Assembly (NCBI GenBank): GCA_003224525.1
Contig: QHZB01000205.1
Span: forward strand, 1-47,546
Reading direction: 5' to 3'
Length of the DNA: 47,546 bases
From: Acidobacteriota bacterium
Lineage (GTDB): Bacteria; Acidobacteriota; Terriglobia; Acidiferrales; UBA7541
Part shown: positions 1 to 47,546 of the stretch, one piece after another
Layout: the number at the start of each line of letters is the position of its first letter
How positions within the stretch are numbered: the first letter of the stretch is position 1
Position numbers and translations under genes: made by a program
Notes under the pieces: model-generated
Database searches by the model: none
Seen by the model: the letters and a program-made list of their open reading frames with translations, nothing else
What the model was told of the DNA's origin: nothing

Positions 1-1772
1 TCGAGAGTGCCAAGGTGTTCGAAAACCAGCCCGGTCATGTCCGAAAGATACTGGTTCAGGAAATTCGCGAGATCCTGAGCGTCCAATTTTTCGGAAATGG
101 TCGTGAAGCCGCGAATATCGCTGAACATGACGGTAATGTCGGTTTTCTTTGGTTCCACAAGACGTGGATTGACGAGCAGGCGGCGGATGACTTCGGGGCT
201 GAGGTATTGGCCGAAAGCGGAGCGGACGCGGCGTTTTTCTTTTTCTTCGAACAGCGCTCGATATAGGGAGACGAGAAGCACATTGGAACTCAGCGTAAGC
301 GCCGGCACCCCGAAGTTGAGCCACCAACCGTGCAGAAATGTAAAATAATCGACCGCAACCAAAGGGGCGATCAGGAACGCGCCGAACCACATCCAGCGTG
401 GCGTAACAAGGGCCATCCAGATTCCCAGGGGAATGCCGAAGAAGAAAATGAGCAGAACGTCCGCCAGCGTTTGCTTCGCACCGCGATAAAGAAACGACTG
501 GTGCAGAATGCAGTCGATCACGTTCGCATGGATTTCTACGCCGGGGTAGTCGAGCCCTCCGTAAGGCGTCGTTCGCAGATCGCCAATGCCTGTCGCTGTC
601 GCGCCGACGAGCACGATCTTGCCGCCAAACATATCCGGAGATATTTTCTTTTCGACGACGTCGGCGAGCGAATAGTGAGAGTAGGTGTAACCGGGTCCGT
701 GAAAGTTGACGACCACGCGGCCGAGGTCATCCGTGCGGACCTGCGCGGATTGGCCGAAAAGTATTCGGTACGCGCCCACCGGCCCATATTCCAAAACAAC
801 TTGTTCATTTGGCAGCCTGAAGTACGATCGCACCGTCTGCACGTCAAGAGAGGCGTAAATGTCCCAATCATTGAAATCCTTGGAGCGGCCGTAAGGAATG
901 ATCAGGTTGGCCTGGCGGACAACGCCGTCCACGTCCGGGTACACGTTAAAAAACCCGGTCGAGGAGGCTTCCTCGCTGAGCGCGCTGGTAAGGATTTCCA
1001 GGTTTGCTTCTGTGCCCTTGGGCAGGAGATTGTCCGGCTGAAATTTCTCCATGAGGCCGATGCGATCCTGCTTGCCGGTTTCTGGGCGGAGCGGGCGCAC
1101 GCTCGGAAAAGAATAAAAGGCGATTTGATTGGCGTAGGTGTCGAGCGTCTTGTCATCCAAGCCGCGTAGATCTGCTTCGGTGTGAAGGAAGAAATTTCCG
1201 AGCACAACCGCTCCAAAGCGTTGGATAGCGGTAGCGAACTGCTTGTCCGCGTCGTACTGGGTGGCGAGCTTTTGAACTTCCGCGGACAGTAGCGGATCGA
1301 TCGTTTCCCCGCGTTTTCGGCGGGCTTCCATCTCCGCCCACAACGCGCGGATCGGAGCCGCGCTCTGGTCCGGTTTGCTGAAGGTGACGTCAAAGGCCAC
1401 GACTTTCGCGCCAGCTTCACGGAGTACGTCGAGCATGTTTGCAAAATGGGTTCTGGAAAAAGGCCACTTTCCGAGCACTTCTTGCGAATGTTGATCGATA
1501 TCCACGATGACGATTCGCGGATCGATGGGCGTGGCGCTGCGCGGGCGGTAACGGAAACGCGTATCCAGCGAGTCGTATTCCAGGCGCTGGATAAAATTGA
1601 AAATAGGGGTAGTGCGTTCTCCGACGAAAGTAAAGTAGTACAGCACCAGCGCAAGAAGCGTGATGACAACGCTGATGACGAACGAGACGCGGTGGCGCCA
1701 CCACGTTAGAAGCAATTCGTAGAGGCCAAGAGCGCCCCGCCGTTGCCAGAATCCTTCTGACGGAGCTGCCAT
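1..1772 (-). CDS. CHASE2-domain adenylate/guanylate cyclase (3' end outside window)
   Basis: Membrane-bound class III nucleotide cyclase. About 590 residues are visible and the end lies beyond base 1. Order: a short cytoplasmic start and one membrane helix (about residues 25-47), a large extracytoplasmic CHASE2 sensor (about 60-395), three helices (about 400-480), then the start of the catalytic domain with FSDIRGFTTISEKL, whose Asp is the first metal ligand of this family. The remaining catalytic residues are not visible, so ATP versus GTP use cannot be judged. I chose the ATG at 1772, 13 nt after the FHA gene stop. I see no clear ribosome site, so translation may be coupled to the FHA gene. 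It is the third gene of a PP2C-FHA-cyclase unit. CHASE2 senses an unknown external signal in this family. The family call is firm, the start moderately so. Confidence 0.9.
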   Translation of the reverse strand, partial: MAAPSEGFWQRRGALGLYELLLTWWRHRVSFVISVVITLLALVLYYFTFVGERTTPIFNFIQRLEYDSLDTRFRYRPRSATPIDPRIVIVDIDQHSQEVLGKWPFSRTHFANMLDVLREAGAKVVAFDVTFSKPDQSAAPIRALWAEMEARRKRGETIDPLLSAEVQKLATQYDADKQFATAIQRFGAVVLGNFFLHTEADLRGLDDKTLDTYANQIAFYSFPSVRPLRPETGKQDRIGLMEKFQPDNLLPKGTEANLEILTSALSEEASSTGFFNVYPDVDGVVRQANLIIPYGRSKDFNDWDIYASLDVQTVRSYFRLPNEQVVLEYGPVGAYRILFGQSAQVRTDDLGRVVVNFHGPGYTYSHYSLADVVEKKISPDMFGGKIVLVGATATGIGDLRTTPYGGLDYPGVEIHANVIDCILHQSFLYRGAKQTLADVLLIFFFGIPLGIWMALVTPRWMWFGAFLIAPLVAVDYFTFLHGWWLNFGVPALTLSSNVLLVSLYRALFEEKEKRRVRSAFGQYLSPEVIRRLLVNPRLVEPKKTDITVMFSDIRGFTTISEKLDAQDLANFLNQYLSDMTGLVFEHLGTL

Positions 1773-1785
1773 CGCGTATCGGATG

Positions 1786-2511
1786 CTACCCGCGGAAGAC
1801 GAAGTTCAGCCGGACGCCGGAGACTTCGACGAGATCGCCGTCGTTCAGGCGCACGGGGCCGGCGATGGGAGTGCCGTTGATGTTGGGAGTCTTGTCGCCG
1901 GGACCGAGGTAGTAGCCGTCATCGCGCTGATTGATCTGCGCGGCCATCTGTGGTTTGAACCAGCCCTTGAGGCGAACGGTGGCCATGGCGGATTTTCCGA
2001 TGACGGTGAGTTTGTTGGTCAGAACATACTCTTTCTGATCGGTCTGGCCGCTGAGAACGACAAGTGTCGGAACTTTCATGCGAGCCGAGGCAAACTGCAT
2101 GGATTCGCCCATGGCGGCAGCCTGCTGGAGCATCTGGCGGCGTTCCTTAGTGTCCAGCACCATGGTTTCGTCGATGCGCGGCGCTGCGGTTTTGCGGCCG
2201 GAGTCCCAGGGCACCGGCGCATCGCCGCTGGTATCGACCTTGATTTTGTGTTTTCCGATATGGATGTTGTCGCCATCGTGCAGAGTAGCGCGCTCGACAC
2301 GGAGATCGTTCACAAAAGTGCCGTTGAGGCTGTCGAGATCTTCAATGACCATGCGGCCGGCCTCGAAATAGATTTTCGCGTGATAGTTGGATACGGCGAG
2401 GTTATCGACGGGCAAGTCGTTGTCCGGGGAGCGGCCAATGGTTATGGGCCGGCTGCCCACGGGAATCTCTTTCATGATTTTGTTGTCAAACATGAGGCTG
2501 AGCTTCGGCAT
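1786..2511 (-). CDS. Protein with two FHA domains
   Basis: A 241-residue cytoplasmic phosphothreonine-binding adaptor. The first FHA domain (about residues 5-90) has the typical GRSPDNDLPVDN, SNYHAKI and LDSLNGTFVN stretches, which carry the Arg, Ser and Asn used to bind phosphothreonine. A second FHA-like fold (about 145-241) has VIGKSAMATV and NINGTPI but lacks the clear Arg/Ser/His set, so it may not bind phosphopeptide. The start is the ATG at 2511: it has GGAGG eight bases upstream and lies one base after the PP2C stop. An in-frame ATG at 2562 would overlap the PP2C gene by 50 nt and is less likely. The placement suggests it links Ser/Thr phosphorylation to the cyclase downstream; that link is inference. 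Confidence 0.92.
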   Translation of the reverse strand: MPKLSLMFDNKIMKEIPVGSRPITIGRSPDNDLPVDNLAVSNYHAKIYFEAGRMVIEDLDSLNGTFVNDLRVERATLHDGDNIHIGKHKIKVDTSGDAPVPWDSGRKTAAPRIDETMVLDTKERRQMLQQAAAMGESMQFASARMKVPTLVVLSGQTDQKEYVLTNKLTVIGKSAMATVRLKGWFKPQMAAQINQRDDGYYLGPGDKTPNINGTPIAGPVRLNDGDLVEVSGVRLNFVFRG

Positions 2512-2512
2512 C

Positions 2513-3364
2513 TCAATTTCCTCCAGTTCTGCCATTTGAACCTTGATTTTTGGGGGTCCCACGGCGCAACCACGAAAACCACCCCTGGGAATCCTTTTCG
2601 AGCCGCACAGTCAAAACCGTGATGTTGTCCGGGCCGCCGCGCTCATTGGCGAGGGCCACGAGTTTTTCCGCTGCCCGGGCAGGGTCGGTTTCCGCCTGGA
2701 GCGTTCCCGCGATTTCCGGCTCCGTGACCAAGCGCGTCAATCCGTCGGAGCAGAGCAGCAGAACATCCCGGGGGAAAAGTATGTGTTCCTCAGCGTCTAC
2801 TTCGATCGCCGCTTGTGCGCCAAGCGCGCGCAGCAGAACGCTTTGCATGTTGCTTTCTTCGGCCTCGGCGACGGTCAAAATCCCGCGCCGCACTTGTTCG
2901 GCCACCAGAGAATGATCCCGGGTGAGCTGAAGCAAGCTGCCGCTGCGGAGTAAATAGGCGCGGCTGTCACCCACGTGAGCGATGCTGAGTTTTGCGCCAT
3001 CGATCCACGCCGCCGTCAGAGTCGCGCCCATGCCGCGATGATCAGGATTCTTTTCAGCGGCCTTGAAAATGGTTCTGTTGGCCAGATGGACGGCCGTAGC
3101 AAGGTGTTTTGTCCGGGCGCTCCAATGGGGTTGTACTGCACCGATGACCTGAGCTGCGGGATTGCTATCGGCGTCGCGGCAGTGTTTCACGACCGTCTCA
3201 ACAGCCATGGCGCTGGCGATCTCGCCGTGGACTTCGCCCCCCATGCCGTCGGAAAGCACGAAGAGGTTGAGCGGCTGAACGATCTTGTAGCAATCTTCGT
3301 TGTTTGTGCGCACCCGACCCACATCGGACACGCCGCCGCTTGCGATTCGCACACGAACTCCCAT
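2513..3364 (-). CDS. PP2C-family Ser/Thr protein phosphatase
   Basis: A 283-residue soluble metal-dependent phosphatase (PPM/PP2C, Stp1/PrpC type) that removes phosphate from Ser/Thr of proteins. Motifs in order: GRVRTNNEDCY, VLSDGMGGEVHGEIAS with the metal-binding Asp and GMGG, IAHVGDSRAYLLRSG, TRDHSLV, LLLCSDGLTRLV, and RGGPDNITVLTV with the last metal Asp. The length is normal for the family and all metal Asp positions look intact. The start is the ATG at 3364; the ribosome site is weak. It is the first gene of a three-gene minus-strand unit with the FHA and cyclase genes. Its partner kinase could be the PEGA kinase at 17.7-20 kb, but no direct link is shown. Confidence 0.95.
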   Translation of the reverse strand: MGVRVRIASGGVSDVGRVRTNNEDCYKIVQPLNLFVLSDGMGGEVHGEIASAMAVETVVKHCRDADSNPAAQVIGAVQPHWSARTKHLATAVHLANRTIFKAAEKNPDHRGMGATLTAAWIDGAKLSIAHVGDSRAYLLRSGSLLQLTRDHSLVAEQVRRGILTVAEAEESNMQSVLLRALGAQAAIEVDAEEHILFPRDVLLLCSDGLTRLVTEPEIAGTLQAETDPARAAEKLVALANERGGPDNITVLTVRLEKDSQGWFSWLRRGTPKNQGSNGRTGGN

Positions 3365-3631
3365 GCTGCCCTGAGATTACACCCCGGCCCACACCTGTAC
3401 CTGGCAACTCCGTTCCCACGCTAACAGAGCGCCGAGACCGGCGAAAGGCTTTGAACCCTACTGATTACTCGCTCTTTCGCCACATGCGGACGCGGAAGCG
3501 ACGCGCGCTCTTCGGTTTATGGGTGATCGCCAGTGTTGGGCGGCACACATTGCGTGCCTACCGTACCGGCTTTCGTTATACTTTCGATCTGCCCGGAGCG
3601 CGTCGCCTCTGCGGCGCATTGTCCTTCTTCT

Positions 3632-5275
3632 ATGGCTGGAATCAAAAAATCGCTGCCCAGGCGCGTCCCGAGAGCCCAAAGAAAGACGCTCAGCGCGACG
3701 AAAGCCACTCGTGAACTTGAAGAACTGAACCGTATAGGGATGGCTCTTTCCGAAACCCGGGATGTCGAGCAGTTGCTGGACCTGATCCTTAAGAAAGCCA
3801 GAGAAATCACCGCGGCGGATGCCGGCTCACTGTATCTCGTGGAGAAAGGCGGGGTATCCGCGGAGGCTGGGTTGCGTGCTTCGCTGCTACGGTTCAAGCT
3901 GACGCAAAACGACAGCGTACAGTTTCCTTTCAGCGAACACACGCTTCCGCTAACGGAAGATTCCATGGCGGGATATTGCGCGCTGCACGGCGAAGTGATC
4001 GAGCTTGCCGACGCGTATCGCATCCCAAAGGCGCGGCCGTTTCACTTCAATGCCACGTTCGATCAGCAGGCCGGCTACCGCACACGCTCGCTGATCACGC
4101 TTCCAATGAAAAACGGGAAGGGCGAGGTCCTCGGCGTGCTGCAGTTGATCAATTGCAAGCGCAATGCCAAGGCGCGGCTGACCGATTCTGGCGGAGTGCA
4201 GCGCTGGGTGCATCCCTTTCCAGAGCGCGCCGTGAGGCTGGGGTTATCGCTGGCTTCGCAGGCGGCAGTGGCTTACGAGAATTCGAGGTTGTATCGAGAC
4301 ATAGAGAATCTGTTCGATGGATTTGTGAATGCCGCCGTGAAGGCCATCGAACAGCGCGACCCGACGACGTCCGGTCATTCGCAGCGAGTTTGCGAAATGA
4401 CCGTGGCATTGGCCGAAGCGGTGGACCGCGAGCCGCGCGGTCCTTACGGGGATCTGCGGTTTTCCCGGGAACAGATGAAAGAACTGCGCTACGCCGCTTT
4501 GCTGCATGACTTCGGCAAGGTGGGAGTCCGCGAAGAAGTGCTGGTGAAGGCGAAAAAACTCTATCCGCTGCATTTTGTGCGCGTGCTGGACCGCTTCGAC
4601 TACATCCGGCGGGACTTTGAGGCGCGAATCGCGGAGCAGAAAGTGGAAGCGCTGCTTTCGCCGTCCCGGAAACATGCCGCGGAGCGCCTGCGCATGCTCG
4701 ACGAGGAATCGCGCCGGTTGCGCGGCCAACTGGATCGATTCGCGGAATTCATCGCCAAGGCCAACGAGCCAACGCTTCTTCCTTCCGGGGACTTCGAAGT
4801 GCTGAACGAGATTGCGCAGAAAACGTATCGCGATCCGCGCGGGAAGGAGCGTCCCTACCTTTCGTCCGAGGAAGTGCGGTTTCTTTCGATTCCCCGCGGC
4901 AGTCTGGATGCCGATGAGCGCCGTCAGATCGAATCGCACGTGGTGCACGGTTTCAATTTTCTGGCGCAGATTCCCTGGACACCGGAATACCAGGCCATCC
5001 CGGCGATTGCCCGCGCCCACCATGAAAAGGTCAACGGCAAGGGTTACCCGTTCGGCCTGAACTCCGGACAGATCCCGGTGCAAGCCAAAATGATGACGAT
5101 TTGCGACATTTTCGACGCACTCTCCGCGTCGGACCGTCCTTACAAGCGCGCGGTTCCCACCGACCGCGCGCTGGACATTTTGAAACTCTGCGTGCGCGAC
5201 GAAGAGATCGACACTGAACTCTTCCGCATTTTTCTGGACGCTCAGGTTTACCGGCTAGCCGGGAAATCGTCTTAG
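3632..5275 (+). CDS. GAF domain plus HD-GYP phosphodiesterase, with a long insertion
   Basis: A 547-residue soluble protein that probably hydrolyses cyclic di-GMP. A GAF sensor domain lies at about residues 30-230 (TADAGSLYLVE-like core, LITLPMKN). An HD-GYP domain follows: HSQRV near 250, LLHDFGKVG near 290, HHEKVNGKGYP near 463, and the DIFDALSASDRPYKRAVP helix after it. The HD and GYP motifs are intact except that the usual Asp of HHExxDGxGYP is Asn here. The spacing between HD and GYP is about 170 residues; about 60 is usual. The extra segment is charged and helical (see findings). The ATG at 3632 is preferred because homology begins shortly after it, but no ribosome site is visible; an upstream ATG at 3533 encodes an unlikely leader. 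It is divergent from the PP2C unit. Confidence 0.88.
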   Translation: MAGIKKSLPRRVPRAQRKTLSATKATRELEELNRIGMALSETRDVEQLLDLILKKAREITAADAGSLYLVEKGGVSAEAGLRASLLRFKLTQNDSVQFPFSEHTLPLTEDSMAGYCALHGEVIELADAYRIPKARPFHFNATFDQQAGYRTRSLITLPMKNGKGEVLGVLQLINCKRNAKARLTDSGGVQRWVHPFPERAVRLGLSLASQAAVAYENSRLYRDIENLFDGFVNAAVKAIEQRDPTTSGHSQRVCEMTVALAEAVDREPRGPYGDLRFSREQMKELRYAALLHDFGKVGVREEVLVKAKKLYPLHFVRVLDRFDYIRRDFEARIAEQKVEALLSPSRKHAAERLRMLDEESRRLRGQLDRFAEFIAKANEPTLLPSGDFEVLNEIAQKTYRDPRGKERPYLSSEEVRFLSIPRGSLDADERRQIESHVVHGFNFLAQIPWTPEYQAIPAIARAHHEKVNGKGYPFGLNSGQIPVQAKMMTICDIFDALSASDRPYKRAVPTDRALDILKLCVRDEEIDTELFRIFLDAQVYRLAGKSS

Positions 5276-5366
5276 TCTTCATCGCGCATTACTCATTGGC
5301 TCTATACCGGCATCAAGAAACCAAGAGGCGACGGCATCCTCTAAACTAGGGAGAGGTAGGTTTGCC

Positions 5367-6134
5367 TTGCTGACTTATCTTCTTGGACCAATCCTGGCGT
5401 TGTTCCCGCGAAGGTGGCGAAAATTGCTGCCCGCCGGTTCCGCCATGGAGTGCCGCAGGGCGGCGGTCCTCAGCGGGTTTGGGGAAGCGGTGATCGCACT
5501 CATCGCCCTGATATACTGGTATTCGCATTACATGACGCTGATGATGGATCATGCCTTAGACGCGGCCATTACCGGGAAATTGCCCCCGGGAGTGACGGAT
5601 CACGAGATCGGCTTTACTGCGCTGGTGATTTGGGCGACGCATCCGCTGACTTGGCTGCTTGCCTATGCCGGAGTCGAGGGGAGCGTGCGGTTGGTAGGAG
5701 CGGCATTCACGGAGACGAATCTGGGAATTTTTCCTCTGTTCGTTCTGGACAAGGTGATCGGGATGATCACCGGGCAAGGCAAGGAGGAAGCATCGGCAAC
5801 AAAGTATGGCGCGCAGGAAAATTTTTCCTCGTATGTCGGGGCTATTCGAGAGAAGGCGATGGTCAGGGGACTTCCAGAGGTCCCGGATGAACTATGCTTT
5901 AGCGGAAGCGCGCCCGATGAATTCCTTGAAGTTCGTGCGTGCCGGAGAAAGGCAGATTGGAACCCGCCGCGCACGGTGCGCTACCAGGATACCTTTTACA
6001 GGTTGGAAGCGTGTTCCGTAAGGAGCGCGTCGCGGCCGTTTCGCTACACGCTGCGGAAATTGACGGCGGGGGTCATGGGGCGGACCGTGCTGGTCTATTC
6101 GCCCGAGGAAACGCCTGTCCTTGCAAAGAGATGA
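5367..6134 (+). CDS. Uncharacterised membrane protein
   Basis: A 255-residue protein that I do not recognise by function. The start is probably the TTG at 5367, which has GGAGAGG about ten bases upstream; no ATG fits as well. There are hydrophobic segments near residues 1-15, 35-55 and 78-112 (including LIALIYWYSHYMTLMM and ALVIWATHPLTWLLAYAG), then a soluble C-terminal half rich in Arg with two Cys. The long loop EEASATKYGAQENF is polar. It lies 91 bp after the HD-GYP gene on the same strand and could be cotranscribed. The reading frame is clean and codon use matches its neighbours, so I take it as real. A family search would be needed for any role. Confidence 0.7.
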   Translation: MLTYLLGPILALFPRRWRKLLPAGSAMECRRAAVLSGFGEAVIALIALIYWYSHYMTLMMDHALDAAITGKLPPGVTDHEIGFTALVIWATHPLTWLLAYAGVEGSVRLVGAAFTETNLGIFPLFVLDKVIGMITGQGKEEASATKYGAQENFSSYVGAIREKAMVRGLPEVPDELCFSGSAPDEFLEVRACRRKADWNPPRTVRYQDTFYRLEACSVRSASRPFRYTLRKLTAGVMGRTVLVYSPEETPVLAKR

Positions 6135-6206
6135 AGTGCCTGATGTTCCGCGGATCGCGCGTGCTTCGCTTTCATCGGCATGAGGTTCTCCACTACAATT
6201 CCACCC

Positions 6207-6744
6207 ATGTCTTGGCACCGCCGCGTCCTAGCGCTCAGCAGTCTGCGCCGGCGGCATCCGGAGCGCGGCTGCTGCTGCTGCCGCGGCGAATAGTTTCGGG
6301 CGAGCGCGCCGCGCTCGCGGTGCTGGACGTGAACGGGCGGCTGACTCCGGGAGTTACGGTGAATTTTTCGAACGGGGACCGGCTCACGACCGATGCGACG
6401 GGCAGGGCCCTTTTCGTGGCGCCGCTCAATCCCGGCGTGATATATGGTTCGATTGCGGGCCGCTCGGGGCGAGTCGCCACCGCCATTCTCGCGCCCGGCG
6501 AAGCGCATCCACTTCGATCGAAGTCTCATCCGCGCCGCAATTCGCTTCGGAAATCGCGGAACTTTTCGGTGGCAATCCGCTGCGCGCCTCAAGCAGCGGA
6601 GGCGCGGAGAATCTTGCTCGGTTTGATATCGTGGGGCGGAAGAACGGCAGCTTTCTGATATCGATCCGGCTGGTGCCCTCCTTGGGCGTCCCTAGGGGCG
6701 TTCTGCGGAGGAACCCGGGAACCGGGATCAAGCGCCTTTCTTGA
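6207..6744 (+). pseudogene. Frame-broken exported Ig-like/regulatory-domain gene
   Basis: Three short stretches in three different frames read as one protein. The ATG at 6207 opens MSWHRRVLALSS, like a signal peptide start, but this frame stops soon after. A second frame carries a beta-sandwich-like segment (LLLPRRIVSGERAALAVLD, GVTVNFSNGD, VATAILAP) to about 6500. A third frame continues with ASTSIEVSSAPQ, EIAELFGGNPL and GSFLISIRLVPS to a stop at 6742-6744, running 17 nt into the 3' end of the convergent rmuC gene. Either the gene has decayed or the read has small indels. Function is unknown. Confidence 0.45.
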
Positions 6745-7873
6745 TGCTGGCTTCGCGGGGAAGTGCGAGCGTGCCCCCGGGATCTTCGAAAGGGAGCTCA
6801 GGAACACCCGCGCCGAGCATGGTTTCCAGAGTGTTCTGGGCCCTCTCGAAGAGTTTGTCGGACTCGCTGTAACTTTGCTGGGCGTTCTTCAAATGGGTGC
6901 CCAGAGTTTCGAACTTGTCCGCGAATTTTTCCAGTTGCTTTTCCATTCCGGAAAGGCTTTCCAGCAGGCGTTTGGCATTTTCTTCCATGTGCATACCGCG
7001 AAGGCCCATGGCGATAACACAGAGATGGGCGTAGAGCGTATTGGGCGACACGACGATGACTTTTTTATCGCGGCAGTAGGCATCCAGGGTTTGTCCCTTG
7101 CTGTCTTCGGTCATGAGGAGTTCGTAGTAGACGCTTTCCGAAGGGACGAACATCAACGCGACATCGAGCGTGCCTTCCTCGGGCACGATGTATTTCTTGG
7201 TGATGGCATCGGCATGGCCCTTCACCGCGGTGGCGAAGGCCCGGCGCGCTTCGTCGCCCTCGGCGCTGATCCTGCGATAGGCATCGAGAGGGAACTTCGA
7301 GTCGATGGCCATCAATTTTTTGTCGCGCAGCTTGATCACCACGTCCGCGGCTTCTCCGCTGGAAAAGCGGTATTGCGTTGCGTACTGGGCAGTGGGAAGG
7401 GAGTCTTCGAGCAAGCGCTCCAGCGTCACTTCGCCCAGAGAGCCACGCGACTTAGCGCCGCCCAAAATGCCTTCGAGGGTCTGCGCGGTCTGGGACATCT
7501 GTTTCCCGGCTAGCTGCACTTCGCCGAGCTGCCGCTGAATTTGGCTGATCTGATCGCGGGTGTTCTTGAGTTCGTCGGCCATCTTGGTTTGCGCATCGGA
7601 AGTCATCTGGCCGGTAATCTGGGCGGAGTTCTTGATGGCGTCCTGCAAGGTGGGGGTGACGCCATCGAGGCGCTGTGCGACACTCTTGGCGATGGTTTCT
7701 AGTTGACCGGTGCTGGAGGCCTGCGACGTTGCAATCGTTTGCAGGTCGCGGCGCAATTCGTTCATCTGGGATTCGAGAGCCTCGGCCTTGTGGCGTCCTT
7801 GCGAAGTCTCGAGCGCAAGCCAGAGCACCAGGACGGCCACGAGAATCACGACTCCAATCGAGACTGCGCTCAT
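6728..7873 (-). CDS. rmuC: RmuC-family DNA recombination protein
   Basis: A 381-residue protein with one N-terminal membrane helix (about residues 3-22), a coiled coil (about 30-130) and the RmuC nuclease-like core (about 140-340). Core landmarks are SRGSLGEVTLERLLED, ADVVIKLRDKKLMAIDSKF and FVPSESVYYELL. In Escherichia coli RmuC limits inversions at short inverted repeats; its biochemical role is still poorly defined. It is shorter than the 475-residue E. coli protein, mainly outside the core. The start is the ATG at 7873 with GGAG about six bases upstream. It is a single gene, convergent with the broken gene to its left. Confidence 0.92.
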   Translation of the reverse strand: MSAVSIGVVILVAVLVLWLALETSQGRHKAEALESQMNELRRDLQTIATSQASSTGQLETIAKSVAQRLDGVTPTLQDAIKNSAQITGQMTSDAQTKMADELKNTRDQISQIQRQLGEVQLAGKQMSQTAQTLEGILGGAKSRGSLGEVTLERLLEDSLPTAQYATQYRFSSGEAADVVIKLRDKKLMAIDSKFPLDAYRRISAEGDEARRAFATAVKGHADAITKKYIVPEEGTLDVALMFVPSESVYYELLMTEDSKGQTLDAYCRDKKVIVVSPNTLYAHLCVIAMGLRGMHMEENAKRLLESLSGMEKQLEKFADKFETLGTHLKNAQQSYSESDKLFERAQNTLETMLGAGVPELPFEDPGGTLALPREASIKKGA

Positions 7874-8000
7874 TCTTTCTCCAATTCGCCGACGGGAAAC
7901 GGTCTTCTTACTCTAGCAGAGGTCGAAGGTCCAAAGTTGAAAGTTGAAATGGAGGAAAAGAGGTGCGGCCAACGCCGGGAAACGCAGCACCCCGGTGCTC

Positions 8001-8035
8001 TCGAAAAGAAAGAGGGTCCCGGGGCGGGGACCCTC
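8001..8035 (-). terminator. Intrinsic terminator of the TonB receptor gene
   Basis: A perfect 9-bp GC stem (GAGGGTCCC at 8012-8020 with GGGACCCTC at 8027-8035, six-base loop) is followed on the minus strand by TTTCTTTT at about 8004-8011. It lies 39 bp past the stop of the minus-strand receptor gene, in the right orientation for Rho-independent termination. Confidence 0.8.
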
Positions 8036-8073
8036 GCGAGGTTGGCGAACCGGGCAGGCGCCGAAGAGTTTGG

Positions 8074-11000
8074 TTACCAGCTCACCTTGAGAGCGAACTG
8101 GAACTGGCGCGCGTCGTAAGAAGCCGTTGGCTGGCCCGCGCTGCAAGTCGCTCCCGCACTCGGATCGCAAACCTGGTTGACCGCGGCAATGTTGGTGCGA
8201 TTGAAGAGGTTGAAGGAGTCGGCAATGAGATCGAGCTTGAAGCGTTCGCCGAGGGGAATGCGCTTGGAGAGGCGCATGTCCCACTGAAAGAAGTTGGGTG
8301 ATGTGAAACGGTTGCGGCCAAGACTGCCATCGCAGCCGGCTGGCGGAGAAACGCCCGGCACGGCAAAGGGTTTCCCGCCGTTGTCCAAGCATATATTCGC
8401 GACACCGAAGGTCACGCCCGGGATGAAGGGTGAAGTTGTGGCGCCGCCAACCGAAGGTCGAGCCTGAGACGCGCCCAAGTCCAGGCGCGTATCCGTGGCG
8501 GTGATGACGTTGAAGGGACGGCCGGAAGAAAACTCGATGATCGGTGAAAGCGTAAAACCGCCCACGAAATGTTTAAAGAATCCATCGCCGGATTTGGAGC
8601 TGCCGGATTGCATGACGGCGCTGGTCACCCAGCGGTGGCGCTGGTCGTTCACGGAATTGGACCGTTCCAGGTTGGGGAAGCGGCTGTCCTGAGGCTCGAG
8701 GGGGGATTGCAAGTCGGTCGAGTCATCAATGGCGTGGGACCAGGTGTAGCTGGAGAGCAGCTCGAAGCCCTTCGAGAAACGCTTCGAGAGGTTGAAAGTC
8801 AGAGCGTTGTACCAGGAGTTGCCATTGGAGAGTTGCGCGTCGACGCTGTTGAAGGGAACGGGAACGCCGAAGCCTCCCGGGTAATTTGCGCACTTCGCGA
8901 GCGCGACCTGTCCTGCGTAGCCTGCGGGAATGCCACTAGAGAAGCAAGGCAGGGGTACGGCGCCAGCGGGAATACCGGGTATCAGCGCCGCAAAGGACGG
9001 GTTGGGCCCGGACGGCCGGAAGAAGTTGAAGAACGCCGGCGTGCCGATGAAGCCAACACTTGGCGATGAACAATTCGTTGAGCCAGGATGACCTTGTCCA
9101 AGGACTCCGGGAATCATCACGAAGATACTCGATGCCGAACCCGTGCTGAGACAAGAGAACGCCGCGGCATTGGAAGGAACAACGACGGTCAGCGGATTGC
9201 TGACGCTGAGCCCTGATGCAGCCGCGTTGAAGGCATTCTGAGCCAGCAGTTTAGGATCCGTAGAATTGATGTCCTGAGGGCGGTTCAAGTGCAAACCACG
9301 AGTCCACTGGTAGCCCAGGCTGAATTTCCAGGAGCCTGCGAGTTCGCGTTCAATCGTGAGATTGGCCTGTTCCGCGTATCCGTATTTGAAGTTCTTGGCC
9401 AGCGGCAGCGTGAACGGCAGAATCGGAAGCGGGAGTCCTGCCGTCAAGTAGTTTTGGTTGGCAAAGAGCGAACCGGCAGCGAAAGGATCGAAACGTTGTT
9501 GATTTGGCAAGTAGCCGAGCGTCAGTGCGGTAGGAAATGCCGGATAGATGGAGCTGGCGTTAAGCGCACCCTGGAAAATGGAAGAACCATTCAGATTCGC
9601 CGGAGAATCCAGACCATTTCCGCAAACTGCGGGGGCCGGTGGCGGAAGAAGGCCACAAGCTGACGGCGTGCCGCCGGTAGAAATCAATTGCACGGAGCGT
9701 CCGCCGTCTGCAGTCACCGAGTCGAAGGCGGTGGCGAGCAAGGGATGATCGTAAAACAGACCGAAACCGGCGCGAATGACGGTCTTGCCGTTACCGGCGG
9801 GATCCCAAGCCAAACCAAAGCGCGGGGCAACATTCTTATAGTTGCGGGGGATGCCTTCGACGACGCCGAGGGCTTGTTCCGCGGCGGCGTTGACCGCGGT
9901 TGCAGGTGCGAAGAGCGGGCTGATTTCCACGTCGTATCGTACGCCGTAGTTCAGGCTCAGCTTGCGGTTCACGCGCCAACTGTCCTGCAAAAAGAAACCA
10001 AAAGGAAGGTTGTCAAAGGGCTGGTTGGAATTGCCGATTCCCTGGATGAACGTGGTTGGAATTCCGAGACCGTAGGATTGAAGGCCGGTCGTGCCCGGAA
10101 CACTGGAACCAAAAAGGGCGAGCCCGCCAAAATTGAAGAGGCCTCCAAAATCGAGTTCGAAGATTTGCTTCTTTGCCGACCGGAGCTGAATGACGTTACC
10201 GTCACCACCCATCTTGAAGGTGTGCTTGCCGCGGACGAAGGTGACGTTGTCCGTGAATTCGAACCGCCGCTCGATGCGATCGACGGTGGAGTAGGGTTCC
10301 CTGCCGAAATAGGCAAACCCGGGCATATTGACGGCGATCCGATCGCCGCCCGGAAGTTGCGAGAAGCCGAAGTGCAGACCGCGGCGAGCGACCTGCATAC
10401 GGAATTCATTGAAGGTCGTGTCGCTGGCGAAGGTGTCGTGTTGAAACGTGAAGTTCAGGTCGCGTGACTGGTTCAAGCCTGTGCGCGAACCGGCATTCTG
10501 ACCGAAGACCTGATTCTGAGATGTGGCTTCGACGCCGGTCACGAGCGACGGAGAAACGCCGACACGAAGAAAAGAAGCATTGTGATTGCTCCAGCGCTGG
10601 TCGAGGCGCGCGGACCAGAGGCTGGTCTTTTCCATGACCGGGAGATTCCCACGCAGGGAATTCATGGGCACAAAGGATGTAGGAAGCGGAGCCACGCCGG
10701 TGTTATTGCTGCCGCACATCACTTGATTCACCTGTGCTCCACCACTTGGGCAGGCCACGGGTATGGCGAAAAATGGGGCTGGTCCCGTAAAAGTGGGTGG
10801 GAAAGGGAACCCCAGGACTGATGCGAGTGGAACCCTCGATCCATCGGCGTTCTGGTTCAAGTCGCCATTCAGGGCCACATTTGATCCGGCCCCTGTGACC
10901 ACCGCTGCTTTCTCCAGCCCGCTGATTTGTGCCTGTATGGCCGGATTCGCATTGGCGCACGCAGCGCCGTTGCCCGTGAGAGCCCCAAGGGAAGCCTGGT

Positions 11001-12129
11001 AAAACGCCAGCTGGCCGTTCGCGCCACTAGTCAGGCTAAGAGGAATGGGAATGCATGGCACGAGTCCCGTGGTGAGTCCGAAATTTCCGATGCCAATACT
11101 TGAAAACCCGGCCTCTTCGCGCTGCGTGTATTCGTAGGAGAAAAAGAAAAAAGTCTTGTCTTTCTTGAGCGGGCCGCCGAAGGTGAGGCCGCTCTGCGTG
11201 CGCGTGTAGGCCTGTTTGGTGGGCTGGAGAACGCCGTTCGAATCGACCGCGCCGGAAAAAGCATTGCGTGCCTGGAAGGACTTGTTGCGGAAGAAGCCGA
11301 AAGCATCGCCGTGAAATTCGTTGCCGCCGCTCTTCGTGACGATGTTGATGACCCCGCCGGTAGCGCGGCCATACTCGGCGTTGTAGTTGCTCAGGATGAG
11401 CTGGAATTCCTGTACTGCCTCCTGAGAAACCGTCGAGCGGATGCCGTTGATAGAGTTGTCCACGGCGTCGGCGCCGTCCACGCTGACCATGTTAGAGCGA
11501 GCACGAGCCCCACCGACGTTCAGCCCGCTGTTTGGCGCGGGGCCGATAGTGGGAGAAACGTCGCGAGTAGTCTGCGAATTGGTGAGTGTAAAGTTGATGT
11601 AATTTCGGCCGTTGATGGGCAGGTTGTCGATGCGGCGCTGCGTGACGGTATCGGAGACCTCCGTCTTGGTTGTCTCGATCGGCGAAGTTTCCGTCGAAAC
11701 GGTCACCGTCTGCTGCATGCCTTTGAGGTCCAGGCGCAGATCGGATGTTGCCGTCTCGCCGACGGTGAGGACAATAGAAGCATTCTCATAAACCGAGAAG
11801 TTGGCGCCGCCATCGACTGCCATTCTGTACTGGCCCGGTGGAAGTCCGACGAGGTTGTAGCGTCCGCCGTCATCCGTGATGGAGGTACGCTGCGCGCCGG
11901 TACCAGCGTTGGTCATGGTGACCATTGCGCCTTTGACCGGCAAACCTTGAGGGTCGGATACCGTCCCCGACAAAGTTGCGGTATTCACCTGTGCCGAGGC
12001 CATCGAAGCCCAACCCAGGAACAACAAGCACAGCCTCATTACTGTTGTCAGCCATCTCCAAGCGGTCGACGGAAGCTGCGACCCCGTCCGAATCGAAGTT
12101 GACACACCCACCCCCTGCCTGCGTTGCAT
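8074..12129 (-). CDS. Oar-like TonB-dependent receptor with carboxypeptidase-regulatory domain
   Basis: A 1351-residue outer membrane protein. Order: a signal peptide (about residues 28-47, ending near ASAQ), a carboxypeptidase-regulatory-like domain (about 50-140, with GTVSDPQGLPVKGAMVTMTN and GQYRMAV), a TonB plug (about 150-270, with LPINGRNYINFTL and NAEYGRATGGVINIVTKSG), then a large beta barrel ending in the aromatic FALKVSW typical of outer membrane proteins. Family members import large or bound substrates using TonB energy; the ligand here is unknown. Such long receptors are very common in Acidobacteriota. The start is the ATG at 12129 with GGAGG four bases upstream. It is a single-gene unit closed by the terminator at 8001-8035. 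Confidence 0.95.
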   Translation of the reverse strand: MQRRQGVGVSTSIRTGSQLPSTAWRWLTTVMRLCLLFLGWASMASAQVNTATLSGTVSDPQGLPVKGAMVTMTNAGTGAQRTSITDDGGRYNLVGLPPGQYRMAVDGGANFSVYENASIVLTVGETATSDLRLDLKGMQQTVTVSTETSPIETTKTEVSDTVTQRRIDNLPINGRNYINFTLTNSQTTRDVSPTIGPAPNSGLNVGGARARSNMVSVDGADAVDNSINGIRSTVSQEAVQEFQLILSNYNAEYGRATGGVINIVTKSGGNEFHGDAFGFFRNKSFQARNAFSGAVDSNGVLQPTKQAYTRTQSGLTFGGPLKKDKTFFFFSYEYTQREEAGFSSIGIGNFGLTTGLVPCIPIPLSLTSGANGQLAFYQASLGALTGNGAACANANPAIQAQISGLEKAAVVTGAGSNVALNGDLNQNADGSRVPLASVLGFPFPPTFTGPAPFFAIPVACPSGGAQVNQVMCGSNNTGVAPLPTSFVPMNSLRGNLPVMEKTSLWSARLDQRWSNHNASFLRVGVSPSLVTGVEATSQNQVFGQNAGSRTGLNQSRDLNFTFQHDTFASDTTFNEFRMQVARRGLHFGFSQLPGGDRIAVNMPGFAYFGREPYSTVDRIERRFEFTDNVTFVRGKHTFKMGGDGNVIQLRSAKKQIFELDFGGLFNFGGLALFGSSVPGTTGLQSYGLGIPTTFIQGIGNSNQPFDNLPFGFFLQDSWRVNRKLSLNYGVRYDVEISPLFAPATAVNAAAEQALGVVEGIPRNYKNVAPRFGLAWDPAGNGKTVIRAGFGLFYDHPLLATAFDSVTADGGRSVQLISTGGTPSACGLLPPPAPAVCGNGLDSPANLNGSSIFQGALNASSIYPAFPTALTLGYLPNQQRFDPFAAGSLFANQNYLTAGLPLPILPFTLPLAKNFKYGYAEQANLTIERELAGSWKFSLGYQWTRGLHLNRPQDINSTDPKLLAQNAFNAAASGLSVSNPLTVVVPSNAAAFSCLSTGSASSIFVMIPGVLGQGHPGSTNCSSPSVGFIGTPAFFNFFRPSGPNPSFAALIPGIPAGAVPLPCFSSGIPAGYAGQVALAKCANYPGGFGVPVPFNSVDAQLSNGNSWYNALTFNLSKRFSKGFELLSSYTWSHAIDDSTDLQSPLEPQDSRFPNLERSNSVNDQRHRWVTSAVMQSGSSKSGDGFFKHFVGGFTLSPIIEFSSGRPFNVITATDTRLDLGASQARPSVGGATTSPFIPGVTFGVANICLDNGGKPFAVPGVSPPAGCDGSLGRNRFTSPNFFQWDMRLSKRIPLGERFKLDLIADSFNLFNRTNIAAVNQVCDPSAGATCSAGQPTASYDARQFQFALKVSW

Positions 12130-12792
12130 GAGTCCTCCAGTTGTGGAACCGAGTGATCTTCCGTTACCCCTAGCGGTGGCGGGCTATACCGCCGTTTCCG
12201 GATGATACGATTGATTACCCGGCTTTTACTGTAATATATCGTTGCTTTCAACTGAGAATTTCCACGCCGTCGCCCAGCACGAACCGTGAAGGAGGCAGCC
12301 GCCCCTTTGGCTCTCTTAGGACTGACTTGATGGCTTCGAGAGCACCGGGGACCAGTGCAGAATCCAGGAAAGCGAGAGGACTGGCAAGAGACAAGGTACG
12401 AAATGTCCGGTGGAAAGTGCGATGTCGTCTCTTGTCGTCATGCTCGGAGAGGCCCCCCAGCAACACCAGTAACGAAACACTTTCCAGAGAAGTACCGCGA
12501 TGAACTCACGCACTGCAAAAACTACCTCACACCCTGCCTGCTGTTCAAAACTGCAATTCAGGCAGGGCGTGGGGCACGGCAGGGAGTCAGATTCGAGATT
12601 GACACGCGTAAACCTTCTTTCTTTAGAGGTTGCAAGGCGACTGCATCATGCGAGGTGGAGATGGAAAGTACTATTGCCATCCTGGAAATCAACCGCAAGT
12701 TCGAGGCTTCACCCCGGTGTCTCGATTCGCTAGAGTTGTTCTAGTACTTTGCGTGAATCCCTTTCAGTCTAGAAATTCGTAGCGGAGGTTTT
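12130..12792. other. Divergent intergenic region, 663 bp
   Basis: It separates the minus-strand TonB receptor from the plus-strand lipoprotein and should hold both promoters. The stretch near 12195-12240 is the most AT-rich (TTTTACTGTAATATATCG) and is the likeliest promoter area for the receptor. Short open frames (12248-12466 minus, 12355-12744 plus) have no ribosome site or recognisable similarity, so I do not call them genes. Confidence 0.5.
12532..12567. repeat. Inverted repeat in the divergent intergenic region
   Basis: CCCTGCCTG at 12532-12540 is the exact reverse complement of CAGGCAGGG at 12559-12567, with an 18-base centre. It has no T-tract, so it is not an obvious terminator. It lies about 225 bp before the lipoprotein ATG and could be a regulator site or an RNA hairpin. 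Confidence 0.45.
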
Positions 12793-14670
12793 ATGAAGAG
12801 GAATGCCCCTGTCCTCCTCTTAGCTGCCATTGTCCTGGTAGTGGCCACTGTCGCCCTTTCAGGTTGCGGCGTAGTCGCCCAACTGCCCGGGCCAACATCT
12901 ATCATGGTCACAATCACCACCTCGCCTCCTTCTTCGCTTGCGGCCGGGGGGACAGCAAGTGTGGCCGCCACAGTCTCCAATGACACGGCAGGTGCGGGCG
13001 TGAGCTGGAGTTGCACCCCGAGTTCTACTTGCGGTTCGTTCAATCCGGTTTCCACAATGAGCGGTGCAAGCACAATGTATACGGCGCCCTCAGCGCCGCC
13101 TGCGGGTGGACAAGTCGTCATCATGGCCGCCTCCATGACGGATAGCACAAAGAAAGCCAATACCTCCGTCATGATCACAGGATCGTCATCGAATGCCGGC
13201 TTGAACGGACGGTATGCCTTGCTCTTGACCGCAGCCACCGGCAACCAAGGCACCAGTGTGATTGCTGCCAGCGTGACTGCTGACGGAAAAGGGCTTATCA
13301 CGGGTGGTGTGGAGGAACTTACTGCTCCAGGGTTCTATGATCTGGTGGACATCGTCACGGACGGGACATACTCGATCGACGCCAGCGGCCACGGCACGAT
13401 GAGGATTCACACCGCAAACCTCGAAACTCTCGTTTTCAGCTTTGTTCTCACGTCCGCTTCTCATGCCCTCATGGTTGAGGTCGACGGAGATCCCGCGAGC
13501 GGGACGCTGGATTTGCAGCAGCCCGCCGGGGCAAGCTTTACCGCCGCACAGATCTCGGGCAACTATTCCTTCGTGATGGACGGAGTCGATAATTCAGGTG
13601 CGTTGAAATATATGTCCCTTGGCGGCAGTTTTGCCGCGGATGGGATCGGCAGTTTGACGGCCGGCACCCTGGACATCAATAACGGCGGAGCTTTTTCAAC
13701 CACATCATTCACGGGAAGCTTCACTGCACCGGATTCCAACGGGCGCGGAACGATGCACGTGAACTCGGGAAGATCTTTCGTCTATTACATCATTTCGTCG
13801 AAAGTGTTGCGTGTCCTTGAAGGAGACAATATAAGTTTCGTCGGCGGAAGCGCCTATGCACGGGGCGCTGCCGGCTCCACCACTGCCGCACTTTCTGGCA
13901 AATTCGTTTACCAGCATCACGGCTGGAGCTCCCCGGGGCGTACGGTCACAGCAGGCCAATTCAGCGCGGACGGGACAGGAAGAATCACGGCGGGACTGTC
14001 GGATTCCAATTTCGGCGGATCGCCAACCATAGTCAACATGGGAAAGTCCGTCACCGGGACGTATCTGATCTCCGGCAGTCCCAGCGGCACACTCACTCTG
14101 TCGGACGCAGCGGGAACCTCCACATGCAACCTTTACCTGGTTGATCCTGCTCTCAACATCCTTGACCCCAGCAACTCCAGCGGAGGCGGCGGTGCGTTGC
14201 TTCTTCACACGGATGCCAGCATCATCGGCACTGGTATCTTGATTCCGCAGGTAGTTTCAGGTACTCCGAGCTTCTCGCAGAACCACGGGCTGAACCTGGT
14301 CAACTCAGTGGACCCCGCGAATATGGTTAATGTGGATGAAGTGCATCTCGTGGGCAGACTTTCGAGCGATGGCGCCGCCAATTTCACCGGAACAGCCGAT
14401 TATGGTCAGAACGGCGCCTACTATCCGAACGTCGTCAAGGGCAATACCCTCTCAGGCACATTCGCCGCCGACAGCGTCAACCCAGGTCACTTCACGGGTT
14501 CCTTCACGCTCGGGACAGACCCCGCGATTGCCTTGTTTCCATTCATTACGCCAGCGGTTTCTACGTTTCAGGTTTCCTACTATCAAGCCAGCGCCTCGCA
14601 GGCCCTGGTTATTCAAACCGATACCTCCGCGGATGCCTGGGGATACCTGCTTAAGCAGCAGCTGCCTTAG
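12793..14670 (+). CDS. Exported lipoprotein with Ig-like and repeated beta-rich domains
   Basis: A 625-residue lipoprotein of unknown role. The signal peptide ends in the lipobox LSGC (Cys at about residue 25). An Ig-like domain follows (about 38-130, with AGGTASVAATVSN and GVSWSCTPSSTCG). From about 135 on there are repeated units that each open with a phrase such as LNGRYALLL, ISGNYSFVMDG or LSGKFVYQHHG, followed by a Gly-rich strand with FAADGIGSLTAGTLD or FSADGTGRITAG. I count at least three clear units and a more divergent last one. Such Ser/Thr/Gly-rich surface proteins are common in Acidobacteriota, but I know no proven function. The start has GGAGG five bases before the ATG at 12793. 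Confidence 0.88.
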   Translation: MKRNAPVLLLAAIVLVVATVALSGCGVVAQLPGPTSIMVTITTSPPSSLAAGGTASVAATVSNDTAGAGVSWSCTPSSTCGSFNPVSTMSGASTMYTAPSAPPAGGQVVIMAASMTDSTKKANTSVMITGSSSNAGLNGRYALLLTAATGNQGTSVIAASVTADGKGLITGGVEELTAPGFYDLVDIVTDGTYSIDASGHGTMRIHTANLETLVFSFVLTSASHALMVEVDGDPASGTLDLQQPAGASFTAAQISGNYSFVMDGVDNSGALKYMSLGGSFAADGIGSLTAGTLDINNGGAFSTTSFTGSFTAPDSNGRGTMHVNSGRSFVYYIISSKVLRVLEGDNISFVGGSAYARGAAGSTTAALSGKFVYQHHGWSSPGRTVTAGQFSADGTGRITAGLSDSNFGGSPTIVNMGKSVTGTYLISGSPSGTLTLSDAAGTSTCNLYLVDPALNILDPSNSSGGGGALLLHTDASIIGTGILIPQVVSGTPSFSQNHGLNLVNSVDPANMVNVDEVHLVGRLSSDGAANFTGTADYGQNGAYYPNVVKGNTLSGTFAADSVNPGHFTGSFTLGTDPAIALFPFITPAVSTFQVSYYQASASQALVIQTDTSADAWGYLLKQQLP

Positions 14671-14760
14671 CCGATTCTAGAGCAACGACATAACTTGCAG
14701 AATTCCTGGCGCCCGAGAGGGAATAGACCGAAGGGCCGCTAGTCGCGCGCGAATCGCGCC

Positions 14761-17418
14761 CTATAACTGGAGATGACGCTGGACGAGTTTGCGGAGCTTT
14801 TCCCGGTCTTCGTCCCGCATGTGAACGAATTCCACGCCGCTCCCGTCTGGGCCGATATTGCGGACCACGGCGGTGAAATTGATCTTGCGAAGTCCGGCGC
14901 GGACTTCCAGCTTGATGGAGTCGCCGACACTGAGTTTCCTTGGGGATTCCAGATAGGCGCCGCCCAGACTGATCGTCTTTACACGAGCAAAGCCCGCCGG
15001 TGCGCCTTCGATGTGCGCACGAAGCGGCGACTCAAGGGGAACTCGAACGTACCGGCGCGGGTTGATGTAGCTGGAACTCGACTGTGCTGGCGCTCCAAAC
15101 GCCGCCAGCGCCTGCTTAAACGAAGGACGATTTTCGATCAGTGCCAGCGCATCTTCCGCTGCGGCGCGCAAACCCGCAGGTTCCGCATAAGTGAGGCCCT
15201 CACGTCTCTCCGCCAAGTTGCGAAGAAGCTCGGCGGCTTCGGAGGCGTGCATGCGGCCGAGCGCTTCGATGGCTTTAATGCGCACAAACTGGTCACGCAA
15301 AGATTCATGTTCACCGGCAGCGATTTCCATCAGCTGCGGCACGGCGGTGGTTTCCTGCGCCAGGCCGAGCTGGTCGATCATCATCGGAACGACCATGGGA
15401 TGAGCGTCGGCGAGGATGGCGGAGAATACGAAAGCGGTGCTTATCGCCGATGCGGAATTGTTTGGGCGCATGAGTTCGCTGACCGCCAAATCCTGAAGGT
15501 TCCATTCCCAACTTGCCAGGGCGCGTGCGAGGCCTCGCAACAGCCGCTCCGGGTCCGCCGCAGCCAGGAGCTTGATGGCCGCGGTGACGCGCTGGCGGCG
15601 GGCTTCGTAGAGCCGCGTTTCAAGAAGGTTTAGAACGGGCACGCCGATCGTCCGCAGGAGCCGCGCCATCGCCGGCACCATTTCCGCGCCCCGTGGTTCG
15701 GTGAGCAGCAATGTCAGGCGGTCCAGCAGCCGCTCGGGATCGCGCTGTAGAAGCCGGGGAAGAACTGGATCCAGAGCGCGGTTGGCCAGCGCAGCGTCCA
15801 CCAGCAGGAGCCAGCGATCCTGGGCAACCAGGCGGTTTGCCAGCGCCGCCATGTGATCGTGTTCGTTGTCCTGTGGCGCGCGCTCCAAACCGGTCAGGAT
15901 GGATTCGAAACCGGAATAGTCGGCGCGACTCACGGCGATGCGGCCGAGTGATTCGACAAATGCCGCCAGCAGGGCGGCGGTTTCGGGGGCCTTCTCTGCG
16001 TCCAGAGCCTTCATGGCTCCGCGGCCGAGGTCTTCTGGCAACTGATTCGGCCAGAGGGATTCGATAATCGAAGACAGTTCATTGAGTCCCGCGGCGACGG
16101 AGCGCCTCGCCGAAGGATCTGCATGCTCGATGCGGCGCGCATAATTCAGGACGATGTTGCGCGCCTCGCGGCGAGGAGCGTCGGCGCCGGCATCAGCAAG
16201 TTGCCCGAGGGTATTGCGCAGCGCCGCAACAGGCACGCACCAGACGTCCGGGCCGCGCAAGACCGCCGATTTTTCTCGGGGAGAAAGTTCCAGCCAGAAT
16301 CGATCGATCAGCTGTTCGCGGTGCGTTTCCGTCGCCCAGGTGACCGCGAGCGACGAGAGATGCTGAGAAGAGTGGGGACCAGAGTACCCGCCGGCCTCGA
16401 CGATGACATCACTCAATCTAGAGATCGTCGGCCGTACAGATGAGGCGGTAAGCGAGCCGCTGGAAAACTCCGCATTGAGAAACTCAAAGGTGATGTTTTC
16501 CGAGAGACGCAACAAGTAGGGTTGTGGCCGTTCGCCTTCGCGCGGTCCATACTGGGAGACGGAACTGAGCATCATGCACACGCTGTCGCGGCTGGCTTCT
16601 TCCATCGCGCCGTGGATCGCCCGCGCTGCTTCTTCAGGGGAAAGACCGCGCGCGCTTTCTAGGGGCGGGGTCAGCCGCGCAAGGAGCCGCAGGCTGGCCA
16701 CGAGATCGTCGAAGTCCGGCACCTGAATGGGCGCATCGGCCGTCTCGCGCGGTGAATGTCCACCGTAGGCTACGAGCGCGGCGATCAGACTTGCCAGGAC
16801 CGTGTCCACCCTGCGCTCCGTTCGCGTATTGATGAAGATGCCTTCCACGCGGTTCTCCAGAAGTCGCGCCGGCCACCAGGCACTGCCCTCACCGTTCGCC
16901 GGCTCTTCCGATCTTAGCAACGATGCCTTCACGAGTCGCGCGAGCGTGTCCAGTTCGCCTACATGAAATTTATTCGAGAATACCAGCGCATAAATTCCGG
17001 CACGCTGCAGGTCGATGGCCAGCGCCTGCATTTCTCCTCGCGCGTCCGCCAGGTGGGCGTCACTGACCCGCGGCGCCACCAGCCCGCCGCGTTCCACGCG
17101 AATCTCCAGCCCCCCTAGCATTTCCGTGGCGTTGCGGATGGAATCGTAAGCGCTGTCCAAACTGTCCAGCCGGCGCGGATGATCTTTCTCGTAAAGGCGC
17201 TCCGACCGCATGAGCAGGTGCAGGTTTCGGAGTGCACGATGAACTTCGATGGCTTTGTGGTCCGTTGGGCCTGCCGGGACTCGGGAGACGGCATTCGCGA
17301 CCTGGCGCAGCGACGTACGCGGCGTGGACTCCGGGTTCCTTTGCGGTGACGGTGGCGACGTCCTCCGCTTCGCTTCGTATACCGGTAGTGTGGCCCTGAG
17401 GACCAAAGGAGTCTCCAC
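14761..17418 (-). CDS. HEAT-repeat protein with C-terminal PilZ domain
   Basis: A protein of about 885 residues. The N-terminal half is helical. A HEAT-like region follows with repeated Leu/Ala helices (LLQRDPERLLDRLTLLLTE, EALGRMHASEAAELLRNLAE). The last 100 residues form a PilZ domain: RRYVRVPLESPLRAHI gives the RxxxR motif and KTISLGGAYLES the SxxG part. The usual Asp/Asn two residues before that Ser is Thr here, so cyclic di-GMP binding is plausible but not assured. The start is uncertain. The frame is open to a TTG at 17661, but that runs through an AT-rich promoter-like stretch, so I use the GTG at 17418; the next choice is the ATG at 17211, which would cut the helical start. The HD-GYP protein in this window could control its ligand level. 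Confidence 0.8.
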   Translation of the reverse strand: METPLVLRATLPVYEAKRRTSPPSPQRNPESTPRTSLRQVANAVSRVPAGPTDHKAIEVHRALRNLHLLMRSERLYEKDHPRRLDSLDSAYDSIRNATEMLGGLEIRVERGGLVAPRVSDAHLADARGEMQALAIDLQRAGIYALVFSNKFHVGELDTLARLVKASLLRSEEPANGEGSAWWPARLLENRVEGIFINTRTERRVDTVLASLIAALVAYGGHSPRETADAPIQVPDFDDLVASLRLLARLTPPLESARGLSPEEAARAIHGAMEEASRDSVCMMLSSVSQYGPREGERPQPYLLRLSENITFEFLNAEFSSGSLTASSVRPTISRLSDVIVEAGGYSGPHSSQHLSSLAVTWATETHREQLIDRFWLELSPREKSAVLRGPDVWCVPVAALRNTLGQLADAGADAPRREARNIVLNYARRIEHADPSARRSVAAGLNELSSIIESLWPNQLPEDLGRGAMKALDAEKAPETAALLAAFVESLGRIAVSRADYSGFESILTGLERAPQDNEHDHMAALANRLVAQDRWLLLVDAALANRALDPVLPRLLQRDPERLLDRLTLLLTEPRGAEMVPAMARLLRTIGVPVLNLLETRLYEARRQRVTAAIKLLAAADPERLLRGLARALASWEWNLQDLAVSELMRPNNSASAISTAFVFSAILADAHPMVVPMMIDQLGLAQETTAVPQLMEIAAGEHESLRDQFVRIKAIEALGRMHASEAAELLRNLAERREGLTYAEPAGLRAAAEDALALIENRPSFKQALAAFGAPAQSSSSYINPRRYVRVPLESPLRAHIEGAPAGFARVKTISLGGAYLESPRKLSVGDSIKLEVRAGLRKINFTAVVRNIGPDGSGVEFVHMRDEDREKLRKLVQRHLQL

Positions 17419-17610
17419 TTGTTTGCTTACAATTCGTTCACGCCGCTTCGAGCGGCGAGGGAATCTGCCTTCAGTCTCGCGAGGATTTCGCGTCAGGGCA
17501 GATCGTCCCTGCCTATATTGCAAGCACGCTTCCGGCCTGACATAGATGACTCTAAGTCTTTTGTTATGAACAAATAATATCAAATGTCCTAGAACTCGCT
17601 GTGGTTTGAG

Positions 17611-17625
17611 GTAACAAAATGTTAC
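17611..17625. promoter_or_regulatory. Operator-like palindrome upstream of the HEAT/PilZ gene
   Basis: GTAACA and TGTTAC flank a three-base AAA centre, giving a perfect 6+3+6 palindrome. It sits in an AT-rich stretch (about 17555-17630) unlike the surrounding GC-rich DNA, downstream of the kinase stop and upstream of the likely HEAT/PilZ start. A transcription factor site is plausible; no regulator is identified. Confidence 0.45.
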
Positions 17626-17700
17626 GTTTTGCGTAGAGATTCCAGGGACTTGTTGAAGCAAACGTGCAGTACATCGCGCTACCTGGGACGGATGAACGGC

Positions 17701-19992
17701 CTATTTTTGGTGGAGCGCCTCGTCAATCGGTACGGTGCCACCTTCACTTACCTGGAACGTCCTCTTGGCCAGCTGAAATCCATTGAGCTGGAGCGTAATT
17801 GTGTGGACCCCGCTAGGCACCTGGACGCGAGCCGGTGTGAACTTTCCTGTGGAAGTTCCGTCCACGATGATTTCCGCGCCCTTTGGAACAGAGTTCACTT
17901 GCGCCCATGCGACGCGGCTTGCGGATTTTTCACTCAGCGGCACGTTGAGCAGCGTCTGAATATTGTCCTTGACTTGAATGCCTCCCGCGTAGGGCTCGTA
18001 ACCCTGCAGCCGCAAGATCAGGTTGTACTGGCCTGGTGCGAGCGGCAGTGTTACGGGCGTCTGACCTGATTGTTTCGCTCCGTTGATGAAGACCTCGGCT
18101 CCTGGCGGCTGACTGCTGATGTAGATGCCTTTGGCGAGCGATTCGAGTTTGATTTTCTGGTCCTGAGCGTCGCCACTCTTTACTTGCATCGCGGTTTGAA
18201 CGGATTGATAGCCTTCCTTTTGCACTTCGAGGCTGTAGCGCGAAGGAGACAAATTGTTGAAGCTGCAGGGCGTTTCGCACTTGTTCAGGATGTGGCCGGC
18301 AGGTCCGCGCAGCACGGCAGTGGCGCCGATCACGTCGGTAACGACGTGAATCGCTCCGCGCCCTTCCGCAGGAACGGGGTGCGAGCCCTCGTCAGGATAG
18401 CCTGCAGCCACAGGTGTGTCGTCGTATTCGAGATGATCGATCACGCGTACGTCAGACGGGGCGTTCCGCAATAATTTCAAGAGTGCGCCGTGTTCCGCTG
18501 GCCGGAGCCTTCCCGCGAGCGTGAGGGTGTTGCCGGCGGCTTGAACTTTCACGTGGCCGCTCAATCTTCTTTCGGAAATGGCCGCTTCGATCCGGCCTTG
18601 GTATTCCGCCGCTTTGGGGCTAAGCGAATTCTCCGCTTTCTTGCGTGCCACTTTTTCAGCGGCGATTTCCGCGGGCTTGGGCTCGGCCGGTTTTGGCTCC
18701 GCTCCAGCTCCTGCGGCAGGATCCACCGGTTGCCGGGGGGCCTCGGTCCCAGCGGCGCTTGCCGTCGTGTTGTCGGAAGTCGTTTCTGATGCCACCGGCG
18801 TCACAGCGGGCAAGCTGCTGCCCTTCTTCTGTTCGTCATGAAGTTCGCGTGCGGCTTCGAAGACCGGTTTGATCCTGTACGCTCCGTAAACAATGACACC
18901 TAGAAGCAGCAACGCCGCGAAAAACGTTCCTAGGACATTTTTCTTTTTTGGCGGTTCCGGGGCGCGCGCGAGCGCTCCCGTTCGCCGCACGAGCGGAGTT
19001 TGGCCGGGAGCCGATGCCCGCGCGTTCAGTGAGCGTGCCGTCGCGATGACGGTTTGATCTTCGCCGGTGAAACCACGGCCCGTCGCATTCCCGGATATCA
19101 ACGTCGCCGCAGGCGAGCCTCCACCCATGACCATCGTCGATTGCGGATTGCCGCCGCCTGGCGCGAGTGACCGGTAATTCCGAAGATCCTCGAGCATTTC
19201 GCGGCAATTCTGGTATCTCTGGTCGGGCTCCTTCACCAGGGCCTTCATGACGATCGCGCTGATCCCCGGATGAATCGAGGGATCAATCTGTCGCGGCGGG
19301 ACTGGCTCTTCGTTGACGATTTTATAGATCACCGTGGTGATGCTCTGGCCCGGGAAAGGCTTTTCGCCGGTCACCATTTCGTAGAGCATGACGCCCAGCG
19401 AAAAGATGTCGCTCCGGCCATCGACCGCGCGGCCCTTCACCTGTTCCGGCGACATGTAGCTAGGCGTGCCCATAACGTGCGCGGTTTGCTGGACGGTGCC
19501 AAACTGCAGAATCTTCGCCGTGCCGAAGTCCGTGACCTTGACGGTATCGTCGGCGGTCAGCATCAGGTTTGCCGGCTTGATGTCTCGGTGGACGACGTTG
19601 CGTTCATGCGCGAATTGCAGCGCGCTGCAAGTCTGGTCCATAATGCGCAGCGTGCGCGGCAGCGGAAACGCGTGGCCGCCGTCAAGCAGCGCCTGCAGGC
19701 TCTTTCCTTCCACCAGCTCCATGGTGATGTAGTAGAGGCCGTCTTCTTCGCCGGCGTCGAAGACCACTACGATGTTCGGATGCGTCAGCAAACCCGCGGC
19801 GCGCGCTTCGGTTTGGAACCGCGTCAGAAGTTCAGGGCGCGAGAGCCCGGTGCCTTCTTCGCTCAACCGGATGGTCTTGACCGCCACGGCGCGCCCGATC
19901 ACCGGGTCCATGGCCTTGTAAACGACACCCATAGCGCCGCGGCCCAGTTCACCAACGATTTCGTATCTTCCGGCTTTTGTTACTGTTGGCAT
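17701..19992 (-). CDS. Membrane Ser/Thr protein kinase with BON-like and PEGA domains
   Basis: A 763-residue transmembrane kinase. The catalytic domain (about residues 8-270) is complete: ELGRGAMGVVYKA nucleotide loop, VAVKTIRL with the catalytic Lys, HRDIKPANLML, DFGTAK and GTPSYMSPEQVKG. A low-complexity linker and one membrane helix (TFFAALLLLGVIVYGAY, about residues 354-371) follow. Outside are a BON-like domain (about 440-510) and three PEGA-type repeats, the clearest being GIYISSQPPGAEVFINGAKQ and AQVNSVPKGAEIIVDGTST. PEGA and BON domains often contact envelope components, so it probably relays an envelope signal inward. The ATG at 19992 is chosen because the conserved kinase starts right after it; the ribosome site is weak and an in-frame ATG at 20055 is possible. 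The PP2C at 2513-3364 could oppose it. Confidence 0.93.
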   Translation of the reverse strand: MPTVTKAGRYEIVGELGRGAMGVVYKAMDPVIGRAVAVKTIRLSEEGTGLSRPELLTRFQTEARAAGLLTHPNIVVVFDAGEEDGLYYITMELVEGKSLQALLDGGHAFPLPRTLRIMDQTCSALQFAHERNVVHRDIKPANLMLTADDTVKVTDFGTAKILQFGTVQQTAHVMGTPSYMSPEQVKGRAVDGRSDIFSLGVMLYEMVTGEKPFPGQSITTVIYKIVNEEPVPPRQIDPSIHPGISAIVMKALVKEPDQRYQNCREMLEDLRNYRSLAPGGGNPQSTMVMGGGSPAATLISGNATGRGFTGEDQTVIATARSLNARASAPGQTPLVRRTGALARAPEPPKKKNVLGTFFAALLLLGVIVYGAYRIKPVFEAARELHDEQKKGSSLPAVTPVASETTSDNTTASAAGTEAPRQPVDPAAGAGAEPKPAEPKPAEIAAEKVARKKAENSLSPKAAEYQGRIEAAISERRLSGHVKVQAAGNTLTLAGRLRPAEHGALLKLLRNAPSDVRVIDHLEYDDTPVAAGYPDEGSHPVPAEGRGAIHVVTDVIGATAVLRGPAGHILNKCETPCSFNNLSPSRYSLEVQKEGYQSVQTAMQVKSGDAQDQKIKLESLAKGIYISSQPPGAEVFINGAKQSGQTPVTLPLAPGQYNLILRLQGYEPYAGGIQVKDNIQTLLNVPLSEKSASRVAWAQVNSVPKGAEIIVDGTSTGKFTPARVQVPSGVHTITLQLNGFQLAKRTFQVSEGGTVPIDEALHQK

Positions 19993-20132
19993 CGTTCTAT
20001 CGATCTGTCGCCCACCGAACGGGGCGCCCGCAATACAAACCGCACTTGGGCGCATCGCGTTTCAGTTCTAGAGGGAGGGGAACTTGACAACATTCCCAGA
20101 CCATCCACACATCGTCAATTTCCTGGTTTTCA

Positions 20133-20154
20133 TCAGCGGAAATGCATCCGCTGA
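20133..20154. other. Hairpin between the kinase and efflux genes
   Basis: TCAGCGGA (20133-20140) and TCCGCTGA (20147-20154) form a perfect 8-bp stem with a six-base loop. It lies about 110 bp past the efflux gene stop on the minus strand, in the gap before the kinase. There is no T-run on either side, so a terminator role is weak; it could also be a protein site. Confidence 0.35.
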
Positions 20155-20264
20155 CACCCGGGCACCCTATCCTGACAGTACGCACTGAATTTTCGGTTGG
20201 TCAACGCTACTGCCGTACCAGTGTTTCGCACTCGATACGGTCGGAGCGCGGTTCCAGGCGCAAG

Positions 20265-21725
20265 TCAGGGATTTCGCGTCGATTCCCGCGGAGACACCGT
20301 CCGTTCCGGCATCGGCACGTTAGTCTCCCGGACAGGGCGGTCAACTTCGCCCGGGCGCGCGGGAGCTTCGAGCCCATCCGTGAGCAGGTATCCTTCTAGC
20401 GCGATGCCGTTGGTCCACACGCCCTCGAGCGCGGCGATGTAGTCGAGCTGCAGTTCGTAGAGTTTTCGTTGCGCATCCAGGACGCGGGGATAAGACGCCA
20501 GCATCTGCCCATATTTGCTCATCATCAGGCTGTAAGCTTTCTTCGCGCGGGGAAGCACCTCGTCGCGATACTCCACGGCCATCAGACGCGCGTTCGCGTA
20601 TTGATCGACGGCCGAAGCCGCGCGCTCGCGCAACGTGAGCGCGATGCGCTTCTTTTCCTGCCCGGCGCGATCGATGTCATTTCGGGCCGCCGTCACATTT
20701 CCCTGGTTTCGATTAAAGAGTGGAATTTGCACGGTGACCTCCGCGATTCCTTCCCAGCCTTTCGCGATGGGAGCGCTGCCGAGCAGTTCGTTGTTGTATT
20801 CCATTCCGCCGCGGAGTTGGATATCGGGAATCGATTCACGCTTGGCGCGAGCTAGAACGGCTTGGGCCCGTGCTTCCGCCGCATCGGCAATTCGAACGGC
20901 AGGACTCTCTTTCGCGATCGCCTCCATGGCTTCTTCTTCGTTCACCTCCGGCCAGCCTTTTTCCAGATCGCCGCCCACTGTCGTCAATGGCAGATCCGGC
21001 TGCCCAATCACCGCCGTCAGAGAGCGCCATTCTTCGCGCAGCGTGTTCTCCTGCATTCGCGCGGTCATCCGCATCCTTTGCGATTCCACTTCCGCTTCGA
21101 GCACTTCAGTTTCGTCGGCCTGGCCGGTGTTCAACAGGCGCCGCCGCGTCTCCACGGCATCTTGCGCGATCATGGACATGTCGCGCCGGGCATAAAGCAA
21201 TTCCTGGGCGGCCAGAACGCGCAGGAAGGCCATCTTCACGGCGCTTTGCACTCGCATTTTCTGTTCTTCACCTTCGAGTTCCGCGAGCTTCACGTCTTTT
21301 CCGAATACTCCGCGGCTCAGGCCGAGTTTTCCGCCCGTGACTACCGTCTGCTGCACGAAAAAGCCCTGCTTCCCGCCGCCTACCGATCCCCCGCGGATTT
21401 CATCGCCCGTGTAAGCCACCGTTGGATTCGGATAGAGGCCCGCCTGTTGCTGTCGTGCCTTGGCGGCGCGAATCTCCGCCTCCGCTTGCCGCAAGGTGGG
21501 ATTCGATTCGCCGGCGATCTTCTGCGCTTGTTCGAGCGTGACCAGCGCGCCCTTCGCATTTTCCTGCGCTCTTCCCATCCGCGGATATTCCGGTTTTACC
21601 GGCGGCATCTCCATCTGATGGTGCTGTTCCTGCTTGGGCATCTGCATTTCCTGTGCTCGCGCGGCGCCAGCCGTTGCCAGCACGCCGGCAATCATCAACG
21701 TTCCGCGCCTCACCTGCGTTCGCAT
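20265..21725 (-). CDS. TolC/CzcC-type outer membrane efflux protein
   Basis: A 486-residue outer membrane channel of the TolC family. A signal peptide (about residues 1-24, ending AARAQ) is followed by a Met/His-rich stretch (QMPKQEQHHQMEMPP) that could bind copper, then the paired efflux domains: LEQAQKIAGESNPTLRQAEA opens the first and YTGDEIRGG and the long helices follow. The family exports metals or drugs together with an inner membrane pump; no pump or adaptor gene is next to it. The start is the ATG at 21725 with AGGAG six bases before it. A longer frame to 21803 would overlap the oxidase gene and has no ribosome site. It follows the multicopper oxidase by 67 bp on the same strand, so the two are likely cotranscribed. 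Confidence 0.92.
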   Translation of the reverse strand: MRTQVRRGTLMIAGVLATAGAARAQEMQMPKQEQHHQMEMPPVKPEYPRMGRAQENAKGALVTLEQAQKIAGESNPTLRQAEAEIRAAKARQQQAGLYPNPTVAYTGDEIRGGSVGGGKQGFFVQQTVVTGGKLGLSRGVFGKDVKLAELEGEEQKMRVQSAVKMAFLRVLAAQELLYARRDMSMIAQDAVETRRRLLNTGQADETEVLEAEVESQRMRMTARMQENTLREEWRSLTAVIGQPDLPLTTVGGDLEKGWPEVNEEEAMEAIAKESPAVRIADAAEARAQAVLARAKRESIPDIQLRGGMEYNNELLGSAPIAKGWEGIAEVTVQIPLFNRNQGNVTAARNDIDRAGQEKKRIALTLRERAASAVDQYANARLMAVEYRDEVLPRAKKAYSLMMSKYGQMLASYPRVLDAQRKLYELQLDYIAALEGVWTNGIALEGYLLTDGLEAPARPGEVDRPVRETNVPMPERTVSPRESTRNP

Positions 21726-21792
21726 GGCGTCTCCTCTTCTCTGCTCCCTCTGTGTTCCCTGTAAACTCGGTGTTAAATCTTTTTCCCTCTTT

Positions 21793-23166
21793 TTACGACT
21801 CATGGTGATGCTCTTCCTGCGCCGAAGGGCCTGCCGTCTTTTTCTTCATCATAATGGCGTCATATTCTTTGTCCGGCAGTACCCGCACCATCGTCATCAT
21901 TCCCATCATTCCCGCGCTCCAATTTTTCGGCAGGCCGTAGGTTTCCGGCTTTTCCACCACTTCGTCCATGCCCATTTCCATGAAGGCATCCTGGGGAAAT
22001 CCCGGCACGCTCTCAGCGTTTGGGGCGACCGGGGAAGGATGCACGTGCTGGAACGGCACGCTTCTCGCGAGTGACTCCATCTGGCTCATGGCCTTTGCCT
22101 CGGTCTGGTCGGCGGTCTGGATCTGCCGGTCGCGCAGCAAGTCCATCATGCTGTTCATCATGTGGTGCGGCAGGTGGCAGTGAATCATCCAGGCGCCCGG
22201 GTAGTTCGCTTCGAATTCGACGACGCGAGCCTGTGCCACGCTAACGAGCACGGTGTTCATAGGACACCACGTTGACTCTGGCGCCCGTCCGCCTTCCGTG
22301 CCGGTGACGACGAATTGATGCCCGTGCAGGTGTACCGGGTGGTGATCCATTCCGAGATTCAGGATGCGCAGCCGCACCCGGCTTCCCAGCCGAGCGAGTA
22401 ACGGCGTCGTCATCGGCGCGGAAACTCCGTTGAACGTCAGCCAGTTGAATTCCATCGCCGCCGTATTCGGGACGCTGTTGCTGGGCAGGACTGCCCATTC
22501 CTGGAGGATCAATCCATAGTCATGATCGGTGTACGGCTTGTAATCTTTTTCCGGATGCGCCACGAAAAATCCGATCTGGCCCATCATCTCCTGCATGGCG
22601 CTGTGCGCGTGATAGAAAAACGTGCCTTCCTGGTGCACGGTGAATTCGTAGATATATTTCTCGCCTGGCGCGACAGGCTTCTGGCTGATGTACGGCACGC
22701 CGTCCTGCTCGATGGGTATTTCCAGACCATGCCAGTGCAGGGAAGTCGACTCCGGCAGGCGGTTCTCGAAGACCACGCGCACGCGATCGCCTTGCTGCAC
22801 CTGAATCGTCGGCCCGGGGCAGCTTCCGTTGTAGCCCCACGCATCAATCGTCTTGAAAGGCGCAATCTTTCTCTTCACCGGCTCGGCGACAAGGTGGAAG
22901 ACTTTCACGCTCCCATCCATTTCGTGCGCCAAGTCCGCCACGTCCGGCGTCACCATTGGCAGCGCATGATCGCGCGCGACGGCGCGTGCCTGCGCCGGAT
23001 GCGGCCCGTGGCTCCCGTACGGAGAGTGGTGCCTTCCATTCTCATTTTCGCGCGGGGATTGAAGTGTACTCTCCGGCGTGCCCGCGCGGAGGGTCTCGCG
23101 CAGTCCGAACATTCCCGCTCCAAACGCTGCTGCGTCCTGAAAAAATCTTCTTCGTGTGCCGCTCAT
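21793..23166 (-). CDS. Tat-exported multicopper oxidase
   Basis: A 457-residue periplasmic oxidase that couples substrate oxidation to reduction of oxygen to water. A twin-arginine leader (RRRFFQDAA) heads the protein. All four copper-binding stretches are present: HWHG, YHAH, HPVHLHGH and HCHLPHHMMNSM, which holds the type 1 Cys, two His and an axial Met. The C-terminal tail is Met/His rich (MGMDEVVEKPE, MMGMMTMVRV, EEHHHES), as in cuprous oxidases. Cuprous ion is therefore the likeliest substrate, but laccase-like use is possible. The start has AGGAGG six bases before the ATG. The gene lies between a small Cys-containing exported protein and a TolC protein, which fits copper handling. Confidence 0.94.
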   Translation of the reverse strand: MSGTRRRFFQDAAAFGAGMFGLRETLRAGTPESTLQSPRENENGRHHSPYGSHGPHPAQARAVARDHALPMVTPDVADLAHEMDGSVKVFHLVAEPVKRKIAPFKTIDAWGYNGSCPGPTIQVQQGDRVRVVFENRLPESTSLHWHGLEIPIEQDGVPYISQKPVAPGEKYIYEFTVHQEGTFFYHAHSAMQEMMGQIGFFVAHPEKDYKPYTDHDYGLILQEWAVLPSNSVPNTAAMEFNWLTFNGVSAPMTTPLLARLGSRVRLRILNLGMDHHPVHLHGHQFVVTGTEGGRAPESTWCPMNTVLVSVAQARVVEFEANYPGAWMIHCHLPHHMMNSMMDLLRDRQIQTADQTEAKAMSQMESLARSVPFQHVHPSPVAPNAESVPGFPQDAFMEMGMDEVVEKPETYGLPKNWSAGMMGMMTMVRVLPDKEYDAIMMKKKTAGPSAQEEHHHES

Positions 23167-23327
23167 GTTGGCCTCCTAAGCTTCCTGATGCTGTAAACTG
23201 CGTTTTTCCCCGAAGGAAAATGGATACTATCTCGGCGTTCCGTATCGGTGACATCGGGTTGGGAAGCCAAGCCGAGCTCTCGCCTGAGGCGAAGCCGGCC
23301 AGCTCTTAGTGTTTCAGGACGAACAGC

Positions 23328-23756
23328 TCAGATTCGAAGGATACTCGGAGGTGCGGGCGCAAACGTGCCAGCAAAGTCAGGGGATCGGCCAGAATAAAAA
23401 TCAGGAAATGCCGCTGCCGGCATGGAAATCGCCCGTTCAACCGCTAAGAATGTTCCGCAGGGCGTACTCGACCGGGATTCGCCGGAAGCATTTCCGAGTG
23501 AAGTGCTTGTCAGAACCACTGCCGCCAATTCCTGCAAACCGCAGTTCTGAACGGATTGGAGGTGAGCCGCACCGCCATTCGCCACATCGTGGGAGCGGCA
23601 ATGCGACCCCATCCCCGCCGAAACCGGTGCCTGCGTGCAAGCCTGCGCGGCACAAAGAGGACCACAGGCAGGAGCCACAACCAAAGCCAGCAGCGTCACG
23701 AGACTGGTAATCCTTGCAAGCCCAGATCCGTTTCGCGATGGCGCGATGCCTCTCAT
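23328..23756 (-). CDS. Small exported Cys-containing protein, unknown
   Basis: A 142-residue predicted exported protein. A hydrophobic leader (ITSLVTLLALVVAPACGPL) is followed by several Cys and some His (ACTQAP, GSHCRSHDVA, QNCGLQE, STPCGTF). I do not recognise the family. The pattern resembles small proteins found beside metal-handling genes, and it lies 161 bp upstream of the multicopper oxidase on the same strand. No ribosome site is visible at the ATG at 23756; a later start is possible. Metal binding is inference from Cys content and neighbours. Confidence 0.6.
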   Translation of the reverse strand: MRGIAPSRNGSGLARITSLVTLLALVVAPACGPLCAAQACTQAPVSAGMGSHCRSHDVANGGAAHLQSVQNCGLQELAAVVLTSTSLGNASGESRSSTPCGTFLAVERAISMPAAAFPDFYSGRSPDFAGTFAPAPPSILRI

Positions 23757-23834
23757 CGGATGATTCTACGCTACGCCGCCTCACGCCCGCCGTCAACTTG
23801 GCTGTTGAGTGGGCATGCAGAACTAGCAAGAGGC

Positions 23835-24884
23835 TCAGTCGCCGTAGCCGTGCGAGTCTTTATCAACCACCACTTTGCCGGCGAAAGAGCGATAGACGTA
23901 GGTAAAGTATCCCGCGGCCAGAAGGATTCCGATGATCCACCAGGCCAATCCGATTTTCAACCCGTAGTCTCCGGCTTTTGCTGTCGACACCGTCAAGGAG
24001 TAAACCGGATTCCGCGCGGGCAAGACCAACGGATACACGCCAAAGACAACGCTGGTCAGCATGCCCGTCAGGTATGCGCAGGACGCGAAGAACGCTTTGC
24101 GCTCATCGCGTTTTCGCAATTCAAAGATAACGCCCGCTATGCCCGCGACCGCAAGCATAGGAAAAAGCAATCCCCGCGGCCAGGTCGCGAAATTTTCTTT
24201 TACTTGCGGCTGGATGCGGAACGTGACGGCAGTCACCAGTGCCGTAAGCGCCGCGACGCCCCACCACGCGCGGTGGGCCAGTTTTCCCGCGCGCGCATTG
24301 ACTTCGCCGCTGGTTTTCATCTGCACCCACAGTCCGCCGTGCATCATGAGCGCGAGCAGGGCCAATACTCCGACCAGAATGGTGTACCAGTCGAGGATGC
24401 CGGTTTCGTCTCCGAGGCGGAAATCGGTCCACAGCGGCTCGAAGAAATAACCGCTCGAATCCAGCGGCACACCGCGCACCACGTTGCCCAGCGCCGCTCC
24501 GAAAAAGACGGCGAGCAATAGGCTCGACCCCCAGAAAAGAAAATCCCACAAGGGGTCCCAAACGGCGCTCTCGATGTGATTCCGGAATTCGATGGACGCT
24601 CCACGGAGAATCAGAAGCCACAAAACGATCATCAGCGGCAGATAAAACCCGCTGAATGCGCTGGCGTATAGAGTGGGGAAGGCGAAGTACAAAGTCCCGC
24701 CTGCCGCAATCAACCACACTTCGTTTCCGTCCCAGACCGGGCCAATCGTCGCCAGTACTTGCCGCCGTTCTTCATCTGTTTTTGCCACCAGGAGGTGAAT
24801 CGCTCCTGCGCCCAGATCAAAGCCATCCAGAAGCACGTACGTTGCAATCATGATTGCTACCAGCCAGAACCAGATCGTTCCCAT
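23835..24884 (-). CDS. cydB: Cytochrome bd quinol oxidase subunit II
   Basis: A 349-residue integral membrane protein, subunit II of the bd-type terminal oxidase that oxidises quinol and reduces oxygen. It has the family's repeated helices; clear marks are WFWLVAIMIATYVLLDGFDL near the start, GPVWDGNEVWLI and FRNHIESAVWDPLWDFLF. The length is normal (about 340-380). The start is the ATG at 24884 with a GGAG site about seven bases upstream, 10 nt after the cydA stop. A longer frame to 24968 overlaps cydA and is not used. It forms a two-gene unit with cydA. Such oxidases have high oxygen affinity and resist cyanide and some nitrogen oxides. Confidence 0.95.
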   Translation of the reverse strand: MGTIWFWLVAIMIATYVLLDGFDLGAGAIHLLVAKTDEERRQVLATIGPVWDGNEVWLIAAGGTLYFAFPTLYASAFSGFYLPLMIVLWLLILRGASIEFRNHIESAVWDPLWDFLFWGSSLLLAVFFGAALGNVVRGVPLDSSGYFFEPLWTDFRLGDETGILDWYTILVGVLALLALMMHGGLWVQMKTSGEVNARAGKLAHRAWWGVAALTALVTAVTFRIQPQVKENFATWPRGLLFPMLAVAGIAGVIFELRKRDERKAFFASCAYLTGMLTSVVFGVYPLVLPARNPVYSLTVSTAKAGDYGLKIGLAWWIIGILLAAGYFTYVYRSFAGKVVVDKDSHGYGD

Positions 24885-24894
24885 CCCGCTCTCC

Positions 24895-26259
24895 TCACTC
24901 CGACGCCAGAACGATTGCGTCTTCGCCGGTCGCACGACTGCCCGGGTCCGGCCCGAGTTCGATCTCACGATAAATCAGGAACAGCCACAGGATCGCCAGC
25001 ACCGTGTACATTCCCATAAAGCCAATCAGCGTGAACCAGGCGTTGCCTGCGGCCACACGCGGAGAGATACCGCTGGACGTGCGCATCAATCCGTAGATCA
25101 GCCAGGGCTGCCGCCCCAGTTCGGCAGTCATCCATCCGGCGGTGTTGGCGATGTACGGCAGCGGCACGCACACCATCAGCGTCCACAGCATCCATCCAGA
25201 GGCATACAGTTTTCCTCGCCACAGCAGCATCGAAGCCAGAACCATCACGGCGATGAAGATGGTCCCGAGACCCACCATCACGTGATAGCTGTAGTAAAGC
25301 AGAGGAATTTGGTCCGGCCATTCCGTCTGCGGAAAATCGGACAAGCCCTTGACGTTCGCCCGCCATTGCCTGTAAGTCAGAAAGCTCAGCATCTCGGGCA
25401 CTTCCAGTGGGTTGTCGAGTTTTCTTTTTTCCACATCCGGCTGTCCGAGGATCGCCAGCGGCGCTCCTTCTTGCGATTCAAAAAGTCCTTCCATCGCCGC
25501 CAGCGTCGGCTGCTGATTATCGGCAACCAACTTTCCTTGCATGTCGCCGGTGGGAAAGAGTTGCAAGATCGCTGCAACCGTTCCTGACAATACGCCCGCG
25601 CGCAAAAAAGTGCGGCCGTAGATTTCATCGCGCTTCGTCAGCAAGTAAAAAGCGCCGACCCCTGCCATGACGAAGCAGCCGGTTTGCACCGCGCCCAGCA
25701 TCGTGTGTGCGTACTGCCACAGCGCCCACTTGTTCAGCAGGAGATCCCAGAAGCTGGAGAGTTCGATGGCCCCCTTGGCGGCAAACCGGTAACCGGTCGG
25801 ATGTTGCATCCATGCGTCCGTCGCAACGATGAAATAGCCGGAGAGCCACGAGCCGAGAAACACGAGAAACGCCGACCACCAGTGTCCCATGCGTCCGAGT
25901 TTTTTCTCGCCGAACAAAAACAGTCCCAGGAAGCCCGATTCGAGAAAAAACGAAAACACTCCTTCCATCGCCAGTGTTTGGCCGATGACGCCGCCAGCCA
26001 TTTTTGAAAACGCCGCCCAGTTCGTCCCGAACTGAAATTCCATGGGGATGCCGGTGACAACGCCCAGCGCAAAATTGATCCCGAAGATCCGCGCCCAGAA
26101 TCGTGCCGCACGATTGTAATGTTCATCGCCGGTTCGCAGCGCTTTGGTCTTCAGGTAGACGAGCAGCAACGCCAGTCCCATCGTCAACTGCGGAAAGATG
26201 TAGTGAAATGTAATCGTGAACGCGAAGTGCAGCCGGTGTACGTCCACTGCTTGTCCCAT
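24895..26259 (-). CDS. cydA: Cytochrome bd quinol oxidase subunit I, short Q-loop type
   Basis: A 454-residue integral membrane protein carrying the haems and quinol site. Haem-ligand regions are RLHFAFTITFHYIFPQLT near the start, the MEGVFSFFLESGFLG helix with the conserved Glu, and the later Met/Glu helices (WMTAELGRQPWLIYG). The quinol loop is short (GDMQGKLVADNQQPTLAAME then quickly back to membrane) compared with the long loop of E. coli CydA (522 residues), so it is of the CioA/short-loop kind. The start is the ATG at 26259 with GAGGTAA eight bases upstream. It is divergent from the FAD reductase; the gap should hold both promoters. Confidence 0.95.
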   Translation of the reverse strand: MGQAVDVHRLHFAFTITFHYIFPQLTMGLALLLVYLKTKALRTGDEHYNRAARFWARIFGINFALGVVTGIPMEFQFGTNWAAFSKMAGGVIGQTLAMEGVFSFFLESGFLGLFLFGEKKLGRMGHWWSAFLVFLGSWLSGYFIVATDAWMQHPTGYRFAAKGAIELSSFWDLLLNKWALWQYAHTMLGAVQTGCFVMAGVGAFYLLTKRDEIYGRTFLRAGVLSGTVAAILQLFPTGDMQGKLVADNQQPTLAAMEGLFESQEGAPLAILGQPDVEKRKLDNPLEVPEMLSFLTYRQWRANVKGLSDFPQTEWPDQIPLLYYSYHVMVGLGTIFIAVMVLASMLLWRGKLYASGWMLWTLMVCVPLPYIANTAGWMTAELGRQPWLIYGLMRTSSGISPRVAAGNAWFTLIGFMGMYTVLAILWLFLIYREIELGPDPGSRATGEDAIVLASE

Positions 26260-26537
26260 CGCGTTACCTCGTGGAGATTCTTAGCGATGTTCAGTCTTTG
26301 CGGCCCCGGTTTCCCCGCAGCATGCGAGTAATGCGGATGGTCCAGCCGCATTCTCGCACTTCTGAAGCGCTCTACAGCAATTTTCTTGAGCAGGCCAACG
26401 CCATTCCCGGGGATTCAGCCACTTTAGACAAACGTCTGAATTTCGCGCCGCTCATCTTGGGGAATTTCTTGAATTTTCATACGCTCCTGCGGCATCCGAT
26501 GTATTGTTTTGCCGCGCTTTCTCACCGGAGGATTTCC

Positions 26538-27908
26538 ATGAAGTACGATGCCATCATCGTTGGTTCCGGCCAGGCCGGCAACCCGCTCGCTTACCGGCTC
26601 GCCGATTTGGGATGGTCTGTAGCGCTCATCGAGAAAAAAGATCTGGGCGGCACGTGCATCAACATTGGTTGCACGCCGACCAAGACCATGGTTCATCGCG
26701 CGCAAGTCGCTCACTACGCGCGAAACGCCGCGCGCTGGGGTGTCAACGCTTCGAACGTCAGCGTCGATCTCGCCAAGATTGTTGCTCAAAAAGACGAAGT
26801 CGTACTCAGTTTTCGCAGCGGCCAGCAGAAACAAGTCGACAAACGCGCTAACCTTCGTCTCCATCGCGGCCACGCCCGTTTTGTCGGCCCGCATCAACTC
26901 AAGGTTGGCGATGATTTGCTCGAAAGCGAAAAGATTTTCATCGACACCGGCGGCCACCCGACAATTCCTGCGATCCCCGGCCTGGATACCGCCTTGTATC
27001 TCACCAACGAATCCATCATGCAGCTCACGACCCTCCCCGAACACCTCCTGATTCTCGGAGCCGGCTACATCGGCTTGGAATTTGGGCAAATGTTTCGCCG
27101 CTACGGCAGCCGCGTCACCGTTCTGCACACCGGCAAACAAATTGTTCCTCGCGAAGATCCCGAAATTGCCGGTGGGCTGCAGAAAGCGCTCGAAGCCGAA
27201 GGCATGCAGTTCCTGCTCAGCGCCCGCACCACGCGCGTCGAAAACAAGAACGGCGCTGTCACTTTGTCTTTCGACGGAACCGCAGGCACATCCAGCCTCA
27301 CCGGCTCGCATCTCTTGGTCGCCACAGGGCGCGGTCCAAATACAGACAATCTCGGCCTGGATAAAGCCGGCATCGAAACCGGCAAGAATGGCTTTATCAA
27401 AGTGAACGGCCGCCTCGAGACCAACGTTCCCGGCGTTTGGGCCCTCGGCGATTGCAAGGGCGGTCCGGCTTTCACGCACATCTCCTACAACGATTTCCAG
27501 ATCGTTTACGGCAATTTGGTGGAAGGGAAGAATCTCACGACCGAAAATCGGATAGTGCCATTCTGCGTCTTCACCGACCCGCAGCTCGGCGGCGTCGGCA
27601 TGACCGAGAAAGAAGCTCGCGCCAAAAGTTATAAGCTCAAAATCGGAAAATGCCCGATGACGCGTGTGGCCCGCGCCATCGAGCGCGGCGAAACAGCGGG
27701 GCTTATGAAGCTCGTTGTCGATGCTACCAACGACCGCATCCTGGGAGCCTTCATCCTCGCATCCGAAGGTGGCGAACTGGTGCAAATCCTAGCTACCCTC
27801 ATGCTTGCGAATCAGCCGTACACACTCTTGAAAGGCGCCGTCTATATCCACCCCACACTCGCCGAAGGTTTTTTCGCTCTCATGGAAGACGTCAAACCTG
27901 CCGACTAA
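26538..27908 (+). CDS. MerA-like FAD-dependent pyridine nucleotide-disulfide oxidoreductase
   Basis: A 456-residue flavoprotein. The FAD-binding start is IIVGSGQAGNPLAYRLADLG, the redox pair is in GGTCINIGCTPTK (Cys-four residues-Cys), and the NAD(P)H fold has LLILGAGYIGLEFG. The C-terminal dimerisation domain with VYIHPTLAEGF is present. It has no N-terminal metal-binding domain and no C-terminal Cys pair, so it is not a complete mercuric reductase and its substrate is unknown. A dihydrolipoamide-dehydrogenase or disulfide reductase role is possible. The start is the ATG at 26538 with GGAGG six bases upstream; the open frame reaches to 26271 but that part looks non-coding. It is divergent from cydA. 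Confidence 0.9.
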   Translation: MKYDAIIVGSGQAGNPLAYRLADLGWSVALIEKKDLGGTCINIGCTPTKTMVHRAQVAHYARNAARWGVNASNVSVDLAKIVAQKDEVVLSFRSGQQKQVDKRANLRLHRGHARFVGPHQLKVGDDLLESEKIFIDTGGHPTIPAIPGLDTALYLTNESIMQLTTLPEHLLILGAGYIGLEFGQMFRRYGSRVTVLHTGKQIVPREDPEIAGGLQKALEAEGMQFLLSARTTRVENKNGAVTLSFDGTAGTSSLTGSHLLVATGRGPNTDNLGLDKAGIETGKNGFIKVNGRLETNVPGVWALGDCKGGPAFTHISYNDFQIVYGNLVEGKNLTTENRIVPFCVFTDPQLGGVGMTEKEARAKSYKLKIGKCPMTRVARAIERGETAGLMKLVVDATNDRILGAFILASEGGELVQILATLMLANQPYTLLKGAVYIHPTLAEGFFALMEDVKPAD

Positions 27909-27920
27909 CGAACCTCGCAT

Positions 27921-28073
27921 AAGAAACTTTTCGAAAAGGAAGGTCGCGCGTACCAGCCGAACTTGCCGATGCAACCGGAAGATGTGGCGGACATGGTGAT
28001 CCACTCGCTCCGTTTGCCGCGCACCGCAGAAGTCACCGACATCAACATCCCGCCGATGCAAAAGTCTTATTGA
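27921..28073 (+). pseudogene. 3' remnant of a short-chain dehydrogenase gene
   Basis: About 50 codons end at a TGA at 28071 and read KKLFEKEGRAYQPNLP, QPEDVADMVIHSLRLP, AEVTDINIPPMQKSY. This is the typical C-terminal end of SDR-family NAD(P)-dependent oxidoreductases. The frame is directly downstream of the flavoprotein stop and has no start or Rossmann region, so only the tail survives. It marks a break in the chromosome right before the tRNA region. Confidence 0.65.
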
Positions 28074-28151
28074 CCAAAGACGCCAGCGCCGTCCACAACC
28101 TCGGCTTATGCGTCTCTTCGTGCAACTGCACGCTGAATACTGAAAACTTTT

Positions 28152-28195
28152 TTCTGGTGGGGGAGAATCGAACTCCCCAGAAACGGTTTAGGAAA
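28152..28195 (-). repeat. tRNA 3'-half-like sequence
   Basis: Read on the minus strand, TTTCCTAAACC (the anticodon-loop end of tRNA-Arg CCT) is followed by a T-arm GGGAG-TTCGATT-CTCCC and CCACCA. The 3' part does not pair with the 5' half at 28251-28290, so this is not a working tRNA. A recombination relic is the likeliest reading. Confidence 0.4.
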
Positions 28196-28250
28196 CTTTA
28201 GCCTCTGTACTCAGTTCATTCTCACAATGCTTGTCGTAGTCTTTTGATGA

Positions 28251-28290
28251 GGGGCTGTAGCTCAGATGGATAGAGCATTGGTTTCCTAAA
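28251..28290 (+). pseudogene. 5' half of a tRNA-Arg(CCT)
   Basis: GGGGCTG, a full D-arm (GCTC...GAGC) and the anticodon stem and loop ending TTTCCTAAA read as the first half of a tRNA-Arg with anticodon CCT. At 28291 the sequence stops matching; the 3' anticodon stem, T-arm and acceptor end are missing. The break falls in the anticodon loop, a usual crossover place for elements that insert in tRNA genes. Confidence 0.65.
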
Positions 28291-28382
28291 ATGGCTCTAG
28301 TGACTGCCTCCATGTAGAATCAAGGACTTGAGAGGCATACAGTCGGCGTAACCTGGCGTATTTATACGCAAAAGAGCCTGGG

Positions 28383-28418
28383 TTGGGTACAGATTTGGGT
28401 ACAGACCTGGGTACAATG
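28383..28418 (+). repeat. Three tandem 12-bp repeats
   Basis: TTGGGTACAGAT, TTGGGTACAGAC and CTGGGTACAATG lie head to tail with exact 12-bp spacing, between the half tRNA and the intact tRNA-Arg. Repeats of this size and place resemble arm-type binding sites of tyrosine integrases; no integrase gene is in the window. Confidence 0.7.
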
Positions 28419-28443
28419 CTAGAATCAAAGAATCAAATTCGCT

Positions 28444-28517
28444 GGGGCGGTAGCTTAAATGGATAAAGCAAGAGTTTCCTAAACTCTAGACTGCGGGTTC
28501 GAGTCCCGCCCGTCCCA
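28444..28517 (+). tRNA. tRNA-Arg (anticodon CCT)
   Basis: A full cloverleaf can be folded by hand: acceptor GGGGCGG with CCGTCCC, D-arm GCTT...AAGC, anticodon stem AGAGT/ACTCT around loop TTCCTAA (anticodon CCT, reads AGG), T-arm GCGGG/CCCGC with TTCGAGT, and discriminator A at 28517. CCA is not encoded. It has the same anticodon loop as the half copy at 28251. Confidence 0.93.
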
Positions 28518-28647
28518 CTGGATGTTTGAGTCCGGCGCGGCATCCGTAGTGAATCCTACCCGCTGTGCAATCAATCCCCGAAACACACCACAGAAAACAC
28601 ATAGGAGAATCAGATGTCATCCGCCACCGTCGTGCCGTTTCGCTGAT

Positions 28648-28959
28648 TTAAGCGGACTCTGTAATGAAGGCCAGCGGCTCCACACGGACCCGGTACACAT
28701 CTGCCGTACTGTCAAGAATTTCGACAATCCGCGATTTCACCACAACATCGTCGGCACGCCCACCAGCGAAAGTTTCAATCCCCACTCCTACTATGATTAC
28801 TGCAGTGGCGATGATGGCACCCCATTTTTCTGCCCGTTTTTTCTCCGAGAAAAAGAGAATGACAAGTAGCCCCGCCAGCAGAGCAGCAATTAGTAGGTAC
28901 TCTCCAATGTGTCGGAGAGATTGGTACCGCTCAAGAAGTAAGTCCAGAGATTGATTCAC
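28648..28959 (-). CDS. Small two-helix membrane protein, unknown
   Basis: A 103-residue protein with two strong membrane helices (YLLIAALLAGLLVILFF and IIATAVIIVGVGIE) and a soluble C-terminal part (VVVKSRIVEILDSTADVYRV). I know no family. The start is a GTG at 28959 with AGGGGA a few bases before it, right after the broken small basic-protein gene, so the two probably shared a transcript. The frame is clean and the coding pattern is convincing. It lies in the accessory segment after the tRNA. Confidence 0.65.
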   Translation of the reverse strand: MNQSLDLLLERYQSLRHIGEYLLIAALLAGLLVILFFSEKKRAEKWGAIIATAVIIVGVGIETFAGGRADDVVVKSRIVEILDSTADVYRVRVEPLAFITESA

Positions 28960-28964
28960 GTCCC

Positions 28965-29209
28965 CTAGCGTTTCCCCTTCGCCTTCGCCGCTCTAAGCTT
29001 TGCCTACCGCTCTTTTGTTGCCTTCCCAATCTTCGCTCTCGCAGCCGCAGACATAACCCGTTTCTTCCTGCCAATCCGTTTACCGCCACCAGCTACTTCA
29101 CGGCCTAAAATCTTCCTAGCCGCACGCACCGCGTTCAACTGTTGCCGCACCTTATCCGCCTGCTTCTGTAACTTCGCTTCTTCCTGCTTCAGGCCGCTAA
29201 GATGTCCAT
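28965..29209 (-). pseudogene. Broken gene for a small basic DNA-binding-like protein
   Basis: The ATG at 29209 has a perfect GGGAGG site four bases before it and opens MDILAA. A one-base loss near 29194 shifts the frame; the next frame continues LKQEEAKLQKQADKVRQQL, then a basic part (KRIGRKKRVMSAAARAKIG) and ends at 28965. Inside it a TAG at 29004-29006 falls where Trp would be expected (KER-W-AKLRAAK). With both repairs the protein has about 81 residues: a coiled coil and a Lys/Arg-rich tail. The tail resembles basic nucleic-acid-binding segments; the family is not named with certainty. Confidence 0.65.
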
Positions 29210-29516
29210 GAATCCTCCCAGGGCCGGTATCCTCTCACGTTCAGGGGGCATCCTGTTAAGCTGCCAGCCAGAGCTAGGCAATCCGGTTGACAACTGACCG
29301 CGAAGGCGGCGAAGATTTGCAGACTGAATAAATCCGGTGAGGCTAAGTTATCCGGTAATGCGACGCAATATAAAAGGACTTAACCTCCAGGTTGGGCGTC
29401 GGGAGGGCTCCCATTGAAAATGATTTCAGAGTATCGCGCAGGGCGATGGGGTGTATGCTCGCGAAGCCTTTGGGACAAATAGGACATTCATCACAGAACT
29501 GAGAAGGAGCATGTGT

Positions 29517-30029
29517 ATGAGAAACAGCAAAATCCTCGTCGTTCTGGCAGTGGCTTTCCTGATCGTTGCTCTGCCCAATGTCGCCGTGAGCCAGGACAAG
29601 GCAACCGCTCAGGAGGTCGTCGCCAAGGTAAAGGAAGCGGCCAGCGCCCTGTCGAAGACGGGTGACTTGGCACAGTTTAACCAGAAGCAGAGTCCATGGG
29701 TTTGGAAAGACACCTATATCTTTGTCGAGGACTGCGACAAGAACGTCATGGCGGCTCACCCTCTCAAGCCGGAGTTAGTTGGCCAGGACAGCTTGTCGAT
29801 CAAGGACACCAGGGGGAAGAGCGTCCTCCCGGAGGGTTGGTGCGCTGCAGCGAAGAAGCCTTCCGGCGTCTGGATCGAATATTGGTGGGCGAAGCCCGGT
29901 GAGAAGGAGGGGTCACGCAAGCTCACTTATCTGTTGAGTGCCAAAGGAACCTCGTACGTGGTTGCGGCCGGGATCTATGACGATAAGGCAAGCATCGCCG
30001 AGCTGTCGAAGCTGAGCAATAAGAAGTAA
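29517..30029 (+). CDS. Exported single Cache-domain protein
   Basis: A 170-residue exported protein. A signal peptide (LVVLAVAFLIVALPNVAVSQ) is followed by a Cache-type ligand-binding fold: YIFVEDCDKNVMAAHPLKPE, GQDSLSIKDTRGK, GVWIEYWWAKPGEKEGSRK and TYVVAAGIYDDK-like end. Cache domains usually bind small molecules outside the membrane as part of a receptor; here the domain stands alone with no transmembrane kinase next to it. The start is the ATG at 29517 (GGAG seven bases before); an ATG two codons upstream is too close to the site. A chemosensory or binding-protein role is inference. Confidence 0.78.
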   Translation: MRNSKILVVLAVAFLIVALPNVAVSQDKATAQEVVAKVKEAASALSKTGDLAQFNQKQSPWVWKDTYIFVEDCDKNVMAAHPLKPELVGQDSLSIKDTRGKSVLPEGWCAAAKKPSGVWIEYWWAKPGEKEGSRKLTYLLSAKGTSYVVAAGIYDDKASIAELSKLSNKK

Positions 30030-30419
30030 CCGTCGGCCCTCACCCACCACACCATAAGGCTCGCGTACATGCGCTTCCTCCCACGAAGGAGAGAGTGTGT
30101 CCCATTTTGTTCGGAGGGCCGTGAACTCAAAGCGTCCAAAAGTTGAACCAATTCGTAATCTAACCCTCTTCGAGAGAGAAAAGTTGGAGAAGGCGGCCAA
30201 CTCACAAGCGAGTTAGAGATTGCCCGTCCCTTTTCTCTGCCCGGCATTCTTCTCGGCACTTCGGCGTTCACAATAGCGGGATGTCCCACTGCCCCCATGC
30301 GGTTTATCCCGTTTTAAAAGGCATTGTTATGCAATCACTGAAACTCGATAGCGAGTTTGTTGCCACCTGGAAATACATGAACCGTGTGCTGGGTTCGCTC
30401 CAGGATTAAGATATGGGAT
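30030..30419. other. Intergenic region with one possible tiny ORF
   Basis: A 390-bp gap. A 26-codon frame at 30329-30409 (MQSLKLDSEFVATWKYMNRV opening) has a weak AAGG site before its ATG; it could be a gene tail or chance. I see no promoter or terminator I would defend. Confidence 0.35.
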
Positions 30420-31034
30420 ATGGAAGCTACTGGTGAACGCCAGTCAAATATCCTCGTTCGCTCAGAGATGGGTTGGACGAAGGTGGCTGCGTGGGCCGCA
30501 CTGGGCACTTCGCTCCTGTTCGCAGTCCTGAATTGGCACGTGTGCTGGCTCTTCAGAAACGAACCACAGAACCTAGTAGTTTTCTTTTACCCTCTCGCGT
30601 GGCTGGTCCTGTTTTTTGCCGTTCGGACAAGATGGCGGTTGGTGTTTCTGTTGGTCACGATACCTGCACTGTTGTTGGTGGCAAACGGGCGCTGGGGGAT
30701 AAGTGAAATGAATTCTGGTGCAGAATCAGCGGCTTTCCAAGCGCTGCACCAAATGCAGTCCAGCCTCAGTGCGTCCAGGGCCGAGCATCACCAACAAGAG
30801 TATCCCGACGCCCTACCGTCAATGAACCTCTCGCCATACGCGCAAAAGTATTACCGATTCGAATATATTCCAAGGCGTTCAGAAAACGGAGAGATTGTCG
30901 GCTACATCATCCAAGCCACTCCGGCCCGGCGCGACTGCGAGTTTCACAGAAGCTTTACGATTGCAGATGATGGCCGAGTCTTCTGGACGTTGGAGCCGCG
31001 AGCAGCCACGCTCTCAGACATGCATTACGAATGA
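30420..31034 (+). CDS. Membrane protein with pilin-like exported part
   Basis: A 204-residue protein. The N-terminal half has three membrane helices (AAWAALGTSLLFAVLNW, VFFYPLAWLVLFFAV, LVFLLVTIPALLLVANG). The C-terminal half (about residue 110 on) reads like the soluble part of acidobacterial type IV pilin-like proteins: SAAFQALHQMQSSLSASRAE, YYRFEYIPRRSENGEI, then FTIADDGRVFWTL. The join of a multi-helix part to a pilin-like part is unusual. The ATG at 30420 is chosen because the helix region starts soon after; no good ribosome site is seen, and the frame extends to 30384. Function is unknown. Confidence 0.65.
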   Translation: MEATGERQSNILVRSEMGWTKVAAWAALGTSLLFAVLNWHVCWLFRNEPQNLVVFFYPLAWLVLFFAVRTRWRLVFLLVTIPALLLVANGRWGISEMNSGAESAAFQALHQMQSSLSASRAEHHQQEYPDALPSMNLSPYAQKYYRFEYIPRRSENGEIVGYIIQATPARRDCEFHRSFTIADDGRVFWTLEPRAATLSDMHYE

Positions 31035-31040
31035 CGGGCT

Positions 31041-31144
31041 ATACGCGGGACATGGGCCGGGCCAGCCACAGCAAAACTCTTTTGGGACTTGTGGAACATG
31101 AAACAATAGAATTGCGCTTCCGAACGCAGCTTTCACTTGTCCGG
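31041..31144 (+). repeat. Imperfect direct repeat, copy A
   Basis: About 100 bp beginning near GGACATGGGCCGGGC, closely similar to copy B at 31625-31724. Both contain AAAACTCTTTTGGGACTTG exactly. Copy A carries five extra bases that break the frame that in copy B reads GHGPGTAKLFWDLWN. It follows the stop of the pilin-like gene. Confidence 0.65.
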
Positions 31145-31197
31145 CGCTTCATTGGTGGGCGAGCTGTGTGAACCGGGAGTTAGGATTTGGTCATCGG

Positions 31198-31476
31198 CTA
31201 CGTCCGACGAACGTAGCGAACACGTTTTCGAAATATTATGAATATGGCAGCTACCAGCGCCAGGAGAATAAACTGGATGCCAATTGAATGGCTCGCGTAC
31301 CAGCAAACAATCTCTGGAGCATGATATTGAACTCCTCTCCCCGCAAGTGCTTCACACGGCTGCAAATTGAGTGAGGCTTTCGGTTTGAAAGCGACCTGGC
31401 GGACAGTTCGGACAAAAAGGAAAATCAAAAACATAACGCTTGCCAAAGATGGATTGCGAGATGACGTAGATAACAT
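31198..31476 (-). CDS. Possible small membrane protein
   Basis: A 92-residue frame with two hydrophobic stretches (SVMFLIFLFVRTV and IQFILLALVAAIFIIF) and a basic end. The start codon at 31476 has no clear ribosome site, and I recognise no family. It sits between two copies of the 100-bp repeat in an area with several relics, so it may be decaying or not expressed. Confidence 0.4.
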   Translation of the reverse strand: MLSTSSRNPSLASVMFLIFLFVRTVRQVAFKPKASLNLQPCEALAGRGVQYHAPEIVCWYASHSIGIQFILLALVAAIFIIFRKRVRYVRRT

Positions 31477-31512
31477 CAAGTGGTGTTGGCAACGCCCACC
31501 AGATGTCCGCCG

Positions 31513-31609
31513 GATTATGCCGACTTAATTGAGCATCGCTGGGACTCGACAGTCAGTTATTGAGATGAGAGAAAACCGGGTTGGCGACGAGACTCAATTC
31601 GGCATAATC
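31513..31609. repeat. Long inverted repeat (two arms, 59-bp centre)
   Basis: GATTATGCCGA then AATTGAG on the left arm (31513-31533) mirrors CTCAATT then CGGCATAATC on the right arm (31593-31609), with four extra bases in the left arm. No gene lies between the arms. Mobile element ends or a folded RNA are both possible. Confidence 0.55.
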
Positions 31610-31624
31610 AGGAAGGCGGCATTA

Positions 31625-31724
31625 TATGCTGGGCATGGGCCAGGCACGGCAAAACTCTTTTGGGACTTGTGGAACAAGAAACACTAGAATTGTGCCTCCG
31701 AGCGCAACTTCAACTTGTGCGGCA
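31625..31724 (+). repeat. Imperfect direct repeat, copy B
   Basis: Second copy of the repeat at 31041-31144. One frame reads LYAGHGPGTAKLFWDLWNKK and stops, as if it were the tail of a gene. The fragment at 32333-32446 ends in a similar way. Confidence 0.6.
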
Positions 31725-31819
31725 ACACGGCTAAGGAGTTACGGGCCACGGAAAATCTCCTTGGCTGTTACCACCTCTCTGCTGCTATCCTGCATCCGAA
31801 TGCAGATGGAGGTGTTTTC

Positions 31820-32299
31820 ATGCAAAGACGTATGTTCGCAGGCCTTTTTCTTGTCTCTCTCTTCATCGTGTCCGGTGGCGGAGCGCAGCAATTCCCAGCG
31901 GACAGCGAAAAGCCGGTGTGGACGATGGAGTCCATTAAAGTGAAACCCGAAATGTTCGGCTTCACGCTGGGTCATTTGGACGACAACTGGATGCGAGAAC
32001 GCGAGGAAGCCAAGCGTCAGGGTGCCGTCGTGAGCTATTACCGCATCGCAGAAGAAGGTAACGGGGACAGCGACCGGAGCATTGTGTTGTTGACAGAATT
32101 TAAGAATCCGGTTGCCTATGGCACCCGTGAGGAGCTGTTCGCCTCGATACGCAAGCAACGCAAGAAGTTGCCGAACAATACGCCGGGCGTAGTAAGGCTT
32201 GGTCGGCTAGAGGACCTCTATGAAGCCATGACTACACGCGTATTTCGGGATTATTCGGATATGGACAATGTGCGGTTGCGACTTCTCTCGAAGAAGTAG
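31820..32299 (+). CDS. Small exported protein, unknown
   Basis: A 159-residue protein. A signal peptide (FAGLFLVSLFIVSGGGAQQ) is followed by an alpha/beta domain with VWTMESIKVKPEMFGFTLG, ASYYRIAEE-like strand and SIVLLTEFKNPVAYGTREEL. This pattern recalls dimeric alpha-beta barrel proteins, but I would not name a family. The start is the ATG at 31820 with GGAGG about seven bases upstream; the open frame reaches back to 31715 without a site. It lies just after repeat copy B in the accessory segment. Function is unknown. Confidence 0.68.
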   Translation: MQRRMFAGLFLVSLFIVSGGGAQQFPADSEKPVWTMESIKVKPEMFGFTLGHLDDNWMREREEAKRQGAVVSYYRIAEEGNGDSDRSIVLLTEFKNPVAYGTREELFASIRKQRKKLPNNTPGVVRLGRLEDLYEAMTTRVFRDYSDMDNVRLRLLSKK

Positions 32300-32332
32300 C
32301 ATGTAGCGCCGAATCTTGAGAAGTTGACTTAA

Positions 32333-32446
32333 ACGCGCCTCGGTACTTCTGACCCGCATTGTCCCCGATTGACCGTAACCGGACATCTGCCGAATGGTGA
32401 CCCGGCGACGGTCAAACTCTTCTGGCAGGTATGGGACAAGGAGTGA
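32333..32446 (+). pseudogene. Tail-like gene fragment related to repeat copy B
   Basis: A short frame without a start reads GHLPNGDPATVKLFWQVWDK and stops at 32444. Its end matches the KLFWDLWNK tail in repeat copy B (31625-31724). It looks like a third relic of one gene family. The parent family is not identified. Confidence 0.4.
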
Positions 32447-32465
32447 TGAAGGTGGAGTGCCGGGG

Positions 32466-32705
32466 TTATGACGTACGTTTGGCGCGATGATTCGCCTTCT
32501 TGGCCGCTTTCCGCTGCGCCTTCTCGTATTTCTTCGTTGCTTTCTGCTGCTTCTTGGCTGCCTTCCTATTCATCTTTCGCTGCTTCTTGTCCGCCTTCCG
32601 GGACTGGCGCGCACTTTCAGCGACACTCATATGCTGAGCTTTAGCTGGTAACGAGCATGCAACACTCAAGGCGACCAGCAGTGTGAAAACAGCAATTCGT
32701 TTCAT
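32466..32705 (-). CDS. Small exported Lys-rich protein
   Basis: A 79-residue protein with a signal peptide (MKRIAVFTLLVALSVACSL, cleavage near AKAQ) and a highly basic helical remainder made of Lys/Arg/Gln/Ala runs (KKQRKMNRKAAKKQQKATKK). I take the ATG at 32705 because the leader starts there and AGGGA lies upstream; the frame runs to 32744. Similar tiny basic exported proteins occur in Acidobacteriota, to my knowledge without a known role. Binding to surface polyanions or nucleic acid is only a guess. Confidence 0.65.
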   Translation of the reverse strand: MKRIAVFTLLVALSVACSLPAKAQHMSVAESARQSRKADKKQRKMNRKAAKKQQKATKKYEKAQRKAAKKANHRAKRTS

Positions 32706-33031
32706 TCCGAATTTCCCTTTTGACTTCAAGAACGACACCAGCATATACCCATCTCGCCCGTGAAAGGCTCAAATCTGAGCGCCTAGCTAGAACCGCCACC
32801 CGGTGATTACATGCGAAATTGAACATAGAACCCCGCTGACTACGATTCGTCAGAGTGAGCATAGGCGACCAAGCTCGGCGACTGCAGCCCGGCTCTGCAT
32901 TTTGCAAAATCGTATATCACGGTGACTGTTGATCTTCAACCAAAGTGATAGCATGTCCGCGGAGCCCCCTCGTTTTTAGTTAGAACTGCAAAAGCCAAGA
33001 AAGCCTCGCGTGGAGCATGATTTGCAAACCA
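32706..33031. other. Intergenic region, nothing recognised
   Basis: About 325 bp between two minus-strand small genes. It should hold the promoter of the Lys-rich gene. I find no gene, strong repeat or terminator in it. Confidence 0.5.
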
Positions 33032-33310
33032 TTACTTGCAGTCTGATCCGCATGGTCGGTAATATGCCGCCCTGTAACCGGCTTTAAGCGCTTCACACTC
33101 GCTCATGTATTTGCCCTGCTTCGTCTTTGCGTACCAGCGACTGCCAGGGCAATGGTAAATGCCGCCTTTGGTATTCACCCATACTCTGATTTCTTTCTTT
33201 TGCTTACTGTCTTGAGTTGTGGAAGTCGCTCGCGGCGCAGGACCAGACACAGATCCGCTGATAAGGAAAAGCCCGAGCAGTGTAGCTGCGAGGAGCCGTA
33301 AGTATCTCAC
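33032..33310 (-). CDS. Small exported Cys-containing protein
   Basis: A 92-residue protein. A signal peptide (LRLLAATLLGLFLISGSVSG) is followed by a compact domain with VWVNTKGGIYHCPGSRWYAK, YMSECEALKAGYRAAY and CGSDC. The HCPGxRWYxxT...ECEALKAGYR pattern is familiar from small exported domains and from tails of some nucleases in bacteria; function is not established to my knowledge. The start is a GTG at 33310 with GGGAGG eight bases upstream. The Cys could bind metal or form disulfides. It is a monocistronic small gene at the edge of the accessory segment. Confidence 0.72.
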   Translation of the reverse strand: MRYLRLLAATLLGLFLISGSVSGPAPRATSTTQDSKQKKEIRVWVNTKGGIYHCPGSRWYAKTKQGKYMSECEALKAGYRAAYYRPCGSDCK

Positions 33311-33425
33311 CGGACTTGCCTCCCGCGGCTTCGTCTCAAGGGAGAATTACTGCAATATATCTACTCTTTTTGGGTAAGGCGGTCAAGCGGCGAGCCACTT
33401 GCTTTGCCAGTTCCGCCCGTCTTTG

Positions 33426-34223
33426 TCAGGGGGATGGCCGAGTCGCCGCCGGCGTCGTGGCCGCCGGATCCTGCCTCAACCCCGGCGCGATCTTCGTGAT
33501 GCGCAGACTCCGAAAGATCGTCGGCCAGTATTCCCGGAGCGCGTTGCTGGCGGTGTTTAAGCCGACCCGGATTCCGTAGCGCTGAAAGGTCCGGCCCGCC
33601 GTTTGTTCTTTCACCGGCAGGTAGCTGCTCGCCAGGCTCTCGGCCAGCAGCGGGCCCAGGATTCCCGGCCAATTGGCCGCATCTCTGCCAGCATCCTTGC
33701 GCGAAACCACGATGCGGCTAAGCGCGTAGCCGATGCGGTGTCCTGCGCCTCCGTGCAGCGTTACAAAGTATCGCGGATCACGGTGCAGCAGGGACGCAAT
33801 GAGAAACGTTCCGAAAAAATTGTTCGACGCGGCCGTTGCCATCGAGGAACCAAAACGCTTTCCGTACCCTCCTAATTCCTGGCCATACCCCTCCAGCGAA
33901 TTCTGCGCCTGGCCGATCCCCGCGCCGAAGGCCGAGCTGAGAAAACGGGAAGGCGCCACGCTCTCATCCGCAAAAAGTTCGAACTTCTGTTTGCTGCTCA
34001 GCGGGCCCACGCTGGTGGCTATATTGGGAAAGAAAATAGACCGCCGGCCGAGAACTTCGATGGTTGTATTGTAGGGATTTTGGTGCTTCTGCGGCGTGCT
34101 GTCCTGTTTTGCCGCCGGCGCATCGGGAAGGTCTCGCGTCTTCGGCTCCTCTTGCGCCGCAGCTGTTGCAGCGACGGCCACCGACAGTGCAATCAGGCGC
34201 AGAGCCGATGGACCGTGCCGCAT
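33426..34223 (-). CDS. Exported protein, unknown
   Basis: A 265-residue protein with a signal peptide (LRLIALSVAVAATAAAQE) and a Pro-rich linker, then a conserved-looking domain with FGAGIGQAQNSLEGYGQELG, GKRFGSSMATAASNNFFG and LHRDPRYFV. Gly-rich alternating stretches suggest a membrane-inserting or beta-rich fold in the envelope. I have seen this type in Acidobacteriota without an assigned role. The start is the ATG at 34223 with AGGA about seven bases before it. The tail is low complexity (PAATTPAATRPSP). Confidence 0.72.
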   Translation of the reverse strand: MRHGPSALRLIALSVAVAATAAAQEEPKTRDLPDAPAAKQDSTPQKHQNPYNTTIEVLGRRSIFFPNIATSVGPLSSKQKFELFADESVAPSRFLSSAFGAGIGQAQNSLEGYGQELGGYGKRFGSSMATAASNNFFGTFLIASLLHRDPRYFVTLHGGAGHRIGYALSRIVVSRKDAGRDAANWPGILGPLLAESLASSYLPVKEQTAGRTFQRYGIRVGLNTASNALREYWPTIFRSLRITKIAPGLRQDPAATTPAATRPSP

Positions 34224-34332
34224 TCACTCATCCTAACATGAACCCAAATCTCGTTCTTGCAGCCTCGAGTCGCACGCGCAGAATTTGCGCCCGAGTTTCT
34301 TGGTCTTGCGCAAGCCGGCCGGGGTTGCACTT

Positions 34333-35082
34333 TCAGGCAGTCGAGGACCGCGCGATCCGGAAACCATAGTCCGCGTATTGGAACTCCGGCGGAATACTGG
34401 AACGCGCCGCCGTGCGCGTGACCTTGATATGATGCCGCCACGAGCCTCCGCGCGAGGCCCGCCGGCTCCCGCTCTTCGGCCCTGGCGGATTTCGTTCCGG
34501 TGAGCGCTCGTAGTAACCGTCGTCGTACCAGTCGACGCACCATTCATGGACGTTGTCGCCGAGGTTGTAGAGCCCATAAGCATTCGGTGGATACAATCCC
34601 ACCGGTTCCGGTCCCAGCTTCCACCGCTTGTCGTAATCGGGAACCATCTCAGGAGGCGCATCTCCCCATGGGTATAAAAAGCCTTCCGCGCCGCCGCGCG
34701 CTGCACGCTCCCATTCGGCTTCGCTCGGCAAACGATAGCGTTTGCCAGTCATGCCGCTCAGCCACTCGCAGTAACTCGCAGCCTCGTGCCACGACACCGC
34801 CACCACAGGCATCTTCGGATGATGGAAGTTTGGATCACTCCAGCACGGCGGCGAAGCACGACTCGTCGCCGCAAGAAAACACCCGTACTCCGCGTTGGTC
34901 ACTTGGTAAGCCGCAAGCTCAAAACCATCCACCCATACACGATGCACCGGCTTCTCATCATCGCGCCCGCTCTCGCAACCCATCCCAAACCATCCCTCCG
35001 GGATGCGCACCATTTCCGGCTCGATGACCGCACTCTGCGCACTGCCCAACTTTTCCCCACTCGTCCTCGACGGCGCTGCCAT
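34333..35082 (-). CDS. SUMF1/FGE-fold protein without the catalytic Cys pair
   Basis: A 249-residue protein of the formylglycine-generating enzyme fold. Marks in order: MVRIPEGWFGMGCESGRDDE, YQVTNAEYGCFL, PVVAVSWHEAASYCEWLSG, YRLPSEAEWERAARGG, LGDNVHEWCVDWYDD and RRASRGGSWRHHIKVTRTA. In true sulfatase-activating enzymes the segment after GGSW carries the active-site Cys; here that stretch has no Cys, so this copy is more likely a binding or non-redox relative. The ATG at 35082 is chosen (AGGAAG upstream); the longer frame to 35145 overlaps the glucokinase relic. No sulfatase gene is nearby. Confidence 0.82.
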   Translation of the reverse strand: MAAPSRTSGEKLGSAQSAVIEPEMVRIPEGWFGMGCESGRDDEKPVHRVWVDGFELAAYQVTNAEYGCFLAATSRASPPCWSDPNFHHPKMPVVAVSWHEAASYCEWLSGMTGKRYRLPSEAEWERAARGGAEGFLYPWGDAPPEMVPDYDKRWKLGPEPVGLYPPNAYGLYNLGDNVHEWCVDWYDDGYYERSPERNPPGPKSGSRRASRGGSWRHHIKVTRTAARSSIPPEFQYADYGFRIARSSTA

Positions 35083-35092
35083 ACTTTCTTCC

Positions 35093-35421
35093 TTATTTCT
35101 CCCACATGCGGAAGCCGCCGAGGAAGGCATTTTCATTGCTTCCAAGCCGGGTGCCGGCAGGCAGCTTCTTCAATTTCTTGCTGTTTCCAGCGCCCGGGAC
35201 GACGTATCGGCTTCCAGAGCAGCCTTTGATTTCTTCGCAATTGTCGCAACGTGCAGACGCCATTTTCTTTTCCCCAATCGTTCGAGGCCGCGCTCGCCGA
35301 GATAGTCTTCGTAGGTTTTCCCGTTTTTGTAGCTGAGGTGTGCCAGCTCCATCGGCTGCAGCATTCCATCTGGCACCAACGCTTGTGAGTTATACAGACG
35401 CCGGTCTTCTTCACTCTCCAT
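35093..35421 (-). pseudogene. ppgK: C-terminal relic of a polyphosphate glucokinase (ROK family)
   Basis: On the minus strand ALVPDGMLQPMELAHLSYKN and GERGLERLGKRKWRLHVATI match the C-terminal half of ROK-type polyphosphate glucokinases. Near 35205 one base is missing; in the shifted frame the protein resumes with GNSKKLKKLPAGTRLGSNEN and AFLGGFRMWEK and stops at 35093. The phosphate-binding N-terminal half is absent upstream. So this is a truncated, frameshifted relic, cut short before the SUMF1-like gene that starts 11 bp later. Confidence 0.7.
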
Positions 35422-36020
35422 AGTTACGATGTGGATGCTCCACGCGCCGAATCTCCCGGGGCTGTTCTTGATGTTCCGTAGACCGCGAAGCCTTGTCTGC
35501 CCGCCGATGGCGTGACAATTCAGTTTGTTAGCGTATCGTCGGCAGGAAGCTCCCTCCCTTTGCGCGAGCGATCCGGCAACCGTGCCAGTGATTATTCCAG
35601 CAGAGAGTAGGGACAGCCAAGGCGAGAATTTCTTTATGTTTTCTTGGCCACTGCTACGAAAACACCGGGGGTGTGGGGGGTATTCTTTCCATTCTGGAGC
35701 ATATCCCCCTCCAGTCAGTCACCCCTCTCATCCTCGTTCTTTTCATACACTTACAATTGGAAATTCCGCAACTCCTTTCTTTGACATGCATGCGTTGGAT
35801 GGGGGGTGTACACCTGTCATCCTTTCACCGAGGAGCAAAATGACTCAGGAAGCTCCTAACCACTACTTCCAGGGCGTACCTAGCGAGATGAAAATCTGCC
35901 AAACGCAAGTGTCCCCAATCGGACATACGACTACACCCTCCAGCATGTATATTGTCCCCGTGCTATCCTCCCCTCTCTGCGTCTGGCGGATCGCCCGTTC
36001 CTTCTGCGTCGGAGGTCGTG
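35422..36020. other. Intergenic region before the AsmA-like gene
   Basis: About 600 bp. It holds two GGGGGTGT-type G-runs (about 35668 and 35800) and TTGACA near 35782, a possible -35 box, but no matching -10 box that I can defend. A frame with a good GAGGAG site opens at an ATG at 35840 (MTQEAPNHYFQGV), but it runs out of frame into the AsmA gene and I do not count it as a gene. Confidence 0.45.
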
Positions 36021-37736
36021 ATGAACAAAACTTTGAAGATTGTCCTCATCGTCGTCGGCGTGTTGATCGTTCTAGTTCTCGTCGCGCCGTTTTTGATTCC
36101 CGTCAATCAGTTCCGCCCCACCATTGAAGAAAAAGCTTCGGCCGCGCTCGGTCGCAAAGTCGAGGTTGGCAACCTTAGTCTCTCGCTGATCAGCGGCTCG
36201 CTGTCAGCTGAAAATCTCTCCATCGGCGACGATCCCAAATTCAGCTCCTCGCCTTTCCTCACCGCCAAATCCGTCAACGTCGGTGTTGAAATGATGCCGC
36301 TGATTTTCTCGAAGACCCTCAATGTCACTGGCGTCACGATTGATAGCCCGCAAGTGACCCTCCTTCACAATGGCGCCGGCCTGTGGAACTATTCTTCGCT
36401 CGGTGGCTCGGCCGCAAAGTCTAGGAGTTCGTCAAACTCTCCCGCGGACCTCTCCATCAGGAAATTTGAGCTCAATAACGGCAGTATCATCGTCGGCACC
36501 ACGAATTCGCAGAAGCACAACACCTACGACCACGTCGACGTAACCGCCTCCGATGTTTCCATGACCTCCAAGTTTCCGGTCACCGTCGCCGCCGATCTCC
36601 CTTCCGGGGGCAAGTTCAAGCTTGATGGCACTGTTGGCCCTATCGATCAGAGCGACTCTTCGCTGACTCCGCTCAGCGCCAAGCTCAATATCAGCTCTTT
36701 GAATCTCGCCTCGACGGGTTTCCTCGATCCCTCCCTGGGACTCGGGGGCCTTCTCGATCTCGATAGCACGCTGGAATCGAAAGGCGGCGAAGCGGAAACC
36801 AAGGGCACCGCCAAACTTTCCAAAGCCCTGCTCATTGCTGGTGGTTCGCCGGCTGGCGTTCCCCTCACCGTGGATTTCAATACCAAATACAATCTCGGCA
36901 AAAACGACGGCGTCCTCGAACCTTCCACTCTGAAGATCGGTAGCGCCGCTGCTCATCTCGGCGGCACGTACGAATCCGCTGGCGAAGCCACCAAGGTCAA
37001 CATCAAGCTCGAAGGCAAGGACATGCCCGCAAAAGACTTCGAAGCCTTTCTTCCCGCTCTCGGCATCAATCTTCCCAAGGGCGCTTCGCTCCAGAGCGGT
37101 ACGCTCAACACCGATCTCAATATCATTGGTCCCACCAACAGACTCGTCACCAACGGCACCGTCGGCGTTTACAACACGAAGCTGGTCGGCTTTGATCTCG
37201 GCTCGAAACTGTCCGCCATCTCGATGCTCACCGGCATCAAGACCGGCAACGACCTGAACATTGAAAAACTCACCACCGATCTCCACATGGCGCCGGATGG
37301 TCTAAAGGCTGACAATTTCTTGGCGGTCCTTCCCCCGCTCGGCAATCTCACCGGTCTCGGCACGATCGACTCAAAGAACAATCTCGACTTCAAAATGGTG
37401 GCAAACCTCGCCAACGCAACGGCTGCGCCTGCGAGCGCGGCGGGCGGCGCAGCCAATGGTGCCACAGGCGGTATTGGCGGCATCCTGACTCAAGTCAAGG
37501 GCGCCGCAGGTGGATGCAAAGGTGGTACGACAACCGTGCCTTTCCTGATTCACGGCACGGCTTCCGATCCAAAATTTATTCCCGATGTTGGCGGTCTTGC
37601 GGCGGGCATGCTGAAGTCGCAGCTTGGATGCGCCGGCACTTCCGCCGCCGGCACCACCAAGACACTGGCGCAGGGGCAAAATCCTGCCGACGCCATAAGC
37701 AGCCTGGGCAGCCTCTTCAAAAAGAAAAAGCCCTAA
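36021..37736 (+). CDS. AsmA-family envelope protein
   Basis: A 571-residue protein anchored by one N-terminal helix (IVLIVVGVLIVLVLVAPFL) with the rest outside the membrane. The opening NQFRPTIEEKASAALGRKVE is the classic AsmA start, and the long repeated beta structure fits AsmA/TAM-like lipid-transfer bridges. In other bacteria AsmA-like proteins affect outer membrane lipid or protein balance. The end is rich in Ala/Gly with a basic tail (SSLGSLFKKKKP). The start is the ATG at 36021 with GGAGG five bases before it. It is a single gene in this region; no partner is seen. Confidence 0.88.
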   Translation: MNKTLKIVLIVVGVLIVLVLVAPFLIPVNQFRPTIEEKASAALGRKVEVGNLSLSLISGSLSAENLSIGDDPKFSSSPFLTAKSVNVGVEMMPLIFSKTLNVTGVTIDSPQVTLLHNGAGLWNYSSLGGSAAKSRSSSNSPADLSIRKFELNNGSIIVGTTNSQKHNTYDHVDVTASDVSMTSKFPVTVAADLPSGGKFKLDGTVGPIDQSDSSLTPLSAKLNISSLNLASTGFLDPSLGLGGLLDLDSTLESKGGEAETKGTAKLSKALLIAGGSPAGVPLTVDFNTKYNLGKNDGVLEPSTLKIGSAAAHLGGTYESAGEATKVNIKLEGKDMPAKDFEAFLPALGINLPKGASLQSGTLNTDLNIIGPTNRLVTNGTVGVYNTKLVGFDLGSKLSAISMLTGIKTGNDLNIEKLTTDLHMAPDGLKADNFLAVLPPLGNLTGLGTIDSKNNLDFKMVANLANATAAPASAAGGAANGATGGIGGILTQVKGAAGGCKGGTTTVPFLIHGTASDPKFIPDVGGLAAGMLKSQLGCAGTSAAGTTKTLAQGQNPADAISSLGSLFKKKKP

Positions 37737-37917
37737 CATAGAAAAACTAAACCTGAAATCCGAGCTTGAAAAGGGATTTCTCCGCTTCGAGTCGGCAAAA
37801 ATCGCCGTCCCTCCGGTCGAAATGACAGATTTGTGCGGCTTCACTCGCCTACGAAAGAAGCCCGTAAGTCATTGATTCTGCAAGGCTGAGACTCGTGCTC
37901 ATTTTCATCCTTCGTTG

Positions 37918-37937
37918 TGGTCCCCCGGAGGGGACCA
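37918..37937. other. Hairpin between convergent genes
   Basis: TGGTCCCC (37918-37925) and GGGGACCA (37930-37937) form a perfect 8-bp stem with a four-base loop between the AsmA-like gene and the ADOP gene. There is no T-run on either strand, so it may be a weak or Rho-assisted terminator. Confidence 0.4.
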
Positions 37938-37959
37938 TGAGCTCTCCGAGAGCCATGAT

Positions 37960-40599
37960 TTACTCATAGCGCAACGCAATGATGGGATCCACGCGCATGG
38001 CGCGCCATGCGGGCACCAAACACGCCAGCAGAACTACAAAAATAAGGAAAGTGGCAACGAAAACGAAAGTCAGGGGATCGGAAGCGGTGACGCCGTAAAG
38101 CAGCGAGCGAATCAGCCGCGTGGCGGCCGCCGCCACTACAATGCCGATAGTCAAACCAAGCAAAGCTAGCCGGACGCCCTGCCTGAGCACCAGGCGGACA
38201 ACTTCGAGCGGACGCGCACCGAGAGCCATGCGTATGCCAATTTCGTGCGTACGCTGGGCGACGAACTGCGCCATTACTCCATAGATGCCCGCTGCGGCTA
38301 GAAGCAACGCCAAGCTCGCAAACGCGGTGAGCAACGCCATGTTAAAGCGATGAGGCGCAAAGGTATGCCCAAGACGCTGCTCCATAGTCTCCGGCCCCAG
38401 CAGCGCCATATGGTTGTCGATCGAGGCCATCGTGCTTCGAACCGCAGGGAGGAACGATAAGGGCTCAGAATTGGTGCGCAGGATGATAGCGGCGTCGTAG
38501 TCAGGCATGTTGTCCTGGAGAATTTGCGAGACCGGCAAGTACGCGGTAGGACTGCGATCGCTATTCCACCCGAAATATCGTTCATCGGCAACCACGCCAA
38601 CGACGGTCCACCACGCAGACAGATTGTCCGCCCCTAGTTTGACTCTCAGACCAACGGCGTTCTCGCCGGGGAAAAGCGAGAGCGCAGCGGCTTCATTCAA
38701 AATGACTGCTGGACCTACGCCGTGAACATCGGCACCGGAAAATTCGCGGCCTGCGAGCAGGCGAAGGCGCATGGTTCGAAAGTAATTGGGGCTAATGGGA
38801 TTGTAGACAATGTCCGGAGCGCGGTTGGGATCCATGTCAGGGTGTTCAGAGGTGATGACAGGACCGTCGACCTCCTCGCCGCCTGGAGGGATGGAGTGGG
38901 ACATGGCAACGAAATGCACTCCGGGAATCGCGCTCAAGCGCTCGAGCACGCGGCGGTAGAAGTCTTCGGCTTGCGCAGCTTTCCGGATTTGGGGTGACAG
39001 GTAGAAGGTCAGAAGATTTCGCGAATCGTAACCGGGATCGGCGGAGAGGAGCTTGATAAAGCTGCGCACGGCAAGCCCCGCGCAGGCAAGCAATACGAGC
39101 GACAGCGCGATCTCGGCCACCACAAGAGACTGGCGCACCAAACCGCGCTCAGCTCCGGAGGTCGCATGCGCGCTTCCTTCCTTCAAGCATTCCGCCAGGT
39201 TCACGCGGGAGATCCGCGCAGCGGGAACCAAGCCAAGAAGAATGCTTGCGATGATCAAAATACCGAGCGAAAACAGCAGCACGGGAAGATTAATTTGAAC
39301 TTCTTCCAGCCGCGGCACATCGCCAGGACTAAGAACCCGGAACGCTTGCAATCCGAGATGGCCGGCCAGCAAACCGAGGGCGCATCCAAGAAAACTAAGC
39401 AACACGCTTTCGGTCACGCGCTGCCGCACCAGCCTGCCCACGCTGGCGCCGAGGGCGCTGCGAACCGCAATCTCACCGCGACGTCGCACGCCCTGGGCCA
39501 GGAGCAGGTTGCCGACGTTCGCACAGGCAATAAGGAGGACGAGCCCGACCGCCGCAAGCATGATCAAAAGAGCCTCACGAATGCGATGGCCAACACTGCT
39601 GAGCATGGGGATTACGATGGTGCCTTGCTCGGCGTCGTCCGCGGGGTACTCCTTTTCGAGAGCGCGCGCGATGGAATCCATTTCGTTCTGCGCCTGATGC
39701 AAAGACACGCCTGGCTTAATGCGACCGATCACCGACATGAAATTTTCGCCGCGCGAGGTCTTCTCAAGATTCAGCGGAATGAAAATCTGCGCGTCCCTCA
39801 TCATGACGTAGCGAAAATCGCGGGGCAGGATGCCTACAACTGTGAACGACTGACCGTTGATGGTGAGCGTTCGGCCTACCCATCCCGGGTCACCGCCGAG
39901 GCGCTCCTTCCAGAATGAGTGAGTAATCAACGCAACGCGGTCATTGCCCGTGTGCTCTTCTGGTGCCAGGAAATTGCGGCCGAGAATTGGCGCGACTTGC
40001 AGAACCGATAGAAAATTAGGCGAAACAGCGGCGCCCAAAATATTCTCAGGCTGGTTACCGAACATGACCGTAAAGCCGCGGCCATCGAATCCCGCGAGAA
40101 ATTGAAACTGCCTGGCGCGCGCCCGCCAATCGAGGAAGTTCGGTCCCGAAACGGGCACGGGATGATCGAACCTCGGCGCGATTCGCGCGACGACCACAAG
40201 CTGGTCAGGGTGCGGATAGGGCAGCGGCTGCAAGAGCACGCCGTTCACGATGCTGAAAATGGCGGTGTTCGCACCGATGCCCAGCGCCAGTGTGAGCGCA
40301 GCGACAGCGGTAAAGCCGGGATTTTTGCGCAACATGCGGAAGGCGAATCGCAAATCCTGGAAGAACGTTTCAAGCAGAGGCAGACCGCGCCGGTCGCCGT
40401 AGATTTCTTTCGTTTGCTCGACGCCGCCCAATTTCATGAGGGCTTGGCGACGCGCTTCTGCGGGGCTCATGCCGGCGCGGAGATTGTCTTCGATGTGCAT
40501 TTGGAGATGGCTTTCCATCTCGGCGGCAAGATCCCGGTCGCCCCGTTCTTTGCGGAACAGTTCGCCGAATCGCACAAGCCAAGCACGCAATTGCCTCAC
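37960..40599 (-). CDS. ADOP-type MacB/FtsX permease (second of two)
   Basis: A permease of about 879 residues of the Acidobacterial duplicated orphan permease kind. Order: an N-terminal amphipathic part with ELFRKERGDRDLAAEMESHL and AGMSPAEARRQALMKLGG, then MacB/FtsX-type halves, each with a periplasmic domain and a bundle of helices. Conserved spots are GIGANTAIFSIVNGVLLQPL, LLIACANVGNLLLAQG, and the final RTHEIGIRMALGA and RAMRVDPIIALRYE. No ATPase gene is next to it, as is usual for ADOP. The start is probably the GTG at 40599: GAGG lies six bases upstream and the protein then opens RQLRAWL, in line with MRQLRSL of the upstream paralogue. ATGs at 40605 and 40602 are alternatives. It is the third gene after PadR and ADOP 1. 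Confidence 0.92.
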   Translation of the reverse strand: MRQLRAWLVRFGELFRKERGDRDLAAEMESHLQMHIEDNLRAGMSPAEARRQALMKLGGVEQTKEIYGDRRGLPLLETFFQDLRFAFRMLRKNPGFTAVAALTLALGIGANTAIFSIVNGVLLQPLPYPHPDQLVVVARIAPRFDHPVPVSGPNFLDWRARARQFQFLAGFDGRGFTVMFGNQPENILGAAVSPNFLSVLQVAPILGRNFLAPEEHTGNDRVALITHSFWKERLGGDPGWVGRTLTINGQSFTVVGILPRDFRYVMMRDAQIFIPLNLEKTSRGENFMSVIGRIKPGVSLHQAQNEMDSIARALEKEYPADDAEQGTIVIPMLSSVGHRIREALLIMLAAVGLVLLIACANVGNLLLAQGVRRRGEIAVRSALGASVGRLVRQRVTESVLLSFLGCALGLLAGHLGLQAFRVLSPGDVPRLEEVQINLPVLLFSLGILIIASILLGLVPAARISRVNLAECLKEGSAHATSGAERGLVRQSLVVAEIALSLVLLACAGLAVRSFIKLLSADPGYDSRNLLTFYLSPQIRKAAQAEDFYRRVLERLSAIPGVHFVAMSHSIPPGGEEVDGPVITSEHPDMDPNRAPDIVYNPISPNYFRTMRLRLLAGREFSGADVHGVGPAVILNEAAALSLFPGENAVGLRVKLGADNLSAWWTVVGVVADERYFGWNSDRSPTAYLPVSQILQDNMPDYDAAIILRTNSEPLSFLPAVRSTMASIDNHMALLGPETMEQRLGHTFAPHRFNMALLTAFASLALLLAAAGIYGVMAQFVAQRTHEIGIRMALGARPLEVVRLVLRQGVRLALLGLTIGIVVAAAATRLIRSLLYGVTASDPLTFVFVATFLIFVVLLACLVPAWRAMRVDPIIALRYE

Positions 40600-40657
40600 C
40601 ATCATCCTCGCGACACAGACAGGTTTGAAGACCGGCCACTACAATAACTATTCCTTA

Positions 40658-40708
40658 GAAAATAGCCATAACCCCTTTAGTTTCAACGGACACGTTGCGG
40701 CTATTTTC
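40658..40708. repeat. Inverted repeat in the leader of the second ADOP gene
   Basis: GAAAATAGCC (40658-40667) and GGCTATTTTC (40699-40708) are perfect 10-base complements around a 31-base centre. They lie in the 136-bp gap between the two permease genes, upstream of the second. This could be a folded leader, a regulator site or a weak terminator for the first gene. Confidence 0.5.
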
Positions 40709-40741
40709 ATGGTTTGCTTGTGACGCCGAAGGCGGCATGAT

Positions 40742-43549
40742 TTATTCGTAACGCAGCGCCACCATGGGATCTACCCGCATAGCCCGCCGTGCGGGGAGCC
40801 AGCCTGCAAACAGTGCCACGGCAATCAGCAGCAGCGAGACTCCCGCAAAGGAAATTGCGTCCATCGGATTCAGACCAAAAAGCATGGCCGAAAGGAGCCG
40901 CGAAATTACCGCCGACACCACGATTCCAATCACAGTTCCAAACAGCATCGGCCGCGCGCTTTCTCCTAACACCAGCCCAAGCACCTGCTCCTGTTGCGCG
41001 CCCAGCGCCATCCGGACACCGATTTCGTGGGTTCGCTCAACGACGCTGTAACCCACCATCCCATAGACACCCAGACAGGCCAGAAACAAGCCGAGCGTGC
41101 CAACAATGCTGGAAAGGATCCCACCGATGCGCGAGATAACGAAGTAAGGGTCAAACGAAACCATCCAGTCGAGGGGCGCGGCAACGGCAGGAAAATTGGC
41201 GTCTATACGCCTGACCGCCCTGCCGAGCAAAGGCAGCAGAGCGGACGTGTTCCCACTGGTGCGTACCAGCAACGTGCTAGTCCACTGGCGGCTCTGCGAG
41301 AGTGGTACATAAATATACGAATCGTCCACCTTGCTCAGAAACAAGCTGCGCACATCGCCTGCCACGCCAATTACCTCGCTGCCTGGAGAAAATGGAACCT
41401 GCTCCCCGGCGAAAGGAGGCCGCGCATCCACTGATCCGATTACCAAGCGCTTGCCGATAGGGTCCTGACCCGGCCAGAAACGCCGCGCCGTGGCTTCGCT
41501 GATGACCACCACAGGAGCTTGGGTGTCGGCCTCTTGGACGGTAAAGCTGCGCCCGTTAACGATAGGAATGCCAAGGGTCTCGAAATAGTTCGGCAGGACA
41601 TAGCTGTAGCCGGTCGTAGGCCGTCTGTTTTCACCCTCGCGATTGGCCGGTGGCTCTGCGTCGGCGGCCAAGACAGCTACAAATCGGTTTCCACCTGAAA
41701 TCGGTGCGCGAGACGCCTGCGTAACCGAAGTGACGCCAGGAAGGCTTGCAATCTCCTCCATGAGTTGCCGGTTGAGCCCAAGCAATCGCGCTTGGCTATA
41801 GCCCATCGCTGGCTCGTACATTTCCAGGGACAGGTGCACAACATGTTTGCTGTCAAATCCGGGATCGACTCGGAGCGCCCGCTGCGAGCCTCGTAGCAGT
41901 AGCGTCGAGTTGATCAGCAGCACGAGACACGCAGCAACCTGGGCAACGATAAGCAAGTCGCGAAGCCGCGACTTGCTCAGTCGCTGTCCGAACATGCTGC
42001 CGTTATCTTTCAGCGCCGCATTGACGTCGGTCCTCAACGCCTGCAACGCCGGAGTCAAACCAAACGTTACACCGGTCAGCAGGGAGATAAGCAGGGTATA
42101 ACCGAAAATGCGAATGTCGGGAGTGACTTGCAATGCGATGGAGCCCCAGTACGAAGGAAGCGCGGAAGCAATTTCCACAATAACGAGGTGCAGCGTCCAC
42201 GAGGCTAGAGGGAGTCCCACGGCGCCAGCGAAAAGAGCGATCAAAGTGCTTTCTATCAGCAACTGTTGTAACAGCCGGCGGCGGCCGGCACCCAGCGAAA
42301 GGCGCACACCGATTTCCCGGCGTCGCGTCGCTGCTCGAGCGAGCAGAAGACTGGCCACATTCGCGCAAGCAATGAGCAAGAGCAGCGCGACGGCACCCAT
42401 CGTCGCGGCTACGATGGGCCACGTGTCCGAATCGAGATGGCCAAACGCACGCTCGCTGACCACTCTCACGCCCGTGTTGCGTTCAACCTCTGGATAAGCC
42501 ACCCGCAACTGTCCTGCCAGAACGTTCAATTCCGCTTCTGCGTCGGGCAGGGAAACACCTGCCTTCAGGTGTCCATATACAACACCCGCGGCTACCTTGC
42601 GGTTCTCCAGGCTCTCGCGTGTGCCGTCGCCTACGAGTGGCCGTGCCGCGACCGGGGCCCAGAGAACGGGCACAGTCGAGAGCGTGCCAAGGTAGTCCAC
42701 AGGCGTCACACCTACGATTGTGAAAGCCACTCGGTTAAGGTGAATCGTGGAGCCTACGACGGCGGGGTTTGAGTGAAACTGACTTTGCCAGAAATTGCCG
42801 CTCAGAACGACCACCGGTGCCGCGCCCAGTTGATCGTCCTCGGGCAAGAACAACCGGCCGGCCGCAGGTTGCGCCCCGAGCAGCCGAAAGTAGTTGCCTG
42901 AGACAAATAAGCAGCTCAGCCGTTGCGCGCTTCCCTGCAGCAACTGCGGCAGATGAAAACCAATCGCGCCTGCCACATGCGCCACGTCTTCCGGGCTGGC
43001 AACGGAAAGGTCAGACGTAGTTACGTGCATTCCACCGCCAAACATCGCTAGGTCGGAGAGAGTTTTGCTGTGGTCGCGATAGTAGAGGTAATCGGGAAAG
43101 GAGAACCCGCCGTGATTCTCTCCCGCCGTGGTGCGGTAAACGCCCACCAAGCGCTCCGGGGTTTTCACAGGCCGCGGCCGGAGAGCAAGCGCGTCAAATG
43201 CGGTGAAGACTGTGGTGTTCACGCCAATGCCGACGGCCAACGCAAGTATGGCCGTCGCTGTAAACCCAAGATTTTTCTGCAGCATCCGAAGCCCATAACG
43301 GATGTCTTGCAGAAATGTTTCAAGGAGAGGAAGTCCCCGGCGCTCACGATAAAGTTCCTTGGTTTGTTCGACGCCACCGAGCTTGATTAGGGCATCGCGC
43401 CGCGCTTGGGCGGCGCTCATGCCGGAGCGCAGATTATCTTCGATATGCATCTGGAGATGGCTGTCCATCTCTGCGGCGAGTTCGCGATCATGCCGGTCTT
43501 TGCGGAACAGCCCAGCGAGCCTGAGGACCAACGAGCGTAGCTGTCTCAT
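40742..43549 (-). CDS. ADOP-type MacB/FtsX permease (first of two)
   Basis: A 935-residue paralogue of the next permease with the same plan: MRQLRSLVLRLAGLFRKD start, EMDSHLQMHIEDNLRSGMS, GIGVNTTVFTAFDALALRP, a long periplasmic domain, LLIACANVASLLLARA and the end RTHEIGVRMALGA and RAMRVDPMVALRYE. The substrate is unknown; related MacB-type systems move peptides, lipids or toxins. The start is the ATG at 43549 with AAGGAG five bases before it and ATGA overlap with the PadR stop, so the two genes are translationally coupled. A longer frame to 43693 runs inside padR and is not used. No ATPase partner is present. Confidence 0.93.
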   Translation of the reverse strand: MRQLRSLVLRLAGLFRKDRHDRELAAEMDSHLQMHIEDNLRSGMSAAQARRDALIKLGGVEQTKELYRERRGLPLLETFLQDIRYGLRMLQKNLGFTATAILALAVGIGVNTTVFTAFDALALRPRPVKTPERLVGVYRTTAGENHGGFSFPDYLYYRDHSKTLSDLAMFGGGMHVTTSDLSVASPEDVAHVAGAIGFHLPQLLQGSAQRLSCLFVSGNYFRLLGAQPAAGRLFLPEDDQLGAAPVVVLSGNFWQSQFHSNPAVVGSTIHLNRVAFTIVGVTPVDYLGTLSTVPVLWAPVAARPLVGDGTRESLENRKVAAGVVYGHLKAGVSLPDAEAELNVLAGQLRVAYPEVERNTGVRVVSERAFGHLDSDTWPIVAATMGAVALLLLIACANVASLLLARAATRRREIGVRLSLGAGRRRLLQQLLIESTLIALFAGAVGLPLASWTLHLVIVEIASALPSYWGSIALQVTPDIRIFGYTLLISLLTGVTFGLTPALQALRTDVNAALKDNGSMFGQRLSKSRLRDLLIVAQVAACLVLLINSTLLLRGSQRALRVDPGFDSKHVVHLSLEMYEPAMGYSQARLLGLNRQLMEEIASLPGVTSVTQASRAPISGGNRFVAVLAADAEPPANREGENRRPTTGYSYVLPNYFETLGIPIVNGRSFTVQEADTQAPVVVISEATARRFWPGQDPIGKRLVIGSVDARPPFAGEQVPFSPGSEVIGVAGDVRSLFLSKVDDSYIYVPLSQSRQWTSTLLVRTSGNTSALLPLLGRAVRRIDANFPAVAAPLDWMVSFDPYFVISRIGGILSSIVGTLGLFLACLGVYGMVGYSVVERTHEIGVRMALGAQQEQVLGLVLGESARPMLFGTVIGIVVSAVISRLLSAMLFGLNPMDAISFAGVSLLLIAVALFAGWLPARRAMRVDPMVALRYE

Positions 43550-43890
43550 GCGGACTCCTTTCCGGGAGCCAGGAACCGCGCCAGGATTTCCGTGGTCTGC
43601 TCCCACTCGCGGGCCTCCTTCTCCAATTGCTTGCGCCCGGCGCGCGTCAGCTTGTAGTATTTGGCTTTGCGGTTGTTGTCGGAGGTGCCCCACTCGGAGG
43701 AAATGTAGCCCTCCTGCTCCAGCTTGAGCAGGCCGGGGTACAGCGTGCCGTAGTTCACCGCCAGCAGGTCGCCACTGGTCTGTTCGATCCGGCGCGCAAT
43801 CCCGTAGCCGTGCAATGGCCCCAGCGCCTGCAAGGTCTTCAGCACCATCAAGGCCAGCGTGCCTTGCCAGACGTCCGCTCGTTCGCCCAT
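43546..43890 (-). CDS. PadR-family transcriptional regulator
   Basis: A 114-residue winged-helix regulator. LALMVLKTLQALGPLHGYGI is the typical PadR helix start, followed by SGDLLAVNYGTLYPGLLKLE in the recognition region and KYYKLTRAGRKQLEKE at the wing and dimer helix. Family members usually repress nearby transporter genes until a ligand binds. The start is the ATG at 43890 with AGGAG about seven bases before it. It is the first gene of the padR-ADOP-ADOP unit, with a palindromic candidate site just upstream that it may bind itself. Confidence 0.95.
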   Translation of the reverse strand: MGERADVWQGTLALMVLKTLQALGPLHGYGIARRIEQTSGDLLAVNYGTLYPGLLKLEQEGYISSEWGTSDNNRKAKYYKLTRAGRKQLEKEAREWEQTTEILARFLAPGKESA

Positions 43891-43916
43891 CGTTTTCTCC
43901 TGTTTCTCCTGTAGCC

Positions 43917-43958
43917 CCTATGGGATACCCATACCTATATGCTACAGTTCCTATGGGA
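43917..43958 (-). promoter_or_regulatory. Candidate PadR operator region
   Basis: TATGGGATACCCATA at 43919-43933 is a 6+3+6 palindrome about 30 bp upstream of the padR ATG. CCTATGGGA occurs at 43917-43925 and again at 43950-43958. Position and symmetry fit auto-repression by the PadR protein; a core promoter is not certain. Confidence 0.6.
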
Positions 43959-44123
43959 ATGCAATAGAAGAAACGTCAGACCCCGGCATTTTGTTTCCGC
44001 GTTTCTTCTTTTTTTCAGCCCTCCCTTTTCTTGACTCTTCAGAAACTTCTCACTAGCCTCATGGGTCTACCTTTACGGTTGCCGGGGGACGGTTCCTTTC
44101 AACGCCTTCGCGAGGAGTCTTGC

Positions 44124-45812
44124 ATGCGTTCCAGCCTGATTCTCAGGTGTGTGTCAGCGGTCTGCGTCACCGCGCTTTTTGCCCTCTTCTGTGCCTCGCC
44201 ATCTCTTCAGGCGCAAGGCGGCGAGCCGCAGTACTTCGCCATTCGGGGGGCCAAAGTCGTCCCCGTTTCCGGGCCGCCCGTCGAAAACGCCACCATTGTC
44301 ATCTCCCGCGGCCTCATCACGGCTATCGGGAAGGACGTCACGATTCCGCCTGAAGCATGGGTCATCGAGGGCCAGGGCCTCACTGTTTACCCAGGCCTGA
44401 TTGATTCGTTCACCGACGTGGGAATTCCTGCCGCTCCTCCGGCGAGTGGCGAAAGCGGCCCGCGACGCCCACAAGAAGGCGCGCGCGGTCCAGAGGACCG
44501 GTCCGCCTCCACGCCGTGGCGCAGTGCGGCGGACGAAGTCAGCCTGAGCGACAAGCGCATCGAAACCTGGCGCAGCGCGGGATTCACCACCGTTATTTCC
44601 GCGCCGCAAGGCGGAATTTTCCCGGGACTGGCGGCGGTGCTGGATCTGGCGGGCGAACGCGCCGGAGATCTGGTGGTGAAATTGCCGGTGGCGATTCCGG
44701 TGGCTTTCCAGACTTCGGGAGGACGCGGCGGCGGGTTTCCCAGTTCCCTCATGGGCGTGCTCGCCTACGTTCACCAGGTCTGGCTGGACACCGAGTGGAG
44801 CACGAAGGCACAGGCCACCTACGAAAAGAATCCCCGCAGCGTGGCGCGGCCCCGTTATGACCGCACGGAAGCCGCGCTCGCCGACGCGCTGGAAGATCAC
44901 GCGCTGGTCTTGATTCCCGCGAACAATTCCGTGCAGCTTCGCCGCGCCCTCGAACTCGTCGATCGCTGGCATGTCAAGGGCGCCATTTACGGCGGCCAGA
45001 TGGCTTATGAAGTCGCTCCGGAAATCGCGGCGAAAAAACTTCCCGTGCTCGTGAATCTCAAGTGGCCCGAAGCCGAGAAAGACGCCGATCCCGAGGACAA
45101 GCCATCGCTCCGAACGCTGCGGTTCCGCGACCGCGCACCGTCTTCGCCGGCGGCGCTGGGCAAAGCCGGCGTCAAGTTTGCGTTTTATTCCGGCGGCATC
45201 GCCGCGCCGAAGGACATCCTGAAGGCCGCGAAGAAATCGATTGACGCGGGCCTTGCTCCGGATGCCGCTCTTCGCGCGCTGACGCTCTCGGCGGCGGAAA
45301 TCTTCGGCGTCGCCGACCGCCTGGGCTCCATCGAAAACGGAAAGATCGCCAATCTCATCGTCACCGACGGCGATCTCTTCGAGGAAAAAACGAAGATCAA
45401 ATTGGTTTTTGCCGACGGACACAGGTTTGCGGTTCGCGAGCCGGAGAAGCCCAAGGAGCCGCCGAAAGGGGACATCAGCGGAAAATGGAAGCTTTCCTAC
45501 ACCACGCCCGATGGTCCCGAAGAATCCATCGCTGACCTCGCCATGGACAAGGACGGCACGATCTCCGGCAGCCTCACCAGCAAGCGCGGCACCGCCTCGC
45601 TCATCAGCGGATACTTGAGCGTGGACAAATTCAGCTTCACCATCAACATTCCGCTCGAAGGATCTCCCGCGGACGTCACTTTCTCGGGAACTTTTGATGG
45701 AACTTCCTTGAAGGGCAGCATCAGCGTGCATGGTATTTCGCTCGACTTTACCGGCGTCAAACCCACCACCAATTCATTCGCTTCAACCGCCGTGCTAGGA
45801 GGTGCCCAGTGA
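44124..45812 (+). CDS. Exported amidohydrolase-fold protein lacking metal ligands
   Basis: A 562-residue exported protein. A signal peptide (SAVCVTALFALFCASPSLQAQ) is followed by an amidohydrolase-type fold. At the place where active members have a His-X-His pair after PGLID, this protein reads YPGLIDSFTDVG. The later metal His regions are also changed (IPANNSVQL and GGQMAYEV where the next gene has HSHCYRED and FQHVLEGYKV), so it is probably not a metal hydrolase. The TIM-barrel tail motif IFGVADRLGSIENGKIANL is kept. About 110 extra C-terminal residues form a beta-rich domain (GDISGKWKLSYTTPDGPEES). The start has GAGGAG seven bases before the ATG. It is first in a run of three such genes joined by GTGA overlaps. 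The role is unknown. Confidence 0.85.
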   Translation: MRSSLILRCVSAVCVTALFALFCASPSLQAQGGEPQYFAIRGAKVVPVSGPPVENATIVISRGLITAIGKDVTIPPEAWVIEGQGLTVYPGLIDSFTDVGIPAAPPASGESGPRRPQEGARGPEDRSASTPWRSAADEVSLSDKRIETWRSAGFTTVISAPQGGIFPGLAAVLDLAGERAGDLVVKLPVAIPVAFQTSGGRGGGFPSSLMGVLAYVHQVWLDTEWSTKAQATYEKNPRSVARPRYDRTEAALADALEDHALVLIPANNSVQLRRALELVDRWHVKGAIYGGQMAYEVAPEIAAKKLPVLVNLKWPEAEKDADPEDKPSLRTLRFRDRAPSSPAALGKAGVKFAFYSGGIAAPKDILKAAKKSIDAGLAPDAALRALTLSAAEIFGVADRLGSIENGKIANLIVTDGDLFEEKTKIKLVFADGHRFAVREPEKPKEPPKGDISGKWKLSYTTPDGPEESIADLAMDKDGTISGSLTSKRGTASLISGYLSVDKFSFTINIPLEGSPADVTFSGTFDGTSLKGSISVHGISLDFTGVKPTTNSFASTAVLGGAQ

Positions 45813-47254
45813 AGAAATCATCTGCATTCTTCACCAACGCAAAGCGCCTCCGATTCCTTAACCTCCTTTATCTCCTTTATTTCCTTTACCTCCCTCTGGC
45901 GGCCGCTGCCACGCCTCCCGACTCGCCCGCCGTCATCGTGATTCGAAATGCCACCATCCTCACCGTCTCTCATGGAACCATCGAGCACGGCTCCATCCTT
46001 ATTAGAGATGGCAAAATCGCCGAAGTCGGCCCGTCCATCAGCGCGCCGAAAGACGCTCAGGTGATCGACGCCGCGGGGCAATTCGTCATGCCCGGCATTA
46101 TCGACTGCCATTCGCACATCGCCGCGGAGAGCATCAACGAGGGCAGCGTTTCCGTTTCCTCGATGGTGAATATGGCGGAGATCTTAAATCCGGACGATAT
46201 CGACATCTATCGTGATTTGGCGGGCGGAGTCACGGCCGCGAACATTCTTCACGGTTCCGCCAATTCCATCGGCGGACAGACGCTGGTCATCAAGCTTCGC
46301 TGGGGCCAGCCTGCTGCGAAGCTTCCGTTCGAAGGAGCTCTTCCCGGCATCAAGTTCGCACTCGGAGAAAATCCCAAGCGTTCGAACTTCAGTATCCCGG
46401 GTCAGCCCCGGAGGTATCCTGCCACGCGCATGGGCGTCGAAGAGACGATTCGCGGAGCGTTTAGTGAAGCCCGCGACTACAAGAAGACCTGGGATGAGTA
46501 CAATAAGCGCTTCGCCGCCGGTGAAAAGAATCTCATTCCGCCGCGCCGCGATCTGCGCCTCGAGCCGCTTGTCGAAGTGCTGGAGGGCAAGCGCTACGTT
46601 CACTCGCATTGCTACCGCGAGGATGAAATCCTGATGCTCCTCCGCGTTGCGAAAGAGTTCGGCTTCAAAGTCCGTACCTTTCAGCATGTTCTCGAAGGCT
46701 ATAAAGTCGCCGATGAACTGGCTGCTGCGGGAGTGGGCGCTTCCACTTTTTCCGACTGGTGGGCCTACAAAGTGGAAGCCTACGACGCGATTCCGTACAA
46801 CGCGGCGCTGATGACCCGCCGCGGCGTGGTGGTGTCCATCAATTCCGACGACGCCGAAGAAGCCACGCACCTGAATCAGGAAGCCGCCAAGAGCATGAAG
46901 TTCGGCGGCCTCTCGCACGACGAAGCGCTGAAGATGGTCACGTTGAATCCGGCGATGCAGCTCGGCATCGACAAGCGCGTTGGCACGATTGATGTCGGAA
47001 AAGACGCCGACCTGGCGATTTACAATCGCGACCCCCTGAGCGCGTACGCCGTCGTGCAGAAGACCCTGATCGATGGCCGCGTTTTCTTCGACCGTCAGCG
47101 CGATATCGCCGAACGCTCCGAGCGCGAGAAGGAAAAGAAAGCGCTCATCGACAAATTTAGGAAAGCCGCGGAGAAGAAGCCGGAAGAAAAACCCAAGCCT
47201 CCTCAATCGAGCGGCATCGACTCGGCGGCCGTTCTGCCCGGGGGTGCACTGTGA
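45809..47254 (+). CDS. Exported amidohydrolase with intact metal site
   Basis: A 481-residue exported imidazolonepropionase-like amidohydrolase. The leader LNLLYLLYFLYLPLAAAAT precedes the barrel. Metal ligands look complete: CHSH after MPGIID, a His in VHSHCYRED, a His in TFQHVLEGYK and Asp in INSDDAEEA. It should cleave C-N or related bonds; the substrate cannot be read, though secreted dipeptidase- or prolidase-like action is common in this family. The start is the GTG at 45809, which overlaps the TGA of the previous gene (GTGA), with AGGAGG just upstream. The end overlaps the next gene in the same way. It is the only clearly active-looking member of the trio. Confidence 0.9.
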   Translation: MKKSSAFFTNAKRLRFLNLLYLLYFLYLPLAAAATPPDSPAVIVIRNATILTVSHGTIEHGSILIRDGKIAEVGPSISAPKDAQVIDAAGQFVMPGIIDCHSHIAAESINEGSVSVSSMVNMAEILNPDDIDIYRDLAGGVTAANILHGSANSIGGQTLVIKLRWGQPAAKLPFEGALPGIKFALGENPKRSNFSIPGQPRRYPATRMGVEETIRGAFSEARDYKKTWDEYNKRFAAGEKNLIPPRRDLRLEPLVEVLEGKRYVHSHCYREDEILMLLRVAKEFGFKVRTFQHVLEGYKVADELAAAGVGASTFSDWWAYKVEAYDAIPYNAALMTRRGVVVSINSDDAEEATHLNQEAAKSMKFGGLSHDEALKMVTLNPAMQLGIDKRVGTIDVGKDADLAIYNRDPLSAYAVVQKTLIDGRVFFDRQRDIAERSEREKEKKALIDKFRKAAEKKPEEKPKPPQSSGIDSAAVLPGGAL

Positions 47255-47546
47255 AGACCACATCCATCATTCTCCGTATTGCCCTGGTCTTCGCCGCGGC
47301 CGGCGCTTTGCCTGGTCTGGCATTCGCGCAATCGCAGCCCTCCACCACCTACGCTCTAACCCACGCGAAAATTTTCACGCTTGCAGGAAGCACCATCGAA
47401 GACGGCACGCTTATCATTCGCGATGGAAAAATCGCGGCGGTTGGCGTCGGTTTGGACGTCCCCGCGGGGGCCCGGGTGATCGACGCAAAAGGGCTACAGA
47501 TCTACCCGGGAATCTTCGACTCGATTACCCAGATGGGTTTGCGGGA
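47251..47546 (+). CDS. Third exported amidohydrolase-fold protein (partial)
   Basis: The first 98 codons are visible; the gene runs off the window. A signal peptide (IALVFAAAGALPGLAFAQ) and the N-terminal beta part (ALTHAKIFTLAG, GTLIIRDGKIAAVG) match the other two. The start is a GTG at 47251, again overlapping the previous stop as GTGA. In place of His-X-His it has YPGIFDSITQMG, so the first metal site is missing, as in the first gene. The remaining ligands lie outside the window. Confidence 0.85.
   Translation, partial: MKTTSIILRIALVFAAAGALPGLAFAQSQPSTTYALTHAKIFTLAGSTIEDGTLIIRDGKIAAVGVGLDVPAGARVIDAKGLQIYPGIFDSITQMGLR

Follow-up and report, generated by a model that had tools for sequence, protein, structure and literature searches.

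The question raised by this locus is why apparently dead enzyme copies should be kept beside a working one. Three overlapping genes for amidohydrolase-fold proteins close the window, the whole 47,546-nucleotide stretch of DNA analysed here, and an earlier note made from the letters alone had read the outer two as degenerate, non-catalytic partners of the middle one.

Organisation of the locus

44124..45812, + strand: gene 1 (g1), predicted exported amidohydrolase-fold pseudoenzyme, 562 aa, assigned by Pfam, phmmer and its own clade in the tree; reading frame from ATG 44124 to TGA 45812
44124..44213, + strand: g1 signal-peptide-like N-terminus with the hydrophobic stretch VCVTALFALFC (Kyte-Doolittle mean 2.7; hydropathy only)
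44403..44417, + strand: g1 D-S-F-T-D, in place of D-x-H-x-H
45456..45809, + strand: g1 C-terminal beta-rich domain, beta content read from sequence
45809..47254, + strand: gene 2 (g2), predicted exported catalytic amidohydrolase, 481 aa, assigned by its match to 3ooq; reading frame from GTG 45809, overlapping the g1 stop, to TGA 47254
46109..46117, + strand: g2 H101-S-H103 metal pair, in 81/81 g2 rows
46352..46354, + strand: g2 K182, invariant lysine (81/81 g2 rows) and candidate bridging ligand
46607..46609, + strand: g2 H267, in 81/81 g2 rows
46685..46687, + strand: g2 H293, in 81/81 g2 rows
46847..46849, + strand: g2 D347, in 81/81 g2 rows
47251..47546, + strand: gene 3 (g3), predicted exported amidohydrolase-fold pseudoenzyme, first 98 codons from GTG 47251, continuing at C404:1-942 (L009)
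47524..47532, + strand: g3 I-T-Q, in place of H-x-H

The GTGA overlaps claimed for both joins are present, at 45809-45812 (g1/g2) and 47251-47254 (g2/g3), and each product opens with a signal-like hydrophobic segment as the earlier note had proposed, the 11-residue Kyte-Doolittle maxima near the N-termini being 2.7, 2.0 and 2.6 for g1, g2 and g3, respectively (hydropathy only). The contig end at base 47546 interrupts g3 after 98 codons, so that the earlier reader saw just this first part of the gene. Its remainder opens contig C404 as an open frame of 313 aa, and about 106 bases are missing in between, the relative L019 aligning with the window end at 7813 and with the C404 start at 7920. The C-terminal domain ascribed to g1 is there (approximately residues 445-562), its beta content again read from the sequence, with the qualification that many g1 relatives stop short of it; this tail has no Pfam match, its best PDB match has an E-value of 0.98, and a second copy was not found in this genome.

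Family membership and structural relatives

g2 matches the Pfam families Amidohydro_1 (62.4 bits) and Amidohydro_3 (75 bits), and g1 matches Amidohydro_1 with 41.4 bits (E 1.4e-10, above the cut-off of 25) and Amidohydro_3 with 24.1 bits, below the cut-off of 29.7. The 98-residue fragment of g3 has no Amidohydro match, and its continuation matches Amidohydro at C404:604-870 with 46.9 bits. The closest solved relative is the Thermotoga maritima protein 3ooq, which shares with g2 the D-x-H-x-H and the later His and Asp motifs in alignment (phmmer E 5.8e-55, residues 43-430) and is also the best PDB match of g1 (E 1e-17, residues 40-438). The g2 half of an AlphaFold model of a natural g1=g2 fusion (L045) matches 3ooq with a VIA Z of 42.3 over 363 aa at 37% identity; the matches listed in this search cover the g2 half only, the g1 half being placed by sequence. 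3ooq differs, however, in that its entry consists of 10 chains of one sequence and in that the alignment with g2 begins at 3ooq residue 7, too early for a signal peptide to precede it. Isoaspartyl, Xaa-Pro and Arg/Lys dipeptidases (1po9, 3feq, 3mtw) share the fold with the L045 g2 half (Z 22-23), but at 19-22% identity, far under 3ooq, and therefore no substrate can be transferred from them to g2. Among the NCBIfam equivalogs (NagA, HutI, Xaa-Pro dipeptidase and others), none scored above its curated cut-off in the best 25 of the 42, 80 and 40 matches per protein, the top g2 score of 83.3 bits falling short of its cut-off of 391.

Metal ligands

Catalytic amidohydrolases carry an HxH on strand 1, followed by a later His, His and Asp. 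g2 has H101-x-H103, K162, K182, H267, H293 and D347, the last three of which we take to be the strand-5, strand-6 and strand-8 metal ligands, and K162 is replaced by R, Q or H in some active members. g2 also has flexible loops that are invariant, with the motifs NEG, GEN-TRMG and FSDWWAYK. At these seven columns g1 reads F, D, D, P, P, G and G, which agrees with the earlier claim that it has lost every ligand that can be placed. g3 on C404 reads LLVFADRSREI, MILAGGSEAYKL and FAFASFDNS opposite H267, H293 and D347, where its close relative L020, once aligned, has F, G and F. The earlier note had put SIT at the first His pair of g3; the pair is indeed lost, the residues in its place being I-T-Q. 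The claim that only the middle gene keeps the metal ligands is thus borne out.

This division extends to the relatives. The catalytic set (HxH, His, His, Asp) is found in 81/81 g2 rows, 0/69 g1 rows and 0/77 g3 rows, alignments A1 and A4 having been built from chosen subsets of rows, and among 80 relatives all g2 domains have 5/5 ligands (80/80) and all scorable g1 (67) and g3 (77) domains at most 2/5. Across 180 loci, two of which duplicate others (L128 = L088, L156 = L067), 181/183 g2-type domains have 5/5 and all 282 scorable partners have 0-3 of 5, in a tally that left out domains under 200 residues and 13 partner domains gapped at a ligand column (4 g1, 9 g3), and in which the profile assigned one degenerate partner (L110:4409-5668) to g2 and the L196 g2 domain is without its end. 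Which ligands were lost differs between partner lineages.

The earlier note had set its reading against an alternative full metal site in the outer two proteins. Such a site is unlikely in g1, judging from its conserved columns (69 rows), which contain no His or Cys and only two acidic residues, D94 and D222. g3 likewise has no conserved His or Cys (77 rows); it keeps three acids, E83, D92 and E95, in 77/77 rows, in the loop after strand 1 and alongside an invariant R339, and these acids could hold another metal.

Conservation of linkage and fusions

Among 80 g2 relatives, mostly from Acidobacteriota, Gemmatimonadota, Bacteroidota and Planctomycetota, g3 follows in 79 and g1 precedes in 73, the seven loci without g1 having at most 413 bases available ahead of g2. 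Fusions are frequent: g1=g2 in 38, g2=g3 in 5 and g1=g2=g3 in 1 (L075). The 60 best-scoring loci from two other phyla have a g3-type partner in 56, a downstream partner scored as g1-type in 1 (L135) and a fused g1 only in 3, both sets consisting of top-scoring loci and hence being biased towards the triplet. An adjacent g3 was present at 19 of 20 further loci and a fused g1 only at the remaining one, and at 20/20 loci from lower-scoring matches in Acidobacteriota an active member stands beside a degenerate one, with three such pairs in succession at L110. Four genomes (G062, G134, G151, G167) have the order g2-g3-g1 with the genes still adjacent, so that the loci examined vary in gene number (pairs or triplets), in gene order (two arrangements) and in fusion type (three). 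The recurrence of the gene order, which the earlier note had set as a test, therefore extends across phyla, and in nearly all loci examined the active member is linked, often by fusion, to one or two degenerate ones.

Some loci are incomplete or broken. In L076, g2 lies at a contig start and g3 is absent from the 5991 downstream bases; L169, L174 and L184 have no g3 within a short flank; L025 and L027 have g3 and g1 broken over two frames. A strong g1 match lies on a different contig from g2 in G025, G035, G039 and G098, and without g2 on the same contig in G080 and G182, several of these contigs being short or end pieces.

g2 matches occur in 96/199 sampled Acidobacteriota genomes (E <= 1e-60) and, at E <= 1e-50, in 117/198 Bacteroidota (the phylum of Rufibacter) and 36/299 Pseudomonadota (the phylum of Piscinibacter). 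The Acidobacteriota counts by profile (g2 96, g3 97, g1 98 of 199) are not independent, as the profiles cross-match one another's genes, and it is adjacency that provides the evidence. Four relatives from Bacillota and Actinomycetota (L119, L121, L122, L125) have neither a signal nor a neighbouring partner; the 2.6 Mb record of L122 holds no second match at E <= 1e-15, and L119 and L125 are plasmid-borne, each plasmid having a single match. These four records suggest solitary cytoplasmic relatives.

The neighbourhood does not reveal a consistent pathway, as flanking families reach at most 8 of the 80 relatives' loci and at most 3 of 20 proteobacterial loci. The commonest neighbour is a permease family, found at six Acidobacteriota and two Gemmatimonadetes loci and also upstream in the window. 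Ahead of the pair, an oligopeptide:H+ symporter is the immediate neighbour in Qipengyuania (L120) and in a second proteobacterial genome (L215 and L143); the remaining loci of L019-L225, often with short flanks, did not show one. This hints faintly at a peptide substrate.

Selection and phylogeny

Against three close relatives, dN/dS is 0.12-0.17 for g1, 0.07-0.14 for g2 and 0.07-0.11 for g3, values that indicate purifying selection on all three in this species group. In the tree, which has long branches and is midpoint-rooted for drawing only, g1, g2 and g3 each form a single group (SH-aLRT 100, 99 and 99). Five actives fall beside partners, and the tree therefore does not show that all dead partners arose once.

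A probable hydrolase with pseudoenzyme subunits

We consider it probable that the three genes encode an exported hetero-oligomeric hydrolase of the amidohydrolase superfamily in which the g1 and g3 products are pseudoenzyme subunits of the g2 product. The complex would work in the periplasm or envelope, with g2 as its sole metal-dependent catalytic subunit, and g1 and g3 would be old paralogs that, having lost their metal site, were retained as non-catalytic subunits docking on g2, where their contacts take over from those between identical subunits in a homo-oligomeric ancestor. They would probably stabilise g2 or order its substrate loops, and may act in folding, specificity or regulation; the substrate that is hydrolysed may be a small polar amide or peptide. 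Physical association is suggested by fusions, linkage and AlphaFold, and docking on g2 is a prediction based on models of natural fusions (L045 g1=g2, pTM 0.89, mean pLDDT 88.9; L042 g2=g3, pTM 0.89, mean pLDDT 89.3). The cross-phylum set and its 1-2, 2-3 and 1-2-3 fusions support the earlier interpretation of the degenerate copies as non-catalytic partners, and fusion and tight linkage would also fit coordinated expression without contact.

Tandem paralogs are common, and one to three ligands remain in some partners, as would be expected if g1 and g3 were products of ordinary tandem duplication decaying without function. Purifying selection on both genes, cross-phylum conservation and fusions leave this reading a negligible probability, and simple decay is rejected on dN/dS and the fusions. 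Co-expression without a single complex is the premise of another reading, that g1 and g3 act on their own in the periplasm as binding or scavenging proteins whose old pocket holds the substrate or product of g2; the invariant E83, D92, E95 and R339 of g3 could line such a pocket, and each product has its own signal-like N-terminus, but the three kinds of fusion and the confident AlphaFold models of both double fusions favour contact, and we regard this reading as unlikely. Somewhat less likely again are g1 and g3 as enzymes whose active site differs from the canonical one, for instance at the acid cluster of g3. Missing canonical ligands are no proof of inactivity, since a PyrC paralog without zinc residues is reported to have dihydroorotase activity (PMC2770081); against this reading stand the scarcity of conserved candidate residues in g1 and the variation in lost ligands with partner lineage.

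Dead partners of active enzymes have precedents. AdoMetDC belongs to an enzyme family unrelated to amidohydrolases. In Trypanosoma its dead paralog, the prozyme, is reported to heterodimerise with the active sister and activate it (PMC5201418), a system that differs from the three-gene set in being eukaryotic and in having one dead partner rather than two. Another is PyrC' of Pseudomonas aspartate transcarbamoylase, an inactive dihydroorotase relative in which the conserved zinc residues are absent and which is reported as required for holoenzyme assembly (cited in PMC2770081), although its partner is a transcarbamoylase and not an active amidohydrolase paralog.

Within the pseudoenzyme-subunit reading, a more tentative step, to which we give somewhat less than an even chance, is that the lineage left the homo-oligomeric state when it was exported and became an obligate heteromer, in which interface or pocket loops of the dead sisters, such as the invariant E83/D92/E95 loop of g3, complete the active site of the lone catalytic subunit. 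Were this true, the enzyme would form a widespread system of two tiers, one of solitary cytoplasmic members and one of exported members with partners.

Significance

Among the results listed by phrase searches of an open-access library there was no description of a linked set of active and dead amidohydrolases, and the linked, often fused set points to an undescribed complex in which one subunit works and two do not. Should this complex exist, proteins whose annotation stops at 'amidohydrolase' or 'amidohydrolase family protein' would gain a role, and the progression from single genes to triplets would be a natural series in which to study why an enzyme becomes dependent on dead sisters.

The gene triplet and its contig break

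Genes 1, 2 and 3, whose relatives are here grouped as families g1, g2 and g3, overlap at both joins by GTGA, as the earlier note had claimed, and all three products appear from their sequences to open with a hydrophobic signal-like segment, in agreement with the signal peptide it had assigned to each. The features concerned are as follows.

Window 37960-40605, minus strand: ADOP family duplicated permease, upstream of the triplet
Window 40742-43555, minus strand: second ADOP family duplicated permease, upstream of the triplet
Window 43546-43890, minus strand: PadR regulator (TIGR03433, padR_acidobact), upstream of the triplet
Window 45809-45812, plus strand: GTGA, four-base overlap of genes 1 and 2
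Window 47251-47254, plus strand: GTGA, four-base overlap of genes 2 and 3
Contig C404 (same genome) 1059-2615: protein of 518 residues, signal-like at its start, just downstream of gene 3

Both permeases score above the cut-off of NCBIfam TIGR03434. The 518-residue protein has no Pfam match above cut-off, and its relatives sit after the triplet in seven close relatives.

The best solved relative of gene 1 (E 1e-17) and of gene 2 (E 5.8e-55) is PDB entry 3ooq, a Thermotoga maritima amidohydrolase. Because the window is a whole contig (C265) of 47546 bases, gene 3 is broken off after 98 codons at base 47546; C404 starts with a 313-residue open frame that continues it. Mapped onto L019, a close relative, the window stops at base 7813 and C404 starts at 7920, leaving a gap of 106 bases, with the same spacing in L026 and with the two positions at 7744 and 7851 in L020. 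The window's genome holds a single match to the g2 profile at E <= 1e-60.

Architecture and distribution

The contig scan gave at least 589 pattern matches; among the matches listed, 549 carry a gene 2 relative, of which the top 80 were kept. The gene order, which the earlier note had proposed to look for elsewhere, recurs: g3 lies downstream of g2 in 79 of the 80, and g1, whole or partial, is present in 73; in the remaining seven, no more than 413 bases precede the g2 domain. Unfused triplets account for 27 loci, plus two with one partner (a g1- or g3-type domain) split over frames, and fusion of g1 with g2 in one frame for 38. Fusion of g2 with g3 occurs in five (one with a repeated g1 tail match), a triple fusion in one (L075, Planctomycetota), separate g2 and g3 only in six and g2 alone in one. 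A four-base start/stop overlap is possible at 18/34 g1-g2 joins and 46/72 g2-g3 joins. The planctomycete locus L064 (3485-5863) has two matches to the C-terminal part of the g1 profile, as though it carried the beta domain in duplicate.

Within the window's phylum, 96 of 199 genomes match g2 at E <= 1e-60. Four genomes (G062, G134, G151, G167) show the order g2-g3-g1, and in four others (G025, G035, G039, G098) the best g1 match lies on a different contig. Twenty further loci, fetched among the lower-scoring matches of this phylum, are mostly two-gene or two-domain versions, and all 20 have an active member beside a degenerate one. One locus, L110 (G006:C4, 3170-10870), carries three such active/degenerate pairs in tandem, the last pair fused.

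At E <= 1e-50, g2 matches occur in 36/299 genomes of the phylum of Piscinibacter and 117/198 of the phylum of Rufibacter. The 60 best loci of these phyla all combine a g2 domain bearing five of five ligands with a partner, which is g3 in 56, a g1-scored downstream partner in one (L135) and fused g1 only in three. Among 20 additional loci, 19 have an active g2 with adjacent g3; in L196 a truncated g2 is fused to g1, with no g3 nearby. In its 2531-residue frame (G507:C2, 5953-13548) the g2 match ends prematurely, with a long unassigned stretch behind it; the frame may represent a chimera or a novel fusion.

Metal site

When 81 g2, 69 g1 and 77 g3 domains are aligned, H101, H103, H267, H293, D347 and K182 (gene 2 numbering) are invariant across the g2 rows, and we take the invariant His and Asp columns, from knowledge of the family, to be the metal ligands. 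K162 is kept in 80/81 rows and is replaced by R, Q or H in some of the other active members; H265 is probably not a ligand, since the column holds His in just 63/81 rows. The full set is found in none of the g1 or g3 rows, which upholds the claim that only the middle gene retains it. Family g1 is without a conserved His or Cys and has two acidic columns at 90%, D94 and D222. Conserved His or Cys are likewise absent from the 77 g3 rows, all of which keep the acids E83, D92 and E95 in the loop that follows strand 1; g3 also keeps R339 and has a conserved tail at its C-terminus (numbering of the trimmed L020 row).

Tallied over the four locus groups (80 + 20 + 60 + 20, two loci repeated), 181 of 183 g2-type domains have all five ligands, the exceptions being one truncated domain and one degenerate partner called g2 by the profile. 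Partner domains that could be scored number 282 (116 g1, 166 g3) and keep 0 to 3 ligands, the lone 3 belonging to L103; retention of one to three ligands in some partners fits gradual loss.

Predicted structure

The earlier note had also proposed predicting the three proteins alone and as a complex; of this, AlphaFold2 models of two natural double fusions were made from family alignments that had 92 and 53 rows. Both the g1-g2 fusion of L045 and the g2-g3 fusion of L042 reached pTM 0.89 with mean pLDDT near 89, and such a pTM for two domains of equal size would be hard to reach without confident relative placement. The modelled g2 half of L045 matches 3ooq with Z 42.3, the next match being isoaspartyl dipeptidase at Z 23.0. 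Linkers and chain ends aside, the lower-confidence blocks of g2 are mostly the conserved loops NEG, GENPKR-TRMG and FSDWWAYK-IPYN; confidence is also lower in the g3 loop carrying the invariant acids and in the glycine-rich insert of g1. As a guess, either substrate or the third subunit, absent from each model, may impose order on the conserved loops.

Selection and descent

Comparison of the window with three close relatives puts dN/dS at 0.12-0.17 in g1, 0.07-0.14 in g2 and 0.07-0.11 in the portion of g3 on C404, which means that the degenerate genes are being kept. A 109-row tree places g1, g2 and g3 in one group each, and 23 partners from pairs cluster with g1 and g3 (support 88), next to five active members. 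The tree would fit one ancient duplication followed by the split of g1 from g3, a reading that is weakened by long branches, modest support and the place of the five actives.

Proposed role

No account of the set turned up in the open-access full text that was searched. Precedents are the inactive dihydroorotase PyrC' of Pseudomonas (PMC2770081), the AdoMetDC prozyme (PMC5201418) and, in a table, the inactive dihydroorotase-like domain without metal of fungal CAD (PMC12524618); as a caution, a PyrC paralog without zinc residues is reported to be capable of activity (PMC2770081).

The genes around the set vary between loci; a peptide symporter adjoins the pair in two genomes, which is only a hint as a pointer to substrate. 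The gene 2 product is probably a hydrolase of a small polar amide or peptide, acting outside the cytoplasm. One search returned seven hits. Four from Bacillota and Actinomycetota records (L119, L121, L122, L125) have neither a signal-like N-terminus nor a partner in the fetched 8 kb, and two proteobacterial ones (L120, L124) combine a signal-like segment with a degenerate partner. The seventh, on a Hymenobacter volaticus plasmid (L123, 2293-6493), is a broken triplet, with g1 and g2 spread over several short frames that overlap, and g3 in one frame behind them. The products of genes 1 and 3 probably take the place of identical neighbours in a homo-oligomer, and the solitary as against the partnered relatives, in this small sample, fit the idea that a homomer turned into a heteromer on export.
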